Below are positions 1 to 64,000 of a stretch of DNA of 64,000 nucleotides, in pieces. Position numbers and translations under genes: made by a program. Location: the IMG/VR virus record IMGVR_UViG_3300031857_000028, positions 81,754-145,753 of that record. The stretch is one strand, 5' to 3'. The notes beneath the pieces are model-generated. The model worked only from the letters and a program-made list of their open reading frames with translations, was not told the origin of the DNA and did no database searches. Source of the stretch: a virus. Each line of letters starts with the position of its first letter. The stretch's first letter is position 1.

Positions 1-883
1 TCTGATTAATGTTTCCATACTGAATATTATCATACGGGATATTTGAAAAGTCGGATACTACACTATTTTCTGAGCCCGACTGTAATACTCCTGCTCCAGA
101 CATTTTATCGTCCACCACCATATAATCAAACCAGACGATTGTATCTTTCGTAAAGATTGGCGAAAATCTAACGATATTGTTTGCTATACTAAAACTATAC
201 TGACTCTTACGAATCATATCGTTGATTTCAATTGCTTGAATACGAAGAAGGTCTTCGTATGCTGGCATCATTACGAAGGTTACCGGTGGTGAGTACCCAT
301 CAAATCCAAATTCACTCATAAGATTGGTTAACCCAAGACCCGTTGTTGCAAATGGGTCATAGTACCGAGCAATCGCAGGTGGCATATTATGATATATTTT
401 TCTGATTTCAATTGTCTTTCCACTTTCACTTACATCTGCCCACAATGTTTTTAAATCATATGCCTGTTGATAGGCAGTTGCTTTAATATATCCTTTTTTC
501 ATAGAAACGTTTCCACCACTCTCAGCTTCTGTACCATAGTGTGCCGACAATTTTACAAGTTGTGGAAGTGGACTACTTACAATATTACGTTGTGTTATAT
601 TTTGAGAGGTACTCATTCCTTGTACTGCCAGCATATATTCACGTGCATTAAACTGATTCACTTGATTACTATATGTGGTAATGGCTTCTTCAAAACAAGC
701 GTAAATTTGTTTATGTGTAAGTTCTACGTCAACCACAGGATATCCCAATCTACGTGCCACAAATGTGGCCAATTGTGGTCCTTCCGTTTGGAATTCTACA
801 TCGTTATCATAAAATCCAAATGGTGTGAGATTATACGGATTTACTGGGTTTTCTTCAAAAACAATCGGTTCACGGTTTTGCAT
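1..883 (-). CDS. gp13: gp13-like neck protein, partial (C-terminus beyond window)
   Basis: The reading frame is open from an ATG at 883 to the window edge, giving 294 visible residues with no stop, so the gene is cut by the window. An N-terminal segment around residues 44-70 reads RRLGYPVVDVELTHKQIYAC, which closely parallels the start of T4 gp13 (RRLG, then a VELT-QIY pattern and an acidic helix). T4 gp13 is a neck protein that closes the packaged head and joins it to the tail. It lies directly downstream of the capsid gene, which suits a head-completion role. A TATTTATA element 23 nt upstream and a terminator between it and gp23 suggest its own late transcript. The rest of the protein is divergent, so the assignment rests on the N-terminal motif and context. 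Confidence 0.68.
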   Translation of the reverse strand, partial: MQNREPIVFEENPVNPYNLTPFGFYDNDVEFQTEGPQLATFVARRLGYPVVDVELTHKQIYACFEEAITTYSNQVNQFNAREYMLAVQGMSTSQNITQRNIVSSPLPQLVKLSAHYGTEAESGGNVSMKKGYIKATAYQQAYDLKTLWADVSESGKTIEIRKIYHNMPPAIARYYDPFATTGLGLTNLMSEFGFDGYSPPVTFVMMPAYEDLLRIQAIEINDMIRKSQYSFSIANNIVRFSPIFTKDTIVWFDYMVVDDKMSGAGVLQSGSENSVVSDFSNIPYDNIQYGNINQ

Positions 884-906
884 AAAAGCCCTCTATTAGA
901 GACATA

Positions 907-914
907 TATAAATA
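907..914 (-). promoter_or_regulatory. Putative late promoter element TATTTATA
   Basis: The sense strand reads TATTTATA 23 nt ahead of the neck-gene ATG and just after the gp23 terminator. The same octamer recurs at similar distances before other genes in the window. It is inferred to be a gp55-type late promoter; no transcript data are available. Confidence 0.45.
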
Positions 915-930
915 TCAAATTATTTACTAT

Positions 931-961
931 AAAAATAAAAAGGGTGACCCGAAGGTCACCC
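931..961 (-). terminator. Intrinsic terminator after gp23
   Basis: An 8-bp perfect stem (GGGTGACC / GGTCACCC) closed by a TTCG tetraloop in the sense direction is followed by a T-rich tract (TTTTTATTTTTAT). It starts about 30 nt past the gp23 stop codon. The loop and T-tract are a textbook rho-independent terminator, suited to ending the abundant capsid transcript. Confidence 0.9.
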
Positions 962-992
962 AATTTATTTTTTACGTTACGAAAAAATCGTA

Positions 993-2603
993 TTAGACGA
1001 GTGCAAGCTTGTCGATGTAGATCTTTGCGAAGAATTCCGGACGGACAATCTTCTTGGCATAACGTGTCATCACGCCACGGCGTGGTGTGAAGTTTGCTGG
1101 GTCGTACACAAGTGGTGTCATGATTAATGGAATGTATGGGGCATAGACTGCACCAGTTTCCAAGAACTGATTGCCACGGAAGCCCATGAGCATTACGTTT
1201 TCCGTCATGTATGGGTTCTTGTATACGGTGAAGCGGTTCTGGAATGAACCAATCTTCGTGATACCGGCTGCAAATTCCATCTTGTCACCATCTGTTCCGG
1301 CTGCAAAGCCAGGGATGGTTTCAAGAATTGTTGCAACTGTTGGTGAAACAACTGCAAAGTTTGCACCACCACGCATTGTAAGTTGGTGAATACGGTTTGA
1401 CACCTTTTGCATCTTCTGACCAAGTGTTTGGTACCAGGTCATGTTTGTCCATGCTGTTCCCGTGAAGGATGAAGCTTGGAAGTTTGAACCGTTCCATACT
1501 GAACCAATTTCTGCTGACCAGAAATCAACCGTTGGTGCTGCGTTGATTAACATGTCAAGGATTTCAAGGTCAATTTCCATTGCAACATAGTCTGACAACA
1601 TACTTGTCAATTCTGCTTCTGCATCAACTGAGTGGTATGCGTTCAAGTCTTGTGCAAGTTCTGGTGACCATACTGCCTTCAACTTACGTGTCTTGGCAAC
1701 GATGGTTTCACTCTTGAGTTCCAAATCAATTTCTGGAATGTTGAGGTCTGTACCGTCATCCAATCCCGTACCTGCTGCCGAACCACGAATTGGGTCACGA
1801 TCTTCGAAGTCACCACGAGCTGTGTCAACCGGTTGCTTACTGAATTGTACACTCGTAAGTGTCTTGCCTGACGCCACTGCCGTGTTAACGACGAATGTGA
1901 TGTTTGTTCCATCATACTTGGTGAATTCAGGTAATACTAATGATGCAAAATCAACTCCTGAACCACTTGGTACGAATGAACGAATTGCCAAGTAGTCTGG
2001 GTTTGCAAATGCAGTCTTTGCAACAACGAACTTGGAAAGACTTCCAGTTGCTACGAATGCATCATTATAGTTAACATCGGCAAATGATGCAGATGCTGCT
2101 GATACTGATACCGTATTTGACGTTGCATTGTTGATGGTATAACCAAAACGACCTGCACCATACAAACCACCCGTGTTCGTGTTACCGAATCCGCCCCATG
2201 TTGAAGCAGCTGCAGTACCATAAAGTGATTCGTTTGCTACCTGTCCGTTACGTGTACTTCCGTACTTGAAGTCCATGTAGAAAACCAACCCTGCTGGGAG
2301 GTTCATTGGTTGTACTGAAACGAAGTTCTTTGCTGCAATTGAACCGAAGACCTTACGAACTAATGGAAGTGCTACACCGGCCCATTGTTCGCCGGTTGCA
2401 CCGGCTTGGTTGGTCTTACTGTTTTCTTGGAGAAGTTGTGTTGCTTGGTTTTCAAGCATCACAGCCATACCCTGCTTTTCATATCCCTTCAAGCCTTCCA
2501 AAAGGCCTGAACGTTCCCACTTACCTGCCAATTTACGGGTTTGGTCAATCACATGCTTGTGAGCTGTTCCCGCTTCGTTAATAAAATCTTGTACATCTGA
2601 CAT
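993..2603 (-). CDS. gp23: Major capsid protein, gp23-like
   Basis: This 536-residue protein is the hexameric shell subunit of the T4-type head. Diagnostic stretches are WERSGLLEGL at about 29-38, ALPLVRKVFG near residue 80 and VSVQPMNLPAGLVFYMDFKY at about 95-114, all hallmarks of gp23. A candidate prohead-protease site, LLQE followed by N, falls near residue 60, close to where T4 gp23 is cut (after residue 65), so the mature protein should start near NSKTNQAG. A good AGGAG ribosome site precedes the ATG. The gene is visibly more GC-rich and uses more uniform codons than its neighbours, as expected for the most abundant virion protein. Scaffold lies upstream and a strong terminator downstream. 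Confidence 0.96.
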   Translation of the reverse strand: MSDVQDFINEAGTAHKHVIDQTRKLAGKWERSGLLEGLKGYEKQGMAVMLENQATQLLQENSKTNQAGATGEQWAGVALPLVRKVFGSIAAKNFVSVQPMNLPAGLVFYMDFKYGSTRNGQVANESLYGTAAASTWGGFGNTNTGGLYGAGRFGYTINNATSNTVSVSAASASFADVNYNDAFVATGSLSKFVVAKTAFANPDYLAIRSFVPSGSGVDFASLVLPEFTKYDGTNITFVVNTAVASGKTLTSVQFSKQPVDTARGDFEDRDPIRGSAAGTGLDDGTDLNIPEIDLELKSETIVAKTRKLKAVWSPELAQDLNAYHSVDAEAELTSMLSDYVAMEIDLEILDMLINAAPTVDFWSAEIGSVWNGSNFQASSFTGTAWTNMTWYQTLGQKMQKVSNRIHQLTMRGGANFAVVSPTVATILETIPGFAAGTDGDKMEFAAGITKIGSFQNRFTVYKNPYMTENVMLMGFRGNQFLETGAVYAPYIPLIMTPLVYDPANFTPRRGVMTRYAKKIVRPEFFAKIYIDKLALV

Positions 2604-2622
2604 AATTTATATCTCCTGTATA

Positions 2623-3783
2623 TTAGATAATTCCTGCGAGTTCTTGTAGACGACGAGCTACCGTGTTTTCAACGATAACTTCTTTCTTTGGTGCTGTACT
2701 TGGGGTTACTTTTGAAGCAAACCCTTCAGTAACAACTTTCTTACGTGATGATGCAAATGTCTTAGCTGCAGTTGAAAGATTTTCAACAAGTGCCGCATAA
2801 ACAAGTTTCACTTCACGAACATTTGTTGCACGGTCAAATGATTCAACAATACGAATCTTTTGTTCGTTAGTTAGACCTTCCTTACGGAAAATCTTGTTTG
2901 TGAAGAGTAACTTTGAGTTTAATAAGTTAACTTCTTGTAGGCGTTCACGTAGGGTATTAATGACCGAACGATGTTGTGCCAATTCTTTCTTGAGTTCCGC
3001 AAGTTTAGCAGCCATTTCGGTTGATTTGTTCATGTCTTTAGCATGTCCCATGCCAGCGGCATGTTGTTCTTCATCATCGGCTTCAAGTTCTGCAAGAATT
3101 TCTTCAAGATCAATCTCTTGTTCATCATCCGCCATTTCTTCGCCAGATTCCTCTGTTGTAGGAGCCTTTCCGAATTTTGAAACGTCGGATTCTTTCTTTC
3201 CATAACCTTCAGTTTTTGCTGGTACCTTAGGTGCGGCCGGTGCTTCTTCTTCACCTTCTTCCTCACCCTCTTCCTCACCTTCTTCTTCACCTGCATGTTC
3301 GGCTTCTGCAAGACGAGCAATATCTTCTTCTAATTCTTTGATAACTTCGTCAAGGTCGAAATCACTTTCTGACCAGTCATCATACCAGTCAGTATGGCTA
3401 TCATCGACGTTTTCACCTCCATCACCGATAGCTGAAGTGTCAAATGAATCATCTGACGGTTCCTTGTTGTCACCCGTTCCAACCGTTGATGAATCTGCTG
3501 GGAAGTCACTACCACCCTTTGCTTCTGCATCCTGGAATGGGAGTTCCTTTGCGGCTTCATCAGTTGGTTCTTCTGCACCAAATGATTCCTTCTTGATATC
3601 ATCCGTTTCTTCTTTTTCTTCGCCTTCCATTGCTTCCACACGAAGACGGCGCGCAATCATTTCACGAATTTGTGGGGTAATTGCTTCTTCTAATACGAGC
3701 TTTGCATTTGCGACAGCCGTTTCACGAACTGCTTCTGCGTCTGCAATGGCTTGTTTTAAAAGATTGTTGGTAATCTTTGCCAT
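2623..3783 (-). CDS. gp22: Prohead core scaffold protein, gp22-like
   Basis: This 386-residue, very acidic protein has helical, coiled-coil-prone ends and a central Glu-rich run (about residues 150-185) with repeated GEEE units. Position just upstream of gp23 and just downstream of the protease cluster, plus composition, match T4 gp22, the main internal scaffold on which the capsid assembles and which gp21 then digests. The C-terminal half holds a long predicted helix (EMAAKLAELKKELAQHRS region), also typical of scaffold. The acidic centre is longer than in T4 gp22 (269 residues). Identification relies on synteny and composition rather than strict motifs. The leader of about 120 nt contains a 7-bp hairpin at 3809-3828 and a weak late-promoter-like TATTTATT at 3879-3886. 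Confidence 0.78.
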   Translation of the reverse strand: MAKITNNLLKQAIADAEAVRETAVANAKLVLEEAITPQIREMIARRLRVEAMEGEEKEETDDIKKESFGAEEPTDEAAKELPFQDAEAKGGSDFPADSSTVGTGDNKEPSDDSFDTSAIGDGGENVDDSHTDWYDDWSESDFDLDEVIKELEEDIARLAEAEHAGEEEGEEEGEEEGEEEAPAAPKVPAKTEGYGKKESDVSKFGKAPTTEESGEEMADDEQEIDLEEILAELEADDEEQHAAGMGHAKDMNKSTEMAAKLAELKKELAQHRSVINTLRERLQEVNLLNSKLLFTNKIFRKEGLTNEQKIRIVESFDRATNVREVKLVYAALVENLSTAAKTFASSRKKVVTEGFASKVTPSTAPKKEVIVENTVARRLQELAGII

Positions 3784-3907
3784 ATTGTAATACTCCTGTA
3801 AGGAATGAAACAGATATTCTCATCTGTTATTTTGGATATAAAAATTCCCACCAATATTGAACATTAGTGTTTCACTATAATAAATATATTACTAATTCTC
3901 AAAAATA

Positions 3908-4123
3908 TCAATTATCGTAATGTTTTTGTCGTGCGGCTCTACGTTCTTCACGTTTTCTACGACGAAGTGCCTCTTGACTCTTAAATTTTTTCTTTTTTGA
4001 TGGTTTTAAGAAATGTTCTCTGTTTTTTAACTCCTGCATAATTTCAGATTTCTTAACCATCTTGGTGAATTGTTTTAATGCTTTATTCAATTCATCCTTG
4101 CCATCGTTAACTTTAATAAACAT
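3908..4123 (-). CDS. rpsU: Phage-encoded ribosomal protein bS21
   Basis: This 71-residue, strongly basic protein has the bS21 layout: a short beta start (FIKVNDG), a helix ALKQFTKMVKKSEIMQELKN, the R-x-x-F-x-KPS motif (REHFLKPSKKK) and an Arg/Lys-rich C-terminal helix. bS21 sits on the 30S platform near the anti-Shine-Dalgarno and influences initiation; it exchanges readily, so a phage copy can replace the host protein and bias ribosomes to phage messages (known idea for viral bS21). It follows the HAD gene without a gap (TAAATG). Length matches bacterial bS21. Sequence is divergent from any one phylum, so it gives no safe host clue. Confidence 0.86.
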   Translation of the reverse strand: MFIKVNDGKDELNKALKQFTKMVKKSEIMQELKNREHFLKPSKKKKFKSQEALRRRKREERRAARQKHYDN

Positions 4124-4822
4124 TTAATTGCCTTCCTTTGGTTTTGGTAATAAACGACCGTTTTGAACAGTGTGTGTGACAGTTCCATTCTTTCCATATC
4201 GACCAAATTTATAATCCTCTAGCCCCATCTGTTTTGCTTGAATTGCAATCTGTGAGTCTGTGTTGTTGTCTGCGGGATTATTATCTGGTGACGTTGGAGT
4301 TGTATCTTTTTCTTCAGGATGTTCTTTTGCCTGATGAACAAGTAATTTTACTTCTGGGTATTTTTTACGAAGTCCTTCTACTGCTGCTACATTTTTAGGT
4401 GAGTCATCAACAAATGCAACGCGAGTAAATCCAGATTGTATATGTTTTTCTATATAATTTGCTTTTCTCTGCGGGTCAGAACTTCCTATAGCGGCAATAC
4501 TCACACCGGAAGTAATTCCCATCATTTGTAAGAATTGTGCAACGGGCTTAGTATGGCCACGGGCAGTTAATATAGCAATTTTGTCAACTCGTTTATCTGC
4601 TATTGCTCTTTTTAAGAGCTGTACAAATCTACGAATTGGTCTTGGATTTTTTAATTTCTCAAATTCAGAAAAATCAAACTTATCGCCTGGTTCTGGTGTG
4701 TAGACAGCATAATCAGGCGGGTCCATTTCCACAACCTCACCTGACGCTTTTGTGATGATAATCTTTGCATCCGTCTGTGCTAATGTGTCATCAAAGTCAC
4801 TAACAAATAAAGTTTTAGACAT
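4124..4822 (-). CDS. HAD-superfamily phosphatase with C-terminal FGR module
   Basis: This 232-residue protein has the full HAD pattern: motif I DFDDT at residues 9-13, motif II Thr in LTARGHTKP, and motif IV VDDSPKN. It resembles phage HAD proteins related to polynucleotide 3-prime phosphatases or small-molecule phosphatases; the substrate cannot be told. After an Asn/Asp/Pro-rich linker (about 172-190) the C-terminus carries QAKQMGLEDYKFGRYG, closely matching a segment near the N-terminus of the protein at 6073-6642. Such sharing is unusual and suggests a common docking or packaging module. It is translationally joined to bS21 downstream, and no clear ribosome site precedes its ATG, suggesting coupling to the upstream gene. 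Confidence 0.8.
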   Translation of the reverse strand: MSKTLFVSDFDDTLAQTDAKIIITKASGEVVEMDPPDYAVYTPEPGDKFDFSEFEKLKNPRPIRRFVQLLKRAIADKRVDKIAILTARGHTKPVAQFLQMMGITSGVSIAAIGSSDPQRKANYIEKHIQSGFTRVAFVDDSPKNVAAVEGLRKKYPEVKLLVHQAKEHPEEKDTTPTSPDNNPADNNTDSQIAIQAKQMGLEDYKFGRYGKNGTVTHTVQNGRLLPKPKEGN

Positions 4823-4825
4823 ATG

Positions 4826-5218
4826 TTAATGCGTTAGTATTTTATAAGAAAATGCCACCATTTCATTCAAAGTATGTTGAAAAAAAACACGTTGGTTATC
4901 TTCATTTAACTTATTCACTACCGTCATAATCATGTGTGCAGTAAATATGTCAATTAATTGACCTTTTACATAATTTGGTGTGTTGGTGTTTATAATTTCA
5001 TTCAATGTCATTTTTACATACATTGGATTATTAAAAATCTCATGTAGTTTTTTTACATTGACCGTTGCACCAGTGGCATATTTTTTTGCGTCTTGTGGGG
5101 AAATGGTATTTGCAATCTTTTTAATTTTGGAGTTTACTTTATCAGGAGAAATTTTTCCCATTTGATATGCATAAACTATTTTAAATAATTGCTGTTGTTT
5201 TTTACTAACCGATGGCAT
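4826..5218 (-). CDS. DUF3008-like protein with C-terminal extension
   Basis: The first 50 residues of this 130-residue protein (MPSVSKKQQQLFKIVYAYQ, then KVNSKIKKIANTIS and DAKKYA) follow the pattern of the small DUF3008 family, common in phages and bacteria and of unknown function. The remaining 80 residues are helical, without recognised motifs (NEIINTNTPNYVKGQLIDIF). It is basic at the N-terminus and lies in the head cluster between a cystine-knot peptide and the HAD gene, so a head or internal protein is plausible. Family match is from memory of the motif; function unknown. Confidence 0.62.
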   Translation of the reverse strand: MPSVSKKQQQLFKIVYAYQMGKISPDKVNSKIKKIANTISPQDAKKYATGATVNVKKLHEIFNNPMYVKMTLNEIINTNTPNYVKGQLIDIFTAHMIMTVVNKLNEDNQRVFFQHTLNEMVAFSYKILTH

Positions 5219-5223
5219 GATTC

Positions 5224-5475
5224 TTATACTTTAGATACTTTACCGGGAACCGGTATAGGTGCGCATGTACCAAATCCTTGTTCATTAATATCCACGCATA
5301 ATAATCCAGGGCAACATCCCGACGTTTCTGTACAGGTGTCACCTAATTTGGCACACGTTGGTGTCGGAATTGGATCTGGATTTGGTGTGATGTCTTCTGT
5401 TTTAGATTTTTTTGTATTGTTGACTATAATCCAACCAATAGTTGCCATTGCAACTACCGCAAGTAATAATAGCAT
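5224..5475 (-). CDS. Membrane-anchored cystine-knot (knottin-like) peptide
   Basis: This 83-residue protein has an N-terminal hydrophobic segment (residues 1-18, LLLLAVVAMATIGWIIV), a Lys/Thr/Pro linker, then six cysteines at 41, 48, 54, 55, 60 and 71. Their spacing C-x6-C-x5-CC-x4-C-x10-C fits the inhibitor cystine knot consensus seen in knottins. The segment would be exported or anchored, allowing disulfides to form outside the cytoplasm. An ideal GGAG ribosome site lies 6 nt before ATG. It sits between the prohead protease and DUF3008-like genes, so it is a late product. The motif LGDTC-T-TSGC also recurs at the start of the Cys-rich tail protein at 43384-44361. Function unknown. Confidence 0.72.
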   Translation of the reverse strand: MLLLLAVVAMATIGWIIVNNTKKSKTEDITPNPDPIPTPTCAKLGDTCTETSGCCPGLLCVDINEQGFGTCAPIPVPGKVSKV

Positions 5476-5486
5476 AATAATCTCCT

Positions 5487-6071
5487 TTATTTTACTTCGC
5501 TTAAGAAATCATGAACCAACTTATCAATTGTGTCATACGGTGTTATAATATTACTGCTTACATTTTCATTGATGAATGCACCAAACGTTGATGGATTGGA
5601 AACAATGTCAAAACAAATCAAAGAAAAATCCTCTTGTACTTCTACCGTATTTTCTCCCATTTGACGAACCGACCCCATTCCACGGGATGATACCCCGAGA
5701 CGAATATTATTCTTGATTAGTTCACGAACAATATTTCCTGTTGGAGTGGTGAGAATTTCAATATCTCCACGAACATCATCACCGTCAGGCCACAACCCAA
5801 CGACATTACAACATACATTTTTAAGATTTACAACCGGTGATTCTGGATGATCTAATTCACCAAGTGCTCTTCGTTGACTAACGAAATTTTGCTTGTATAC
5901 TGCTGCTTCTCGCATGAGAATTTCTTTCGGATACACTCGACCGTTTTGATTTTTGGCGTTTGCACGTTGTAATACGACATTGCGAAGAATGAATGGTTTG
6001 TTACCGTCAATGGATTCCATTAACATATTTCTGTCGTAATGCAGTTCGGTATATTCACAGAGTAATGCCAT
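5487..6071 (-). CDS. gp21: Prohead core protease, gp21-like
   Basis: This 194-residue serine protease of the herpes-assemblin/T4 gp21 type matures the prohead by cutting scaffold, capsid and internal proteins, in T4 after (L/I)-x-E. Visible family motifs are NGRVYPKEIL, the catalytic His in GELDHPES and the catalytic Ser in LGVSSRGMGS, followed by DFSLICFDIVSNPS. I take the ATG at 6071, one base past the upstream stop codon, over an in-frame ATG at 6086 that would overlap the neighbour. The next gene in transcription order is the cystine-knot peptide. Its recognition rule is the key to the capsid-targeting-like leaders found on neighbouring proteins. Confidence 0.92.
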   Translation of the reverse strand: MALLCEYTELHYDRNMLMESIDGNKPFILRNVVLQRANAKNQNGRVYPKEILMREAAVYKQNFVSQRRALGELDHPESPVVNLKNVCCNVVGLWPDGDDVRGDIEILTTPTGNIVRELIKNNIRLGVSSRGMGSVRQMGENTVEVQEDFSLICFDIVSNPSTFGAFINENVSSNIITPYDTIDKLVHDFLSEVK

Positions 6072-6072
6072 A

Positions 6073-6642
6073 TTATTTACTACCATCTCTAAAGGTATAC
6101 AGTTTAGTTTTTGGGCTATAATCTAATCCACGATTAAAGTCAATTGAAACCGATCGAGTTGCCTCTGGATTCTCTGGGTCTAGACTGTAGGACGCTACTT
6201 TAAATGCTTTTTCTGGAACGCCCGTGAGCTGTTTCAGTTGGTCACCAGTGAGTCCACCACCTTGCTTCATAGCACTTTGTACCGCAGATGATTTTAATGC
6301 AGTAGTTAGTTTCTGTCGAACTGCCAAACCAACTTTATCTTTCATATCTGCTGGGTCGGATAACTTTGCTGGTCCACCTTGATCGATTCCACGATTAAGT
6401 GGCATGGTAGCTGGATTTCGATTTTTTGGTTGTGTTCGTTTGAACTGTGTGTCAACTGTTTGTAATCGGCCGTCCACGGTTTTTGCCACATATTCACCGT
6501 TTGCGTTTGCCCAACGACCAAAACCAATACTGTGAAGCCCTTGTTGTTTTGCTTGCTGTGCGGCGGCATTCATTTTTCCAGGCAAATAATCACCAATTTT
6601 TTCGTCAACCATCTCTTGAATTAACTCTTTAAAAATTATCAT
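6073..6642 (-). CDS. Putative packaged internal protein with capsid-targeting-like leader and FGR module
   Basis: The first ten residues of this 189-residue protein, MIIFKELIQE, match the layout of the T4 capsid-targeting peptide MKTYQEFIAE position by position (aromatic/aliphatic at 4, acidic at 6, hydrophobic at 7-8, Glu at 10). Residues about 29-60 hold QAKQQGLHSIGFGRW and a G-R-L ending, shared with the C-terminus of the HAD protein at 4124-4822. The rest is basic and has no recognised domain. It lies between portal and protease genes, where T4 keeps genes 67 and 68, so a core or internal head protein is likely. Function inferred only. Confidence 0.6.
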   Translation of the reverse strand: MIIFKELIQEMVDEKIGDYLPGKMNAAAQQAKQQGLHSIGFGRWANANGEYVAKTVDGRLQTVDTQFKRTQPKNRNPATMPLNRGIDQGGPAKLSDPADMKDKVGLAVRQKLTTALKSSAVQSAMKQGGGLTGDQLKQLTGVPEKAFKVASYSLDPENPEATRSVSIDFNRGLDYSPKTKLYTFRDGSK

Positions 6643-6644
6643 AG

Positions 6645-7151
6645 TTATCCTCGTAATTCACGCAGTCTACGTGCAATTTCAATCAATCGGCCTTCCAATT
6701 TTGTCATTTGATTTTGTGTACGTTTCCATAAACTTTCGTTACTAATACCATACTCATTCTTCAAACGACTGTTGTAATTTAAAACTTTCTCAACCATCTT
6801 TAACTGCTTATTAATTTCAGAAATGGCTTTTCCAATTTTTTGATGAGGAAGTGCTGTCTGGTCATTTCTATATTGATAATAATTTTCAGTCAGTTGATTT
6901 AATTCTGTTCTTAGGACATGCGCATGTTCTTTAAGATTATCAACTTTTTTAGAATCTTCATTTCCACGGTGTGTTAACGTATAGCCAATCTGCTTTGCCA
7001 TAGCTTTTACACGACTAGCATTCATTTGACCAGAACCAGAAAATGCTTTAGGTGATAAATACCCAGCAACATTAGCTGTAGTTGAGATTTCATCTAGTCT
7101 GTCTTCGATATGCTTACGGATAAGTTCTCTCAATCGTTCTTCATTCATCAT
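6645..7151 (-). CDS. Conserved head-cluster protein, helical
   Basis: This 168-residue helical protein starts with a charged amphipathic helix (NEERLRELIRKHIEDRLDEI), followed by STTANVAGYLSPKAFSG, a motif that recurs in environmental T4-like phages near the portal and protease genes. The rest is coiled-coil prone and basic. Gene order suggests a prohead core or internal protein comparable in role to T4 gp67/gp68, but no catalytic motif is present and homology to those is not shown. It is spaced 2-3 nt from both neighbours, so it is translated as part of the head operon. Confidence 0.6.
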   Translation of the reverse strand: MMNEERLRELIRKHIEDRLDEISTTANVAGYLSPKAFSGSGQMNASRVKAMAKQIGYTLTHRGNEDSKKVDNLKEHAHVLRTELNQLTENYYQYRNDQTALPHQKIGKAISEINKQLKMVEKVLNYNSRLKNEYGISNESLWKRTQNQMTKLEGRLIEIARRLRELRG

Positions 7152-7154
7152 AAA

Positions 7155-8033
7155 TTAACTCAACGAATCCAATTCGTGTGAAATTTCATATGCAATTAAT
7201 AATGCAGTAATATAATTATCTTTTATTGTTGACTTATGTTGTATGTGTTGCAACTGTGATATTACTTCATTAATTTTAATCTTAGTAACGTCATTTTTAA
7301 TTTTATGAGAATTCCTCTGTATCTGCCGTGTCAATGCTTTAGCTTCTTCTGCAACATAATTTTTAAACTTCTCAAGGTCCGTCCCGTTATTAATGTATTC
7401 ACGTAATAAAGTTTTTTGTTTGTCACTGAAGTTACTATACTTTTCATTGAATCGTTCTAATAAAAATTTATATGACAAGTATCTAATTTCTTCCGGCTGC
7501 TTCTTCAAAACTTCGGAGTATGTACTTTCTTTAATTATTTTTTCTTCTTTAAGTTCACCCTTTAGGTGCTCTACAACAACAAACCGTGCAGAAACCATTT
7601 CATCAATCTGCATAAACATTGAGGAATCTGTTTCTGAACGGTTGGTTGTTTCGAACAATTTATAGACCGATGCATACACTTTGTACGACGGGACTCTACC
7701 TGCCATAAATTGTTTCAAGTCACACTGTTGTTTTATTTCTTTAATAAGTAAGAATTTTTGTGCATTTAATAATTTTTCATTGAGCGTTTTACGTCTCTGC
7801 AAAATTATATTGAGCATATCCAAAGCTTTATTTTCAGACAACTTGGTCGTATTGAAAAACGTACGATATAGTTGTAATTCTTTTCCTAGTTCGGATTTAG
7901 AATGAAAATGTTCTCTCATAAGCTTTACCGCAAAACTATCGGACTTTCCATCCAATACGTCTGCAGCTACTTTTCTTACAAGTAGTTCGAACAAAATGCC
8001 GGTGTTACGTAATTTATTGTGTTTGATGTTCAT
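7155..8033 (-). CDS. Conserved T4-like head-cluster protein
   Basis: This 292-residue, mainly helical, basic protein begins NIKHNKLRNTGILFELLVRK, a start that I associate with a conserved hypothetical gene next to the portal in large marine T4-like phages. No enzyme motif is visible; there are several long Lys/Glu-rich helices. It follows gp20 after a 61-nt leader that includes an imperfect late-promoter-like sequence (sense ATATTTACTTATATATG, about 8073-8091). It is probably a head morphogenesis or core component; exact role unknown. Confidence 0.6.
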   Translation of the reverse strand: MNIKHNKLRNTGILFELLVRKVAADVLDGKSDSFAVKLMREHFHSKSELGKELQLYRTFFNTTKLSENKALDMLNIILQRRKTLNEKLLNAQKFLLIKEIKQQCDLKQFMAGRVPSYKVYASVYKLFETTNRSETDSSMFMQIDEMVSARFVVVEHLKGELKEEKIIKESTYSEVLKKQPEEIRYLSYKFLLERFNEKYSNFSDKQKTLLREYINNGTDLEKFKNYVAEEAKALTRQIQRNSHKIKNDVTKIKINEVISQLQHIQHKSTIKDNYITALLIAYEISHELDSLS

Positions 8034-8094
8034 ATGTTATCCGTATTAGACGAGTAAACAACCACCATATATAAGTAAATATCTAGAAACATTA

Positions 8095-9972
8095 TTAACC
8101 TTCTGTTTTTTCATCAGTTAGCGAACTTTCACTTATAATTTGTCTGTATTTGCTAGCTCCTTTTCGTTGCAAACTATTCAAGAACGTTTTTGTTTCTGTA
8201 GACAGTGTTCTTTTTACTGCTTTCTTATTTTCCTTGTGCCCAAACGGATCACGACCAAGTGGGTGTCTGTCAGTACCAAACTTCAATCCTTCATAAGGCC
8301 GTCCGCCTTTATTTTTGGCCAAAGCTTCTTCAAGTTCAGGATTTTCTTCATCTTCATTGATGTCTTCTAAACTAGCAAGAATCTGGTCTACATCATCAAT
8401 TTGTTGTTCTTCAGGAACTTCCTCCCCTTCAGGTGGCTGTTCTGCCGGAACCCCACCCTCAGGCGGCGCTGCTCCGTCCATCGGAGGTTGCTGTTGTTGC
8501 ATCGGGTCCGGTGGTTGTAGTGCAGTTTGTTGCTCCTGCTGACGTTTTAAGTCTTCCATAATCTTTTCACGCTCTTTTGCAATTTCTTCGTCAGACATTT
8601 CTAAAATATTATTATATACCCAATCTTGAGAAAATAATACGGTTTGTCCGCCGGTCATTTGCTGAGCAAGTGCAAACTTTTCTTTCCAGATATTAATTTT
8701 TTCTTGTTCGTATAACGTGGAAGGATTTGTTAGTGAAAGTTCAAAGTTGATAAGATTTTCATCCGTAAACCCCTGTACATACAAATGAATAATTGCAATC
8801 TTCGTTAATTCCGAAATCATAATACGTTGAATGCGTTCAATCGTGCGTGCAAATCGAACGTCTTGTGCAGCCAACGTTGCCTTTCCATTTACATCTTCAT
8901 CATATCCTATGAAAGATTTCGGTACTTTAAATGCCGCAAGAAGTTTCTTACGAAGATATTCAATGTCTTCAATAGCATTAAATTGTAATCCTTGCATGGT
9001 TTCAATATCCGTACCACTATCCTTCCCACGCACTGGGAGATAAAAGTCTTCTGTAATATTCTGCATATTATACCGAAGATTATAATCACCCGTTTTTTGA
9101 TCAACCAATGGAACTTTTTTCATTCGGTCGATAATTCGTTGCATGTACGTTTCTACTTCGGCGGGTGGAATATTTCCAATGTCAATTCTAAACTTACGTT
9201 TATCTGGTGCTCGCATAATACGATGAATTAACATTGCATCTTCCATTAACTGCAATTGTTTCCAAACACGGCGGCCGTTTTCAATCATTGCTTTGCCATA
9301 CGGTAAGAAGTTGGTATCGGCCAGCAATCGAAAATGTGCAATTTCGTAATTATCGAACTCTGTTTTACCTAATGCCAAAAAGTCGTTCTGAATACTAAAT
9401 CGTACAGAAAATGGGTTTCCAGGTTCTTCACCTTCCACACGGATGGTTTCATATACGGAAAGCGGTATGGCATTGACAATGCCATACTCATCGTGAATAT
9501 CTAAATATAAAAAGAAATCTCCGTATTTTGCCATGTTACGAATCCACGGCCAGAGATTAAATTCCACATTTAAAATATCATAAAACAAATTATGTAAAAT
9601 TTCTTGAATACGAGTATCGTCGGTTTTAATAGTTAAAATACGATTAAATTCGTCCTTAACCGTAGATTCATCTGCATAAATATCTAATATAGAAGAAACA
9701 ATAGGGTCATTGTCCATCATATCATAATCACGGAATAGTTGCAGTCTTGCACCTTGAAATGCTGCAGCAGCCTCGTAACGGCCGTGGTGTGACCCGTATC
9801 CACCCGTCCCTGACTGATAAACCCGGTGGTATCGGTCAACCCCTCGACGGTTTACGAATGACTGAATTTGGTCCGTGTCTGCAATTCTTAGTTTTTTGCC
9901 ACCGACATTTCGTACAATTGTGTTAGTAGAAAAAAGTTTTTTTAATCTACTAAAAATACTCGTATCTGCCAT
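8095..9972 (-). CDS. gp20: Portal vertex protein, gp20-like
   Basis: This 625-residue protein would form the dodecameric portal through which DNA enters and leaves and around which the prohead is built. T4 gp20-like stretches include NDPIVSSILDIYADES near residue 85, WPWIRNMAKYGDFFLYLDI near 140, a central LPVRGKDSGTDIETMQG and VPKSFIGYDEDVNGKATLAA in the crown region. It is longer than T4 gp20 (524 residues) because of a C-terminal Gln/Pro/Glu-rich tail (about 490-560) and a basic end. It is the first of the block that continues to gp21, gp22 and gp23, the same order as in T4. Confidence 0.94.
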   Translation of the reverse strand: MADTSIFSRLKKLFSTNTIVRNVGGKKLRIADTDQIQSFVNRRGVDRYHRVYQSGTGGYGSHHGRYEAAAAFQGARLQLFRDYDMMDNDPIVSSILDIYADESTVKDEFNRILTIKTDDTRIQEILHNLFYDILNVEFNLWPWIRNMAKYGDFFLYLDIHDEYGIVNAIPLSVYETIRVEGEEPGNPFSVRFSIQNDFLALGKTEFDNYEIAHFRLLADTNFLPYGKAMIENGRRVWKQLQLMEDAMLIHRIMRAPDKRKFRIDIGNIPPAEVETYMQRIIDRMKKVPLVDQKTGDYNLRYNMQNITEDFYLPVRGKDSGTDIETMQGLQFNAIEDIEYLRKKLLAAFKVPKSFIGYDEDVNGKATLAAQDVRFARTIERIQRIMISELTKIAIIHLYVQGFTDENLINFELSLTNPSTLYEQEKINIWKEKFALAQQMTGGQTVLFSQDWVYNNILEMSDEEIAKEREKIMEDLKRQQEQQTALQPPDPMQQQQPPMDGAAPPEGGVPAEQPPEGEEVPEEQQIDDVDQILASLEDINEDEENPELEEALAKNKGGRPYEGLKFGTDRHPLGRDPFGHKENKKAVKRTLSTETKTFLNSLQRKGASKYRQIISESSLTDEKTEG

Positions 9973-9982
9973 ATAACCTCAC

Positions 9983-10318
9983 TTAGTATGTTAATACTTC
10001 ATCTAATGCTTTAACTACTGTAGTGCAATCTATTTTTTTATTTTCACATACGCTGACCACTTCTTCTTTTAGTTCATTTACTTTTGTCTTGAATGCAGTG
10101 ACCAAAAGTTTCCATTCAACTAAAGCAGTTTCCGTTCTAATGTACGGAATTGTGTTTAATTGAGAAGCCATCATGTGCATCTCTGTGCACAATTCCATCA
10201 ACTTTTTACTTTGTTCACCGGTTAATTCTGGATAGAGTTTTTCCATAATGGTTTGAATTTTCATCAAATTGATGCGGTTTTCTGCATTCTCTACCAATAA
10301 ATCTGTTAAACGAATCAT
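9983..10318 (-). CDS. Small helical protein with capsid-targeting-like leader
   Basis: This 111-residue, mostly helical protein begins MIRLTDLLVE then N. The decapeptide fits the T4 capsid-targeting pattern with Glu at position 10, and the E-N junction equals the candidate cleavage site in gp23 (LLQE-N). The body (KIQTIMEKLYPELTGEQSKK and further helices) has no recognised family. It overlaps the upstream gene by ATGA and precedes portal by 10 nt. A packaged internal protein is the best guess. Confidence 0.58.
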   Translation of the reverse strand: MIRLTDLLVENAENRINLMKIQTIMEKLYPELTGEQSKKLMELCTEMHMMASQLNTIPYIRTETALVEWKLLVTAFKTKVNELKEEVVSVCENKKIDCTTVVKALDEVLTY

Positions 10319-10731
10319 TGATCTTTCTCCTTATTGAGATGCTTCCGCATCTTTTTGACATCTTTGGGTTTTGGTGCTCCATTAATATAACCGCCGGGAA
10401 GACTTAATCCAATTCCTCCCGTGGGGGCCCCATCTTCTTTGGTGACTTTTTTAGATTCCACATACTGCTTTAATTTTGTATAATAATCTGGAACTTCCCG
10501 AAGATGTGCAGCAGCAATCATTGCAGTTTTTACTAAACTTCCGTCCGTGACATCTTGGTGTTCTAATTCCGTATTCATGCCCAAAACAAATTGGTTGAAG
10601 TCAAAATCATATCCCATATAATCATAGATACGTTTTGCTTCTTCCTTACTAATATAAGTATCTCCGCTGACATACGGAGTGTCTTTTTTCGTGTCGGTTT
10701 CGGTCAATAAATCACGGAGACGTATCACCAC
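10315..10731 (-). CDS. Conserved small protein with capsid-targeting-like leader
   Basis: This 138-residue protein begins MVIRLRDLLTE, a capsid-targeting-like leader with Glu at position 11. The middle (YISKEEAKRIYDYMGYDFDF through FVLGMNTELEHQDVT) looks like a small helical domain known from T4-like environmental phages, in which a hydrophobic GM-T-ELEH-D segment is conserved. The C-terminus is Gly/Pro-rich then Lys-rich (PKDVKKMRKHLNKEKDQ). Tight overlaps on both sides place it in the head operon. Function unknown; packaging into the capsid inferred. Confidence 0.58.
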   Translation of the reverse strand: MVIRLRDLLTETDTKKDTPYVSGDTYISKEEAKRIYDYMGYDFDFNQFVLGMNTELEHQDVTDGSLVKTAMIAAAHLREVPDYYTKLKQYVESKKVTKEDGAPTGGIGLSLPGGYINGAPKPKDVKKMRKHLNKEKDQ

Positions 10732-11141
10732 TTACGGCAACTCCAATACCGTGCTTTAGTTCTTGGGCCAGGATTTGCACAGTTGTGACGTGCTCTAAAT
10801 GACTTACGGCGACCAGGAATATTCTTCTTGATACGCATCTTTTTGTCACCGAAGTTTACTTTCTTGATATTACCAGTTTTTGGGTCTTTAACATATACTT
10901 TGAATTTTCCAACATCGCCGCGCATTGGTTTTCCAAGGGGAACTTTGCGACCTTGATATTCTGCTTCTTCCAACATATCCTTACGTTCTAAGATATATTT
11001 AGCTAAACATGCTGGACAAAACTCACCATCATAAATGTCATTTTCGTTGATAGGAACGCAGTTGGGAACCATCTTACCACCTTTATCCTTCATACCAACT
11101 TGTCTATATCCTTCCCAACAAGCTTCAGTAATATTATCCAT
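10725..11141 (-). CDS. Conserved basic phage protein with Cys pairs
   Basis: This 138-residue protein contains CPACLAKYI in the middle and a very basic end with KVYVKDPKTGNIKKVNFGDK, RRKSFRARHNC and ARYWSCRKW, a pattern repeatedly seen in small proteins of marine T4-like phages. The cysteines could bind zinc. The start is set at 11141, where AAGGA lies 8 nt before the ATG and the previous stop is one base away; a longer in-frame opening inside the upstream gene is not believed. Basic charge and location suggest a DNA-associated internal protein. Confidence 0.65.
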   Translation of the reverse strand: MDNITEACWEGYRQVGMKDKGGKMVPNCVPINENDIYDGEFCPACLAKYILERKDMLEEAEYQGRKVPLGKPMRGDVGKFKVYVKDPKTGNIKKVNFGDKKMRIKKNIPGRRKSFRARHNCANPGPRTKARYWSCRKW

Positions 11142-11142
11142 A

Positions 11143-11469
11143 TTAATTATCCTTTTTGAACGTTGACACCATCGTAGGTTTACCACCAGGATTTCCTGCT
11201 TTACGTTTCCGAGTAACTGCTGACCGTTTTTCACCTTTACTCATTGCTGCTGCAGAACGGGCAGGACGACATTTTGGATATTTAGCAGAGCCACCTTTTC
11301 GTTCTTTTTTTCCAGCAGATGCCCCACATGGTGGATGCTTTCCACTTTTATCTTTTCGTGAAATATCCACCCATTTTTGACGAAGCCATTTTCCCAAATT
11401 ACCTTTGGTCTTATACTTTTCGTCTAGTTCATCAACGACTTCTTCCAAAATATCCGAAAGACTTATCAT
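11143..11469 (-). CDS. Highly basic protein with capsid-targeting-like leader (DUF5872-like)
   Basis: This 108-residue protein starts MISLSDILEE, matching the capsid-targeting pattern with Glu at position 10. The remainder is extremely Lys/Arg-rich, with a GKWLRQKWVDISR segment, Cys-containing HPPCGAS and KYPKCRPARSA, and ends KAGNPGGKPTMVSTFKKDN. The tryptophan and C/P-C-R-P arrangement recalls the DUF5872 family of phages and giant viruses (from memory). A basic protein with a removable leader in the head cluster is a prime candidate for a DNA-binding internal protein injected with the genome. Confidence 0.62.
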   Translation of the reverse strand: MISLSDILEEVVDELDEKYKTKGNLGKWLRQKWVDISRKDKSGKHPPCGASAGKKERKGGSAKYPKCRPARSAAAMSKGEKRSAVTRKRKAGNPGGKPTMVSTFKKDN

Positions 11470-11801
11470 TTTTTACCCTTCTTCCATCCACCGCCCATAC
11501 TCTTATATTTCTTTGCAGCCCACAAATTTGCATAAGCAGAAGGATACACATCAAATTTTGCACGTGCGGCTGCTTTTGCTTTTGCCCACTTGTCGGGACT
11601 CGTGGGTGTATTTTTTTCAAGTAAAGCAGAAAATTCTTCTAACTTTTTCTTTTTATGTGGGTCATTATTATACGTTGAATATGTGTCAAAGTCAGGTTGC
11701 GGCGCAGAAAACGTATCCCCCGTGTATTCGTTGGTAGTTTCTTCACACCCGCATCCTTCATCACATCGACAAATATTTTCGTAAAAATCAATGTATTTCA
11801 T
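11466..11801 (-). CDS. Conserved phage protein with YPSAYAN motif
   Basis: This 111-residue protein has a Cys-rich N-terminus (CRCDEGCGCEE, residues about 12-22) that could bind metal, an acidic/Tyr-rich middle and a basic C-terminus with PDKWAKAKAAARAKFDVYPS, AYANLWAAKKYKSMGGGWKK. The latter module is common in T4-like environmental phages and some giant-virus proteins; function unknown. It is preceded by TATTTATA 21 nt before the ATG, so it may head a late transcript running into the portal and capsid genes. It overlaps the next gene by ATGA. Confidence 0.65.
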   Translation of the reverse strand: MKYIDFYENICRCDEGCGCEETTNEYTGDTFSAPQPDFDTYSTYNNDPHKKKKLEEFSALLEKNTPTSPDKWAKAKAAARAKFDVYPSAYANLWAAKKYKSMGGGWKKGKK

Positions 11802-11802
11802 A

Positions 11803-12165
11803 TTACTTTAAAAATTTTAATTTATAAATAGTTGAACTAATTAAACCAGAAATTTCATCCACGGTGTTGTTGAGTTCTCCGTCTTGAGGTAATTGTGTGC
11901 GAATTTCATCAACAAACTTCTGCAATCCTGCAAAATATTTTAACACCGAATCATCTTCAAAAATCTGATTCGACATAACATATCCGCGAATAATTCCATA
12001 TCGACCTTGGGCCATTTCTGCGTAGGAATCAATTAAATCAACAATCTCATCATAATATTCATTCAATGCTTTATGTGCGGCAAATGACGGTGTTTGTAAA
12101 TGAAACACATGTGCTTGCGTTCTACTGGACATCAATGTTCCTAAAAACTTTGCAATCGGTTCCAT
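11803..12165 (-). CDS. Helical protein, DUF5856-like (Dps-like bundle)
   Basis: This 120-residue all-helical protein has a start KFLGTLMSSRTQAHVFHLQT, then SFAAHKALNEYYDEIVDLID and EMAQGRYGIIRGY. The pattern of spaced His/Glu/Asp along helices resembles the DUF5856 group of phage proteins, which look like four-helix ferritin/Dps-type bundles. If so it could bind iron or DNA, but residues for a ferroxidase site cannot be confirmed by eye. It lies one base from the EF-hand gene upstream. Its final codons overlap the TATTTATA promoter of the next gene. Confidence 0.58.
   Translation of the reverse strand: MEPIAKFLGTLMSSRTQAHVFHLQTPSFAAHKALNEYYDEIVDLIDSYAEMAQGRYGIIRGYVMSNQIFEDDSVLKYFAGLQKFVDEIRTQLPQDGELNNTVDEISGLISSTIYKLKFLK
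11823..11830 (-). promoter_or_regulatory. Putative late promoter element TATTTATA
   Basis: Sense CTATTTATAAAT lies 21 nt ahead of the ATG at 11801, inside the last codons of the preceding gene. It is one of seven exact octamers placed ahead of minus-strand genes. Confidence 0.42.
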
Positions 12166-12166
12166 G

Positions 12167-12835
12167 TTACTTGTCCTTTTTATGTGATTTATATCCCTTG
12201 GACTTCATGTAATAAGCAAGCGCCCACGGATTGTCAATTTTCTTATATTTCTTCATTGCTTTGACGGTACCTTCCCATCCTTCAGGAGCAACTTCATCCA
12301 TACAATCTGCACCTTCACAAATACTTTCATGAGCTAGGTGTGGATCTTTGTGTGGATCTTTGTGGTCTTTGGATGGGTTTAAATGCGTACCTTCTGGCAT
12401 CATACCATCGGTGGCATCTGCAGGTGTTCCTTCCCCATCACCCAATGAACCTGGTTTATTCTTCTCATAATTCATGTTGTTATATACTGCATTCATGTAT
12501 TCCGCTGCCTTGGTGATTTTTGACTGAACCCATCCCTCTAGTTCTTCATCGTCACCCAACATGTTATAAATTTCTTTTGAATGCTTATTAATTGCCATCA
12601 AATCTGCTTTTGCCATCTGACCTTCGTGGTCATCAACAACGTCTGGATTGTCTGGATTTTCTTCGTTCAAATTTTCTTTCTTAGTCCGTAGTTTTGCTAA
12701 ATCTTCGCCTTCAATTTTCCCATCTTTATCAACGTCTAATTTTTTTTGATTGCCGGTAAGGTCTTCTTCGATAGTACGTGAACCAACCGGGGCTCCGATT
12801 CCACGTAGGTCTACTAATCCCATCATTCTAATCAT
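12167..12835 (-). CDS. EF-hand-containing acidic head-cluster protein
   Basis: This 222-residue protein has a perfect EF-hand calcium loop at residues 34-45 (DVDKDGKIEGED: acidic at 1, 3, 5, Gly at 6, Ile at 8, Asp at 12). Further on are VQSKITKAAEYMNAVYNNMN, a motif frequent in marine phage proteins, an acidic Gly-rich linker, a DHKDPHKDPH repeat that could bind metal, and a basic end with DNPWALAYYMKSKGY, also widespread. GGGAG precedes the ATG. It sits just downstream of terminase and may be a structural or internal protein needing calcium. Function is inferred from motifs only. Confidence 0.62.
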   Translation of the reverse strand: MIRMMGLVDLRGIGAPVGSRTIEEDLTGNQKKLDVDKDGKIEGEDLAKLRTKKENLNEENPDNPDVVDDHEGQMAKADLMAINKHSKEIYNMLGDDEELEGWVQSKITKAAEYMNAVYNNMNYEKNKPGSLGDGEGTPADATDGMMPEGTHLNPSKDHKDPHKDPHLAHESICEGADCMDEVAPEGWEGTVKAMKKYKKIDNPWALAYYMKSKGYKSHKKDK

Positions 12836-12883
12836 TGTTGTACTCCCGTTGGTTTAAGCTTTTTAACTATTCTATGTAATATT

Positions 12884-13210
12884 TTATTCATCATCAGATG
12901 AACCGTCTTTCTTTTTAAATCCGCCGCCGAGTGCTATACTAGACGCTGAGGCCCACAGGTAATCTTCCCATTCGTCACCGTAGTTTTTCTTAAATCGTGC
13001 CACCGTTTTAGAATTACCTTTCATCTTTTTACCAATCTCGTCTCTCTTTGCAATCTGTGCAGGTGACATCCGACGACGATTTTTACGCGTTTCTTTAGTG
13101 TACGGAGGAACAGTTTTTTCATCCAACGATTCATCGCGCATGAATCGAATTTCATTTATTATTTTATAAATTTCTTCTTTAATAATTTCTTCCAGTTCAC
13201 TACGTTTCAT
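12884..13210 (-). CDS. Small conserved basic protein
   Basis: This 108-residue protein opens with an amphipathic helix (KRSELEEIIKEEIYKIINEI) like other head-cluster proteins here, followed by a Lys/Arg-rich centre with RRMSPAQIAKRDEIGKKMKG and an end YGDEWEDYLWASASSIALGG. The last motif recurs in environmental T4-like phage proteins of unknown role. The ribosome site is part of a 10-bp palindrome, CTCCGCGGAG, and TATTTATA stands 36 nt upstream of the ATG, so the gene may head a late operon just after terminase. Confidence 0.6.
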   Translation of the reverse strand: MKRSELEEIIKEEIYKIINEIRFMRDESLDEKTVPPYTKETRKNRRRMSPAQIAKRDEIGKKMKGNSKTVARFKKNYGDEWEDYLWASASSIALGGGFKKKDGSSDDE

Positions 13211-13246
13211 AAAAAGTCTCCGCGGAGAATATAAAGTACATCACTA

Positions 13247-13254
13247 TATAAATA
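13247..13254 (-). promoter_or_regulatory. Putative late promoter element TATTTATA
   Basis: The octamer lies in the 69-nt gap between terminase and the next gene, 36 nt ahead of its ATG. It matches the other late-promoter candidates exactly. Confidence 0.45.
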
Positions 13255-13279
13255 TAACTAAATTTATATTAAAACGTTT

Positions 13280-14860
13280 CTATCCTATAAGCCAACGAAT
13301 ATCTTCGCTCTGATTGTTACCAATTTTCATTTCATATGGATTATGATCAAGACCACCTTGCTTGATTGCAAGAGGAATACTATTGTATGACGTTTTATCT
13401 AATGCCATTTTTGTTAATTCGATTCCTTCCTGTCGTAGACGAAGTGCTGTATCACGGACCCATAATCCAATACACAGTGCCAATACCAAGTCGTCATTAT
13501 ATCCTTGCAATGCCTCTGGACGACCGTTCTTCCAAATAAACGTTTCTAATTCTGCCATCATACGACCAGACCGAATCGTAAACGAATTATCTAACATATA
13601 CTCTTTGAGTCGTGCAATGATGAGTGGACGAGTGCGTTGGGAAATCATAAAGCCTGGAACCATGTTTCGTTCATCCCGATAATGTCTATTTGTTATTTGA
13701 TGTTCGACATCAACGTATTGTAAATCTCTTGACATATAAAAGAGATTTCGATATCCACGGTCAATAATTTGTTGAATGCAATTCCATCCGATAGAACTGT
13801 TATCGGGAATTAATAGTGCATCGTTGTATTCGGTGGCAATAGACACTAACATATTACCAAATTGTTTTGTCTCCACCTTACCTTTATATTCTGCAACTTG
13901 CATAGATTTTTCTACATCAATGACATGGAAGGTAGAATAATCTTCACCATCGCCTCGGGCAACGTCAGCACAAACAACATAAGATTTACCTGCTACAGGG
14001 TATTCCCATACCCACAAATTTCCATCAAATCCTTGCTTAGAAATAGGTTCTTGTACATACGTCTTTTTATAAAATTCAATAATATCTGGTGGGACCACGG
14101 TATTACCAGAAAAGATAAATGAGGCATCGTGTTCCTGTGATGCTTGCATTTCACCCATGAGTTCTGTCTGACGGTCACGCCAAGCTTGATCACGTTCTGG
14201 GTGTACTCGCCAGTCTAAGAGAATGGGATTGAATCCGTTTTCCTTATTCTCCGCTTGTTGCCACATTTTGTGGAAGAAATTACCAATACCATTTGGCGTA
14301 GAGAGAAGAATTGCTTGACCGCCTGTAGATAACGTACTTGATGCGGCTGTCCAAATAATGTCTGCATCATCAATGAATGCTGCTTCGTCAAGAATTAACA
14401 ATGACAATGCTTCAGAACGTCCTGCATCCTTACTACTTGCCACGGCTTTAATCTGTGACCCGTTTGAAAATTGTAACGAGAGTTTATTATCTGTTATACA
14501 TTGTCCACGCAACCATACGGGAAGATTTTGATGCATGAATCTTACTTTTGTGACCAAGTTCTTTGCTGTTTCTTGTTTAGTTGCAATAACAAGAATATTC
14601 TTATCTCGGTGAAACAACAATAACCACAGAGAATATCCTGCCACTAACGTAGAAATACCAATCTGACGCCCCTTCAGTACAATATTATAATCATGTTGTT
14701 GAAAATCTTTTAAAGAATTTTTTTGATAATGATATAAATCAAACAACACCCGACCTCGTACCGGGTGTTGTATGAACGAATATTTTGATAGAAAATATTC
14801 TGGACTTATTGCACATTTTTTATATTCCTGCTTAATTAACTCCTTTAACTCCTGTCCCAT
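13280..14860 (-). CDS. gp17: Terminase large subunit, gp17-like
   Basis: This 526-residue DNA-packaging motor and headful nuclease shows Walker A KGRQIGIST at residues 63-71, Walker B LLILDEAAF at about 154-162 and coupling motif STPNG at 187-191. The nuclease domain carries the first acidic residue in VVCADVARGDGEDYS (D299) and a late acidic pair in GYNDDLVLAL. Length is a little short of T4 gp17 (610 residues). The start is placed at 14860, where AGGAG lies 5 nt before the ATG and the upstream stop is one base away; a longer TTG-initiated form is unlikely. No clear small terminase was recognised in the window. Confidence 0.95.
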   Translation of the reverse strand: MGQELKELIKQEYKKCAISPEYFLSKYSFIQHPVRGRVLFDLYHYQKNSLKDFQQHDYNIVLKGRQIGISTLVAGYSLWLLLFHRDKNILVIATKQETAKNLVTKVRFMHQNLPVWLRGQCITDNKLSLQFSNGSQIKAVASSKDAGRSEALSLLILDEAAFIDDADIIWTAASSTLSTGGQAILLSTPNGIGNFFHKMWQQAENKENGFNPILLDWRVHPERDQAWRDRQTELMGEMQASQEHDASFIFSGNTVVPPDIIEFYKKTYVQEPISKQGFDGNLWVWEYPVAGKSYVVCADVARGDGEDYSTFHVIDVEKSMQVAEYKGKVETKQFGNMLVSIATEYNDALLIPDNSSIGWNCIQQIIDRGYRNLFYMSRDLQYVDVEHQITNRHYRDERNMVPGFMISQRTRPLIIARLKEYMLDNSFTIRSGRMMAELETFIWKNGRPEALQGYNDDLVLALCIGLWVRDTALRLRQEGIELTKMALDKTSYNSIPLAIKQGGLDHNPYEMKIGNNQSEDIRWLIG

Positions 14861-14861
14861 C

Positions 14862-15524
14862 TTATCTCCTTGCCAATTTATCCCCAACAATCACACCTGC
14901 GGTGAATGCAACAATTCCAGCAGTTTTCTTACTAATCCATTGGCGGGGTGGTTTTGGCATATTAATTAAGTTATTAACTACGTTTTGTAAACTATCACCG
15001 CGTTGAGTTGTTAATGCTATTGCACTATCCAATTTTGTAATTTTAAATTGTTGTGCTGTAATTATTTCACGCTGAGTCGTAATAGTACATTCCGCAGTTT
15101 CTAATTGGTCTTTTAAGTTGTAAATAATACCTTCTTGTATTTGAACGACCTGTGCGGTATCCATTGCACTTTCTAGACTATCTTCCAGTACGCTAAGTTC
15201 TCCCCGTAGTCGTTCACGACTTTGGTTTCCAAGTTCTACTTTTAACGACAATTTTGTGATAGTAGCATCTTTTTGCTTCGATTCATTTGACAATCTTACC
15301 ACTTCGGTTTTTGCAGAATCGGCAAATTGTTTTGTTTTTTCGGCCTGTTCTTGTAACATCGAAAATTCTGCTCTAAATTTATTTAATTTAGAATCACTCT
15401 CACATTGTCCCATACTAAATGCAAAGATTGTTAGCACCACAGCCACCACTATTTGAGATAGTTGTGACAACTTGACAAATTCTTTCAATAGTTTACGAGT
15501 TGCTTCAATTATTTTTTCCGTCAT
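14862..15524 (-). CDS. Membrane-anchored coiled-coil protein
   Basis: This 220-residue protein has one transmembrane helix near residues 24-40 (IVVAVVLTIFAFSMGQ) followed by Cys, a coiled coil of about 130 residues rich in Gln/Glu/Lys, a PPRQW turn and a Gly/Ala hydrophobic end (TAGIVAFTAGVIVGDKLARR). The shape recalls an inner-membrane spanin or other envelope-spanning phage protein, but no defining spanin partner is seen. It overlaps the zinc-ribbon gene by 20 nt and terminase follows directly. Possible roles are lysis or a membrane assembly platform; undecided. Confidence 0.55.
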   Translation of the reverse strand: MTEKIIEATRKLLKEFVKLSQLSQIVVAVVLTIFAFSMGQCESDSKLNKFRAEFSMLQEQAEKTKQFADSAKTEVVRLSNESKQKDATITKLSLKVELGNQSRERLRGELSVLEDSLESAMDTAQVVQIQEGIIYNLKDQLETAECTITTQREIITAQQFKITKLDSAIALTTQRGDSLQNVVNNLINMPKPPRQWISKKTAGIVAFTAGVIVGDKLARR

Positions 15525-16095
15525 TCATTTGCGCCTCACATTCTAAAAGATGAGCAGTTAATTCTTGAATATCCTTTTTAAGATCTTCTTTTATCTTATC
15601 AATGTCCACATTCCATTGCTCTATCATTAGGATTCGTTCTTCATCGGCATGAACAAATGACGGAGAAGTTACCGTATCATGATAATGCTGTAATTCTTTA
15701 ATATGGTCACGTAATGATGCTACATAATTTTTTTGTAATTTACTCTTTTCATATTCATCCCACTTTCCTTGCAGACGAATTTCTGTTTCTTCTTTAATGA
15801 CGCAATCCATACATTTACCTTGCATCATCCAAAATTTGGTATCAAGGCGATGTCCCATAGCTTTATCACATTGAGGACAGAACCATGGCGTTTTTGCCAA
15901 ATCTAGTTTGGTAACATTTTGTTTTACACCATTTTTAACCGTCCACTTTTTCCCATCCAAATCTTCCCATACATCGCCTTCATTACGAGTTTCACTTAAT
16001 CCTGGACGCCACCCGACTACAATACGTTCGTCGGTCTTTTTCATTACTTCATTAATTTTTCGTCGCACATTATTAATTGCTTCATGGTCTGCCAT
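15505..16095 (-). CDS. Zinc-ribbon protein with C-terminal coiled coil
   Basis: This 196-residue protein has a four-cysteine zinc ribbon in the centre (WFCPQCDKAM, then KCMDC), which likely binds one zinc ion and contacts nucleic acid or protein. Before it lies VVGWRPGLSE and WEDLDGKKWTVKNG, a small beta-rich region; after it is a long charged helix. It is conserved in style with uncharacterised proteins upstream of terminase in T4-like environmental phages. Its place next to terminase invites comparison with a packaging accessory factor, but no similarity to gp16 was recognised. GAGG lies 5 nt before the ATG. Confidence 0.6.
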   Translation of the reverse strand: MADHEAINNVRRKINEVMKKTDERIVVGWRPGLSETRNEGDVWEDLDGKKWTVKNGVKQNVTKLDLAKTPWFCPQCDKAMGHRLDTKFWMMQGKCMDCVIKEETEIRLQGKWDEYEKSKLQKNYVASLRDHIKELQHYHDTVTSPSFVHADEERILMIEQWNVDIDKIKEDLKKDIQELTAHLLECEAQMNDGKNN

Positions 16096-16104
16096 AATAA
16101 CCTC

Positions 16105-19100
16105 TTAGTCTTGTCTGTTTTTTGGTATACCTGCTCTATTTGATAATCCACGCATTCTTTGACGAATAACAGCCATTGCTGCTCTGTGTGCAGGATGTTC
16201 TTTGTTATAATCCATTGCCGTGTCAATTTTAATTTCGTTACCCGTTTCTGGATTTGTAATACGCATTTTTAATAACGATTTAAATAATGTATTTGCGTTT
16301 ACTTTTTTCTTTGACGCACTTCCATCTTTTTTAGCAGGATATACGGAGATAGGTGCATCGAATGGTGCTGCTCTCCCGAGTACTTTTACCGGCATCGTAT
16401 GTCCCAGTGATGCTAATACCGATAATCGTGTATTTCCACCCAACAAATAATAGCCACTTACATGTTTAATAACAACTGGCATGGAAATTGGTTTCTTTGC
16501 TTTAATATCTGTTAACAATCCCGTAACATCCTTCTTATTACCAATCATTTGTTTTAGAATTTGCGTTTTATTTTTCCCACTTAAAATATCACCAACGTCA
16601 CTGTTTTCTAATGCTTTTAATTCGTTTATATCTAACACTTCGGCAGGTGCCTTTTTAATCATATCAATTAATTCATATGAAGAATCTGCTAGATTTGGAA
16701 ATGCTTTTAACGTTCGTTCGTTCTTGAAATACTCGTCAATTTCATGTTCCAATTCTTCTTCTGTATGTTCTTTCACATATATATAGACTTTTAAATTCTC
16801 AGAACTAGATTTACTTTCCATCAACATTGTCTCATTCTGTTGCATTGCAGCTTGCACCAATGCTTCTGCTGCTTTTCTAGCCGAATGTTCTTTTGGATAC
16901 GTTAATGCTGTAGCAACTAAAATTTTTCTACCAGTGTCGGGGTTTTCAACTCGTTGTCGCAATACCGACTTGGCACGTTTTACTGCTTTTTCATCTGGTT
17001 TTTTCTTACCACGTTTTGTTGGTTCACCGTGCTGAGCAGTTAGTTTTCTGGCTTCTTCCGATTCCGTTGTTGTTTTTACAATCTTATCAAAGATTTTTTG
17101 GTCGAACTTTCCATACACTTTTGTGAAAATTTCTTGTTTTGCACGGTCAGTAATTTGTGGGTCACCCATTACGGCACGAAGTTGTGTTCCACTGATATTT
17201 TTTCCGTCAATTGACAATTGCATTTCTGGTGCAACAATAAAATATCCTTGGTCTTTAAATCCTTTACGTTCTTCTTCCGGTACATCATCAAAATTTCTAA
17301 AGTATTTACCGCCACTTAAACGTTCCGAGTCCTTTTGACTGACTGCGGTTACATACGTAGTATCTTCAGGTACTTTTTCTAGAATTTCCACAGGTGCATA
17401 TGGATTTTTAACTTGAACAATCATCTCTTCCGGAATATCAAACATTCGGGTCATGATTTCTTGTCTGTCCCTGAACTCAAATGGTGATTTAATAGCATCC
17501 GTCTTACCGCTAGAAGCTATATATACATTCTCTTTCCCAAATTTCTCCACCAATCCTTCATAAATACTATAATGACCGGCATGGAACGGTTGGAATCGAC
17601 CCGTAAAGATTGCAATAGTTCGTTTTGGTGGAGTTTCTGCTGAGGGTTCCGTTGGTTCTGCTGCCGTAGGTTCTGTTTCCGTGGTACCCGGTGGATTGTA
17701 TGTTTGTTCGTATTCTTGTTTTGCAACACGATAATATCCATCACCATCTTTCACTAAATAATCACCTGGCTTCATCACCATTGATTGACCCCACGGAGCC
17801 GTAAATGTAATGTCTTCAGTTCCCGTATATGCCGCTACTTGTCGAGGAGATTGTTCAGGTATTTTTGTTCCGTTTGGTCCATCAGCATACAATTTATCAA
17901 ATTTACCTGCCTTGACCACATATTGCTCGCCGGACGGTCCAGACATAATAATGTCGCCTACTTCTGCCACATTTTCAGTTTCTTTACCATCAGCTGTCAC
18001 CGTAACAACTTTCAATCCGTCAACGGTATTTTTTGCAAACGACATCGGTTTCATACCTTCTAAGTCTGAGGCATCTCCTATGTCATTGCCTTGTGCATAT
18101 TGTTTTGCTTGTTTTGTGGTTGGTTTAAATTCTAATTTAGACGCCACATCTTTTATATCAGTTAGTTCAGGTGTTTTTGGTTCTTCCGATTCTTTTGGAG
18201 CCATTCCAAACTTAAATGTTCCCGTAATTTGATTTATAGGAGCAAATTGTCCGGTAAACTTATAGGGTTTCCCGTTATAAATAAATACCACACCTTCCGA
18301 TGGGACGATGTTATCAATTCCCATACCCTCCAGACGTTCTAATTCCCTCTGTAGCTTAGCAATCTTATCTGGTTGGTCACTATCTCTGATTGCTTTAATG
18401 GCTTCCAGCACGTCCCGTTTGAGCTGGGCACTGGCCTCTGGATTATTCGATGATAAGAAGTTGGTAACTCTCCGCAATGAGTCAGTTCCGACTTGTAAGA
18501 AAGTAGTTTCTATCGGCTTAATCATTGCCTTTTGTTTTTGTGCTAATTCATTTTTCTCAAACTCTCTAAACCACTTCTTGGTTTCGTCGTTCTCAATATC
18601 TTTCACCCCAAATTTTTTACTACCGTCTGTCCAACGATCTACTAACCCATTAAATTCCTTCTCGGATAGTTCGATTCCCTTAGATTGCATTTGTTGAGTA
18701 AGTTCACGTTCCCACCAAGCACGACGATAATCTGCTAGGGTAGCTTTGTCATCTAATTCAAATTCTTGAGCAACTCTATCTAACCGACCAGAATAGTCTT
18801 CAGCTTTCTGTTGATACGTCTCTGTTTCGGCATCACTGAATACAATAGTTTTTGGACCGCTAATACCAAATGTTTTTTGTTGTTCTGCTCCAACCGCAGT
18901 AACTGCATCAGCAAATTCCTTTCCATCGGTTGTTGACCGACCAATTTCATTTCCGTCTTCATCATATTCGATAGTTCCATGCATGACCAAGACACTTTTC
19001 CCATACGGAATGACATTTTGTGTATCTGGGAGGATAACTTCCAAACTCATGAACTTAGAACCACTTCCAAACATTTGCTGAATTTGTTCAGGGGTCATTC

Positions 19101-20301
19101 TTTCTACTGCTGCCTGCAAATCTTCTGCGGCACCAGTAAATGCCTTTTCAATTCCGCCACGCCCAGAAAACATTTGACGAATACCTGCCACATCTAATGC
19201 ATTCTTTCCACGATTTTTTACATGACTTTTGTTACGTGCAAATACAATTTGCCCATCACGCACGGTAAATGCAATATTTTGCCCATCTAACTTTTCGGTG
19301 ACAGGTGCTTCTTGGTCTAATCCACCTAACAATCCACGATTAATCATTTCTTTCATGTCAGCAAAGGAAAGATCTTCGTCTTCAAACGGGTGTGCTAAAT
19401 GTCCTGCAGCACCTCCTTCCACGATTAATCCTTCGGAAAGGAAGATGTTCTTATTCATCTTTGCATAATTACGCATCAATACTCCTGCAAGTGCATTTGC
19501 CTCATTTTCAATTGGCGAACCCGTTGCAGTATCTACTGATGGGGTTGTTAGTTGCCCGTTTTGCATTTGTTTGACATGTACCAATTCATGTGCAAGCGTA
19601 CGTAAAATGTCTGCTAATAAACGATTTTTTACGACTACTGCAACCTTATTTAGTTTTGGATTATAATGACCCAAACTCATCATGTCTTTCGTAGGTTCAA
19701 TAATTACAAATGTTGGTCTGTCAGTAATTTCCAACTGTTTCATTGCATACAGAACAAATGTAGCAATACTTTTCTTGATGGCATCTTGCTTCGACGGTGT
19801 ACGACGTTTTACCGCCGATGGTTTCTTTGGTGTAGACTTTTTAGTTGATTTTTTTGGTGTAGACGCAGTAGTTTTCTTTTCGGGTTTTTTTGACGGTGTA
19901 GATTTCTTGGTCGATGGTTCCGGCGGACTTCCGTCTTTTTTATCTCGACCATGATCTTTTTTTGCTAAACGCCAACCGTTGCCAGGACCATCTGGATGAT
20001 GAACGTCATGGTTTTTCATTTTAGCTTTTCCGTGTTTTTTTACTGCTTTTGCACGATCACGATTCCGTTGGACTCTATCATCTTGCGTATCACGTAAATA
20101 TTTTCTAACTTTTTCTGGATGTCTTTTATAATATCTACGCACACGTTCCGTACTGGACTTTTCCTCTTCTATTGGGTCCAAGTCTGCAAAACGTTTTGTA
20201 AGTACCTCCTTATCTTCCGGCGGTGGTACTTTCTTAAAGGCTCCAGTGAACCCACTTAATGCGTAATCGGGTGAATCGTACGGATTGTTTTCTTCTTTCA
20301 T
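16105..20301 (-). CDS. Giant multidomain protein: zincin, KxDG nucleotidyltransferase, HxGH nucleotidylyltransferase, ParB-like
   Basis: This 1398-residue protein contains, in order: a Lys-rich N-terminus with an HNH-like HDVHHPDG patch (98-105); a zincin with HELVH at 238-242 and downstream ENEA at 265-268; a covalent nucleotidyltransferase/ligase-type domain with TEKLDGQN (nucleophile K337), SEGVVF at 668-673 and K681; a Thr/Glu/Pro linker (872-892); an NMN-adenylyl/cytidylyltransferase-like domain with GRFQPFHAGH at 901-910 and ISGTQLR at 1036-1042; repeat NPDTG to KEHSA (1120-1145); a ParB/sulfiredoxin-like GGNTRLSVLA near 1288; and a second repeat NPETG to KEHPA (1350-1375). LIVE-GG (293-298) and MLME-SK (1159-1164) resemble prohead-protease sites at domain joints. 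It is late, preceded by TATTTATA. RNA/DNA repair and NAD metabolism are possible roles, unproven. Confidence 0.85.
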   Translation of the reverse strand: MKEENNPYDSPDYALSGFTGAFKKVPPPEDKEVLTKRFADLDPIEEEKSSTERVRRYYKRHPEKVRKYLRDTQDDRVQRNRDRAKAVKKHGKAKMKNHDVHHPDGPGNGWRLAKKDHGRDKKDGSPPEPSTKKSTPSKKPEKKTTASTPKKSTKKSTPKKPSAVKRRTPSKQDAIKKSIATFVLYAMKQLEITDRPTFVIIEPTKDMMSLGHYNPKLNKVAVVVKNRLLADILRTLAHELVHVKQMQNGQLTTPSVDTATGSPIENEANALAGVLMRNYAKMNKNIFLSEGLIVEGGAAGHLAHPFEDEDLSFADMKEMINRGLLGGLDQEAPVTEKLDGQNIAFTVRDGQIVFARNKSHVKNRGKNALDVAGIRQMFSGRGGIEKAFTGAAEDLQAAVERMTPEQIQQMFGSGSKFMSLEVILPDTQNVIPYGKSVLVMHGTIEYDEDGNEIGRSTTDGKEFADAVTAVGAEQQKTFGISGPKTIVFSDAETETYQQKAEDYSGRLDRVAQEFELDDKATLADYRRAWWERELTQQMQSKGIELSEKEFNGLVDRWTDGSKKFGVKDIENDETKKWFREFEKNELAQKQKAMIKPIETTFLQVGTDSLRRVTNFLSSNNPEASAQLKRDVLEAIKAIRDSDQPDKIAKLQRELERLEGMGIDNIVPSEGVVFIYNGKPYKFTGQFAPINQITGTFKFGMAPKESEEPKTPELTDIKDVASKLEFKPTTKQAKQYAQGNDIGDASDLEGMKPMSFAKNTVDGLKVVTVTADGKETENVAEVGDIIMSGPSGEQYVVKAGKFDKLYADGPNGTKIPEQSPRQVAAYTGTEDITFTAPWGQSMVMKPGDYLVKDGDGYYRVAKQEYEQTYNPPGTTETEPTAAEPTEPSAETPPKRTIAIFTGRFQPFHAGHYSIYEGLVEKFGKENVYIASSGKTDAIKSPFEFRDRQEIMTRMFDIPEEMIVQVKNPYAPVEILEKVPEDTTYVTAVSQKDSERLSGGKYFRNFDDVPEEERKGFKDQGYFIVAPEMQLSIDGKNISGTQLRAVMGDPQITDRAKQEIFTKVYGKFDQKIFDKIVKTTTESEEARKLTAQHGEPTKRGKKKPDEKAVKRAKSVLRQRVENPDTGRKILVATALTYPKEHSARKAAEALVQAAMQQNETMLMESKSSSENLKVYIYVKEHTEEELEHEIDEYFKNERTLKAFPNLADSSYELIDMIKKAPAEVLDINELKALENSDVGDILSGKNKTQILKQMIGNKKDVTGLLTDIKAKKPISMPVVIKHVSGYYLLGGNTRLSVLASLGHTMPVKVLGRAAPFDAPISVYPAKKDGSASKKKVNANTLFKSLLKMRITNPETGNEIKIDTAMDYNKEHPAHRAAMAVIRQRMRGLSNRAGIPKNRQD

Positions 20302-20333
20302 AAAGTAGTATTTGGTAAATATTATAAACTTCT

Positions 20334-20341
20334 TATAAATA
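20334..20341 (-). promoter_or_regulatory. Putative late promoter element TATTTATA
   Basis: Sense CTCTATTTATAAG lies 32 nt ahead of the ATG of the giant multidomain gene, in a 61-nt gap. The same gap has a second AT-rich block but no good ribosome site. Confidence 0.45.
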
Positions 20342-20362
20342 GAGTTTCTACTCTAAAAAACA

Positions 20363-20581
20363 TTACCATGAGCCTCTTGGCCACACTTGTCCGACCGTTG
20401 GAACAACCATTCCGCTCACTGATTGTGTAGGAAGTTGTGTAATTGCACGAGGCTCACTTCCAGAGTATCCTATTATTGTAGGATATGTTAACATATACGT
20501 AATATGCGAATTCAGATTTATTTGCATTTCTTGTACAGAAGCTGTTACAATTCCTGTGTCTAAAAAAGAACCGGTTGACAT
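20363..20581 (-). CDS. Small virion-associated protein, unrecognised
   Basis: This 72-residue protein is rich in Ser, Thr, Gln and Pro with the beta-prone composition of nearby fibre proteins (TGSFLDTGIVTASVQEMQIN; ends GQVWPRGSW). No family is recognised. It is coupled to the upstream gene by TAATATG and precedes the giant gene by 61 nt, so it closes the fibre gene cluster. It may be a small fibre cap or accessory protein. Confidence 0.5.
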   Translation of the reverse strand: MSTGSFLDTGIVTASVQEMQINLNSHITYMLTYPTIIGYSGSEPRAITQLPTQSVSGMVVPTVGQVWPRGSW

Positions 20582-20582
20582 A

Positions 20583-21524
20583 TTATTCGCTTCTCATAAT
20601 TAACCGATTATTCGTCGTAAAACTTCTATCGGCTACTATAGAACTATCACTAAATTCAATATTTGATGAAACAAAATAGGTACTTGATGTGTTATACACA
20701 TTAATAGTATATGTTGCGTTGGTGACAAAGTCGGACGATTTTACCAATCCCATCATACGCAACAGATTATGTGGTCCATACTGTACCATCGGTATAAACA
20801 ATCCTACTGAAAGAAACTGCGCATTTCTTGATGTTGCCAAACTACTGTGTACATAATTTTGAAATGTTTCTGGAACCGGTACTTGACTTGCACTGAGTGG
20901 CGTGTACATCAAATATGATTGTCTGTATTCTGGTGCATTTGCATTATGTGTTCCTACAATTACTCCCTCGTTTGTAACATTTCCATACACATCCTTCGTT
21001 CGTTCTACAAATCCAAATGCTGCAGCACCCGGCAAATTATCTGCAATAAGTATACCCATATCGCCACCGGAAATAATACACACTCGGTGGTCGTACAATG
21101 CACCTGAGTTGGGTGCGCCGCCGGTTGTTATTACCATCGACGTTGCTCCCGTGTTACCAATTCCCAACGACCGATTACTGCCCCCGACACTTCCACTACC
21201 ATCGTGGTCAAAACCAACGGTAACTGCTACACTATATCGGGTCGTGGATACGGCAATATTCCCATAATCCAATCGAATATATACAGGATACCCATTATTG
21301 TGCAGTACATCATTCATACTAAATACTTGATATCCCGTCGATCTCGTACTTGCTGGCGGCGGTGTTGCTGAACTTGTGTTAATACCCCCGACTGCATTGG
21401 TGTTTATCCACCCTGCAGCCGACAAGCTATCTCCTATAACCTTCACAAAACTAGTAAACGATTCTGATGTTGCCGTTGCAGGCGATGCCGCATGTAATAA
21501 TGAGGATGTAACAATAACTGTCAT
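20583..21524 (-). CDS. Fibre-associated structural protein, copy 1
   Basis: This 313-residue beta-rich, Gly/Ser/Thr/Asn-rich protein has no catalytic motif. It shares a scheme with the next gene: a tyrosine-rich FxxND...YPVYIRLDYGN segment near residue 80, glycine-rich middle and Asn/Tyr-rich C-terminus. The pair looks like an old duplication. Being in the fibre cluster, it may form a fibre tip or particle decoration that binds the host surface. The start is ATG 21524, six bases past GGAG and overlapping the upstream stop (TGATG). Confidence 0.58.
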   Translation of the reverse strand: MTVIVTSSLLHAASPATATSESFTSFVKVIGDSLSAAGWINTNAVGGINTSSATPPPASTRSTGYQVFSMNDVLHNNGYPVYIRLDYGNIAVSTTRYSVAVTVGFDHDGSGSVGGSNRSLGIGNTGATSMVITTGGAPNSGALYDHRVCIISGGDMGILIADNLPGAAAFGFVERTKDVYGNVTNEGVIVGTHNANAPEYRQSYLMYTPLSASQVPVPETFQNYVHSSLATSRNAQFLSVGLFIPMVQYGPHNLLRMMGLVKSSDFVTNATYTINVYNTSSTYFVSSNIEFSDSSIVADRSFTTNNRLIMRSE

Positions 21525-22393
21525 CAAGTACTCCGTAGTAAAAAGACGTTGTTTGTGTACATATTTGGAGAATTTGTTCCAAAATTTATGTAATCTCGTT
21601 GGGTTCCGTACACGGTATATGGTACAGTTTGTAATATTGCGTTTACGTCGGCAGTAAATGCAACTAATATATTTGGGGTCGGGTTCAGTGGTCGGCCTGC
21701 AAACGGGTAGATTAGACCAGCCACAAATCGTCCGTCATACAACGATGGCCTACGTGATGATTTAGAGTTTGGTATAAATCCGCTTTCTCTTGATGCCGGT
21801 GCATTTCCGTATATGGCAGTTTGCGAATATAAAATTTTTGTGGCAACTACATTTCCTTCTGTACCAAGCATATGAAATCCACTGCCTGTTGGTTGACCAT
21901 TCGTACCATACAGTCGTTCAAAAACAAAAAATTGACCGGTTGCCATTTGTGGAAAATAGGCAACCGTCATAAAAGATCCATCTCCACAACCATGTATAGT
22001 ACTACCGGAAACTGGTGTTGTGGTGTATGCGGCAACATTTGATATTTCTGTCAACGTATCAATTCCTGTGAACGATCCAGAACTATTATGTGCTGTACCC
22101 ATTTGACAATATAGTTGTACACCATTGATTTGGCCGCCACTAAAATATCGCACTCTAATAAATAATGGATTCGTACTTTGCCACGAATCATTGAACGCAA
22201 ATACGTCATACGTATACTGTTGATTTGCTGTACCAAATGGAGTTAGTGTATTTAAATTATCTAATGAACCCGATTGCACCGTTCTCGTAAATCCGCATGT
22301 AGTAAATGCTTCACGCACACTTGATACCGTTTCTACTAACGATGCGGCAACCTGCATATTCGGATTTAATATTGATTTATAGTATGATGCCAT
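21524..22393 (-). CDS. Fibre-associated structural protein, copy 2
   Basis: This 289-residue beta-rich protein is related in layout to its neighbour at 20583-21524: YTYDVFAFNDSWQ, then PLFIRVRYFSGGQ, a Gly/Ser-rich centre with FMTVAYFPQMATGQFFVFER and an Asn/Thr-rich end. No known enzymatic motif is present. It follows the 941-residue fibre gene with a clear GGAG ribosome site, so it is likely assembled on or near that fibre. Divergence between the two copies suggests separate binding specificities (inference). Confidence 0.58.
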   Translation of the reverse strand: MASYYKSILNPNMQVAASLVETVSSVREAFTTCGFTRTVQSGSLDNLNTLTPFGTANQQYTYDVFAFNDSWQSTNPLFIRVRYFSGGQINGVQLYCQMGTAHNSSGSFTGIDTLTEISNVAAYTTTPVSGSTIHGCGDGSFMTVAYFPQMATGQFFVFERLYGTNGQPTGSGFHMLGTEGNVVATKILYSQTAIYGNAPASRESGFIPNSKSSRRPSLYDGRFVAGLIYPFAGRPLNPTPNILVAFTADVNAILQTVPYTVYGTQRDYINFGTNSPNMYTNNVFLLRST

Positions 22394-22405
22394 TACATGA
22401 CTCCT

Positions 22406-25231
22406 TTATTCTAACACAATTCGATTGAATGACATGGAAATGTCAGTGGTAGTTCCAGACAGATTGGTTACTGTATAATATATAGTTGATACCGTCACTG
22501 GATCCATGTTTGCCCCGTTTGCTATAGGGGACAATGTATAATTATATAACGCCGGAGAACCGCTTAGAATCAAATCGGTTATGATTCCAGAATTATTTGC
22601 AGGGTCAGTTCCGATTGGTCGAGTTAAATCACTGTTTACGTATGATTGAGAACCATATAATCTAAGGCGCACGTCGGTATTTACTTGGGTAGAAAGTAAC
22701 ATAAACGTTTTTCCAAGAGAAATACTTCCGGTGTAATTTTGATTTGGTGATATACTTGCAACATTTGCCGAAACCGTCCCTCTACTCAAACTAGTTTGTG
22801 ACTGATTACTATTTAATGCATATGAAGCCGTTGTTGCAAAACTTGCAGAAGGAACGTTTGTAGATGACCCAATTCGCACCATTCCAATACTTGCACTTGC
22901 ATTTATAGGAACGTTGTCACCGTCATTTTCACTAACACCTAGTTGAACAAAACTACCCGACGTTAGATATACCACTGCGCCCGCATGTGTACCCGGGTCG
23001 TTGTGTTCAAAATATGCAACAGTAGAACTATACCCAACCGTTTCGGTCCCATCTACTACAATCGATATTCTTCTACCTAAGCCAGTGTTGGCGTTCCAGT
23101 GACAATACCCCGATATTGTATACCACCCGTCTGCCCCATTTGGTACTATTAATTTTGTTGGGTCACTTATATCCCAGAAATTCAAATCATCTCTACGTTC
23201 CGTAGTAAACGGAATGTAGTTCAAATTGTTATCTGTTAATGTTAAACTTGCCGACCTATATACATTCACACCGACAGTACTTCCAGTTAGATTAACCGTA
23301 ATTCCAGATAACGATGTTAGTGCATAACTTGATGTTATTGCTGTGTTTGCAAATGACGCACTTGTTGCAAAACTTGCACTAATAGAACTCGACGCCCAAC
23401 TTGCACTAACACTACTTCCTCCCCCAGTCCCGCCATTTAATGCAAATGATGCCGTTACTGCATATGACGCACTTTGAACAGACCCTAATAATACACTAGC
23501 AGTTGCTGCATATGACGCACTTTCGATTGAACCCAGTAATAGACTAGCCGTGGCAGCAGAAGTTGCTGTACTTGCTGTTGCACTATTTCGTGCCCAACTA
23601 CTCGTTCCTAAAAATCCAACTTGATTTACTAAAGAACTGGTAAATGCATTTGCTAATACGTGACCCGTTCTGGTAATTCGTGCCAATAAGTTACCACCTT
23701 GTAATTGAACGGGACGTATACCAAGATTACTTCTAAATTCAAAATCAGTTCCGGCAAATTCTGAACCAATAACAAATTGGTTATTTGAAACATCCCCAGT
23801 AACCCCGAACCAGCTGGTAAATCTATTTGTTCTTGCTAAACCAAACACTACACTGGTTTTTGCCGAAGTACCTGTAGTAAAGTGGTATGCCACTTGATTG
23901 GAATCATTACTTGGGTCAAAGTTTTCATTAACACTAAACCCATTACTTGATTGCGGATAAAATATTTGACTACCCAATACTAATGTATTTGGGCTGGATA
24001 TGGCCAGTGAACCGCTGACTACGCTTAATCCAGAAGTTCTTAACGATCCGGTAATTTCTGTGTCACCGATAACTCGTAGTTCTACCGGTAAACTACTAGA
24101 CAATGTTAACGAACCCGTAATTGTCTGATTTCCAATGAATATATTTGAACCGGTGGTTGCAAACGAACCCGTGTTAATTGGTGCACCACCTCCACCACCA
24201 TTCAAAGCAAACGATGCCGTTAATGCAGTTGTTGCATAACTTGCGCTGATTGAACTGGATGCCCAACTAGATGAAATTGCATTAGATTGTGTAGAACCAT
24301 TCCCATCTGAACCAACCCCAACTTCTCGACCGAGGTCTGCAAATGGTGTGGAAGAATGTCTGAAAAAATCAAATACTGCTTTACAGCCAACTGAAGTATT
24401 TATCGTTGATGCACAGATACCAACGCGGTTTGGGAGTTGAGTACTAAACCATGATGAAGCAGGTTCACTAAATAATATATCATATTCAACACCATCAAAC
24501 GAACGTGCAAAGTATAATGTAGTTCCATCAAAATCAATTCTATGAAATACTGTCGGTGAAAATGCACCACCTTCATATGAAATTGAATTGAAACTTGTAA
24601 AACTATTATATCTTAAAACTTGTGTATTTAATAGTCGAATATCATTACTCGGTCCACAAAAAATTCTGAAGACTGTAACTTTTCCGCTAACCGTATCTCT
24701 CAAGTATATTGCAGAATTATGATATGTATTTTTCCCTAAAAGTTCCATTCTAGTAAGTACTGTAAAACCTCCAGTAGGTAAAACTTTTTCTATGGCAGTA
24801 GGGTTGTCCCCCGAACCAGTCAGTGGAGTTATGATACACCGTCCGTTCAATACTGTAACTGTTCCACTGCCAGTTGCCAAAGTCCATCCCGATGGAATTC
24901 CACTACCACTGACGGTAAACTCATCATTTAAGACCGACGGATTTGTCGGTGGAGCAAATGGGTCATATTTCGTATAAATTGCTTGACCACCTCCACCGCC
25001 ACCGCCATTCAACGCATACGAGGCAGTTAATGCGTATGAAGAAGAATTTGCTGTGTCCGCAATAGAGGCAGTTGGATTTGGCTTGTAATTCAGTAATACC
25101 AATTCACCATTATGTTTTTTAGAGAATAGCCGGCCATCGTAAGAATTAAATGCTAATTCTCCGACTGCCAAATATTGTGGATCTGGTGTGGAACCTGATG
25201 TTGGGTTACTTTTTACAATAATTCCTGCCAT
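22406..25231 (-). CDS. Tail fibre protein with repeated ASYALNG modules
   Basis: The N-terminus of this 941-residue protein (PQYLAVGELAFNSYDGRLFS) is the short attachment-type motif common at the start of phage fibres. It is followed by repeated SSYALTASYALNGG-like modules around residues 65-80, 325-350, 555-640 and 800, separated by beta-rich domains. One domain (about 95-300) looks like a concanavalin/LamG-type fold. Such alanine/serine modules probably form trimeric stalk segments. The same module is used in the 839-residue protein at 27765-30284, so domain shuffling between the two is likely. It presumably recognises the host surface. Confidence 0.78.
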   Translation of the reverse strand: MAGIIVKSNPTSGSTPDPQYLAVGELAFNSYDGRLFSKKHNGELVLLNYKPNPTASIADTANSSSYALTASYALNGGGGGGGQAIYTKYDPFAPPTNPSVLNDEFTVSGSGIPSGWTLATGSGTVTVLNGRCIITPLTGSGDNPTAIEKVLPTGGFTVLTRMELLGKNTYHNSAIYLRDTVSGKVTVFRIFCGPSNDIRLLNTQVLRYNSFTSFNSISYEGGAFSPTVFHRIDFDGTTLYFARSFDGVEYDILFSEPASSWFSTQLPNRVGICASTINTSVGCKAVFDFFRHSSTPFADLGREVGVGSDGNGSTQSNAISSSWASSSISASYATTALTASFALNGGGGGAPINTGSFATTGSNIFIGNQTITGSLTLSSSLPVELRVIGDTEITGSLRTSGLSVVSGSLAISSPNTLVLGSQIFYPQSSNGFSVNENFDPSNDSNQVAYHFTTGTSAKTSVVFGLARTNRFTSWFGVTGDVSNNQFVIGSEFAGTDFEFRSNLGIRPVQLQGGNLLARITRTGHVLANAFTSSLVNQVGFLGTSSWARNSATASTATSAATASLLLGSIESASYAATASVLLGSVQSASYAVTASFALNGGTGGGSSVSASWASSSISASFATSASFANTAITSSYALTSLSGITVNLTGSTVGVNVYRSASLTLTDNNLNYIPFTTERRDDLNFWDISDPTKLIVPNGADGWYTISGYCHWNANTGLGRRISIVVDGTETVGYSSTVAYFEHNDPGTHAGAVVYLTSGSFVQLGVSENDGDNVPINASASIGMVRIGSSTNVPSASFATTASYALNSNQSQTSLSRGTVSANVASISPNQNYTGSISLGKTFMLLSTQVNTDVRLRLYGSQSYVNSDLTRPIGTDPANNSGIITDLILSGSPALYNYTLSPIANGANMDPVTVSTIYYTVTNLSGTTTDISMSFNRIVLE

Positions 25232-25242
25232 AGTGTTATTCT

Positions 25243-25668
25243 CTAATCAATAATGTATGCATATGCAAATGGTCTACTTGTGACGTTTGATATAATTATA
25301 TTTAAAAATACTGAAGACACGTTTACGTTTGACCCGGTATTCGTGTATAGGATATTATCAAACACCGATGATACGTTTACGTTTGACCCCGTGGTTGTGT
25401 ATAGAATATTATCAAACACTGAGGAGACATTTACTACGGAACCAGTGTTCGTATATAAAATATTATCAAATACAGAGGACACTCTTGTTAAAGAACTACT
25501 TTCAGCTACCCCGACTATTAGTGTTATTAGGTCTTGGGTAATTCTAACGTCAGAACTACCGGATCCTATTAGTACGGTAGTTAAATCTTGGGTAATTCTA
25601 ACGTCAGAACTACCGGATCCTATTAATGTAGTGGTTAAGTCTTGGGTAACTCGTAAATCAGTGGACAT
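25243..25668 (-). CDS. Tail-associated protein made of 18-residue tandem repeats
   Basis: This 141-residue protein consists almost wholly of two sets of 18-residue repeats. Residues about 3-50 carry about three copies of a DVRITQDLTTVLIGSGSS unit and residues about 61-130 about four copies of a VSSVFDNILYTNTGSNVN unit. The DNA shows matching 54-bp periodicity with nearly identical neighbouring copies. The first unit resembles VTQ-type repeats found in many phage tail proteins. A beta-solenoid or fibre-shaft role is plausible. It overlaps the next gene by one base and sits between two fibre-type genes. Confidence 0.65.
   Translation of the reverse strand: MSTDLRVTQDLTTTLIGSGSSDVRITQDLTTVLIGSGSSDVRITQDLITLIVGVAESSSLTRVSSVFDNILYTNTGSVVNVSSVFDNILYTTTGSNVNVSSVFDNILYTNTGSNVNVSSVFLNIIISNVTSRPFAYAYIID
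25316..25477 (-). repeat. Three tandem 54-bp coding repeats
   Basis: Units start at 25316, 25370 and 25424 and encode the VSSVFDNILYTNTGS repeat; a decayed fourth unit precedes them at about 25280-25315. Units 1 and 2 are most alike. In-frame 54-bp length keeps the reading frame upon gain or loss of a copy. Confidence 0.85.
25532..25666 (-). repeat. Two and a half tandem 54-bp coding repeats
   Basis: Units start at 25532, 25586 and 25640 (partial) and encode the RITQDLTTVLIGSGSSD repeat. The first two are identical over more than 35 bases, suggesting recent duplication or gene-conversion-like homogenisation. Confidence 0.85.
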
Positions 25669-26753
25669 TATGAATCTCTTTTAAAACCCACCTCCAATGA
25701 ATTAAACTCTGCAGGTCTGAATTTGTTTCCTGTGTTAGGATTTATCTCCCATCCAGTGAATTGATCGGTATATGTTATAGATGCAGAAATAGCATTACTT
25801 CCGGTATAATCGGTACTATTAATACGTAATAAATGTTCGACTCCCATTAAATCCGGTCCATCCGCTCTAACAATTGATTTTTTTAACACTGCTTCAATTG
25901 ATGATGATATTGGTATTGTACTAAATACCGATGCGGTGTTTGCAGGTCGTAGTGTAAATGTTTCTCTGAGGGGGAAGATTCCGGAAGCTGATGCAATTAG
26001 GTAACTCGTGTCTCCATCGTTTGGACGTTCGTTAATTGCATTTGCATCAGTCGTTGCCCCGGAAGAAGTCATTTGAGTATAAAATCCAGATGCGGATGGA
26101 ACATAACTTGCCATAAAAAAATTACCATTTCCAATTGACGTATTAAATGACACTCCCGAGGTATTTAATATTAGTAAATCGTCTATAAGTATGATTCGAT
26201 CAGGATTAATTCTATTGTCTATTCTAAACACATTGACTGCTGGAAATACATTACTTGCATTCACGTTTAAACCACTTGCAGAAAATAATAACTGTCCATT
26301 ATTTTTTATTTGTACACTTCCACTACCAAGACTAGCGCTACTAATTACCGAACGTATTTCAAGAAAATTCCATGAATTGAATCGAACTGTTGCAGTTGAC
26401 GAGAATATTGTACCAATAGAATTATATATAGTAGTAGTACTGGGAGTAGGAGCTATACCAAATAATAACGTCCCCATATTACGGAATTCAATTAAGGCAG
26501 TCGAGACATTTGTCACCGGGTATACCGCCACATAACAAATAATTTCTCTATGACTGTTTTGAAAAGAGAAATCCGATGTGTAGGGACTAATATTATTTCC
26601 TATCATAAATATTGAACCGGACGGTCTACCCGTTATACCCGATTGATTTCTAGTTAAGGTAGAAGTATTACTACCACCCATACCATATTTTGTTCTAAAC
26701 ACAGTTGAATTTAATTCATATTCATCAAATGGTTCGTAGAGTAATAACGTCAT
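25668..26753 (-). CDS. Fibre-cluster protein, lectin-like, copy 1
   Basis: This 361-residue beta-rich protein begins MTLLLYEPFDEYEL and ends WEINPNTGNKFRPAEFNSLE. The closing NPNTG motif with a following hydrophobic/glycine stretch is typical of phage virion proteins with concanavalin A-like lectin folds. The protein at 26773-27768 ends with the same scheme, so the two are distant paralogues. I place the start at the ATG 26753, with GGA eight bases upstream; a longer TTG opening overlaps the previous gene. Probable role is a receptor-binding or fibre-decorating protein. Confidence 0.58.
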   Translation of the reverse strand: MTLLLYEPFDEYELNSTVFRTKYGMGGSNTSTLTRNQSGITGRPSGSIFMIGNNISPYTSDFSFQNSHREIICYVAVYPVTNVSTALIEFRNMGTLLFGIAPTPSTTTIYNSIGTIFSSTATVRFNSWNFLEIRSVISSASLGSGSVQIKNNGQLLFSASGLNVNASNVFPAVNVFRIDNRINPDRIILIDDLLILNTSGVSFNTSIGNGNFFMASYVPSASGFYTQMTSSGATTDANAINERPNDGDTSYLIASASGIFPLRETFTLRPANTASVFSTIPISSSIEAVLKKSIVRADGPDLMGVEHLLRINSTDYTGSNAISASITYTDQFTGWEINPNTGNKFRPAEFNSLEVGFKRDS

Positions 26754-26772
26754 AATACTATTCCAATAAAAA

Positions 26773-27768
26773 TTATAAAATTGTAAAACCAATTTGTGTA
26801 TTATTTACATCAGACAACGAAGACCATGGTGTCCCCGTATTTGGATTTGTTTCGAATATTCCTGCATGATATCGATAACTGTCCAATATTGATTCGCTTG
26901 GGGAGTATGCAAACGTACTGCCACTTTTAATTGCTATCTGCATAGCGCGTGAACCTGGTTCCGTCTTTCGTGCAAGTGCTTTAACTCCTAACCCATATAT
27001 TTGTGTAACTGACCCGGTATATTCCACCGTTTTGTATAGGTCCATACTATTTGGAAGCGATGCCGATACAAACGTGACATCGTTATCGGGGGAGTTTCCA
27101 TCATCTACCATTAATGCATTTGAGCTAGACAGCGGTGTGAAATTTATCGTATCACCTGATGCGGTTGGTGTCGTTGAAAATATTCGTATATCGCCTAAAA
27201 ATCCGTTGGTTGCAGGATTACTTCCTTGTGTGTTTGTTATGTACCAATCCGTTATATATGTAAAGTCGCTCTGTTGATCAACTCTCACTTCATCAGCATA
27301 TGCCAATACACCATTTCGCGTATCTAGTCCAGATGCACTAATTACCGTTTGTGCATTAAGTCTTACGTGCACACTTCCGGAAATATCATCTATAACTGCG
27401 CCAAATTCATAATAATACCAATTGTTAGACACATAATTTGGTATGGTGTATGTTGCTAATGTAGTACTGCCACCTCTACGCACCGTAATTAGTCCATTGC
27501 TTGATACGAGGTCAACGTGAGTTGTACCATTCTGTCTAATAAGTAGTAGAAAAGTTCCTCCAGTTTGGCGAACTGCCATGCCACAGTATATTGGATTTGA
27601 ACCCGTTACACCTGCAAGTAGGTACGAATTATACATATTTGCCCCAGACGTATTAGATGGCCATCTAGAATAGATGGCACCCACGCCTTGCACATTGTAA
27701 GTTAGTTTAAAATTTGATGCTATATTGGAAGTAGTCAAACCAAAAAAATTTTGTTCGTATATTATCAT
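26773..27768 (-). CDS. Fibre-cluster protein, lectin-like, copy 2
   Basis: This 331-residue protein has an N-terminal MIIYEQNFFGLTTSN, then a domain with NNWYYYEFGAVIDDISGSVH and NAQTVISASG, a pattern of LamG/concanavalin-like jelly rolls, and a C-terminal FETNPNTGTPWSSLSDVNNT that is a familiar ending in phage tail proteins. It overlaps the upstream 839-residue gene by ATGA. It is a likely virion carbohydrate-binding or fibre protein, paralogous to the preceding entry. Confidence 0.6.
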   Translation of the reverse strand: MIIYEQNFFGLTTSNIASNFKLTYNVQGVGAIYSRWPSNTSGANMYNSYLLAGVTGSNPIYCGMAVRQTGGTFLLLIRQNGTTHVDLVSSNGLITVRRGGSTTLATYTIPNYVSNNWYYYEFGAVIDDISGSVHVRLNAQTVISASGLDTRNGVLAYADEVRVDQQSDFTYITDWYITNTQGSNPATNGFLGDIRIFSTTPTASGDTINFTPLSSSNALMVDDGNSPDNDVTFVSASLPNSMDLYKTVEYTGSVTQIYGLGVKALARKTEPGSRAMQIAIKSGSTFAYSPSESILDSYRYHAGIFETNPNTGTPWSSLSDVNNTQIGFTIL

Positions 27769-30284
27769 AATCGTAGAAGTTCTAAAGTTAAATTCACACG
27801 TTGTATAGTACTACTTGCCGACACATAAAATTTTAATGTATCATTTTTATTTATAGAGGCAGTCCATCCTGCTAATGACGATGATGTATTTTTCACACTT
27901 GCAGATATAAATGGTTTTTCTGATGCTACAATACTATTGGATGCCGTTGGTGGATATGTTGCATATGTACTTTTCCAAATATCAACTGTAATACTTCCCG
28001 ACCTATCTGCAAGTAACGCCCATGATTGTATACTACCACTAAATGGAATTAATATTTCTGCTTTTTCTCCGGTGGTTATTGCGGAGCCACCACCATCTAT
28101 AATTATTCCAACCGTAGACGTTCTCATATTATTGGATAAATCTACTGTATAATTATTATTTGCCCCGCCATCGCTTGCAGAAAATCTACTTGATAACGAT
28201 AAAACTCTTTCATTGGTGAGATTACTACTTTGCGAAAGGACTAAATATTGCGATGACAAAGCAAATGCAGCACCATCAATATCGGCCAACGATGCAGAGC
28301 CGGTGATATAGGTACCACCTTCAGTAAATGCAAATGAGCCCGTTATATTAAGACTGCCGGTAATAACAGCACTTCCAGTAAACGGAAATCCAGCCCCACT
28401 TCCACCATTTAATGCATACGATGCAGTAAATGCATAACTTGATGAAGCAACCGAACTACTATCAAACGGTGTGGTTTTTGAACCAACGAAATAGGTTGGA
28501 GTGGATAACGTCGATATACCAATAGAATTATTGTTAATATCTAAATAATCTGCCTTGAACGTCAAAACTTTATTTCGATAATTTAAGTTTTGAAGTAGTG
28601 TATCCACTTCATCGGGACTAAAGAAGTCTTCAGTTGCAGTTTTTACGGAAATATTTGAAATACTCCACCAGCCCCCATACACTACGAATCGTATACCTAC
28701 TATACTTGCATCTTTAATGTTTGGTATAAAATTAAACTGGGTATTTTCAAAATTTTGTTTTTTGAACGTTGCATTTGGTGTTAATGTTCCAATTAACTGT
28801 CCACGAGCATCGGGTGTAAGTATTCTAGAACCACTCGTTTCTTGAGTGATTAAATACACTTCCATAGAATAATCAGACTGTGCTAACTCCGTTGAGCCCG
28901 AGTACTTATTGGCAATTGCATCAAACGTTAATGTATATTCACTGTTCGGAAATAATCTAAGACTATTTGTAGACCTGTTACCAATAAAGTATGACACATT
29001 ATTTACATACGAACTACCAACAATCTGCGGAGTTACATTTATTGCGTCCAGTAAGTCTACTTGCGAAGACGTAATTTTCGTAGTTATTAATGAAGATGAA
29101 TTATAGTATGTTGGTAAGGTTGGTTCTATTTGATTTTTTTGCAATGACATTGTGGCAGTATACCAATAGTCATCAACAAGTAAATTTCTATTAAATATAC
29201 CGGTTGGTAAAACTGTACTGGAACTATCTACTGCAAATAATTCTGCCACATCCGTGGTGATATCGCCTAATACAACATATTCACCAGGTTCTGCGGCAGG
29301 TTTATACGAAATTCTAATTTTATGAATTTCACCGGACAATGTACTTAGATTTACAATACGAATTTTTGCGTAAGATACATCATAAATCGTATTAGCTACC
29401 TCTAACCTATCGTACTCCAACGACAACGAGCCGCTTACCGTTACATTACCAAGTTTATCAAGATTCGTAGTGTAAAGTGTACTACTACTAAAAAATCCAT
29501 TCAGTATTAAGGTATTGTTATCGGTATATAATAGAGAACCATTACTTTCTGCAAGTTTACTATTGAAAATTTTCGTTATAGGTAACGATACATTTAAATT
29601 TTGAGAAACTCCGGGTGCTGAGTAGGACAGTGACCCAGTAATTCTACCGTTTAAAAATTCCGACGAAAATTTTGATGCAGTGGTAGGACCAGTTATTTCT
29701 AATAGATACCCGTTTGGAAACACATTTAGATATGTGGGGTCAAATTTAATATCCAACGGTTCTTGTAATCGTTGTATAAACGCAGAATAACTGGGTTCTA
29801 GGTAGAATTTTTCCTCTACGACTAGTTGCGGTGGTTTTGCAAATCGAATAGGAGTTTTGTTTTCAATTCGTGGTGAAATGATTACATCGGTAGTCCATCT
29901 CACATTAAATTTGTCACGCCACTCTGGTGGTATCGGTGTTCCGTTTTTGTAAAACTCTGCACATCCCAGTATTACGACCTTACCCGGTCCAATAGGCGTA
30001 TCACTATATACTTCAATTTGTACCAATCTAGAGTTACCTTCAATAAAATTCGACACCGGTGCACTATACACCGATGTCCCATCTTTATTCAAGATTTCTA
30101 CTAATATTTTTGAGTTAGGTTTTAATATTCCAGCACCGGCAATAAGAAACGCGTTTCGACCACCGTAAAAATAACCGTCAAATTGGCTAATTTTAAAGTA
30201 GTCGGAACGTGTACCTTGGTCTTCAATTAATACATCGTATTTATGAAGATTTAAAGCTAATGTGGACTTTCTGGTTCTTGGCAT
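27765..30284 (-). CDS. Large tail fibre or baseplate-attached fibre protein
   Basis: This 839-residue protein has a distinctive N-terminal region (SDYFKISQFDGYFYGGRNAF, then GPGKVVILG and PPEWRDKFNVRWTTDVIISP) that is likely the particle-attachment domain. It is followed by beta-rich segments, the SSSYAFTASYALNGG module near residue 620 and repeats of GS-VITGSL type. The C-terminus resembles a jelly-roll head. The shared ASYALNG module links it with the 941-residue fibre. It follows the SbcD-SbcC gene and starts a fibre operon that continues to 20.4 kb. Confidence 0.72.
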   Translation of the reverse strand: MPRTRKSTLALNLHKYDVLIEDQGTRSDYFKISQFDGYFYGGRNAFLIAGAGILKPNSKILVEILNKDGTSVYSAPVSNFIEGNSRLVQIEVYSDTPIGPGKVVILGCAEFYKNGTPIPPEWRDKFNVRWTTDVIISPRIENKTPIRFAKPPQLVVEEKFYLEPSYSAFIQRLQEPLDIKFDPTYLNVFPNGYLLEITGPTTASKFSSEFLNGRITGSLSYSAPGVSQNLNVSLPITKIFNSKLAESNGSLLYTDNNTLILNGFFSSSTLYTTNLDKLGNVTVSGSLSLEYDRLEVANTIYDVSYAKIRIVNLSTLSGEIHKIRISYKPAAEPGEYVVLGDITTDVAELFAVDSSSTVLPTGIFNRNLLVDDYWYTATMSLQKNQIEPTLPTYYNSSSLITTKITSSQVDLLDAINVTPQIVGSSYVNNVSYFIGNRSTNSLRLFPNSEYTLTFDAIANKYSGSTELAQSDYSMEVYLITQETSGSRILTPDARGQLIGTLTPNATFKKQNFENTQFNFIPNIKDASIVGIRFVVYGGWWSISNISVKTATEDFFSPDEVDTLLQNLNYRNKVLTFKADYLDINNNSIGISTLSTPTYFVGSKTTPFDSSSVASSSYAFTASYALNGGSGAGFPFTGSAVITGSLNITGSFAFTEGGTYITGSASLADIDGAAFALSSQYLVLSQSSNLTNERVLSLSSRFSASDGGANNNYTVDLSNNMRTSTVGIIIDGGGSAITTGEKAEILIPFSGSIQSWALLADRSGSITVDIWKSTYATYPPTASNSIVASEKPFISASVKNTSSSLAGWTASINKNDTLKFYVSASSTIQRVNLTLELLRL

Positions 30285-30296
30285 TCAGTATCCCAT

Positions 30297-33200
30297 TTAT
30301 ATAGATACACTGGAATATCCATCCTCTTTTTTAATTTCTATGAGGTTGTCTACCATGTCTCTTGCTGTATCTAAGTGACTTACTATAAGTATAGTGTCGA
30401 AATGAGATTTAAGTAAATTAAACAATATTTGCATAGAATGAAGATGGTCGGCATCAAGTACCCCAAATCCTTCGTCAATAATAAACATGTTGGACTTCGG
30501 AAGATTGCTTGCGTTCAGTAGAGCAACTCGGATTGCTAAACTAGTGATAAATCGTTCCATACCTGAACTGTTTTCAAGTGGCCATATCCGATCGTTATCA
30601 TATGATAATTTTCCGTTAATGTTCTTTCCATCCACCTCAAGTGACACCGAAAAGTCAACAATCTGAGATAGGATATTATTGATTTCTGCTTCAATATTTG
30701 GTATTGCTTTACTCATCAAATCATATGGCACCCCGTCACGACCAACTGCCAGCATATAATGATTATATGCTTCATACGTAATTTCCAGTTCTTCAGCCTC
30801 TTTCAATTTATTTTTTAACTCAGTCTTCTTAGCATTAAGTACAGATAGGTCACCGTGTAATAAACGAAGTTCTCTGTCTATATTGGCAATATTTTGTTTG
30901 GTATCTGCAATATTACGATGTATTACTTGTAGTTCTTTCTCGACCGTCTGATTGTGTAGAATATTTTCTTCATTCGTCTTGTATACCGAAATTTCATCAT
31001 GAATCTTACCCAACGAAATTTCCACCTTTTCCAAGGTATTTTTTGCGGTAACTAATACGTTTTTAGATTTTTCCACTTCTTGACCAAGTTCCACTAATTC
31101 CTTTTTGAGAACAAGTGCTTCTTCGTAAGAATCTTTATTCCACGCATGTTCCGAACATTCCGTAGCAATAGTTCGAATTGCATCTTCCTCAATAATTCGT
31201 TCAGCATACAAGTTATCTAACTCTTCGTTGGTCAACTTAACGTCTTCAATAACAGAACGATTATTTTCTACACAGACATCACAGTTTGGATTATACTTAT
31301 ATGCTTCCAATTTTGTCTTAAACAATGTCTTTTCTTGAATCTTAGTATTCAATACACGAATACTATTATTTTTCTTCTTAGACAACTCATTTAACTCATT
31401 CCACTTGTCAAATGATACTTGTAAGGCAACCATATCATAATCATTGAAATGTGTGGTGGCTTCCTTCAAATCGGTTTCACTGGAAATTAATGCGTATTCC
31501 GCAATAGCAACATCTTCCTGAGCAGTCTTTAATTTCTTTTCAGTAGTTACTAATCTATTTTGTAAGTCAGTCCAATTACCCGAAGTCTCTGGAACCGGTC
31601 GCTTGGTTGCATATTTCTCCTTATACTGGGTTTCTATATCTGATAATGTCTGTACAAACGTTTCCTTCCCCGATTCAAATTCATCAATTCTATCGGTGAC
31701 TTTTACAAGATTTTGATGCACGTCCGCCAGTTGGTCTGTTACATCAGACTTCTTAAACCGTTTGAGAATGCCCGTGATTTCTTTTGCTTCATCATGTGCA
31801 GCATCAAATAATTTATCAAAGATATTCAATCCCATAAACTGAATGAGTAGGTCTTTCCGTTCAGAATGTGACTTGTCAATAAAGAGCGCATTACTATTCT
31901 GACTACTCAACGCAGTCATGACAAAATCTTCATAGGTTCCGACATATGAACGAATATTAGCATTCGTATCACGACGGTCTTCTCCGTTTAAATTCTGCTG
32001 ACTTCCATCGGGTAATATCTTCCAGAACGAGGCATCTACCTTTACATCGCCATTTTTCTTACGAGTTCCGACGCGTTTAATACCAAACGTTTCATGATTA
32101 ATTTCAAAGGCAAGTTCACAGGTAAATGAATCTTTACGATTGTTTAGAATATGGTCACCCTTAAATGCTCTCGGGGTCTTGTCGTATAAACAAAACATGA
32201 GTGCATCCATAATAGAACTCTTTCCAGAGGCATTTGCAGCAAAAATTCCATACAATCCTTTCATGTCAGAGAAATTAATTTCATTATCTTCCCCGTATGA
32301 AAACATGTTAGAAAACTTAAAGAGTAGTGGGCGCCAATGAATATTTCGGGATTGGTCATCATGAACAATTTTGGAATTCAAATCTTTATTAATTTGTTCT
32401 ATTGCTTTCAATACAGTATCATCCAACGTACTATATTTCTGTGCCAACCAATCATTGATTAACGTATTCTGTAACGAAACGTTTGTTAAATCTAATATAT
32501 CATGTGACTGAATTGTACTTGTGTTCACGTTTGACGGCTTTCTATTCTTATTGACCGACATTTCGATGATGTTGTACTTATTACGAAGTGTTGTAATGAG
32601 TTTCTTAACTTCCGTAGTATCCATATCTCCCGTGAACAATCTCACTCTAGCATTCTTAGGCATGTTCGATGGGTATGTAATACGTGAGTTATATACTTCA
32701 AGTGTTACATATCCATAATCGTTTTCTAATGGGACAAACTCAAATGACCGTGCCGCAACATTCCACAAACACCACCCGTGTGGGTCCAGTGTTTCGCCGT
32801 GGTTCTGTTGAATAAGTGAACCAGGATACACGATAATTGGATTACGTTCTTTAAGAACCTGCGACGGCTTGTGAATATCTCCAAGTAATACCATATCAAA
32901 TCCATCAAATGTAGAAATATTTACATGACGGTTTGTAATCGTAAAGTTTGCATCAGTCACAGCACCATGAACTGGTCCGTGATATAATGCAATTTTATGT
33001 GGAGTGTTTAGTTCTGTTGCAACTGGCCACGTATCATGCTCGTCAAAAATAGACATGACAGCAAACTGTGTATCGGCCACTGTTACAATTGCAGAATCCT
33101 TAACATAATATAACTGTGGGTGCTGGAGATTATTCACTAGTGGAGTCAATGCATCCATACGATTAGTATTTGCTAAATTACAGTCATGATTACCGGCAAT

Positions 33201-33461
33201 CAAAATCGTTGGAGCAATATCTGCAATATTTTTCAAGAAACGAGAGGTAATTTCAACCATTTCTGGACTCATGTCCGTCTTTGCATGAACGATGTCGCCG
33301 GCTAATACGATGACGAAATCTTCTAGTTGCTTCGAACGAATGTCACTATACAGTCGTTCGAATGCAAGTTCGTATTCCTCGTGACGACGAAACAATCGAA
33401 TATGAATATCTGCTAGATGTACAATATGTCGTAATTTTGTAAATGGAACATTTATTTTCAT
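30297..33461 (-). CDS. gp47-gp46: Fused SbcD-SbcC (gp47-gp46, Mre11-Rad50) recombination nuclease
   Basis: One chain of 1054 residues joins the two subunits that T4 encodes separately. Residues 1 to about 330 are the Mre11/gp47 metallophosphoesterase: DIH at 18-20, GDIVH at 55-59, GNHD at 90-93, and GDIHKP at 194-199. From about 380 follows the Rad50/gp46 ATPase: Walker A GIFAANASGKSS at 405-416, a long coiled coil with a CDVC zinc-hook centre, signature NSSGMERFI and Walker B MFIIDEGFGVLD near the end, then an HLD switch. The protein processes DNA ends for recombination-dependent replication. It overlaps the primase gene by four bases (ATGA), with tail fibre genes downstream. Confidence 0.93.
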   Translation of the reverse strand: MKINVPFTKLRHIVHLADIHIRLFRRHEEYELAFERLYSDIRSKQLEDFVIVLAGDIVHAKTDMSPEMVEITSRFLKNIADIAPTILIAGNHDCNLANTNRMDALTPLVNNLQHPQLYYVKDSAIVTVADTQFAVMSIFDEHDTWPVATELNTPHKIALYHGPVHGAVTDANFTITNRHVNISTFDGFDMVLLGDIHKPSQVLKERNPIIVYPGSLIQQNHGETLDPHGWCLWNVAARSFEFVPLENDYGYVTLEVYNSRITYPSNMPKNARVRLFTGDMDTTEVKKLITTLRNKYNIIEMSVNKNRKPSNVNTSTIQSHDILDLTNVSLQNTLINDWLAQKYSTLDDTVLKAIEQINKDLNSKIVHDDQSRNIHWRPLLFKFSNMFSYGEDNEINFSDMKGLYGIFAANASGKSSIMDALMFCLYDKTPRAFKGDHILNNRKDSFTCELAFEINHETFGIKRVGTRKKNGDVKVDASFWKILPDGSQQNLNGEDRRDTNANIRSYVGTYEDFVMTALSSQNSNALFIDKSHSERKDLLIQFMGLNIFDKLFDAAHDEAKEITGILKRFKKSDVTDQLADVHQNLVKVTDRIDEFESGKETFVQTLSDIETQYKEKYATKRPVPETSGNWTDLQNRLVTTEKKLKTAQEDVAIAEYALISSETDLKEATTHFNDYDMVALQVSFDKWNELNELSKKKNNSIRVLNTKIQEKTLFKTKLEAYKYNPNCDVCVENNRSVIEDVKLTNEELDNLYAERIIEEDAIRTIATECSEHAWNKDSYEEALVLKKELVELGQEVEKSKNVLVTAKNTLEKVEISLGKIHDEISVYKTNEENILHNQTVEKELQVIHRNIADTKQNIANIDRELRLLHGDLSVLNAKKTELKNKLKEAEELEITYEAYNHYMLAVGRDGVPYDLMSKAIPNIEAEINNILSQIVDFSVSLEVDGKNINGKLSYDNDRIWPLENSSGMERFITSLAIRVALLNASNLPKSNMFIIDEGFGVLDADHLHSMQILFNLLKSHFDTILIVSHLDTARDMVDNLIEIKKEDGYSSVSI

Positions 33462-34360
33462 TTAAATAACCCGTGCGTAATAAATTCTTTAAAATTTGTT
33501 TGCTTGGCATAAGAAATTTCTTCCCACGCTTGTTCAAATCCCATATCACTTGCATCTTTACCTTGTGTAAAAACTACACGAACATTTATATTATGTGTCA
33601 ATAATCGTCGTTCTAACTTTAACGCATCGGTTCGTGCATCTTCGTCAAGAAAAATAATAACATCTTTAACATGATGTTCAATCAAGGCCTTTTCTAATAC
33701 CTTTGGTATATTTTTGCCAAGTAATGGAATCACATTTCTACGCAATGTGATTGCGTCAAACATCCCTTCGCATAAAATTATTGGTTCATTCCAATCCACC
33801 ATATTTTCAAAACATATAATGTTTTTACTCACAGGTGGATTTTTATATTTCATTCCTTCGTCGTAGAAGAGTCGGGCGGTGAAGTAATTGAGCTGATGGT
33901 TCCTATCATATGAAGGAAGTATAATTCGATTAGCATACGGGCCTTCTGTGCAAAATCCGATACGGTATCGTAGAATGTCATTTGCGGTAATTCCTCGTTG
34001 TTTTAAGTAACTAATTGCGTGGTAATATGAATAATTTTTTTCTACTTTCCACAGTGGTTTGTATTCATATGGCAGCTGTAATGTTGTTTCTACTGTGGTA
34101 GTTTTGTACTTCTGAATCTCTACTTCACCTAGTTCTTCTTTAAATTTTTGTAGTAACGCTTTGGCAACATTTAGTTTTTTTAATAACCAAATAATATGTC
34201 CACCTTTACTACCGCACACCCAGCATTTCCATTTGTTGGTTAAAATATTAATTGATAATTTCTTTTTTGGATGTGAACAAAAAGGACAAGTAAATAAATA
34301 CTCGTCCTTTTGTTGAATATAACTACCTAATAGTTCTTGGAGAAGTGTAAGTATCATCAT
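33458..34360 (-). CDS. gp61: DNA primase, gp61/DnaG-like
   Basis: This 300-residue primase has a CHC2-type zinc finger (CPFC at 25-28, CWVC at 46-49) with PKKKLSINI between, a linker with LKQRGITANDILRYRIGFC, and a toprim domain showing IILCEGMFDAITL and IIFLDEDARTDAL with GKDASD after. It would make RNA primers for lagging-strand synthesis with a replicative helicase not seen here. The start codons ATGATG lie inside a perfect 8-bp inverted repeat, and no ribosome site is visible. A TTGACA-type promoter upstream would start RNA close to the ATG, so a leaderless or hairpin-regulated start is possible. Confidence 0.88.
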   Translation of the reverse strand: MMILTLLQELLGSYIQQKDEYLFTCPFCSHPKKKLSINILTNKWKCWVCGSKGGHIIWLLKKLNVAKALLQKFKEELGEVEIQKYKTTTVETTLQLPYEYKPLWKVEKNYSYYHAISYLKQRGITANDILRYRIGFCTEGPYANRIILPSYDRNHQLNYFTARLFYDEGMKYKNPPVSKNIICFENMVDWNEPIILCEGMFDAITLRRNVIPLLGKNIPKVLEKALIEHHVKDVIIFLDEDARTDALKLERRLLTHNINVRVVFTQGKDASDMGFEQAWEEISYAKQTNFKEFITHGLFK

Positions 34361-34366
34361 ACTTAC
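34347..34366 (-). promoter_or_regulatory. Inverted repeat over the primase start codon
   Basis: A perfect 8-bp inverted repeat (GTAAGTAT / ATACTTAC) with a 4-nt centre spans both candidate ATGs of the primase. It could be a repressor operator just downstream of the promoter or an RNA hairpin masking the start. Confidence 0.5.
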
Positions 34367-34395
34367 AAGTTAACAACAACATTAATTTTTGTCAA
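34367..34395 (-). promoter_or_regulatory. Putative sigma70-type promoter for primase/SbcCD
   Basis: A perfect TTGACA (-35) at 34390-34395 is followed 17 nt later by TAACTT, a poor -10. It overlaps the end of the preceding nuclease gene. The predicted start point lies near the primase ATG. It would let the replication genes be read early although tail genes surround them. Confidence 0.4.
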
Positions 34396-34741
34396 GTTGT
34401 TGGAGACGGTTTATCAACTCAAAAAAATGTTCTGCATCCATTGCCACATACATCTTGGTACGGTTTCTTTTAAAGAATAGTACGGGTGCTGTCCCTTCTT
34501 TAGTATTTTTTTCTGCCTGTTCCAACGATGCCCAAATATTCAATTTTTCTTGATTTTTACATTCGGGGGAATACGGGAACACTTTCCGTGCTGCAGGGCT
34601 TAGTTTGATATCCGTCCCCGAGTCTCCCATCAGCGTAGAAACTACGTCATCTGGTTCTAATTGCGGAAAGTGTTCCAGTATTAAATCACGGAGAGCGTTT
34701 TGTAAACGCTTTCCTTTATTTTTTGCGGAGCGAGTTTTCAT
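34382..34741 (-). CDS. PDDEXK-type nuclease, resolvase-like
   Basis: This 119-residue protein carries a minimal restriction-endonuclease-like core: GDSGTDIKLS (Asp), then SPECKNQEKL (E-x-K) and a following helix IWASLEQAEKNT, with VLFFKRNRTKMYVAM as a late strand. Such compact proteins occur in phages as Holliday-junction or branched-DNA nucleases; a T4 gp49-type fold is not implied. It stands directly upstream of primase and the SbcD-SbcC fusion, which supports a recombination or DNA-junction role. GAGG lies 4-5 nt before the ATG. Confidence 0.68.
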   Translation of the reverse strand: MKTRSAKNKGKRLQNALRDLILEHFPQLEPDDVVSTLMGDSGTDIKLSPAARKVFPYSPECKNQEKLNIWASLEQAEKNTKEGTAPVLFFKRNRTKMYVAMDAEHFFELINRLQQLDKN

Positions 34742-34761
34742 ATAACCTCTTTATAAATTAA

Positions 34762-35265
34762 TTAACCCTGTGAACCACGTACACTCGTACTCGTTGCACT
34801 GGACACAACTCTAGTGTTTGCCCATACGTTCAATCCTGGGTCGGACTTTCCACCTGCAAATTGTTTTCCTTTTAATGGCGCATATTTGTGTAATTTAGAA
34901 CCGTCAGGTGTCCATCTACCTGCAGTATCTTTAAATTCGGTAAAGCGTGTATTTCCAAAATACCCGGCTGACAGTTTTGCTGGACCCTTGCCTTCAAATG
35001 CAATCTTTAATGCATCGGCTTTCCATCTACTAAGTGGATATGTGCTATTATTAGTAGCTGCAGGAGTTACATTTTTTCCTTCTTTGTTTTCAACAAATTC
35101 ACCTTGCCATACGTCATTCGTTCCTTCGTATAATGGATTCCACGGACCACGACCCGTTCCATCAAAAAAGTTTACACCCTTTCTTCCATCAGATGTTCCC
35201 AAGGCTTTTGCTTCACTAATTGTAGCCGAGGTAGACTTGTCATATAATTCTTTTAAAGTTGCCAT
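34762..35265 (-). CDS. Putative structural protein, unrecognised
   Basis: This protein of 167 residues starts MATLKELYDKSTSATISEAK, rich in Gly, Thr, Asn and Lys, with motifs GTSDGRKGVNFFDGTGRGPW and LSRWKADALKIAF. No family is known to me. I use the ATG at 35265 because GGAG stands six bases upstream; a TTG four codons earlier is part of that ribosome site. It follows the structural gene at 35283 and precedes the nuclease, so it is likely the last tail gene of that block. Composition suits a virion protein. Confidence 0.55.
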   Translation of the reverse strand: MATLKELYDKSTSATISEAKALGTSDGRKGVNFFDGTGRGPWNPLYEGTNDVWQGEFVENKEGKNVTPAATNNSTYPLSRWKADALKIAFEGKGPAKLSAGYFGNTRFTEFKDTAGRWTPDGSKLHKYAPLKGKQFAGGKSDPGLNVWANTRVVSSATSTSVRGSQG

Positions 35266-35282
35266 ACTATTCTCCAAAAATA

Positions 35283-36215
35283 TTAGGTATCAAACCTAAT
35301 AATAAATATCTGGTTAATGTCAAAAGTGCGTTGTATTGGATTGGCTAATTTTGCAACTGCCACCAATTCATATTTATCATTGTACAATCCAATTGTTGTT
35401 ACATACGGTTTTATTATTTTTGAAGCCATTAGATTGTATAAACTGTATCCATTACTACCACTAGTTGGATTAATATTATTTTGCGTTAATGATGCAGTTA
35501 ATTCTCCATTTATTTCATATACATTTTTCATAGATGGATTGAATACCGATATATTATAGTCAGTCGGTTTTAATGTCACGACGGTTTCATGTCGATGATA
35601 TTTAACATCACTCTCATAGTCTAGGTATAGAATAGAACTGCTTATTAATTTTAATCCATTCAAACCAATTTCAGTAGTTATAGAACCCGTATCATGTTTG
35701 ACTACTGCAATACCGTTTGAATAAAAGATATTACCCACATACGAACCTGTTCCAGATTGGCTTACGTACAAATTACCAAACGAATCATCCGACACGGCCT
35801 TTCCTATTTCATCTATAGTTAAAGAAAAGCTTCCAGGCTTAATTCTATCACCATAAAATGATTGTCCCACACTAATAACGAATACATCATCTGGAAGTCC
35901 ACTAATACTTGATGACGTAATCGTTCCATGTGTATAAAAATATCCTCGGTCATAAAAAAGATGTTTTATAGATTTATGTAAAGAATATTCTAAAAACCCA
36001 GTGTCAGGATTTTGAGTTCCCTGCACTACCTTATCTGATGCATCAAATTCTGCATTTAAGTTTGCGCGATTTACAATAACTGCTCCTTGTAAAAACTCAG
36101 GAGAAGTTATTTCCATACCATATGAGGAGGATACCAACTGCCATGACATAGGAGTTGAACTATATACTTCTTGAACAAAATAATCTTTTTTATTTATTGT
36201 ACCAAACATTTTCAT
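35283..36215 (-). CDS. Tail/baseplate structural protein, paralogue A
   Basis: This 310-residue beta-rich protein has an N-terminal FGTINKKDYFVQEVYSSTPM and a C-terminal TTIGLYNDKYELVAVAKLAN that is nearly repeated at the end of the neighbouring protein (36302-37474). The shared end suggests a common docking domain on the tail or baseplate. No catalytic motif is visible. Its leader contains a large inverted repeat (36232-36282) that may shape mRNA levels between the two paralogues. Confidence 0.6.
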   Translation of the reverse strand: MKMFGTINKKDYFVQEVYSSTPMSWQLVSSSYGMEITSPEFLQGAVIVNRANLNAEFDASDKVVQGTQNPDTGFLEYSLHKSIKHLFYDRGYFYTHGTITSSSISGLPDDVFVISVGQSFYGDRIKPGSFSLTIDEIGKAVSDDSFGNLYVSQSGTGSYVGNIFYSNGIAVVKHDTGSITTEIGLNGLKLISSSILYLDYESDVKYHRHETVVTLKPTDYNISVFNPSMKNVYEINGELTASLTQNNINPTSGSNGYSLYNLMASKIIKPYVTTIGLYNDKYELVAVAKLANPIQRTFDINQIFIIRFDT

Positions 36216-36231
36216 AATTTATTTCTCAACG

Positions 36232-36282
36232 AATAACTGACCATTCCCTATATACCTAGTATATAAGTAATGGTCAGTTATT
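36232..36282. repeat. Large inverted repeat between paralogous tail genes
   Basis: Perfect 14-bp arms (AATAACTGACCATT / AATGGTCAGTTATT) enclose a 23-nt centre that itself can pair (TATATAC / GTATATA). No proper T-tract follows on the minus strand; a short T-rich run follows on the plus strand. It could be a transcript-processing or stabilising hairpin, a weak terminator or a protein-binding site. Confidence 0.75.
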
Positions 36283-36301
36283 TTCTGTGTCTTGTTATTG
36301 A

Positions 36302-37474
36302 TTAAAAATCAAGACGTACACGAAGTAGAACTTCTTCATCGAAGCTCTTTGGAACTGGTTTACTTAATTTTGCAACCGCCAATAATTCGTTTTGATTATT
36401 ATACAATCCTACCGTCGTGATGTATACTTTAGGATTATTCTTAAAATCCGCATACAACAATGAACCGTTGTCAGGATTGTAGAATGTCGGATTATTTGAA
36501 TAGTTATACGATTTATTTCTTAATCGCACGAAATAGTGCGTCGATGAAATAGTTTCTGCAGAACGCGCTTTGAACGCTTTTCCTGTCTTAGTTGCTAAAT
36601 TTAATGAAATAAATAGTCCAGCGTGATTAAACGCAGATTTTTCCACCCCGTAGGTTATACCAGCGGAATGTGTAGTTGGTGCCATCGGACGAGTACTAGT
36701 AATTTTATTTGCCGAGAAAATTGAACTACTGTAGTATGGCGTGGATAGTGCCACCGTGTTTGGTCCAGTAGTCGTACCCGAAGTGTTATTGAAAAATCCT
36801 ACATCTGGACAAATTGCTGTTGGATTAAGGACGATGATTCCCAAATCAGGATATACTATACCATAACCAGAACCACTGTATGCAGTGGAGGAGGTTACCG
36901 AACCAGCCGAACCATCTAATGCACCAGAAATAATTGCATATGCACGACCTGCTTTTGTCGTGGATGTTAATGTCGAACTGAGACGTGCTTCGCCACTGTT
37001 ATCAATATACGTACGAATTCCGTTTGCACCCGACAACGGAAGTTCCCAGTTACCCGGATCTAACTGCTCACGCATACGTGCTCGTTGAATATTAATTACA
37101 TAAATATGGTCAGACTCAACACCATTAAATGTAAACTTTGTATCGCTTGGGTCTAATAATAAATTTCTATATTGACTATAAATTGCCTTAGAAGATAACG
37201 TGGAAGTTTGATTTTCGGCCAATCCAGGTGAACCGCCACCGTTAATGTGTCCGTATGCAATGGAAAATTGTACTTCTGCATTTGCAGCCGATTCACTTGG
37301 ACTCAAATTATACACATCAAAATAATATTCTTTACTGAATGGAATTTGATTTTGCGTGTCAATGTATAGTTCCGATGTTAACGACCCCGTATCACTGGAC
37401 CACAACCCAGTTGTCACCACCGTTGGATATGCCCGTACGATATCGTCTGTTGAGAGTGCTGTATAGATACTCAT
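36302..37474 (-). CDS. Tail/baseplate structural protein, paralogue B
   Basis: This 390-residue beta-rich protein starts MSIYTALSTDDIVRAYPTVV and includes FSIAYGHINGGGSP and SAGITYGVEKSAFNHAGLFI. The end TTVGLYNNQNELLAVAKLSK matches the end of paralogue A. Such proteins with a GLYN-ELLAVAK-S-P tail are seen in large T4-like phages and may be part of a decorated tail or baseplate. It is tightly followed by a hairpin and preceded by the 213-residue structural gene with an AGGA ribosome site. Confidence 0.62.
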   Translation of the reverse strand: MSIYTALSTDDIVRAYPTVVTTGLWSSDTGSLTSELYIDTQNQIPFSKEYYFDVYNLSPSESAANAEVQFSIAYGHINGGGSPGLAENQTSTLSSKAIYSQYRNLLLDPSDTKFTFNGVESDHIYVINIQRARMREQLDPGNWELPLSGANGIRTYIDNSGEARLSSTLTSTTKAGRAYAIISGALDGSAGSVTSSTAYSGSGYGIVYPDLGIIVLNPTAICPDVGFFNNTSGTTTGPNTVALSTPYYSSSIFSANKITSTRPMAPTTHSAGITYGVEKSAFNHAGLFISLNLATKTGKAFKARSAETISSTHYFVRLRNKSYNYSNNPTFYNPDNGSLLYADFKNNPKVYITTVGLYNNQNELLAVAKLSKPVPKSFDEEVLLRVRLDF

Positions 37475-37486
37475 ATGTATTTCCTA

Positions 37487-38128
37487 TTAGGTAGTAGTTG
37501 CTGGATTAATTATAACTGGGATGGTTATAGTTGCCCCGGTTTGATTTCCTATAATTACCAACTGCGTTTCAGTTCTACGAGTTACGTCACGGGGTCTAAT
37601 TGTAAAATCTAATCCTCGTACAACAACTGCATTGGTCATTGGAATATCACCAAAGAATACTGGTACGGTACTCGTTCCTGGTACTGGCGTACTACTTATC
37701 GTGGCTGCTTCAGCATCATATAATATTGCCGTGTATCCAAACGATGGGCCGTTTAATGTACCTTCGCTAGTGGTGGGGGTTATAGGGAACGAAGGATTAC
37801 TTGTATTACTGTACGTAAGCGTAATTGCAGACGTTCCAACTTGTATCGTTGGAATTGAATTTGTTCCTCTATTTAATGTCACCAATTTATATCGTAGATT
37901 TTGCGTTTCATCTGGCGATGCTTCAACAATTGGCATTCGTTCAATTGCACTACCATAATATGCTGTTCCAAGCGGATGTGCCGTGTCATATAATCCATAA
38001 TCTATTTCATCATCCGCAACCGCAAACTGCGTAACATCGAAAGCAGACCGGCCCATTGCCAACAACTCTCTACCTTTTTTTGTTAAAATAGCATCCACGG
38101 TAATTTCATTTCCCGTTAAATATCCCAT
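37487..38128 (-). CDS. Conserved tail structural protein
   Basis: This 213-residue protein begins GYLTGNEITVDAILTKKGRE with LLAMGRSAFDVTQFAVADDE next, a start conserved in virion proteins of environmental T4-like phages. It is followed by a beta-rich, Thr/Pro-rich body and ends RRTETQLVIIGNQTGATITI. No enzyme motif is present. CGGAG stands before the ATG and TATTTATA lies 30 nt upstream, marking the start of a late transcript covering this and the two paralogues downstream. Confidence 0.65.
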   Translation of the reverse strand: MGYLTGNEITVDAILTKKGRELLAMGRSAFDVTQFAVADDEIDYGLYDTAHPLGTAYYGSAIERMPIVEASPDETQNLRYKLVTLNRGTNSIPTIQVGTSAITLTYSNTSNPSFPITPTTSEGTLNGPSFGYTAILYDAEAATISSTPVPGTSTVPVFFGDIPMTNAVVVRGLDFTIRPRDVTRRTETQLVIIGNQTGATITIPVIINPATTT

Positions 38129-38158
38129 ATGTGTAAACTCCGATTATGAAAGGTCTAA

Positions 38159-38166
38159 TATAAATA
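38159..38166 (-). promoter_or_regulatory. Putative late promoter element TATTTATA
   Basis: The octamer sits in the 52-nt gap after the 1562-residue gene, 30 nt ahead of the next ATG, at the same spacing as other candidates. Confidence 0.45.
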
Positions 38167-38180
38167 TATAGTCATAAAAA

Positions 38181-41100
38181 TTAAGTAACATTTAGTTGTC
38201 CTCCACCGCCAGTAATTATTTCTTCGTTCGTTTGAGTTGGGGCCACAATTAAATCAGTTCCTTCACTCAAGAATACTTGGATGGGAGAAAGTCCATCAAT
38301 TGTAGTATCAATAGTATTTTTACATCCCAAATAATTTCGTCGTTTGATAGAGGTTGAATTATCTCTAAAATATCTATAATGCTTTCTCAAATAACCAAAT
38401 GGTACGCGCCGTTGAATTTGTATTGCAAAATAATACATTGACAAGACAAATCCTATCTTCTCCGCAGGGGTTAAGTTATTTATAGTATAATATAATTTAC
38501 CTTCCAACAACGAACTGTCGGATACCAATGTCACAATAGGATTTATTATTTGTGCAGTATTTTCTTCATCTATAGAAAGGTCTACGAGTACACCGTCGTC
38601 AATATTAGGTGCCTGTGTTACGGGACGGTATATGTCTGTATCTCTAGCCTCCGGAGTTCTATACAATCGTACTCGGATACCGGCAGTATTTGCTTGAATT
38701 GCCAACAATGCGGCAATATTTTGTAATATGATTTGGCCGGTCATAAAAGAATTTCCAGATATATTTTGTATAATATAATTATCCACGAATCTATTCGGAA
38801 AATCAATTGCAGACTCTAGTTCAACGCTAGTTAATTTATAGTTGGTCAATACCGGGTCTGGTACCGTAAATGTGTCAAATACCACACGACGAGGTTGATA
38901 ATCAAATTCCGGCGTAAACCGCACCACTTCCCAATTATCTTTATCTAACGAAGGGGGTAGATAGGATGGCACGCTACCCGAATAGAATCGTGTACCATCG
39001 ACTGGGGCTGTATATGATGGTCGAGTTTTGAACGCATAATATTTTTTATTACCGGCACGGGCATCTAAAATAACTTGTAAATTTAAACTACTAGTTTCAC
39101 TTACTTTGACTTCTTGTACAACAACATCGTTTAAATTGTATGATGTACCAAATGACCACGTTGTAATTCCTTCAAATTGTTGTGTAGAATAATTCCACTG
39201 TTGATTTAACGGACGAATATATGCAACACGTTTTTTAATTACTGGAAATTTATACACTCCTTCTGGATGATTGAAGAATGTGTATACTCCCAAGTCTCTG
39301 AAGTCCGCAATTGGTGGTATATCATATAATGCCGGTAAATATATACTTCTCGTCCCACCGTTACGGTCTTTTTCGATTTCCAATCCTAATAATTTTCTCG
39401 GATAGATTCTATCAAATGGTTCAGCGCCCACGGACCCATAATTATTATCATTGTATGGAATCTTATTCATGTCATAGAAACGTGATTCGATGGTACCATT
39501 AATAGGAGTATAATTACTTACTAGTACATTTTCATCGATAGTAAGTATTGCACCCTTTATGTCTTGCATATCTGCAAGTATCACATTTTCCGTTACGTCC
39601 ACCGAAGATGTCAGTAATGATGTTGTGGCTGTGATAACTGGTGTACTTTCCATTTCTGCTTGTAGCAACGTATATTTTGCCGTAGTTTCCGGTTCGGGTG
39701 CAACTAAACCAGAAACGGTATACGTTGCACTATAATCAGGTCTACTACCAGTCAACGAACCAACCGCTTGTAAGGTTTTTCTAGAGTTATTTCCGTAAAC
39801 TCGTGTCTCACGTACTACGGGTACTCTAGTTTGTTCTAGTATTGATTGTTCAATTACTATTCCTTTTAAGGTTGCTGCGCGTGACGGAATAAAATAATCA
39901 ACTACCTGATCTAGTACCGAAGATACTTCCGATAGTATTCGGATATATTGATTTACATCTACATCCACATAGTAATATCTATTATAGTAATTTTTTAGTC
40001 GTTCTAGTGAACGTTCGAAATTTTTATACGTTGTTGTTGGTACACCTAATGCAGTATTTATATTTTCTATACCAAAATTACGTATAATATTCTGATTTAC
40101 AATTTCTGTTGGGCAGTTTGCTAGAACTACTCTGTTCTTACCTCTACTAACTTTTTTATTTTTTTGATTTAGTAAACTCTTCGAACGATAGAGCCGTTTG
40201 ACTCCATTTACATCCGTTACATTACTAGGATACTCCAATAATTTTATTTTATTAGATATATATGATGTCGTTCCAACCGTGGGCACTAGCTGTCGAATAA
40301 CTCTATTAAATCGTGCAATACTTCCCGTTGATATGTTTGACGCAGATACATGTAATAATTGATTAATTGGTACAGAAGTCTCATTTAATAACAATGAACT
40401 TGATACGAGTAGATCGGTATCAATCTTATTAAATGACAGTTGTACCAGTAGGTTTTCAACTGCCGACGTATATGTATCTCCTGCATTTGAACCTGGATCA
40501 AAGGCAGTATTTAATATCATTTCATCAGAAACAGAATCATTCCATAGTCTGAACTCATCGATAGTACCTACGAATGAAGAATTCCCGTACAGTGTACCTA
40601 TACCACCGAGATATATCGTCTGTGTATTTTGCCAAGCCGAATTGAATGTGACAGATTCAGTTGTATATGAATCGAATAATATATCATCGCCTTCAGTTTT
40701 TATCAAACGTAAACTTGTTTCATCGACAGTACTACGTAATGCAATATTGAATAATTCATTATCAAATATTTCTTCGTAATTAGTAATTATTGAAGAACTC
40801 CCAGACGTATTACGTAATTCAAGTCTACCAATTTTTGGTATAGATGGATGAGGTACGGCTAATAACTCCCATCCATTATTACTATTGATGATAGTTGTAA
40901 TTTTATTGGTATCCAATGCCAAATTCAGTTGTAATGTTTCTGGATTGTTCAGCATTGGAATTTGTATATACGGCATCATTGATGACGTTGTACTTGAACT
41001 CACTGCAGTTGATGCACTAAAATACAATCCCGTCGAATTTTCGTCAAAAATATAAAATGAGCCTGAACTTGCTATACCAGTTTCTCGTACAGTTACTAAT

Positions 41101-42869
41101 GAATTTTTAAAGCCTAATGTTTTTATTAAAGTTAATAGCGATGTTCTGGAGCCCTTGGATTTTACGAAGAACGGTAAGTTATGTAACAATCGCTTGTACA
41201 CTTCTGCCGTAATGTCACGACGAGGTTCTTCCTCTAAAGTTCCAAGAATATTATCGGCAAGATTATATATTGAATTAACCGTTGGCATAGTAAATCCAAC
41301 TGCTTCTGCAATTTCATTGATTAAATCTTTCGATAATCCTTGATTTGGGTCCAGACCACGGTCGTATATGTATGGGAAATGATCAACGTATGGTTTTAAT
41401 GTATCAAAGAAATGTCCTATCATGGTCACAAAAGTGATATAAGGAGAATTTTCCTCATGTTCACGTACGTGCGTTGGAATAGTATTAATTAAATTATTTT
41501 CATTAAATTCATCGTATCGTTGTGCAATTTCAAGTTGTGTACTAAACCACTCCTCTACTTCAGGACTATACACTGGTGCAATCACATTTCCTATTTTTGG
41601 CCAATATGACGAAGAATTAAATTCCGTTCCAGTATCTGCATACCACGCAGATGCTGTATATGGCAGTGTAGACCCCGATGTGAAGTATAAGTGTTGTTCA
41701 TATCTATCAAATGAACGAATGATGTTTTCTTTTTCCAGCGCATATTGCGCACTCTTATCTTGAATAAAAATTGCTGCAGCAGAAGATGTTTGCATTGAAT
41801 ATACAGATGACGATAGAAACTGTTGTCTGTTATATTCGATGTTTTCTATAAGTTTTAATTTTTCTCTAAATGCCTGCAAACGCATTGTTGCAGAGCCATA
41901 AAAAACAAACTTATTATAGTCTGTAAAATCTAGATTTAGTTCTGCGGAGTCAAAGTCGTATGAGTACCACTTTCTGAATATTTCGTCCTCAAACGTTTTA
42001 TTCTTATATAGGTCGTCTGCACCTACAGAACCCGTTTGCAGTGATAATAATTTTAATGTAACATTGTTTAAACTCTTACCGAGACTAAAGTCTGTTGCTA
42101 CTCCTAAATTTTTTGGTCTTAAGTATGGTGTTGTATCTATCTGTGGAGGGAATCGTACTCTAATTTTATCAATTACTGTTTTTGCAACTTCTCTACTCAA
42201 AAACACAGGTGTCTGTGTCTGTATTTCGTCGGGAATTGGTTGCAATAATTTTAATTGAATAGTATTTACGGTATTTAAATCTCGTTGACCATATCGCTGT
42301 GCAACCACTACTGTCTGTTTATCGTCACCGTAGTTTAATAATGTCTTAAGTTCACGCTCCTCATCTATATAATTTCTAATTGCAGCGTTTAAGAAATCAA
42401 ATGATGCACTTATCAGTGGCTGAGAAATGTTCACATCAATTAAATCTACTTTTAATTGAAACTGGTACTGAACATTTGCCGTTTGCCGTGCCGTTACTTC
42501 AGGATTAACCCTTATTTTAATAGGATATGTTAGATTGACCTTAATTTTGCTTCTTAATACTGCAGTTGTTGTGACCGTGTTATTATATGTGTTTGTACTT
42601 GACGTATTTTGATTGGGTGGTATACTGGCACTTTGCGATTGTGGAGTTCGATCGGGTGGTAATGCACGTAGGTAGACACCGGCAGGTGCTGCTTCACCAC
42701 CGGTTAATACACCTGTTCTATAATTGTTTGCTAGTTGAGGATATCGCTGTTCGTCCACCCACACCCATCCACCCAACGTGGTACGTATTCTAACGTAATT
42801 TGGAGGAATCTCGTTAGCAGTTTCTAAAGAAAGTGCTTCTGCTTCCGTGAGAGGTATTATATTACTCAT
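38181..42869 (-). CDS. Very large baseplate/tail protein with lectin-like domain
   Basis: This is a 1562-residue structural protein. Features: N-terminal VRIRTTLGGWVWVDEQRYPQ; a helical/baseplate-like region with NEIAEAVGFTMPTVNSIYNL and KRLLHNLPFFVKSKGSRTSL; a concanavalin A/LamG-type module with FVGTIDEFRLWNDSVSDEMI near residue 770; then VDVDVNQYIRILSEVSSVLD and DYFIPSRAATLKGIVIE, a pattern conserved in large phage baseplate-associated proteins; and a C-terminal domain with YYTINNLTPAEKIGFVLSMY. It probably fills the place of a large wedge or fibre-network protein (such as T4 gp7/gp10), but direct homology is not claimed. It joins the upstream gene by TAATATG. Confidence 0.7.
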   Translation of the reverse strand: MSNIIPLTEAEALSLETANEIPPNYVRIRTTLGGWVWVDEQRYPQLANNYRTGVLTGGEAAPAGVYLRALPPDRTPQSQSASIPPNQNTSSTNTYNNTVTTTAVLRSKIKVNLTYPIKIRVNPEVTARQTANVQYQFQLKVDLIDVNISQPLISASFDFLNAAIRNYIDEERELKTLLNYGDDKQTVVVAQRYGQRDLNTVNTIQLKLLQPIPDEIQTQTPVFLSREVAKTVIDKIRVRFPPQIDTTPYLRPKNLGVATDFSLGKSLNNVTLKLLSLQTGSVGADDLYKNKTFEDEIFRKWYSYDFDSAELNLDFTDYNKFVFYGSATMRLQAFREKLKLIENIEYNRQQFLSSSVYSMQTSSAAAIFIQDKSAQYALEKENIIRSFDRYEQHLYFTSGSTLPYTASAWYADTGTEFNSSSYWPKIGNVIAPVYSPEVEEWFSTQLEIAQRYDEFNENNLINTIPTHVREHEENSPYITFVTMIGHFFDTLKPYVDHFPYIYDRGLDPNQGLSKDLINEIAEAVGFTMPTVNSIYNLADNILGTLEEEPRRDITAEVYKRLLHNLPFFVKSKGSRTSLLTLIKTLGFKNSLVTVRETGIASSGSFYIFDENSTGLYFSASTAVSSSTTSSMMPYIQIPMLNNPETLQLNLALDTNKITTIINSNNGWELLAVPHPSIPKIGRLELRNTSGSSSIITNYEEIFDNELFNIALRSTVDETSLRLIKTEGDDILFDSYTTESVTFNSAWQNTQTIYLGGIGTLYGNSSFVGTIDEFRLWNDSVSDEMILNTAFDPGSNAGDTYTSAVENLLVQLSFNKIDTDLLVSSSLLLNETSVPINQLLHVSASNISTGSIARFNRVIRQLVPTVGTTSYISNKIKLLEYPSNVTDVNGVKRLYRSKSLLNQKNKKVSRGKNRVVLANCPTEIVNQNIIRNFGIENINTALGVPTTTYKNFERSLERLKNYYNRYYYVDVDVNQYIRILSEVSSVLDQVVDYFIPSRAATLKGIVIEQSILEQTRVPVVRETRVYGNNSRKTLQAVGSLTGSRPDYSATYTVSGLVAPEPETTAKYTLLQAEMESTPVITATTSLLTSSVDVTENVILADMQDIKGAILTIDENVLVSNYTPINGTIESRFYDMNKIPYNDNNYGSVGAEPFDRIYPRKLLGLEIEKDRNGGTRSIYLPALYDIPPIADFRDLGVYTFFNHPEGVYKFPVIKKRVAYIRPLNQQWNYSTQQFEGITTWSFGTSYNLNDVVVQEVKVSETSSLNLQVILDARAGNKKYYAFKTRPSYTAPVDGTRFYSGSVPSYLPPSLDKDNWEVVRFTPEFDYQPRRVVFDTFTVPDPVLTNYKLTSVELESAIDFPNRFVDNYIIQNISGNSFMTGQIILQNIAALLAIQANTAGIRVRLYRTPEARDTDIYRPVTQAPNIDDGVLVDLSIDEENTAQIINPIVTLVSDSSLLEGKLYYTINNLTPAEKIGFVLSMYYFAIQIQRRVPFGYLRKHYRYFRDNSTSIKRRNYLGCKNTIDTTIDGLSPIQVFLSEGTDLIVAPTQTNEEIITGGGGQLNVT

Positions 42870-42870
42870 A

Positions 42871-43380
42871 TTATTCTATCCTCAACGAATTTGGAAGTAC
42901 ACGGCGATTATACGGTTGAATAGTAACATTTCTTCTGGCAATATCCGTATTAGTTATATTTGTTACTGCTACATTTATAGAAGTAAGTTGATTGTCTAAC
43001 TGAGCCAAATCTAATACAAAATTATTTACCATAATATCAATATTTAGTATTTCTGACGGTTTAAACGTCTTTGTAATTTTCGTCGTATTATTTGCTGCAT
43101 CTTCGAATACCGCATCGGTTGAAGTCTTTAAAATAAACCAATCTTTGGAATACGTAATTACCGCTTCCAAATCAACATTTGCAGTAATATTACGTATATT
43201 AAGTGTAGCAACATATGAATTGTCCGTTCCCAACGCATATTCTATAATAGTTGGATTAGTATTTGGCGCCAAATCATACGTAAACATATCTCCAACAGTC
43301 GTTATTTCTGCAATTTCTGGAAATGGTGTATAATTTTCCAAGTATGGTACTTGGCCCGTTGTGAAATTTTTTAGAGGCAT
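42871..43380 (-). CDS. Small baseplate/tail protein
   Basis: This 169-residue beta-rich protein starts MPLKNFTTGQVPYLENYTPF and has TANVDLEAVITYSKDWFILK and an Asn/Thr-rich end. No recognised motif apart from a virion-like composition. It is coupled upstream to the Cys-rich proline-repeat protein and downstream to the 1562-residue protein by 1-4-nt junctions, so it is co-assembled with them, probably as a baseplate component. Confidence 0.52.
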   Translation of the reverse strand: MPLKNFTTGQVPYLENYTPFPEIAEITTVGDMFTYDLAPNTNPTIIEYALGTDNSYVATLNIRNITANVDLEAVITYSKDWFILKTSTDAVFEDAANNTTKITKTFKPSEILNIDIMVNNFVLDLAQLDNQLTSINVAVTNITNTDIARRNVTIQPYNRRVLPNSLRIE

Positions 43381-43383
43381 ATA

Positions 43384-44361
43384 TTAAAGTTCCGTTATAT
43401 CTACATTTAATTTAATTCTTGAATCCCCGTCACCTAATTTATCATATAGTTCCGACCGTATACCTACGGTAAATGTTGTTGAACCTCTAGGTGTCAACGT
43501 AAGTGTACTAGGTGTTATAACAATTTCCGGATTGGTTTGGAACGTTGTGAGAAAAGTACTCGCGTACGAAGGATTAAATGCCCTAATAACTTGAGGGGGT
43601 GGATACCTGTTGGTGCCTCTATTGTATATAAAATTTAATGCAATATTTAAATCCGGTTCAAAACTTACTATAGTAGTTGGTTCCCAACAAATACCACCTT
43701 CAACCCCTAAATAGTTAGCAGACCTATAATCTGTAGGTATTGGTGCTGTACTAAGTGTACCATCTATACAACGTCTCCATGGTACCACAGTTGGCGTTGG
43801 TGTTGGTGGTACTTGCGGTGTTGACGTTGGTGTTATTATGACAGCCGTGGGCGTTGGCGTTGGCCTTGGACCCGTCACTGTTGGCGTTGGTGTTGGGCCT
43901 GGTGTTGGACTTGGTGTAGGCGTTGGTGACGGACCCGGTGTTGGTGTAGGCGTTGGTGACGGGCCCGGTGTTGGTGTGGGCGTTGGTGTTGGTGTTGGGC
44001 CTGGTGTTGGACTTGGTGTTGGTGTGGGTGGTACTGGTGTTGGCGTGGGGAGAATCACTGGAACGCATCTATAAATTGGTGTAAAATTTATCCCCGTCCC
44101 CATTCCAACACCAATTCCAACTACTCCTCCCGTTTGAGTTACCCCTTGGAACACACATACAGACCCAGGTGGGCAATTTTGTGCCGCAACATCACAATCA
44201 CTGGTTTGAACTGGTGCAGTCGTTGGCGTCGGTGTTGGTCTTGATGACCCTCCACCAGACGAAGCCTCTCTACACTGCCCGCTAACGCAAATTAGCGCCG
44301 TGTCAAACAAGGTATTTGAATTGCAATCTGAGTCTGTTCTACAACTGTCACCAATAGCCAT
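43384..44361 (-). CDS. Tail protein with Cys-rich head and Pro-Thr stalk
   Basis: This 325-residue protein has three parts. Residues 1-100 hold eight cysteines (7, 13, 25, 30, 56, 63, 69, 99), starting [11 protein letters not shown], similar to the start of the knottin-like domain at 5224-5475. Residues about 105-195 are a Pro-Thr-Pro-Ser-Gly low-complexity stalk. Residues 200-325 form a beta-rich end with [20 protein letters not shown] that probably attaches to the particle. A disulfide-bearing tip on an extended stalk suggests a surface-exposed adhesin-like tail component. The stalk is encoded by a GC-rich minisatellite, so its length may vary. Confidence 0.65.
43797..44050. repeat. GC-rich minisatellite coding Pro-Thr stalk
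   Basis: Imperfect tandem units built of GGTGTTGG / GGCGTTGGTG blocks, including two adjacent 30-bp units around 43920-43980, encode the [12 protein letters not shown] stalk on the minus strand. Copy-number slippage in multiples of three would change stalk length without breaking the frame. Confidence 0.8.
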
Positions 44362-44384
44362 GTATATATTCCATTTAAATAATA

Positions 44385-45242
44385 TTAACTAACTTGTATT
44401 CGTCTGTCTGCACTATTCGAAAACGTATTAATTTTTTCATTAACTACTTTTTCTATAATATTTCTATATTCATCTTCTTGTATACGTTCGTCACCTTTAA
44501 TAATTATTTCTTCTACCACATATTGATATAAATTCATAACAAATTCATTTAAATCATTTTCAAACTCACTGAGTATACCCAATCGGTCAATTTTACCTAT
44601 TGTTTGTTCGTATGTCTGGTCAACCACTTCTATGCGTTCTATGATGTTACGTGCAGTTACCCCTTCAGTGGAGTCGTTTAATTGAACACCCGATTTAAAT
44701 ATCTTTTCTGCAACTCCTGCTGCATCAATTTTATTGAATGCCTTTTCAACAAACTCTTTTGCTAAAACATTATTACTTCGTATTGCTGGAGCGTCAATTG
44801 AATTGTTAAATGATAATTGTACTTCTGTTCTAGAATCTGATATTACATCTATATTTAAAATTTTGTTTTCATATGTACCAATTTCATCGGCAAAAAAGTT
44901 GATTGCAACTCTGTAATCACCTGATACTAGAATAATGTTTTTATCTATAAACAATTTAGTAAAGTCAATTCGTAAGTAATTTTTATACGTATTATCCGCA
45001 TACTTCACAGTATGCACTTTTAATACGTCATCCGATAGTTTGACAGTAATACTTAGTACTAACACATTTGTTATAAGAGAGTAGAAATGTAATTCTACGT
45101 TATCATTATTGTCATACCCAAAACTGGCAGGTATTTCTTCGAATAGAATTAATTCACTTGGATTATTTACTACTCTAGACGCTAAAAATCGTATATCTGT
45201 CTTGGTGGTAATATCACTTCGAAAATTAGTTTGATTTGGCAT
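44385..45242 (-). CDS. Baseplate/tail protein with helical C-terminus
   Basis: This 285-residue protein has a beta-rich N-terminal half ([40 protein letters not shown]) and a helical, acidic C-terminal half ([37 protein letters not shown]). The bipartite design would suit a connector between tail parts. No family is recognised. It sits in the baseplate operon with TAATATATG coupling to the upstream gene. Confidence 0.52.
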
Positions 45243-45245
45243 ATA

Positions 45246-45662
45246 TTAACCAATCTCCACGGTGTCATCACCGCTAATAAAAACTAGTGTTAATTCAGTA
45301 AAATCTCTATCTATGTTAGCCATTACTTCTCTATTATATCGTTCAAAATAAATAGGAACATAATATCCTTGTGATGCAGTTGGCTGCGTTTCAATATTTG
45401 GACTGACTATAATGGTTGACCCGTCATAATCCAACGGAGTTACAATTTTAAACGGATGGGTATAGGAAATTTCAGGTTGTAATTCTGCCAGTGATTGTGT
45501 AGTCGGTATTACACTAGGATTTATAACCCGTGTATCTACGGTAAATATGTCACCTTCTTGAGAAAAATTTTGAGTTGTTACTGTAATGATGTCATCATTA
45601 TTTTTTGGTAATGTCACCAAAAATTTTTGTAGGAATGAATCTAAAAAATTACTCATCGGCAT
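45246..45662 (-). CDS. Small baseplate-cluster protein
   Basis: This 138-residue protein begins MPMSNFLDSFLQKFLVTLPK and is beta-rich afterwards, with GDIFTVDTRVINPSVIPTTQ and YYVPIYFERYNREVMANI. The first ATG overlaps the upstream gene by 14 nt; the second Met two codons on is an equally good start. No known family. It is read in the same operon as gp6 and gp25 relatives, so a baseplate or tail role is likely. Confidence 0.5.
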   Translation of the reverse strand: MPMSNFLDSFLQKFLVTLPKNNDDIITVTTQNFSQEGDIFTVDTRVINPSVIPTTQSLAELQPEISYTHPFKIVTPLDYDGSTIIVSPNIETQPTASQGYYVPIYFERYNREVMANIDRDFTELTLVFISGDDTVEIG

Positions 45663-46686
45663 CTACCTTGAATGTATATTTAAATTCTGGGAAGAACACT
45701 AAACTACCGGATTTAATTTTTATATCCACGGTGTAATATCGATTTATTTCCAATGCGGATGTATCCAGTACGAAATATGAACCCGACACATCACAACTAA
45801 TTGCAGAATATTGATCAAAATCATACAACACTGTACCAGAGACATCATCGGTTATTCTGAAATATGATTGCGACGGTAAATAATATGTATTACGATATCG
45901 TTGTACGGAGTCGTATTTTTTATCTGGATATAAATCTCTGGTAACCAAATACACCTTATCTATCTCGCCACGGGTGTATGCCTCTTTGATGTTGCGTGGT
46001 ATTATCGACACGTTACTGTTACGTATTGGTTTCAAACTTCCCGTTTGGAATTGCTGGTCCGACCACACAATTTCTAGCTTAGGTGCAAAGATGGTGTGAG
46101 TATTTCCAGAAAATACTTTAATATTTCCTTTATTGTTCTGATCTAGTTCATCCCCCGTGGGGTATTTTATTAGTAATCCATTCCACAACGATGTACTACC
46201 AGATACAACGGGCGCAATGATACTTGTAACATCAATCTTAATATCTTCGATAGGCACGTTTTTCATTACATATGAAGCACTTGGAGTAGATACAAAATCA
46301 CTGCCAGATGTTGTCCAATTTACCAACCTGTCAGACTCACTCCATGTTGCACCATCTTGCATATTTTTCACATCTTGATAAAAATATCCACTACCCTCTA
46401 CCCAACTACTTGATATCGGATATACGTTTAATTGCTGATAACGTTTTACATTTTTTGCATTTGCTATACGAAAATGTAAATAATATTTTGCATTACTTGG
46501 ATATTGCTGCGCAGATGGTATATCAAAATTAATTAATGCACGGACTGATGAGGATGCATACATAACATCCCCGTCAAGCGTACGAGTTAACTTACCAATT
46601 TCTAAAATTTCATCCAAACCGGTATTAATGGTCGGGTATCGTTGATATATTGTGGTATCTTGTGTGGGTGATAAAAACGTTCTCAT
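45649..46686 (-). CDS. Virion protein with DNRLRE-like domain
   Basis: This 345-residue protein has an N-terminal region (RTFLSPTQDTTIYQRYPTIN, ALINFDIPS, YYLHFRIANAKNVKRYQQLN, NVYPISSSWVEGSG, WNGLLIKYPTG) in the order and style of DNRLRE/carbohydrate-binding-module-like domains of secreted and phage proteins, in which D-I-x-x and N-G patterns precede a conserved W-G core. The C-terminal third is beta-rich. It is likely exposed on the baseplate or tail. It is 12 nt from gp6. Confidence 0.55.
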   Translation of the reverse strand: MRTFLSPTQDTTIYQRYPTINTGLDEILEIGKLTRTLDGDVMYASSSVRALINFDIPSAQQYPSNAKYYLHFRIANAKNVKRYQQLNVYPISSSWVEGSGYFYQDVKNMQDGATWSESDRLVNWTTSGSDFVSTPSASYVMKNVPIEDIKIDVTSIIAPVVSGSTSLWNGLLIKYPTGDELDQNNKGNIKVFSGNTHTIFAPKLEIVWSDQQFQTGSLKPIRNSNVSIIPRNIKEAYTRGEIDKVYLVTRDLYPDKKYDSVQRYRNTYYLPSQSYFRITDDVSGTVLYDFDQYSAISCDVSGSYFVLDTSALEINRYYTVDIKIKSGSLVFFPEFKYTFKVDADE

Positions 46687-46698
46687 ATATTATCTCAT

Positions 46699-48684
46699 CT
46701 ATTGTCTAGCGTAGCCCACAATATCGGTTTCTGGATATCGTATTTCAAATATACACGGGTCAAGCGATGGATAGATAATGTCATCTTCAATTGCCTCATC
46801 GATAGGATATCGATATTCGAAATAATCTCTTCCATCTTTGAATTTATATTTGTTGGTAACAATAACGTCGGTGACCGTTTGTACTCCTTCCACTGACCCA
46901 ATTGTTAATCGTAAATCATTCATAATAATTGGTTGATTAATTTGCCACTTGTCTATATTGAAAAATTGTTTAATTGCATCGATACATCGGGCAATTACAT
47001 CATTCATATTATAATTTCTGTACACGATGATACGAAATTCCACTGCAATATTAACCACAAATGCATCAATAATATTTACATCGTCTGTCAACATACGATA
47101 TTGTTCTAAATATTTTGCCAAATTTTTCTTAACTAATGCGTTAAGTGGTGCTAAACGCCGTTCGGCATTATATCCCAATACGTACAAATTGATTGAATTT
47201 GGAGCAACTGGATCGTATACATACGTTCTATTATTAAACGGATTTGCGTCATTATTTACTAGCAACGTTTCTGGATTTTGAGATTCTATTTCGCTAATTT
47301 GTTCGTCTCTGACAACAAATACTTTTGATATTTGTCCAAATTTGGATGGCATTGCCAACGAACGAACCACGTAATCTTTATCAGTAACTACTCTGTTTTG
47401 TGCATTAAAAAATGCTAAGGCATTTTGTCGAATTTCTTCAACAGTTTCTATATTACCGCCACCCCTAGCAGGTTCTTCGTTTTTTATTGCTAAACTAGCC
47501 ACCACTTCAGCAAATAAATTTTGTTCTGCTGCAGTGTAATCGGACCCCAAATTTGCAATTAATGGAAAATCTACCTTATTTATGGTATTTGATGCCACAT
47601 TTGATTCAATTCCACCACCAACTAAATACGTCACTGTTAATGTGGTATTTGCCGGAGCCAATCCAAAACTATCACTCTGTAAGAAATCTGAAGGGTCTAA
47701 ACTTACGTTTGCAATTCCTTGATTATATTTTGTATTTGCAATTTGTCCGGAGTTAAGTGTTACTAGTTCATCATCTAAGTTATTAGTTCCAGACCCAAAC
47801 CATAATTCCATTTTTAAATTTGAATTTACACGAGTAGTAAATCTTCTAGGTTTTCTACGCAACACTGCCAATTTTGCAGGAGGTAGTGAGTTTATTTCCA
47901 GTGTATCTTCTGCAAAAAATCCATCAGGCGTACGTGTAGAAATATTTTTTTCTTCTAGAATTAAATCTTGACCGAGATAATCAACCTCATACCAAGGATT
48001 GTTTTCACTATCAACTACACCAACAATTGAAACGACATTCGAATCTGGTATTTCTACTCTCGTAAATTTTTGTGCAGAGCCAAAAGTAAATGTGACTGTT
48101 TTTAAATCTGCCGACACTAATTTTATTTTTTTAGATACCACATACATTGTAGGTGCATTATTGATATCTCTGGAAAGAATTCTAATTGTTCTACCCGACG
48201 CGTCTGCAAAATCTACATCTTGAATTGACCTAAATGATTGTATCGGAGGAACGTCTGTAGAAAATTTAGAGTTTGTCAGTACTCTCAAAAAAAATCGTTT
48301 ATCCGGTTCGTAATTGTTTAATGCGCCGAGTGCTGGAACCATCTGATATATGGTCGCTTCCACCGTAGAAGTTGCAGTTAATTTTGGTTTGTATCCAAGT
48401 GCTTGGGATATTGCTACAACATTTTGCCTTTCTTTGGCGAACAGTAGTAAATTTTCTTTATATTGATTGTCTATGTAAAATGACATTACATCACCGATAT
48501 ATGCTGCCATTTCCATAAACATCATGCCAGGTGACGCTTCATTAAAATCCGTATACGTGTTTGGATAGTACGTTCTAGCAAATTCAATCAAATTTTGACG
48601 GAATTCGGAGAAATTTTTTGATAAATAATTTACATCTTTAAAATTTGGTGTAAATTTTTTAGTTATAGATTGGTTTACTGCCAT
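46699..48684 (-). CDS. gp6: Baseplate wedge protein, gp6-like
   Basis: This 661-residue protein shows the gp6/baseplate-J family signature: YPNTYTDFNEASPGMMFMEM with AAYIGDVMSFYIDNQYKENL after it, then RGGGNIETVEEIRQNALAFF and DYVVRSLAMPSKFGQISKVF. T4 gp6 (660 residues) has the same length and forms the continuous ring of the wedges that changes shape on infection. It follows gp25 in the same operon with AGGAG 7 nt before the ATG, matching the typical gp25-gp6 neighbourhood of myoviruses. Confidence 0.93.
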   Translation of the reverse strand: MAVNQSITKKFTPNFKDVNYLSKNFSEFRQNLIEFARTYYPNTYTDFNEASPGMMFMEMAAYIGDVMSFYIDNQYKENLLLFAKERQNVVAISQALGYKPKLTATSTVEATIYQMVPALGALNNYEPDKRFFLRVLTNSKFSTDVPPIQSFRSIQDVDFADASGRTIRILSRDINNAPTMYVVSKKIKLVSADLKTVTFTFGSAQKFTRVEIPDSNVVSIVGVVDSENNPWYEVDYLGQDLILEEKNISTRTPDGFFAEDTLEINSLPPAKLAVLRRKPRRFTTRVNSNLKMELWFGSGTNNLDDELVTLNSGQIANTKYNQGIANVSLDPSDFLQSDSFGLAPANTTLTVTYLVGGGIESNVASNTINKVDFPLIANLGSDYTAAEQNLFAEVVASLAIKNEEPARGGGNIETVEEIRQNALAFFNAQNRVVTDKDYVVRSLAMPSKFGQISKVFVVRDEQISEIESQNPETLLVNNDANPFNNRTYVYDPVAPNSINLYVLGYNAERRLAPLNALVKKNLAKYLEQYRMLTDDVNIIDAFVVNIAVEFRIIVYRNYNMNDVIARCIDAIKQFFNIDKWQINQPIIMNDLRLTIGSVEGVQTVTDVIVTNKYKFKDGRDYFEYRYPIDEAIEDDIIYPSLDPCIFEIRYPETDIVGYARQ

Positions 48685-48694
48685 TAATTATCTC

Positions 48695-49075
48695 CTAAAA
48701 CGTCAAAATTATTGTATCTCTAATATTCGGATTTCTTCTGAGCCTATATCCCACGTATAATTGTAGTCTATTGTTATCGATGTCAATAGGTGCAGAATTT
48801 AACTCAAATTGTACCAGTTCTAAGAACGGCATCCATCGTTCTACTGCGTCAACCACCGACAGTCGTGCCCCTTCAATATTTTCAGCGGTAAGTTGCTCAA
48901 ATAAGTAATCATGGATACCACAACCAAATTCGGGTTGATGAACTCGTTCCCCCTTTCTAGTAAGTATCAGATTTATAAAATTTGACTTAACTTGTGTTAA
49001 CGTATCGAACGATTGTTCAAAATATCCAGTATTTCCCAATTTAAGGGGTAGAGTAATTCCTATGCCCTGCGCCAT
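48695..49075 (-). CDS. gp25: Baseplate wedge protein, gp25-like
   Basis: This 126-residue protein has the GPW/gp25 pattern: SFDTLTQVKSNFINLILTRK, GERVHQPEFGCGIHDYLFEQ and a beta end QLYVGYRLRRNPNIRDTIIL. T4 gp25 (132 residues) nucleates sheath polymerisation on the baseplate. Length and motifs agree. It lies directly ahead of gp6 and after the small helical gene at 49084, in the usual myovirus order. Confidence 0.93.
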   Translation of the reverse strand: MAQGIGITLPLKLGNTGYFEQSFDTLTQVKSNFINLILTRKGERVHQPEFGCGIHDYLFEQLTAENIEGARLSVVDAVERWMPFLELVQFELNSAPIDIDNNRLQLYVGYRLRRNPNIRDTIILTF

Positions 49076-49083
49076 ATATCATC

Positions 49084-49413
49084 TCAAGTGAGTTTTAGTT
49101 TCTTCATTAACTGTGAATAATCTTTAGTAACCGCCTTCACTACTTCTGGATCAACATCTCTTGGTGCATTTTCTGGTAACGGTACCGCCATATTGTTTGT
49201 AGTTGCACGTAACGTCTCTCCATCATATGTAAGACCCATGAGTTCAGATAATCTACCTCGGTCCAAGGTAGGTTTTTTCTGGGGTGGTTGCGTTTTATTC
49301 TCAGAAAGTTGTTTTATTTCAACAACTGCTTCAGCAAGAAGTTCTGGTAATACACGCTTCACCTCTTCTTCAACTATAGTTCGTATATATGCTTTTAATA
49401 ATTGCCTGTCCAT
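49084..49413 (-). CDS. Small helical protein of baseplate cluster
   Basis: This 109-residue protein begins with an acidic amphipathic helix (RQLLKAYIRTIVEEEVKRVL, LPELLAEAVVEIKQLSE), followed by a Pro/Lys-rich stretch and GRLSELMGLTYDGETLRATT, ending with a helix. The helix-rich start resembles several head-cluster leaders but has no clean capsid-targeting pattern. A phage assembly factor or small baseplate protein is possible; family not known. Confidence 0.52.
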   Translation of the reverse strand: MDRQLLKAYIRTIVEEEVKRVLPELLAEAVVEIKQLSENKTQPPQKKPTLDRGRLSELMGLTYDGETLRATTNNMAVPLPENAPRDVDPEVVKAVTKDYSQLMKKLKLT

Positions 49414-49435
49414 ATAAATGTCCTGTATGTGAGGG

Positions 49436-50005
49436 TTATTCTTTTACCGTTGGTAGTGATAACGGGAGTGTTGGTAATTTTGGTATCGTTGGTGGCTTTG
49501 GAATACTTGGAAGTGCCGTCAACGATGTCGGTGGTTTCATCGGAAATGTAAAATTTTCTTTTGCTTTTTTTAAATTTTGCTTACTTACTTTCTGTTTCAA
49601 TTCTCGTAACTCTTTTTGTGCTCTTAAAAAAACAATTGTTGCTAATACTTTTGGATCTAAAATAGGAGGTTTTAGATATAATGCCAAACCTGCTGCAAGT
49701 AATGGCCCAAGAAATGCCGCTTTATCTTTTAGTTCTTCTATTTTTTTATCCTTTTCTTGCTCCAACTTAGTTTGTTGCTCTCCGACTAACTTTTGTGCTT
49801 CTGCTTTTGCTTGTTGCTTTAATAATTCAGGGTCTTTCGTTCTTGGTAGTTTTTTTAACTTTTCTGCAGCCGCACCTGCAGCAGGTGGTATTACTGCTGT
49901 GGCCGCAGAAGCTGCAGAGGAGGCTGCAGCATTTGCCGCAGATGATGCTGCTCCAGTGGCAGCCTTTTTTGTTACATTAATTGCATTGGATATTGCATCT
50001 GACAT
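49436..50005 (-). CDS. Ala-rich coiled-coil baseplate-cluster protein
   Basis: This 189-residue protein has an Ala/Ser-rich N-terminus (residues 10-48), a charged coiled coil (about 55-95), a hydrophobic Ala/Gly/Leu stretch (FLGPLLAAGLALYLKPPI near 98-115), a second helix and a Pro-Leu-rich end (PKPPTIPKLPTLPLSLPT). It may be a small structural or assembly factor between gp5-like and gp25-like genes. No recognised family. AGGA lies upstream of the ATG. Confidence 0.52.
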   Translation of the reverse strand: MSDAISNAINVTKKAATGAASSAANAAASSAASAATAVIPPAAGAAAEKLKKLPRTKDPELLKQQAKAEAQKLVGEQQTKLEQEKDKKIEELKDKAAFLGPLLAAGLALYLKPPILDPKVLATIVFLRAQKELRELKQKVSKQNLKKAKENFTFPMKPPTSLTALPSIPKPPTIPKLPTLPLSLPTVKE

Positions 50006-50006
50006 A

Positions 50007-51527
50007 TTATACGGTCCTATAGTAGTTATCAGTTAATGTCCATGTGTTGTTTTCAATAACTGTCGGTTTACCCGTTTTAAAGTTATTTTCTACTATCTCA
50101 GGCACTTCATTTCCTAACTTAACAAATCCATCTCCACTGTTAAACGGAGCACCCGAAAATGCGGTTGGAATAGATTGACCAGGATTTGGCAGTACTAACT
50201 CTCCATATAACCTAATCAGTCCCGCCATAATATCTGGATTTAATAATCCCGGCCCAACGGGCGTGATTACATGTGCTGCAGTAGCCGGGCCCGGGACTGG
50301 GAGAGGGACTATGGTAGTAGTTGCATCTACCCATGGAAGTACTGCTGAAGGCGTTCCCATCAAGGTTACGATGAGTCTCGCCAACCACTTCGATAAACTT
50401 GTTCCACCGACCATAGGTTCAGCATCACCCGTTACACTACCAAAATATAATTTATCTGCTACAAAGGATATGGCGTTTTCTGCAATAATCGACACGTTAT
50501 TACCCACAGATATCGTATAATCATTGTCTGCAATATTGTCAATGTTTCTGCTTGCCAAATTTCGTATATCAATATTTGCAGTTAATATGATACTACTGTC
50601 GGTATCTACTGCCGTATTTTTAAAACTGTTCAAGTAAATTTCTTCTTGGGCAAACATCATGATGTGCGTTTTCTTTGCACCCAATACAATCCGGTCGGAG
50701 TTTAATATAATTGACGCACCATCATACTGCTGTGGTGGGTTTTTTATAGATCTATAAAATGAACCTACATTTATTGTAGTGGGTTCGTATGGAATTACTT
50801 GGTCTGATGTCATCCATATAGATGATGCATCTTTATTCACATCCTCCAAAATTAATCCGAAGATTTTGTCGCTTGTACATGCGTCAGTTTCAACGTCCTT
50901 TGCTTGTCCAGTTCTTAGTATCAAATTAGGAGCCATTCCTTTACTACTTGGATCTATTTGACTTGAACCAAACCGTATAGAGTGTCCCATTCGACCTTGA
51001 AATAATACATCTCCTTCAAAGTGCTTCAAAGGACGTACTCTACTATCAGGTTTGTAGTATTCACCAAATTGATGCGGTTCTGACTCAATTTCACCATTAC
51101 CGGACGTAGTGGGTGAACTTAATTTTTTAGAACGATTATTTAATGCGTCATTCAATTTTAACATTGAATTTTCTTGCAGTCTATGTGCAATATTAACCTT
51201 TCTCATATAGAAAAAGTTACCTAAAAACTTATGCAATACAACAAACTCTCCAAGTAATGGTAATTCTTGTATAGTTGTATCCATTGGTTCTGCCCAATCC
51301 AACAACTCGTCATCTCTACCATCATGTACAGAAAAAATTCGTACCTTTATCATACCGACATTATAACCATCTGCGGAGTATTGTGGGTGGAAATGATCAA
51401 CAATCACATCCACCACAATTGCTTCGTAATAGGATTTAGTTACTGATTTTGCAGAATCACTTGTTGTTGATGTTGCTAATAAACCCGAAGGTTTTGTTCT
51501 AGTAACGTATCTATTCCCAGATGCCAT
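50007..51527 (-). CDS. Baseplate hub/spike protein, gp5-like without lysozyme
   Basis: This 506-residue protein has an N-terminal OB-like domain around residues 33-115 (YYEAIVVDVIVDHFHPQYSA, GMIKVRIFSVHDGRDDELLD, PLLGEFVVLHKFLGNFFYM), matching the gp5/VgrG N-terminal barrel, followed by GDVLFQGRMGHSIRFGSSQ, a segment conserved before the spike, and beta-solenoid-like repeats. No lysozyme module like that of T4 gp5 is present. It likely forms the membrane-piercing spike and tail-tube plug. It couples to the upstream gene by TAATATG. Confidence 0.75.
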   Translation of the reverse strand: MASGNRYVTRTKPSGLLATSTTSDSAKSVTKSYYEAIVVDVIVDHFHPQYSADGYNVGMIKVRIFSVHDGRDDELLDWAEPMDTTIQELPLLGEFVVLHKFLGNFFYMRKVNIAHRLQENSMLKLNDALNNRSKKLSSPTTSGNGEIESEPHQFGEYYKPDSRVRPLKHFEGDVLFQGRMGHSIRFGSSQIDPSSKGMAPNLILRTGQAKDVETDACTSDKIFGLILEDVNKDASSIWMTSDQVIPYEPTTINVGSFYRSIKNPPQQYDGASIILNSDRIVLGAKKTHIMMFAQEEIYLNSFKNTAVDTDSSIILTANIDIRNLASRNIDNIADNDYTISVGNNVSIIAENAISFVADKLYFGSVTGDAEPMVGGTSLSKWLARLIVTLMGTPSAVLPWVDATTTIVPLPVPGPATAAHVITPVGPGLLNPDIMAGLIRLYGELVLPNPGQSIPTAFSGAPFNSGDGFVKLGNEVPEIVENNFKTGKPTVIENNTWTLTDNYYRTV

Positions 51528-51528
51528 A

Positions 51529-51915
51529 TTATTTGTTCAGTTGTTGAATGGACTGTTCTAGTTCATATTGTTCATTAATAACCGTTTCAAAATCAGTTTT
51601 TATATTATTTAATAATTGCAATTTTTCTTCTTCACTCAACATATCGCCTGCAGAATTACTTTTCGTTCCAACTGAGACTATTCTTTGTGCAATTTGAGCC
51701 AGTCTAACTAAATGTTCATCGTTTTTAACATTGACCTCTAGAAAATCTTTAACCACTGGGCCCAGCACGGCAGCGTCTTCAGGCGTTCGTATTAATTTTA
51801 ACATACTTAATACGAGTTGGTCTATTTGTTGTCGCTTTTTATCTGTATTTTTATAGATGTCTGAAAACAAGTCTGATAATGTTTTTCCATCGAAAAGTTC
51901 TGTGTCTAAGGACAT
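51529..51915 (-). CDS. Conserved helical phage protein
   Basis: This 128-residue all-helical protein (MSLDTELFDGKTLSDLFSDI, NTDKKRQQIDQLVLSMLKLI, PVVKDFLEVNVKNDEHLVRL) matches a style of conserved hypothetical in large environmental phages, between the sigma factor and the spike genes. No motif assigns function. TATTTATA is 25 nt ahead of its ATG, so it begins the baseplate transcript. A small terminase is conceivable from size and helicity but not supported by motif. Confidence 0.55.
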   Translation of the reverse strand: MSLDTELFDGKTLSDLFSDIYKNTDKKRQQIDQLVLSMLKLIRTPEDAAVLGPVVKDFLEVNVKNDEHLVRLAQIAQRIVSVGTKSNSAGDMLSEEEKLQLLNNIKTDFETVINEQYELEQSIQQLNK

Positions 51916-51940
51916 ATAATTTACCTTAAAGTGTCTGATT

Positions 51941-51948
51941 TATAAATA
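51941..51948 (-). promoter_or_regulatory. Putative late promoter element TATTTATA
   Basis: Sense AACTATTTATAAATC lies 25 nt before the ATG at 51915 and directly after the gp55 stop codon. It would start the long baseplate/tail operon, the place where a late promoter is expected. Confidence 0.5.
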
Positions 51949-51955
51949 GTTATTT

Positions 51956-52717
51956 TTATTGATTACAGACGAAAAACATGGATGGATCGGATAAATGTCC
52001 TGACCTACGATATTCTTTCATTTGCTGTAGTACGTGTGCTTTCATTTTATTGATAACTTTGGTTATATGCACTGTTTTATTATCCGTCATCTCACGTATC
52101 AGCACGTATAAGGCTTTTTTATTAAAATTTTCAATAGTATTTGCCCGTTTCATCAATTCAACAACCGCATTTGCAATTTCCTTATCACGTTTTTTCTTAA
52201 AAATGCGGTCCAAATTAAAATCCCAATATTGAATCAATAACTCCATAAAATCACTAGTATCCCTTTGAGATGATTCTACCTCTGGTTTTGTAGTGAGCAC
52301 CTCTTCTAATAAGAAAGACTCGTCACTGGACGGGTCAACTATATGCGTTGACCGCAATTCATCCCGGTACGAGTTATTATTATGTAACACTAGATAGTTT
52401 TTTGCCACCACCGAAAAATACGAAAATGCCTTTCCTTTGTTCTCCGTATATTTGTGTAGGTTTAACACTAAGAACGATACCACTTGATTTTTTATGTCTT
52501 CGAAATTTCCATCTATATAGGGAAATTTAAATCTATTGATAACATTTTCGGCAAGTTTATCTATTGCTGGATGAATTTTTTCACGAAAGATAATTTCTCG
52601 TTCCTCCAAATCATCCATTTTATTAAACTTCACAATTGCCTTTTCAGTTTCATCGGTAAAATACATCTTACCTAATTTAGCTCTACGAATTTCCAAATCA
52701 GTTTTCTTTGTTTTCAT
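51956..52717 (-). CDS. gp55: Late sigma factor, gp55-like
   Basis: This 253-residue protein is related to T4 gp55, the sigma factor that directs host RNA polymerase to late promoters. The matching block is IHPAIDKLAENVINRFKFPY with GNFEDIKNQVVSFLVLNLHK and FSYFSVVAKNYLVLHNNN, parallel to the gp55 core-binding and -10-recognition region (LIAEGLSKRFNFSGY and later NPHAYITQACFNAF). It is longer than T4 gp55 (185 residues) by a C-terminal helical extension. Its start overlaps the previous gene by 20 nt. Late promoter candidates in the window are consistent with its presence. Confidence 0.85.
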   Translation of the reverse strand: MKTKKTDLEIRRAKLGKMYFTDETEKAIVKFNKMDDLEEREIIFREKIHPAIDKLAENVINRFKFPYIDGNFEDIKNQVVSFLVLNLHKYTENKGKAFSYFSVVAKNYLVLHNNNSYRDELRSTHIVDPSSDESFLLEEVLTTKPEVESSQRDTSDFMELLIQYWDFNLDRIFKKKRDKEIANAVVELMKRANTIENFNKKALYVLIREMTDNKTVHITKVINKMKAHVLQQMKEYRRSGHLSDPSMFFVCNQ

Positions 52718-52973
52718 CTACATCTACCCCATATAAAATAGGACGAAGGTTGGAAAGTATATCAACTAACTGTTGAAATACAGTCCCAACCTCGTCATCG
52801 GTTTCAAACATTTGCCTTGAATCTATTAACCGCATGTTTGCTAACGTTACGGTTAATGCTGAATAGAATTCTTCTATACTCTCTTCGTACACCGAAATCT
52901 TTTTTGTTAAGTTCCACACTACATAAGAAAGTATCAAACATAAGACTGCTAAAAATACTGTCAATATCATCAT
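52698..52973 (-). CDS. Small membrane protein with cytoplasmic helix
   Basis: This 91-residue protein has a single N-terminal transmembrane helix (MMILTVFLAVLCLILSYVVW, residues 1-20) followed by a Lys-Glu helix and an acidic end. This arrangement recurs in T4-like phages beside the sigma factor gene. It overlaps the transglycosylase gene by ATGA and gp55 by 20 nt, so translation is coupled to both. Possible roles: small holin-like or membrane-docking protein; not decided. Confidence 0.55.
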   Translation of the reverse strand: MMILTVFLAVLCLILSYVVWNLTKKISVYEESIEEFYSALTVTLANMRLIDSRQMFETDDEVGTVFQQLVDILSNLRPILYGVDVDENKEN

Positions 52974-53494
52974 ATCTGCGGTAAGTTGAAGTTACTGAAA
53001 TAACTCATATATTTTGTAATGGTTGTTCCTCGTGCATCAGCAATATTTGCACCTCGACCCGTTAAGAAAGCACGTACCCCACCACTACCTGCAAAATGTG
53101 CACCGGCTAAAATTCCAGCTCGTGTTATTTTCACACCGTTTACGACCTTACCATTATATTTTCTAATCAACGGGGCAAGTTCTCGGTGATTTGCTTTCAT
53201 GTAAGCTAACATAACACTATCCTGTAACTTGGAATCTCGTAAAAATTGCTTTTGTGATGTATTAAATCCCAACGCTTTTACTGTACCTGGACTAAATTGA
53301 TACTTACCCATCATACCAAATTCATTTGTAATTTTATGATTTCCACCACTTTCAATGTATGCCACTCGTTTCATGAATAATTCAACCTGCGTTGGTTGGG
53401 ACATTGGAATCTTTTTTACTGTGACGTTGGGTAATTTATCGGTGATAAATACGGCTAATGCCAAAACACTTATAAAAATTAGTTTTTTCATCAT
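52970..53494 (-). CDS. Secreted lytic transglycosylase-like muralytic enzyme
   Basis: This 174-residue protein has a signal or signal-anchor sequence (MMKKLIFISVLALAVFI) then a lysozyme/SLT-type domain: FMKRVAYIESGGNHKITNEF (E48 as likely catalytic acid), GMMGKYQFSPGTVKALGF, and a later LAGAHFAGSGGVRAFLTGRG. It would cleave the glycan of peptidoglycan for lysis or entry. Export by a signal sequence fits a pinholin-type or SAR-like lysis route. It is the only clear cell-wall hydrolase in the window. Confidence 0.75.
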   Translation of the reverse strand: MMKKLIFISVLALAVFITDKLPNVTVKKIPMSQPTQVELFMKRVAYIESGGNHKITNEFGMMGKYQFSPGTVKALGFNTSQKQFLRDSKLQDSVMLAYMKANHRELAPLIRKYNGKVVNGVKITRAGILAGAHFAGSGGVRAFLTGRGANIADARGTTITKYMSYFSNFNLPQI

Positions 53495-53501
53495 AATATT
53501 C

Positions 53502-54521
53502 TCACGTTAGTAGATGTGGTTGACCCTCCCGTGCACCAGCATTGGTGACCACCACATATTCTGGATGAAACTCTTGAAGGTTATTTGCTCCAGCATAAGA
53601 CAGAGCTGAACGTAGCCCATCAAGTAATCTTTCAATTGTGAAATTGACAGAACCTTTAAATGGTACAACGGTTGATTCACCTTCAACATTTCTAGGTGCT
53701 TGCCCGTGTACCGTTTTTGTTTCCAAAGATGCCGCTCCACGGTATCGTTTATACAGACCGTTTGACTTCTCTATAATTGCACCAGGCGCTTCTTTGGTAC
53801 CTGCCAACAGTGACCCTAAAATAACCGAACTGGCTCCAACTGCTAGTGCCTTGGCAATATCACCACTGTTACGAATGCCACCGCAAGCAATAACTGGTAC
53901 CGTTACTACGTCACTACAATCTTCAAGGGATGTAACATTTGGAACACCGAACCCAGTTTTTACTCGGGTAGTACATAATGAACCACCACCAATACCCACT
54001 CGGATTGCATCTGCTCCCCAATATTCAAGGTCTATTGCGGCTTGTTGAGTTGCAACATTTCCAGCAATAATATCTACATGAACGGGTAGATGTTTTTTTA
54101 GATTGGTTATAGCATCTTTTACGAACTTATGGTGTCCATGTGCCACATCTATTAATATAACATTAGCACCTGCTTTTGTCAACTCCTGTGCTCGTTCTAA
54201 ATAATCACCATTTGCACCGACTGCTGCCATAACATGTTGCGTCCATGTTGAATTTAGCCGCACCTGTCTACTGGTAGATACTACTTCATGTGCTTGTGGT
54301 TCAATTGGCATAAACCGATGAATACATCCAATTCCCCCTAGTTCGGCCATTGCTGCAGCCATAAAACCGTCACAGACCGTATCCATTGGCGAGGCAATTA
54401 ACGGAACCCTAAGAGAATAATTAGTAGTCAACTGTGTTGTTAGGTCAATATTTTGACGAGATTCGATTTCACTGTATGACGGAAGTAATGTTATATCGTC
54501 ATATGTTAGTGCCGTTTTCAT
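53502..54521 (-). CDS. IMP dehydrogenase/GMP reductase family enzyme, no CBS domain
   Basis: This 339-residue TIM-barrel enzyme has the family signatures LTYDDITLLPSYSEI at the start, VPLIASPMDTVC, GIGGGSLCTTRVKTGFGVPN with catalytic Cys at 183, VPVIACGGIRNSGDI and GASSVILGSLLAG. The CBS pair found in most IMP dehydrogenases is absent. The flap region (VEGESTVVPFKGSVNFTIE) is nearer to GMP reductase and lacks the Arg-Tyr dyad seen in IMP dehydrogenase. It converts IMP to XMP or GMP to IMP, adjusting purine pools for phage DNA synthesis. Reaction direction is undecided. GAGG precedes the ATG. Confidence 0.9.
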   Translation of the reverse strand: MKTALTYDDITLLPSYSEIESRQNIDLTTQLTTNYSLRVPLIASPMDTVCDGFMAAAMAELGGIGCIHRFMPIEPQAHEVVSTSRQVRLNSTWTQHVMAAVGANGDYLERAQELTKAGANVILIDVAHGHHKFVKDAITNLKKHLPVHVDIIAGNVATQQAAIDLEYWGADAIRVGIGGGSLCTTRVKTGFGVPNVTSLEDCSDVVTVPVIACGGIRNSGDIAKALAVGASSVILGSLLAGTKEAPGAIIEKSNGLYKRYRGAASLETKTVHGQAPRNVEGESTVVPFKGSVNFTIERLLDGLRSALSYAGANNLQEFHPEYVVVTNAGAREGQPHLLT

Positions 54522-54523
54522 AT

Positions 54524-55150
54524 TTACCTCACAATAGTCTGATACAGTTCATTCTGCTTTCTCTGTCGGTCAATATCCTTGATATGATAAAGTGACCATT
54601 CTTCTTCGGCGGGAAGTGGTGCTTGCGTCTTATGACCGACAATACGTTCGTGGACCTTACCTTCCCACTTAATATCTACATGATTACGATATAAACGAGT
54701 CTGATAATCGGGGAACATGACCCACCCATGTTCGTTTACTTGCCATCCCCAACGTTTAATATCATCATCGGTTAACCCGTTTACTACATTGACGCGAGGA
54801 ATGAGGAATAAATCAATGCCATTGTTGTCCACGATATCGTGTAGATATGTTAATAGATTTGGATTGAACGTTTCATCTGCATCAATTTGGAAAATATAAT
54901 CACCCATGCACTGTTCTGTCAAGAAATTTTTATGACCGGCAAAATCTTTGTTTAAGGCATGTTGATGAAGCTTAATAGAGCCAGCTCGTTCATATCCCTC
55001 TAACACATTAATCGTAAATGGGTCAGTGGAAAAATCATCAACCACGACAATTTCATCACCAGACGTTTCACAAAACGGAACCAATTGGTCCAATAAGTCT
55101 TGAATATATTGTCCTTCGTTGTGTGTAGTAATTGCAAAACTAATCATCAT
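54524..55150 (-). CDS. Family 2-type glycosyltransferase
   Basis: This 208-residue GT-A enzyme shows SFAITTHNEGQYIQDLLDQL at the start, DEIVVVDDFSTDP (first acidic pair), KDFAGHKNFLTEQCMGDYIF and the QIDADE metal-binding motif, then a WEGKVHERIVG segment. Such phage enzymes may modify DNA bases, lipopolysaccharide or proteins; the target is unknown. It overlaps the UV endonuclease gene by ATGA, so the two are co-translated. Confidence 0.83.
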   Translation of the reverse strand: MMISFAITTHNEGQYIQDLLDQLVPFCETSGDEIVVVDDFSTDPFTINVLEGYERAGSIKLHQHALNKDFAGHKNFLTEQCMGDYIFQIDADETFNPNLLTYLHDIVDNNGIDLFLIPRVNVVNGLTDDDIKRWGWQVNEHGWVMFPDYQTRLYRNHVDIKWEGKVHERIVGHKTQAPLPAEEEWSLYHIKDIDRQRKQNELYQTIVR

Positions 55151-56046
55151 GGTAAACTCCGATACTTGAATAGTGCCAGTTCTTTTGCTTTTGCCTCAAG
55201 GTCAAAATCTAAGGTAAGTCCAAAGTCTTCAATTTTATTGAACACATAATCTGCATGAGCACGTGGGTTACCACTTACATTCTCGTTGAGATTCTTACTC
55301 TCACTATAATGAAAGAGTGGCGTAATTGAACGAGGCCATGTACTTGCCGCAAGTTTTGCTGCATCTTCGGTTGTCAACCCATCTGGGTGAAATTGATGGT
55401 GAAAATAATCAAATGTAATCGGAATACTTGTTCGTGCATGAATATATTCGAACAACTGCTTTACAGAAAAGGCCGACTGCTTATCGTCGTTTTCTACAAC
55501 CATACGATTTCGACAATTTTCGGAAAGTCGGTTGTAACTAGCAATCCAACGGTCGGCGGTTTCTTTGGAAAAGTTCATACCGACATGGATGTTCAATGCG
55601 TTGTATGGTGTTGCGCTCAATCCCATGAGGTCAAACACAGTAGAATGTAACTCCAAATCCTTGATGGAATTTTCTACAACTTTGTCTTTTACGGAACCCA
55701 GTTTGACAAAGTGGTCGGGGTGAGCAGTAATACGTTGACTGCGGAATGTTGCAAGTTGACCAGCAAGCACCAGTGTGTCGGCAATTTCATCATAATCGGG
55801 GAGGTTACGTACATCGTATTCACTTCCCCACGGGAAAATTCCAGAACCCATACGAAAGACTTCTACGTCATTTTCGTAGTTCCATTCAATAATCTTCACA
55901 AGGTCTTTGGCGTTAAGAAGTGCCAATTCAGAGGCATACTTCAAGCCTTTCTCTTTGAAAGTACGTTGAATCATACCTCTACCTGTGGTGATTTTCTTTT
56001 TCTGCAACGTCATATTGATACAACAATAACCGACATTATGGGGCAT
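55147..56046 (-). CDS. uvsE: UV damage endonuclease (UVDE family)
   Basis: This 299-residue enzyme nicks DNA 5-prime to UV photoproducts. Visible family elements are VGYCCINMTL at the N-terminus, FRMGSGIFPWGS, ALNIHVGMNFSKE (metal-binding His), NRMVVENDDK (Glu-Asn-Asp), ITFDYFHHQFHPDGL (Asp/His pair) and PLFHYSES. The three-metal TIM-barrel ligands are present. T4 uses the unrelated DenV for pyrimidine dimers, so this is a different repair solution, useful in sunlit waters. A TTGACA promoter upstream suggests early expression. Confidence 0.9.
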   Translation of the reverse strand: MPHNVGYCCINMTLQKKKITTGRGMIQRTFKEKGLKYASELALLNAKDLVKIIEWNYENDVEVFRMGSGIFPWGSEYDVRNLPDYDEIADTLVLAGQLATFRSQRITAHPDHFVKLGSVKDKVVENSIKDLELHSTVFDLMGLSATPYNALNIHVGMNFSKETADRWIASYNRLSENCRNRMVVENDDKQSAFSVKQLFEYIHARTSIPITFDYFHHQFHPDGLTTEDAAKLAASTWPRSITPLFHYSESKNLNENVSGNPRAHADYVFNKIEDFGLTLDFDLEAKAKELALFKYRSLP

Positions 56047-56075
56047 GTAAATAACCTATTAGTTGAGATGATTGT

Positions 56076-56104
56076 AATCTACCAAATCACACATACAATG
56101 TCAA
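56076..56104 (-). promoter_or_regulatory. Putative sigma70 promoter before UV endonuclease
   Basis: TTGACA at 56099-56104, a 17-nt spacer and TAGATT at 56076-56081 lie in the 61-nt gap ahead of the UVDE gene. The spacing is ideal, -10 moderately good. Confidence 0.55.
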
Positions 56105-56107
56105 GTA

Positions 56108-57085
56108 TTAAATCCGTGAATTTATACGACTGTTATAATAGTTTATTGCATTTTGATTATTTTCCCAAAGTTCTTTATTACTCCAATCAAAATTGGGATT
56201 TGTAAATTCCACTCGTTCTTGCGGTACCTCTACTACGATACTTTCTTCTTCCGACGTAGGTGGGTCGTTTACGATTTCATCGGAATATATGGTATATACC
56301 TTTTCATCACTATCCGTACTACCTTTTAACAGAAAATTTACAGCAATTACGAGAGCAACTGCCAACGGGTCAAATACTAAAACAATGACGAACGTGAACC
56401 ATTTGACCACCGTATCAAGGTCAGTTCCCAATATTTTTGCAATATAGACGAAAGTCCCGATATCACCATTTGTTTCAATTTCCACACGTTTGCTAATATT
56501 GAGGCCATTTAAACTATCCCTCTGAGCTGAAAGGTTGGTTATTTCGTTTTGTAAACTCGTAACATTTTTGTCTGCCGCATTTAACGCATTTTGTGCTATC
56601 CTAATAGAACTGCTGTTACCCGACGTTGACTTAGAAACTAATTGGTCCAATCGTGTTTCTTGTTGGGACCGTAGAGTTATTAATTGATTAAGACGGTCTT
56701 CCTTACGTTTAATATCTTGGTCGATACTGTTTATCCTACCCTGGTTTGTTTCGATGTTAGCGGTCAACGCTAGGGGTGTAGCGGCCACTTTAGCGTAGGC
56801 AGACGATAAATACCCATAGATACCGGCGGATGTAATAATCATTAATATGACAGCAGCAGTCGATAAATAATATTTAAGAGTTTTTGGAATTTCTTTCCAA
56901 TATTGATATAAGAATGAAATACTCACGATTTTTCCTAACTCTAATGCAGATGCCATAATTCCCGCACTAAGTGCAGCACCTGCAAATAATTTTGCAATGC
57001 CCGTGACAGAGAAAATAGCCGCACATAAAGCCACAAATGTGGCTGTTAGTGACGTTGCCGTAATAAGTGATGTTCGTGTATTCAT
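56108..57085 (-). CDS. Multi-pass membrane protein with long coiled coil
   Basis: This 325-residue protein has three hydrophobic helices in residues 10-95 (SLTATFVALCAAIFSVTGI; ALSAGIMASALELGKIV; STAAVILMIITSAGIYGYL), a coiled coil at about 110-195, and a fourth helix with FDPLAVALVIAVNFLL (about 235-251), then an acidic tail. This design, with a FDPLAVAL helix, is conserved in large environmental phages but has no defined role. Membrane remodelling or superinfection control can be imagined, without evidence. It is divergent from the plus-strand gene. Confidence 0.65.
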   Translation of the reverse strand: MNTRTSLITATSLTATFVALCAAIFSVTGIAKLFAGAALSAGIMASALELGKIVSISFLYQYWKEIPKTLKYYLSTAAVILMIITSAGIYGYLSSAYAKVAATPLALTANIETNQGRINSIDQDIKRKEDRLNQLITLRSQQETRLDQLVSKSTSGNSSSIRIAQNALNAADKNVTSLQNEITNLSAQRDSLNGLNISKRVEIETNGDIGTFVYIAKILGTDLDTVVKWFTFVIVLVFDPLAVALVIAVNFLLKGSTDSDEKVYTIYSDEIVNDPPTSEEESIVVEVPQERVEFTNPNFDWSNKELWENNQNAINYYNSRINSRI

Positions 57086-57152
57086 TGAATTTTGGTAAAA
57101 GGAATGGATAGAACACTATATATTATATATACTCCAACCAATCAGAATTACT

Positions 57153-58049
57153 ATGATTATACTAGATACTATGAGTTGGCAACATTTTGTTCAACTAGAT
57201 TATATCAGAAGACTTCCGTTAAATGAACAATTAAAACGATACAATTATTATTTAATGGAACAGCAAGCAATGCAAGTAACCGTGAATAATACCGCAGCGG
57301 CGGCCGGGGGTGGTCAATCAAGTTTACAAATTCAAGAAGAGCCTACATCCGGTGGGCAAATCTTAATGGGTGTTGAATTTATTGAGGAGACACTTTTTCC
57401 TCCTGGGTGGAACTTTAATTTCAGAGTTTATTTTCCGGAATCATCGGAAGTTTTGGCAACATTAAATAATACTTTGATTACTGCAAACTTCGACGATGGA
57501 TTTTCTGCAACTTATACAGAATATACCACTGATAATTCACTGTATGAATTTGATATTTACAGAGCAATTCCCACATTTCTTAACGGAACCACGTCCGTTG
57601 TCATTAACGTAAATCCTTCTACGTATGTTAGTAAACTATTAGTTGCTGGCCTAATTGGTCCTAATACCAATTCGCAATACATTAATTCCATTTCTTTTAG
57701 CAATTTCCCGAATGTAACTAGGTTAGAACTACCTTACCAACCGATTACTACATTAGATATATCAACTCTACCCAATTTAGAAATACTGTATGCTGATAAT
57801 ACTAATTTAACTTCTTTGACGTTTACTACATTACCCAATTTACTTGAAATTGACTTGAGAGATGGTGCCCTATCGGAAAGTATGATAACACAAATATTAG
57901 TTGCACTGGATGCAAATGGGTTGACGAACGGATATGCTGACTTTGTTAATAATTACAGTGGAACTAACGCAGCAATTACGAATCAAACTGGATTAGATGC
58001 GATTGATAATTTGACTGCAAAGGGATGGGCTGTATCTGTAGCCACGTAA
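57153..58049 (+). CDS. Leucine-rich-repeat protein, only plus-strand gene
   Basis: This 298-residue protein begins with WQHFVQLDYIRRLPLNEQLK, a start I associate with conserved small phage proteins, followed by Ala/Gly-rich linker, a beta domain and leucine-rich repeats at about 195-255 (FPNVTRLELPYQPITTLDIS; LPNLEILYADNTNLTSLTF; LPNLLEIDLRDGALSES). It ends with AITNQTGLDAIDNLTAKG, another LRR-capping pattern. Start may be the second Met at 57171. It is convergent with Hsp20 genes and closed by a strong terminator. Such an inverted single gene is typical of a moron or late-acquired gene. Likely protein-binding, host range or surface role; unproven. Confidence 0.7.
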   Translation: MIILDTMSWQHFVQLDYIRRLPLNEQLKRYNYYLMEQQAMQVTVNNTAAAAGGGQSSLQIQEEPTSGGQILMGVEFIEETLFPPGWNFNFRVYFPESSEVLATLNNTLITANFDDGFSATYTEYTTDNSLYEFDIYRAIPTFLNGTTSVVINVNPSTYVSKLLVAGLIGPNTNSQYINSISFSNFPNVTRLELPYQPITTLDISTLPNLEILYADNTNLTSLTFTTLPNLLEIDLRDGALSESMITQILVALDANGLTNGYADFVNNYSGTNAAITNQTGLDAIDNLTAKGWAVSVAT

Positions 58050-58070
58050 TACGTACACATTGTAAACGAA

Positions 58071-58102
58071 AACGGGTCGCTGATGGCGACCCGTTTTTTA
58101 TT
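58071..58102 (+). terminator. Intrinsic terminator, possibly bidirectional
   Basis: A 9-bp perfect stem (ACGGGTCGC / GCGACCCGT) with a 5-nt loop is followed by six T in the plus direction, just after the LRR gene. The minus direction also has a shorter T-rich tract, so it may stop the Hsp20/micropeptide transcript too. Confidence 0.88.
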
Positions 58103-58130
58103 GCTCCATATTTTAAGGTTTTATGGTGGA

Positions 58131-58176
58131 ACGTAACTGTTAAAAGATCACCCCCTAGTCAGTTAGCAGTTACGTT
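58131..58176. repeat. 10-bp inverted repeat downstream of micropeptide
   Basis: Perfect arms AACGTAACTG (58131-58140) and CAGTTACGTT (58167-58176) flank a 26-nt loop. The distal arm lies inside the end of the micropeptide frame. It may be an RNA stability element or a regulatory stem; no T-tract follows. Confidence 0.6.
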
Positions 58177-58215
58177 AGTGTAGGTACCACAATGGCAAAT
58201 TAGACATCCACACAT
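58159..58215 (-). CDS. Cys-rich micropeptide, 18 residues
   Basis: The frame encodes MCGCLICHCGTYTNVTAN. Support comes from a perfect GGAGG six bases before the ATG, the same spacing as the best real genes here, and from four cysteines in CxCxxCxC arrangement that could bind zinc or copper. It sits in an otherwise empty 190-nt gap downstream of Hsp20 and ahead of the convergent terminator. Too short for homology; could also be chance with the ribosome site acting elsewhere. Confidence 0.45.
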   Translation of the reverse strand: MCGCLICHCGTYTNVTAN

Positions 58216-58240
58216 ACTAAACCTCCATTTTTGATTGTAA

Positions 58241-58741
58241 TTACTTGATTACCACCGTCTTAGCTTTAGTCTCCTGCGTTTGAACTTTTCGTGGAATAGT
58301 AATATAAAGTAACCCATTATTGAACGTTGCCTCAACCTTATCGGCATCCAACTGGTCAGTGAGCCTAAATGACCGACTAAACGAACTACGTTTGAGTTCA
58401 CGGAGAAGATAAACAGATTTATCAGTTTGCTCGACCTGTTGGGAGGCTTTTCCAACAATACTCAATACATCATCTTCAATTTGAATGGAAATATCTTCCT
58501 TATGGAATCCTGCAATTTCCGCTTCAATTTCAACTTTATCATCAAATGAAAGAACATTAACCTTTGGATAAGCCGCCTTACTGAAGGGTTCAATTCCAAA
58601 TCCTTTGTAGAGGTCTGGGAACTGTCCTCGGAATGCTTCATCGAAGAATCGGTCAAAAGTGTTGACCAGATTGTCACGATTGAATTCCATTTCTTTTTCA
58701 ATAACCGACTTTGGTACTCGCTGAATTGTCCACTTTGTCAT
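58241..58741 (-). CDS. Small heat-shock protein, Hsp20 family
   Basis: This 166-residue chaperone has the alpha-crystallin domain at about 60-150: YPKVNVLSFDDKVEIEAEIA, GFHKEDISIQIEDDVLSIVG and a LLYITIPRK strand with a closing KTVVIK. T4-like cyanophages also carry Hsp20, thought to protect folding of virion proteins. The start is placed at ATG 58741 with GGAG six bases upstream; the first in-frame ATG (58753) is part of that ribosome site. A TATTTATA element is 78 nt upstream in a leader with two hairpins. Confidence 0.9.
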   Translation of the reverse strand: MTKWTIQRVPKSVIEKEMEFNRDNLVNTFDRFFDEAFRGQFPDLYKGFGIEPFSKAAYPKVNVLSFDDKVEIEAEIAGFHKEDISIQIEDDVLSIVGKASQQVEQTDKSVYLLRELKRSSFSRSFRLTDQLDADKVEATFNNGLLYITIPRKVQTQETKAKTVVIK

Positions 58742-58819
58742 AAAAATCTCCATATTTGGACGTTACCATTTCCACTATTGGACAATGGTATATAAGACCT
58801 CCATAGAGCGTCTTACATG

Positions 58820-58827
58820 TATAAATA
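58820..58827 (-). promoter_or_regulatory. Putative late promoter element before Hsp20
   Basis: Sense AAATATTTATACATG contains the TATTTATA octamer 78 nt ahead of the Hsp20 ATG, in the 88-nt gap after the HD gene. Distance is longer than at other genes, so confidence is lower. Confidence 0.35.
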
Positions 58828-58829
58828 TT

Positions 58830-59462
58830 TTAAATGTTGAAATCCAATCTAATTTTATCCTTTTCCACCTTCGTAGAAAGGTGGTCCGCCCAGTGAATGA
58901 TATAGGGTAAATTAACTTTCATGGTATCACTTCCCAAATACGCATCATTTCCCTTACCATAATTACCATCAGACAGTTTGATTGCCAACCATTCATTTTC
59001 CGTTACCTGAATTCCGTACTTCTGAAGTAGCATTAAGCCTCGTTCGGGTGGATTAAAGTACTGTAATTGGTCATTGCGCTTGTACAATTCGCCACGCTTT
59101 CGATGCCAATCAGAATCCTGTGGAATATAGTATGGCTGGTCCTCAACACCAAGCTTTCCTAAGTCATGGTTCATTGCTGAAAAAATTAATTCCTGTTTGG
59201 TAAAGTCAATATATCCACCGCAGGTCTTATATAAGGATGCCATCTTCAACGATGTGTCAATCACACGTAATACGTGGTCAAGATACCCACCAGGAAAACA
59301 GTTATGAAACTGTACTTTTCCGGATGCTGGCGCAGTTACCAACTCTGTCTCAAACACCTTATACAGAGTCTTTAACTGCTCGGCACGTGAATCCTGTTCA
59401 ACGTATGCCATGAATTTATTATAATTTTCCTGAATAACTTCTTCTGTGTGCATTTCTAACAT
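58830..59462 (-). CDS. HD-domain metal-dependent phosphohydrolase
   Basis: This 210-residue protein carries the HD pattern: PGGYLDHVLRVIDTS with H63, AMNHDLGKLG with H99-D100, and a later Asp in HWADHLSTK. A loop SDGNYGKGNDAYLG is also seen in phage relatives. HD enzymes cleave nucleotides, cyclic nucleotides or oligonucleotides; a counter-defence role against nucleotide signals is possible but speculative. It is preceded by the HNH gene and ends before the Hsp20 leader. Confidence 0.8.
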   Translation of the reverse strand: MLEMHTEEVIQENYNKFMAYVEQDSRAEQLKTLYKVFETELVTAPASGKVQFHNCFPGGYLDHVLRVIDTSLKMASLYKTCGGYIDFTKQELIFSAMNHDLGKLGVEDQPYYIPQDSDWHRKRGELYKRNDQLQYFNPPERGLMLLQKYGIQVTENEWLAIKLSDGNYGKGNDAYLGSDTMKVNLPYIIHWADHLSTKVEKDKIRLDFNI

Positions 59463-59483
59463 GATAAATAACCTTTTGAAATA

Positions 59484-60017
59484 TTATGTTGTCTGTGTGA
59501 GTATCTTACTAACGCGCTTTTGACTGTGTTTCATCCACAACTCGAATAACGTCGGGACGGTTGGCTTTTTCTGTAACTTCATGTTGACTTCATCTAAGTC
59601 GTAATCTGCCTTTTTGTTGTTACACGTTGAACAGGCCGTCACAAGATTTTCCCAGGTGTCTTTACCGCCTCTAGATTCTGGAATAATGTGGTCCCGTGTT
59701 AAAAACTCAAACGACCTGAACTGTGACCGATGTCGTGTACAGTACTGGCATGTGTAATTGTCACGTATAAACAGATTTCTTTGCGTTAAGACTGCAGATG
59801 TTTTGAAAATTTTTCTACCGCGAACGAACTGCTTTAAAGCAACCATAATAGGAACTTTTAAAGTAGTGGACGGTGACCGTACCACCATCGTTGGATGTTC
59901 TTCCACAACAATAGCTTTACCTTCAAGGATTAAAATAAGTGCCCGTTTAGAAGTAACAACTGCTATTGGTTCATATGTGGAATTGAGAACAACGCATCTA
60001 GTTGTTTCAAATTCCAT
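59484..60017 (-). CDS. HNH endonuclease
   Basis: This 177-residue protein contains a complete HNH/McrA-type fold: zinc pairs CQYC (90-93 including spacing) and ACSTCNNKK (129-132), the catalytic D-H in LTRDHIIPESRGG (H110) and the N in TWENLV (N124). The N-terminal half (CVVLNSTYEPIAVVTSKRAL) belongs to a common HNH subfamily that is often a free-standing host-like nuclease, not a homing intron. It may cut host DNA or act in packaging; not established. GAG precedes the ATG. Confidence 0.88.
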   Translation of the reverse strand: MEFETTRCVVLNSTYEPIAVVTSKRALILILEGKAIVVEEHPTMVVRSPSTTLKVPIMVALKQFVRGRKIFKTSAVLTQRNLFIRDNYTCQYCTRHRSQFRSFEFLTRDHIIPESRGGKDTWENLVTACSTCNNKKADYDLDEVNMKLQKKPTVPTLFELWMKHSQKRVSKILTQTT

Positions 60018-60020
60018 AAA

Positions 60021-60323
60021 TCATCTCTCTGAGATTAGTTTATTAATGTGATATTGTTTAATCAACGTATCGGTTTTACGTGCATATTCATATTCTTCTG
60101 CTTTTATGAATATGTCAAGTGCGCTAGTCAATGTGTCTAACACACGTTTTTTGGGAATCCATGCAAACATCGTATTATCTTCAAACTTAAATAACTCAAT
60201 TTTATCTGCCGGGTCATCTAAATTCTTTTTAATTTCCCGTATAATAAACTTATACACTAATATCTCATTTTCTCGTAAGAATCGTTCCCACACGAGTGCA
60301 GATTTATTTGGTAGAACTATCAT
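60021..60323 (-). CDS. Small conserved phage protein
   Basis: This 100-residue protein has a predicted mix of helix and strand (SALVWERFLRENEILVYKFI; LFKFEDNTMFAWIPKKRVLD; TSALDIFIKAEEYEYARKTD). It lacks cysteines or catalytic motifs. It overlaps the zinc-ribbon gene by ATGA, so the two are coupled. It resembles early-region hypotheticals of T4-like environmental phages; function unknown. Confidence 0.5.
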   Translation of the reverse strand: MIVLPNKSALVWERFLRENEILVYKFIIREIKKNLDDPADKIELFKFEDNTMFAWIPKKRVLDTLTSALDIFIKAEEYEYARKTDTLIKQYHINKLISER

Positions 60324-60727
60324 GGTTTTTTACTCTTAGTAGATATAGTTTTCTTCTTTCTACCGACTTTCTTGGCAGGGGTCTTTACTGTCTTATCCTT
60401 GGATTTAGAGTTTCCATTCTTACGCAACAACTTAATCTCAGCTGGATCTGTGACAATCTGACCCTTGGAATATACAATCCCATCCTGCTCATAATATTGC
60501 TTGAAATGCCAGCCACGAGGTTTCTTCGATTCACTAGAATCTTTAGATTTATAACCGGGTGGTGGTGCAATCATTTTCTGGACACAATAACAGCACGTTA
60601 CTTTACCAACATCGGCAGGTACTTCTACTTCCTCGACATTACATTCCGTACAGGTCAGTACATGTCGTCCAGAAATTTTTGATACCATTGCTTTCGAAAG
60701 TTTTTTAATACGTCGTGTCAGAACCAT
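60320..60727 (-). CDS. Zinc-ribbon protein with basic tail
   Basis: This 135-residue protein has a four-Cys ribbon (LTCTECNVEE, then VTCCYCVQKM) followed by PRGWHFKQYYEQDGIVYSKG and a Lys/Ser-rich end with KKVGRKKKTISTKSKKP. The PRGWHFK-VYSKG stretch is recurrent in marine phage proteins, likely binding nucleic acid or RNA polymerase. It is coupled to both neighbours by TAATATG and ATGA. Early-region location suggests a regulatory role (inference). Confidence 0.6.
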   Translation of the reverse strand: MVLTRRIKKLSKAMVSKISGRHVLTCTECNVEEVEVPADVGKVTCCYCVQKMIAPPPGYKSKDSSESKKPRGWHFKQYYEQDGIVYSKGQIVTDPAEIKLLRKNGNSKSKDKTVKTPAKKVGRKKKTISTKSKKP

Positions 60728-60728
60728 A

Positions 60729-60983
60729 TTACATCCGTTTCCAAAGTTTAAATTTGTGCTGCCAAAGTTTAACTAAACTATTATACCGTTCAATATTTGT
60801 CAATGGGTGATTTATATACATCATTTTTTCGTATTGCTCAATTAATCGTTTTGATGTACGTAAATGATACAACGTGGTTGGTCTATAAAGAAGTATTCGT
60901 ATTTTTTCTTCTAGTCTGACCATATCTTCGTCATCAAGACAATATTTGTGTATTCCCATTCTACATAAAAATATACGCCACAT
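60729..60983 (-). CDS. Small early-region protein
   Basis: This 84-residue, basic, helical protein (KYCLDDEDMVRLEEKIRILL; YEKMMYINHPLTNIERYNSL; ends KLWQHKFKLWKRM) has an ideal GGAG six bases before its ATG. It has no recognised family. It follows the tmRNA gene by about 50 nt and heads a coupled string to the zinc ribbon and small conserved gene. Confidence 0.52.
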   Translation of the reverse strand: MWRIFLCRMGIHKYCLDDEDMVRLEEKIRILLYRPTTLYHLRTSKRLIEQYEKMMYINHPLTNIERYNSLVKLWQHKFKLWKRM

Positions 60984-61031
60984 ACAAATCTCCGTAATAT
61001 TACTTTAACAGAAACCTATATGGTACTACAG

Positions 61032-61369
61032 TGGACCCGAGGGGAATCGAACCCCTGTCCGAGATTGCTTCCTATTAAGGATTTATGTGTGTAGTCAGTT
61101 ATTGAAATTCATTCAGTTCTCGTTAACTAACAAACGTAAACTGAACATAGAACCGAAGTATCACCTTGAATACGGTTCCTATCAAGGCTATACCACATGA
61201 ATAAACAAATTAACCCTATGCGGTAATCTCAGATTAATTCGTCAGGCTGCAATTAAGCAGCGAGGGCTAAATTATAGTTGCCAGTTAGTATTTTTGGTCT
61301 GTTTTACTCGTCTTACCAAACGAGACACAAAGCTTAATCATCTACACCCCGTCGAAGCCGGTCAGGCCC
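61032..61369 (-). ncRNA. ssrA: tmRNA (ssrA), one-piece, phage-encoded
   Basis: A complete one-piece tmRNA of 338 nt. The 5-prime end GGGCCTGACCGGCTTCGACG is the universal tmRNA start, and the 3-prime end has a T-arm with GGTTCGATTCC. The first 7 nt pair with CGGGTCC near the 3-prime end (two G-U pairs), discriminator A at 61032, CCA not encoded. Downstream of the start is a pseudoknot (stem CTCGT/ACGAG; loop TTTGGT pairing ACCAAA) just ahead of the resume codon. The tag frame at 61253-61282 encodes GNYNLALAA and TAA. tmRNA frees stalled ribosomes and marks the product for proteolysis. A sigma70 promoter serves the preceding gene, sharing its last base with the tmRNA. Confidence 0.96.
61253..61282 (-). 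other. tmRNA proteolysis-tag reading frame (GNYNLALAA)
   Basis: Resume codon GGC at 61280-61282, then AAC TAT AAT TTA GCC CTC GCT GCT and TAA. The final LALAA-type end is what ClpXP-type degradation needs; the first residues differ from common E. coli ANDENYALAA. Confidence 0.9.
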
Positions 61370-61584
61370 TAAAACATATGTTCCTTTAAAATTCTAAAGA
61401 AGGTAAACAATAATATAACCGATGCGGCTGCAACAATTAATACAATAGGAGATAATACTAATAGCCACGAATAATTAATATAGTTCATTACCTTTAGTAG
61501 TATCATAACCAATTCGGATATCATCAGAATTGTATATGGTCCGATGTCTACTATTACATGATTTTTATTTGTCTGTTTGACCAT
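61369..61584 (-). CDS. Two-helix small membrane protein before tmRNA
   Basis: This 71-residue protein has hydrophobic segments at about 17-34 (YTILMISELVMILLKVM) and 42-63 (LVLSPIVLIVAAASVILLFT). The G of its TAG stop codon is the first nucleotide of the tmRNA. TTGACA-N17-TATATT stands upstream with a GGAG ribosome site. Function unknown; could be a small holin or membrane effector. Co-transcription means RNase P must separate message and tmRNA (inference). Confidence 0.62.
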   Translation of the reverse strand: MVKQTNKNHVIVDIGPYTILMISELVMILLKVMNYINYSWLLVLSPIVLIVAAASVILLFTFFRILKEHMF

Positions 61585-61607
61585 AACCTATCTCCTATAT
61601 AATGTGA

Positions 61608-61636
61608 AATATACACACAACCATCTGCTATGTCAA
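61608..61636 (-). promoter_or_regulatory. Sigma70-type promoter for membrane protein and tmRNA
   Basis: Perfect TTGACA at 61631-61636, 17-nt spacer, TATATT at 61608-61613. It overlaps the end of greA and stands about 24 nt ahead of the next ATG. It is identical in elements to the promoter at 62581-62609. Confidence 0.75.
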
Positions 61637-62092
61637 GTTCTCATGGATAGTTTTAAAACTTAAAATTTTATACATACCTTTCCCACTGGGAGTATATACT
61701 TGAATAGTATCTCCTGAGATTTTACCAACTAGTGTTGATCCTAATGGAGATTTTAATGTCACTTCTTCCCACTCGTTACAAAAATTACTAGTTAATTCTG
61801 ACGCAACAATATTAACCGTTTTTATAGTTTTGTCAAGAACATTTTCAAGAATGACTATAGAGCCTACGCCGATTTCGTGTTTAGATATTTTACCGATATC
61901 AATTTTTTTACACGAATTCAACCTTGTAGTAAGTTGGTTTAATCGTAAATTTAAAAAATACTGTCTACTAATAATTTCTGAAAACTCTGAATTTTCTCTC
62001 AAGTCACCGGAGTTCATGGCAACTTCCAATTCTTCCGGTATAGTAACTGTTAATTCATGTTTTATTTTTTCAATTTCTTGTTCAATATCCAT
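61628..62092 (-). CDS. greA: GreA-type transcript cleavage factor
   Basis: This 154-residue homologue of GreA/GreB has an N-terminal coiled coil with the tip motif SGDLRENSEF; D30 and E33 match the catalytic D41 and E44 of E. coli GreA (HGDLKENAEY). The C-terminal domain has VGSIVILEN, VTLKSPLGSTLVGKISGDTI and QVYTPSGKGMYKILSF, the FKBP-like Gre fold (GreA: NSPIARGLIGK, VKTPGGEVEF). It inserts in the RNA polymerase secondary channel and rescues backtracked complexes. I start at ATG 62092 (GAGAG upstream), discarding a TTG extension. A terminator stands in its leader. Phage Gre proteins are rare. Confidence 0.92.
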   Translation of the reverse strand: MDIEQEIEKIKHELTVTIPEELEVAMNSGDLRENSEFSEIISRQYFLNLRLNQLTTRLNSCKKIDIGKISKHEIGVGSIVILENVLDKTIKTVNIVASELTSNFCNEWEEVTLKSPLGSTLVGKISGDTIQVYTPSGKGMYKILSFKTIHENLT

Positions 62093-62103
62093 GATACTCT
62101 CGT

Positions 62104-62146
62104 AAAAAGACAAAATAGAAACGAGAGATATTCCCGTTTCTATTTT
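62104..62146 (-). terminator. Terminator or attenuator in the greA leader
   Basis: A perfect 12-bp stem (AAAATAGAAACG / CGTTTCTATTTT) with an 11-nt loop is followed by GTCTTTTT in the sense direction, ending 12 nt before the greA ATG. It separates the strongly promoted gene at 62187 from greA, so greA would need read-through or anti-termination. Confidence 0.82.
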
Positions 62147-62186
62147 GATAAATATAAAACTCTTTTTATAGAGTTTAATTATTTAA

Positions 62187-62501
62187 TTAGATTGTCCATG
62201 CGGTGATGGAACGACCCTTCGCAGCGGGGCGGGTGGACGCCACGGTTGATGAACGGAAGAAGTTCGGTTCACGAAGAACACTGTTGATGAAGCGAAGTCG
62301 TGTACGAACTTGCTTCGGCTGAACTCCTTCACGGTCAAGGAAGGTGTGAACATCATCAGCGGTAACTACACCAGAAGCGCGACCACGGGCAAGACGAGCA
62401 AGCCAAGTACGCATCTTGGATGCGGTGCGAGCGAATTCAGATTCGTTGTAGTAACGATTCATGTGATAAGTGGAATTGCTATTCCGTGTTGTACGTGCCA
62501 T
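62187..62501 (-). CDS. Small basic abundant-looking early protein
   Basis: This 104-residue, Arg/Ser/Thr-rich protein starts MARTTRNSNSTYHMNRYYNE, with KMRTWLARLARGRASGVVT and RTRLRFINSVLREP. Conserved in style with proteins of environmental phages. Its GC content and codon choice are clearly higher than neighbours and like gp23, and it has the strongest promoter in the window, so it is probably made in large amounts. Basicity suggests nucleic-acid binding. The short helical segment with HTFLDREGVQPKQV could be a small DNA-binding domain. Function unknown. Confidence 0.68.
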   Translation of the reverse strand: MARTTRNSNSTYHMNRYYNESEFARTASKMRTWLARLARGRASGVVTADDVHTFLDREGVQPKQVRTRLRFINSVLREPNFFRSSTVASTRPAAKGRSITAWTI

Positions 62502-62580
62502 ATACGTAACCTCTTTAATTAAAGTTTTGTAAGGTTGATAGAAATGTGCTCATTCGCCTTACTCGTTTGAGCATACAATT

Positions 62581-62609
62581 AATATACTACAGTCTTACTT
62601 ATTTGTCAA
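62581..62609 (-). promoter_or_regulatory. Strong sigma70-type early promoter
   Basis: Perfect TTGACA at 62604-62609, 17-nt spacer and TATATT at 62581-62586 are followed by a leader of about 70 nt with a TGCTCA/TGAGCA hairpin and GAGG before the ATG. This is the best consensus match in the window. Confidence 0.82.
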
Positions 62610-62620
62610 GTGGTAATCTG

Positions 62621-62854
62621 TTAGATATTTGAAATTACCGCACTTTCCCCAATAAGTCGTTCAAATTCCTGCTTTTTTTGAATAAGTGTTTCTACTCCAC
62701 CCTCAACATCACCATACCAAACCTTACCAAATCGTGCGGTTTCAATAGTAACATTATAGTTTGTATTTGGTTCCATACTGATGTTACCAACAGTTCCAAA
62801 TACAGTATTTGCGATATCGACAACTGGCGAAATATCTTCTTCTGTCCAAAACAT
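62621..62854 (-). CDS. Small acidic early-region protein
   Basis: This 77-residue protein (MFWTEEDISPVVDIANTVFG; NYNVTIETARFGKVWYGDVE; IQKKQEFERLIGESAV) has a strand-rich centre and helical end. No cysteine or catalytic signature, no family recognised. It lies one base from the Cys-rich gene and is followed by the early promoter at 62581-62609. Confidence 0.5.
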   Translation of the reverse strand: MFWTEEDISPVVDIANTVFGTVGNISMEPNTNYNVTIETARFGKVWYGDVEGGVETLIQKKQEFERLIGESAVISNI

Positions 62855-62855
62855 T

Positions 62856-63206
62856 TTATACCTCTGGATAATCTTTCCGAGTATTATGAGATTCCCTAGA
62901 ATCTATTTCTAGGGCATAACACTTCCAACACAAACATTTTACTTCTGGTAAAAGAGTTAGATCTTTTTTTCGGACTCCGTGTGCTCCACATGTTTCACAT
63001 ATAAGTGCGGAATCTCTTTTTATCTGTGTTGATATAGAATCTAATATGTACTGCGATGGTTTGTCAACCCCTTCAAATATAACATTCAATAATCCTTTGT
63101 ATCTGGATATAGATACAGTTTTAGAGTCTTTTACTGTATCTAAGGTAAACTGAATGAGTTGTTCAAATTTTAATTTCCATCCTAATCCAAAATTATCTAA
63201 TATCAT
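62856..63206 (-). CDS. Zinc-finger protein
   Basis: This 116-residue protein has an N-terminal mixed domain (LGWKLKFEQLIQFTLDTVKD; SRYKGLLNVIFEGVDKPSQY) and a C-terminal four-Cys zinc finger (LICETCGAHG, CLCWKCYALEID). The arrangement is seen in small proteins of unknown function of phages and bacteria. It may bind nucleic acid. A 136-nt leader holds an 11-bp hairpin (63266-63295) and a 10-bp palindrome ACGATATCGT. Confidence 0.58.
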   Translation of the reverse strand: MILDNFGLGWKLKFEQLIQFTLDTVKDSKTVSISRYKGLLNVIFEGVDKPSQYILDSISTQIKRDSALICETCGAHGVRKKDLTLLPEVKCLCWKCYALEIDSRESHNTRKDYPEV

Positions 63207-63265
63207 AGTATTTTTCTTTTTGCTTCTTTTTCTTTTTAAGAGAAATTAAGTATAAGCAAGGTTTA

Positions 63266-63295
63266 TAACGGGCCGTAAGTTAATACGACCCATTA
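63266..63295. repeat. Inverted repeat in leader region
   Basis: Sense TAATGGGTCGT / ACGGCCCGTTA forms an 11-bp stem with two G-U pairs and an 8-nt loop. No T-tract follows, so it is more likely a leader structure than a terminator. The rest of the 136-nt gap shows a palindrome at 63321-63330 and no gene. Confidence 0.55.
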
Positions 63296-63342
63296 TATAG
63301 TTTATAATTTGTATATGTGTACGATATCGTGTCTTGGAGGGG

Positions 63343-63507
63343 TTATTCAGTAAATGGCAATTTCTTCATTTCACTGAATATTTCTGAACTATCTACTTCT
63401 TCTACCACTTTAGTGGTTTTGTTGTTTTCTACCAATGCTTTCTTAGCTTCTGTCTTTTTCTGAAACTTCTTAATCATTGCGCGAATTTTCTTTTCTGAAG
63501 GTAACAT
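63343..63507 (-). CDS. Small basic protein of 54 residues
   Basis: The frame encodes 54 residues, MLPSEKKIRAMIKKFQKK and so on, ending KKLPFTE. Lys/Glu-rich, likely helical. The ATG overlaps the stop codon of the upstream gene (TAATG), a typical coupled start in this genome. Too short for family assignment; support is codon-like composition and coupling. Confidence 0.55.
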   Translation of the reverse strand: MLPSEKKIRAMIKKFQKKTEAKKALVENNKTTKVVEEVDSSEIFSEMKKLPFTE

Positions 63508-63977
63508 TACTTTATATTTTCCTCATTGTCAAGGTAATCATCTTCGTCATCATCGTCGTCGTCATCCACTTCAAACAATTTCTTTAAATTGTCTAATTCG
63601 TCATCTGAAAAATAATCCGTGTCCTTTTTTGAATTCTTTACTTTATCCATTAAGTCTTCAATAGAAGATGCGGCAAACTTACCGTCCGACGTTTTGTAAA
63701 CTTTTCCCATCGGAAACATACTCATCATACTAAATTTGTCAAGCATGTCACCTGCGGTATTCATAAACTCTGTAAAGGAGTTTCCAAGTTTTGCTAAAAC
63801 ATGCTCCATACCCAGCATTCTGCTGATAATTGTTCCCATACCCTCTTTCAGTTGATTAACTGTGTTCTTTATAGAAAGAATATGGGTATACATCAAAAAT
63901 ACTAGTATAAACGACAGTAAATTCATTACTGTTGAAACAATAAATATTGCTTCTGTTATTGTAATTGTGTTATTCAT
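63507..63977 (-). CDS. Membrane protein with acidic C-terminal tail
   Basis: This 156-residue protein has one N-terminal transmembrane helix (IFIVSTVMNLLSFILVFLMY, about 11-30), a helical middle with Met-rich segments and an Asp run near the end (VDDDDDDDEDDYLD). The shape is like other small phage membrane proteins conserved near the early region. The first ATG is 63977 with a weak ribosome site (AAGGTTAT). Function unknown. Confidence 0.55.
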   Translation of the reverse strand: MNNTITITEAIFIVSTVMNLLSFILVFLMYTHILSIKNTVNQLKEGMGTIISRMLGMEHVLAKLGNSFTEFMNTAGDMLDKFSMMSMFPMGKVYKTSDGKFAASSIEDLMDKVKNSKKDTDYFSDDELDNLKKLFEVDDDDDDDEDDYLDNEENIK

Positions 63978-64000
63978 ATAACCTTAATATTTATTCCTCT

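Follow-up and report, generated by a model that had tools for sequence, protein, structure and literature searches.

The 64,000-nt stretch of DNA analysed here (the window) formed the right-hand end of an IMG/VR contig of 145,753 bp (145.8 kb). This contig had matches to portal, gp23-type capsid, terminase, baseplate wedge, SbcCD-like nuclease, DNA polymerase, DnaB-like helicase, and UvsX proteins, and these structural and replication matches identified it as a T4-like myovirus; its nearest named relatives were Flavobacterium immuto phages and Microcystis phage Mel-JY01 (about 37–53% protein identity). The locus under study displayed the following organization, all on the minus strand: a gene for a 104-aa conserved phage protein (62187..62501; no Pfam or PHROG match), a terminator-like hairpin (62111..62147), the phage gre gene (61628..62092; 154 aa, with ATG at 62092 and the stop codon ending at 61628), a promoter-like site (61608..61636) overlapping the gre end, an ORF for a 71-aa putative membrane protein (61369..61584; phrog_1374 of unknown function, with a homologue in relatives), and a one-piece tmRNA gene ssrA (61031..61369). 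An Hsp20 small heat-shock protein of the phage was encoded near this locus (window 58241–58753).

Gre factors are widespread in bacteria. The gre ORF contained the N-terminal coiled-coil domain GreA_GreB_N (PF03449: 37.8 bits against a cut-off of 24.5, E 2.2e-9) and the C-terminal RNA polymerase (RNAP)-binding domain GreA_GreB (PF01272: 39.4 bits against a cut-off of 26.9, E 6e-10; 61652..61870, minus strand), and the latter carried a conserved SP[ILV]G motif with invariant S115, P116, and G118; an in-frame TTG at 62113, upstream of the ATG, was an alternative start that would add seven residues. The top NCBIfam models were those of GreA (TIGR01462 greA, E 2.7e-25), but the score of 89.2 bits fell below the 139-bit TIGR01462 cut-off and the GreA name under NCBI rules (TIGR01462, PRK00226) did not apply; the protein was therefore a divergent GreA-like member rather than an NCBI equivalog. 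E. coli GreA (1GRJ) was aligned by phmmer to residues 10–145. An AF2 model built with nine phage homologues as input (mean pLDDT 83, pTM 0.52) displayed the Gre fold, namely a tip joining two helices plus a C-terminal beta domain, and its first Foldseek matches were RNAP-bound Gfh1 (3aoi), GreA (1grj), and GreB (2p4v) (E 1e-10 to 1e-7; TM 0.53–0.60, with uncertain domain orientation). Searches with phage Gre gave no Gre match or family in PHROGs, no Gre match at E 0.001 in the BFVD fold search, and no match in the protein search of genome contigs. The original prediction of a phage GreA homologue at 61628–62092, which had named PF03449 and PF01272 as its check, was thus borne out: both domains scored over their cut-offs, and a full-length two-domain Gre protein was recognized by Pfam and by its fold match to GreA/GreB/Gfh1.

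The coiled-coil tip GDLREN (codons 29–34; 61991..62008, minus strand) lay within the sequence ...AMNSGDLRENSEFSE..., and its D30 and E33 were aligned by phmmer with D41 and E44 of E. coli GreA (1GRJ), so the DLRE tip with both GreA acids had been read correctly beforehand. Among 12 distinct phage homologues, the Asp41 equivalent was invariant (12/12), and the Glu44 equivalent was retained as Glu in ten homologues but replaced by Asp in the other two, giving the variant tips GDADDN and GDWGDN (L028:3298-3765 and the L221 gre, 5497 onward). The tip is thus open to change across the family; the L028 and L221 proteins are possible functional variants in which cleavage might be weakened. These two acid-rich tips, loosely similar to the Gfh1 tip, and the top Foldseek match to RNAP-bound Gfh1 would suit an anti-host regulator of the secondary channel, which would displace host GreA/DksA and favour phage promoters and for which cleavage would be secondary or lost (Gfh1-like or DksA-like). 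It would likewise suit such a regulator that transcription in T4-infected cells is lowered by DksA, with which GreA/GreB compete (PMC6024815). However, the canonical D-x-x-E tip was kept in 10/12 homologues with its Asp invariant, as expected if cleavage is selected, and the window protein itself had the plain GreA-type tip GDLREN instead of the acid-rich tip that marks Gfh1 members; an anti-host regulator is accordingly an unlikely reading of phage Gre.

When viral contigs were scanned with Gre, the tmRNA, and the hairpin in front of gre as queries, gre was identified on 17 further contigs (18 including the window's own), which together encoded 12 distinct proteins. Close gre pairs had dN/dS of about 0.10–0.15, indicating that Gre was maintained by purifying selection, and the occurrence of such homologues on independent viral contigs argued against a chance ORF. 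No near relative was found among 50,697 phage records, in which the closest sequence was 29% identical; GreA matches among GenBank phage records were mostly unverified or unannotated, and one of them, the GreA of the Y6 'phage' record, grouped with proteobacterial GreA in the tree (see below) and looked like a host GreA. Several such records with GreA may be host DNA, which would speak for an assembly artefact or bacterial contamination here as well, but gre was located between the same phage genes on the 18 IMG/VR contigs from different samples, and the gre contig carried T4-like capsid, portal, terminase, and baseplate genes; this shared synteny already contradicts an artefact or contamination, the chance of which we regard as negligible.

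Eight relatives, found via the 104-aa gene, had no gre, and their contig records contained no Gre match anywhere. The 104-aa protein was kept in gre-bearing and gre-less relatives alike (pattern VTADDVH..L...VRTRL.FINSVLR), and the tmRNA was kept at 7/8 gre-less loci. Between the two, the gre slot of these relatives (L030-L037) was occupied by a glycosyltransferase-like gene, usually together with a UDP-glucose-dehydrogenase-like gene, names that we presume from reading the sequences. The absence of gre from relatives with otherwise similar gene order would be expected of a neutral passenger, i.e., a gene taken from a host and without function in the phage; against this stood the strong purifying selection and deep divergence within the phage clade, the fixed position of gre, and its conserved flanking promoter-like site and hairpin (see below), which make a mere passenger highly improbable.

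The promoter-like site at the gre end (TTGACA-17-TATATT) faced the membrane ORF and the tmRNA, and its equivalent (TTGAC...TATATT) was present at all gre-bearing loci examined. A second sequence motif of this type (TTGACA-17-TATATT; 62581..62609, minus strand) was located upstream of the 104-aa gene. The strict pattern TTGACA-N16-18-TATAWT was seen four times in the window, where 0.23 occurrences were expected, and the T4-type late promoter TATAAATA was not enriched; the excess of the former suggests that such sites are read by the host's housekeeping polymerase, on which Gre would act. No RNAP gene was found among the large ORFs scanned, which were a subset of the contig ORFs, so that absence of a phage-encoded RNAP does not strictly follow.

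The hairpin upstream of gre, about 20 nt from the start of the gene, had a 16-bp stem with a T-run behind it and covaried in gre-bearing relatives: its primary sequence was conserved, pairing was kept at 100% across 11 distinct sequences with three pairs changed on both sides, and the covariation score exceeded those of all 500 shuffles and of all slid versions. It occurred once in the window, and all 14 contigs with the hairpin pattern had gre directly after it. E. coli greA is autoregulated via a leader terminator (GraL) (PMC6829880), and by analogy the phage hairpin may be a GraL-like attenuator providing feedback control of phage Gre. Its strict association with gre and its compensatory changes speak for such an attenuator, a tentative assignment that we hold to be possible rather than probable and that is compatible with the cleavage-factor reading set out below. 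The hairpin could also simply serve to terminate transcription of the 104-aa gene upstream of it, since the gre-less relatives, which lacked this hairpin motif, had another terminator-like hairpin in the corresponding position downstream of that gene. No Rfam family corresponded to the leader hairpin, and a crude scan of acidobacterial greA leaders gave no matching hairpin.

The tmRNA gene was complete, with its start 258 bp downstream of gre, and it was identified by ARAGORN and by Rfam RF00023 (128.1 bits against a threshold of 47, E 9.3e-50). Its tag frame GNYNLALAA* (61253..61282, minus strand; ARAGORN) had a hydrophobic degradation-signal ending; tags were GNYNLALAA or GNQNLALAA at other gre-bearing loci and varied in L030-L037 (GNYNSPALALAA, GNEYLALAA, GNTQLALAA, GNNQLALAA, and GNYTLALAA). 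A G3-U70 pair was read in the acceptor stem, and CCA was not encoded; G3-U70 is typical of alanine charging. No SmpB was found on the contig, and host SmpB is presumed to serve the phage tmRNA. All 12 contigs with the tmRNA pattern had gre close upstream. The first base of the tmRNA was the last base of the TAG stop codon of the membrane ORF (window 61369), and exact 5' processing of the tmRNA would deprive the membrane ORF mRNA of its stop codon; the overlap may be due to chance, for relatives such as L002, L022, and L028 had an extra small ORF in between.

The origin of phage Gre was addressed with a maximum-likelihood tree of 86 sequences: nine phage proteins, 32 Acidobacteriota GreAs, and 45 others (Bacteroidota, Proteobacteria, Chloroflexota, and others). 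In this tree, for which the bootstrap was not fully settled, the nine phage proteins made up one clade (100/100) with a long branch and deep internal divergence, and a further 100/100 branch placed the phage proteins and every one of the 32 Acidobacteriota GreAs on one side and the remaining 45 sequences on the other, the position of the phage clade inside Acidobacteriota not being fixed. The best cellular matches were likewise from Acidobacteriota (37–38% identity, E down to 5e-26), against one-genome E-values of 1.8e-13 in Bacteroidota and of 1e-9 and 1.6e-14 in two other phyla. Most of the Acidobacteriota sequences in the tree had been selected for being best matches of phage Gre, and the sampling did not extend to phyla such as Gemmatimonadota, so that 'Acidobacteriota-type' is firmer than 'Acidobacteriota host'. 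Phage Gre was apparently captured, once, from an Acidobacteriota-type GreA.

The host itself is inferred from such comparisons. The phage tmRNA tags ended in LALAA, an ending shared by many of the Acidobacteriota tags sampled, whereas most of those sampled from Bacteroidota ended in YALAA/YAMAA; tmRNA nucleotide similarity did not discriminate between host phyla. Structural genes pointed to a Bacteroidota host, against which stood the much weaker GreA matches of this phylum and the mostly YALAA/YAMAA ends of its sampled tags. Cyanobacteria lack Gre (PMC10802570), and a cyanobacterial host without Gre, considered because the top baseplate match was a Microcystis phage, was disfavoured by the grouping of Gre with Acidobacteriota and by a CarboxypepD_reg/Plug/OMP_b-brl_3 protein on the contig. 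The latter, an 892-aa TonB-receptor-like outer-membrane protein (L007:991-3669; contig 20991–23669, minus strand), had matches in only five phage records and is consistent with a Gram-negative host. In two Acidobacteriota genomes (L215 and L216), greA and ssrA were about 7 kb apart on one contig and on the same strand.

Taken together, we consider it probable that gre encodes a functional GreA-type transcript-cleavage factor acting on host RNAP, captured from an Acidobacteriota-type source and placed beside a ribosome-rescue tmRNA. The C-terminal domain would dock on host RNAP beside the secondary channel, the coiled coil would enter this channel, and D30/E33 would help the polymerase cut backtracked RNA, allowing stalled or arrested complexes on phage DNA to restart; the phage tmRNA with host SmpB would free stalled ribosomes, and one small locus would thereby supply both polymerase and ribosome rescue during infection. 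Binding to RNAP, cleavage activity, host polymerase use, timing, benefit to the phage, and any joint action with the tmRNA are inferred parts of this reading, which as a whole is supported by (i) the two Pfam domains, the GreA models, and the fold match, (ii) the conserved tip acids and the low dN/dS, (iii) the 100/100 grouping of the phage clade with Acidobacteriota GreA, (iv) the linkage of gre with the tmRNA and hairpin patterns (12/12 and 14/14 contigs, respectively), and (v) the promoter-like excess with no RNAP gene among the ORFs scanned. Points against a cleavage factor were the scores below NCBIfam GreA cut-offs, an N-terminus shorter by about 11 residues, the low pTM of the model, Asp for Glu44 in two relatives, and the absence of gre from related phages. 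In addition, matches were found in 99/99 Bacteroidota genomes; a host would normally have its own GreA, and the phage copy may be redundant or act otherwise.

Of the functional part of the original prediction, a Gre factor carried by the phage and intact at its tip is well supported by the sequence, the fold, conservation across the family, and purifying selection; rescue of stalled polymerase and competition with host factors or ppGpp/DksA, also proposed there, stay conditional. Its idea of a modified template gained circumstantial support: the contig encoded a Mom-family DNA modification protein and two HMC-alpha-glucosyltransferase-like proteins (L006:15040-15840 and 11183-13289, with identical contig coordinates), which make a modified phage template plausible. 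It had left out the most informative context, namely the tmRNA, the promoter-like site, the hairpin, and the Acidobacteriota-type origin. Gre and the tmRNA may act together or may just be neighbours in an accessory region; a more specific arrangement, a dedicated 'rescue island' in which both are co-selected because modified DNA and damaged transcripts stall expression and Gre is feedback-controlled via the GraL-like hairpin, is conceivable but rather doubtful. Conservation of Gre in a phage clade would point to backtracking of polymerase as a limit on phage growth severe enough for a phage to carry a remedy, and the gre–tmRNA linkage suggests joint selection for polymerase and ribosome rescue in infected cells.

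Gre factors and phage tmRNAs are each known already; the new part, within the literature searched, would be a phage Gre clade paired with a tmRNA, and no report of this clade or pairing was found there, most subscription papers being outside its coverage. Flavobacterium phage vB_FspM_immuto and Microcystis phage Mel-JY01 resembled the gre-bearing phage in capsid (53% and 48% identity, respectively), terminase (about 52%), and baseplate (37–40%) proteins but had no Gre match, and the whole Mel-JY01 record gave no PF01272 match. Phage-borne ssrA is known from the mycobacteriophage Bxz1 group, Bacillus phage G, methylophage Melnitz, and huge phages (PMC4131195, PMC9004378, and PMC7162821), in addition to GenBank matches; the window tmRNA differed from these in sequence and tag, and no description of an adjacent gre was found in these reports. 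E. coli GreA (1GRJ) and GreB (2P4V) shared the fold, tip acids, and C-terminal SP motif with phage Gre, but identity was about 20% in structural alignment, the score lay under the NCBIfam cut-offs for both GreA and GreB, and nothing in phage Gre corresponded to residues 1 to ~11 of E. coli GreA. Thermus Gfh1 shared the fold (3aoi) but displayed the acid-rich tip SSDDYDDS instead of GDLREN. Acidobacteriota-type GreA (e.g., L093, L095, and L135-L164) was similar in its two domains, an N-terminus unlike the MTxxG type, and a GD-x-x-EN-x-E tip, and it was aligned over the full length to the C-terminal end at about 30–38% identity; unlike it, phage Gre was phage-borne and constituted one deep long-branch clade with its own conserved cis elements and tmRNA linkage.
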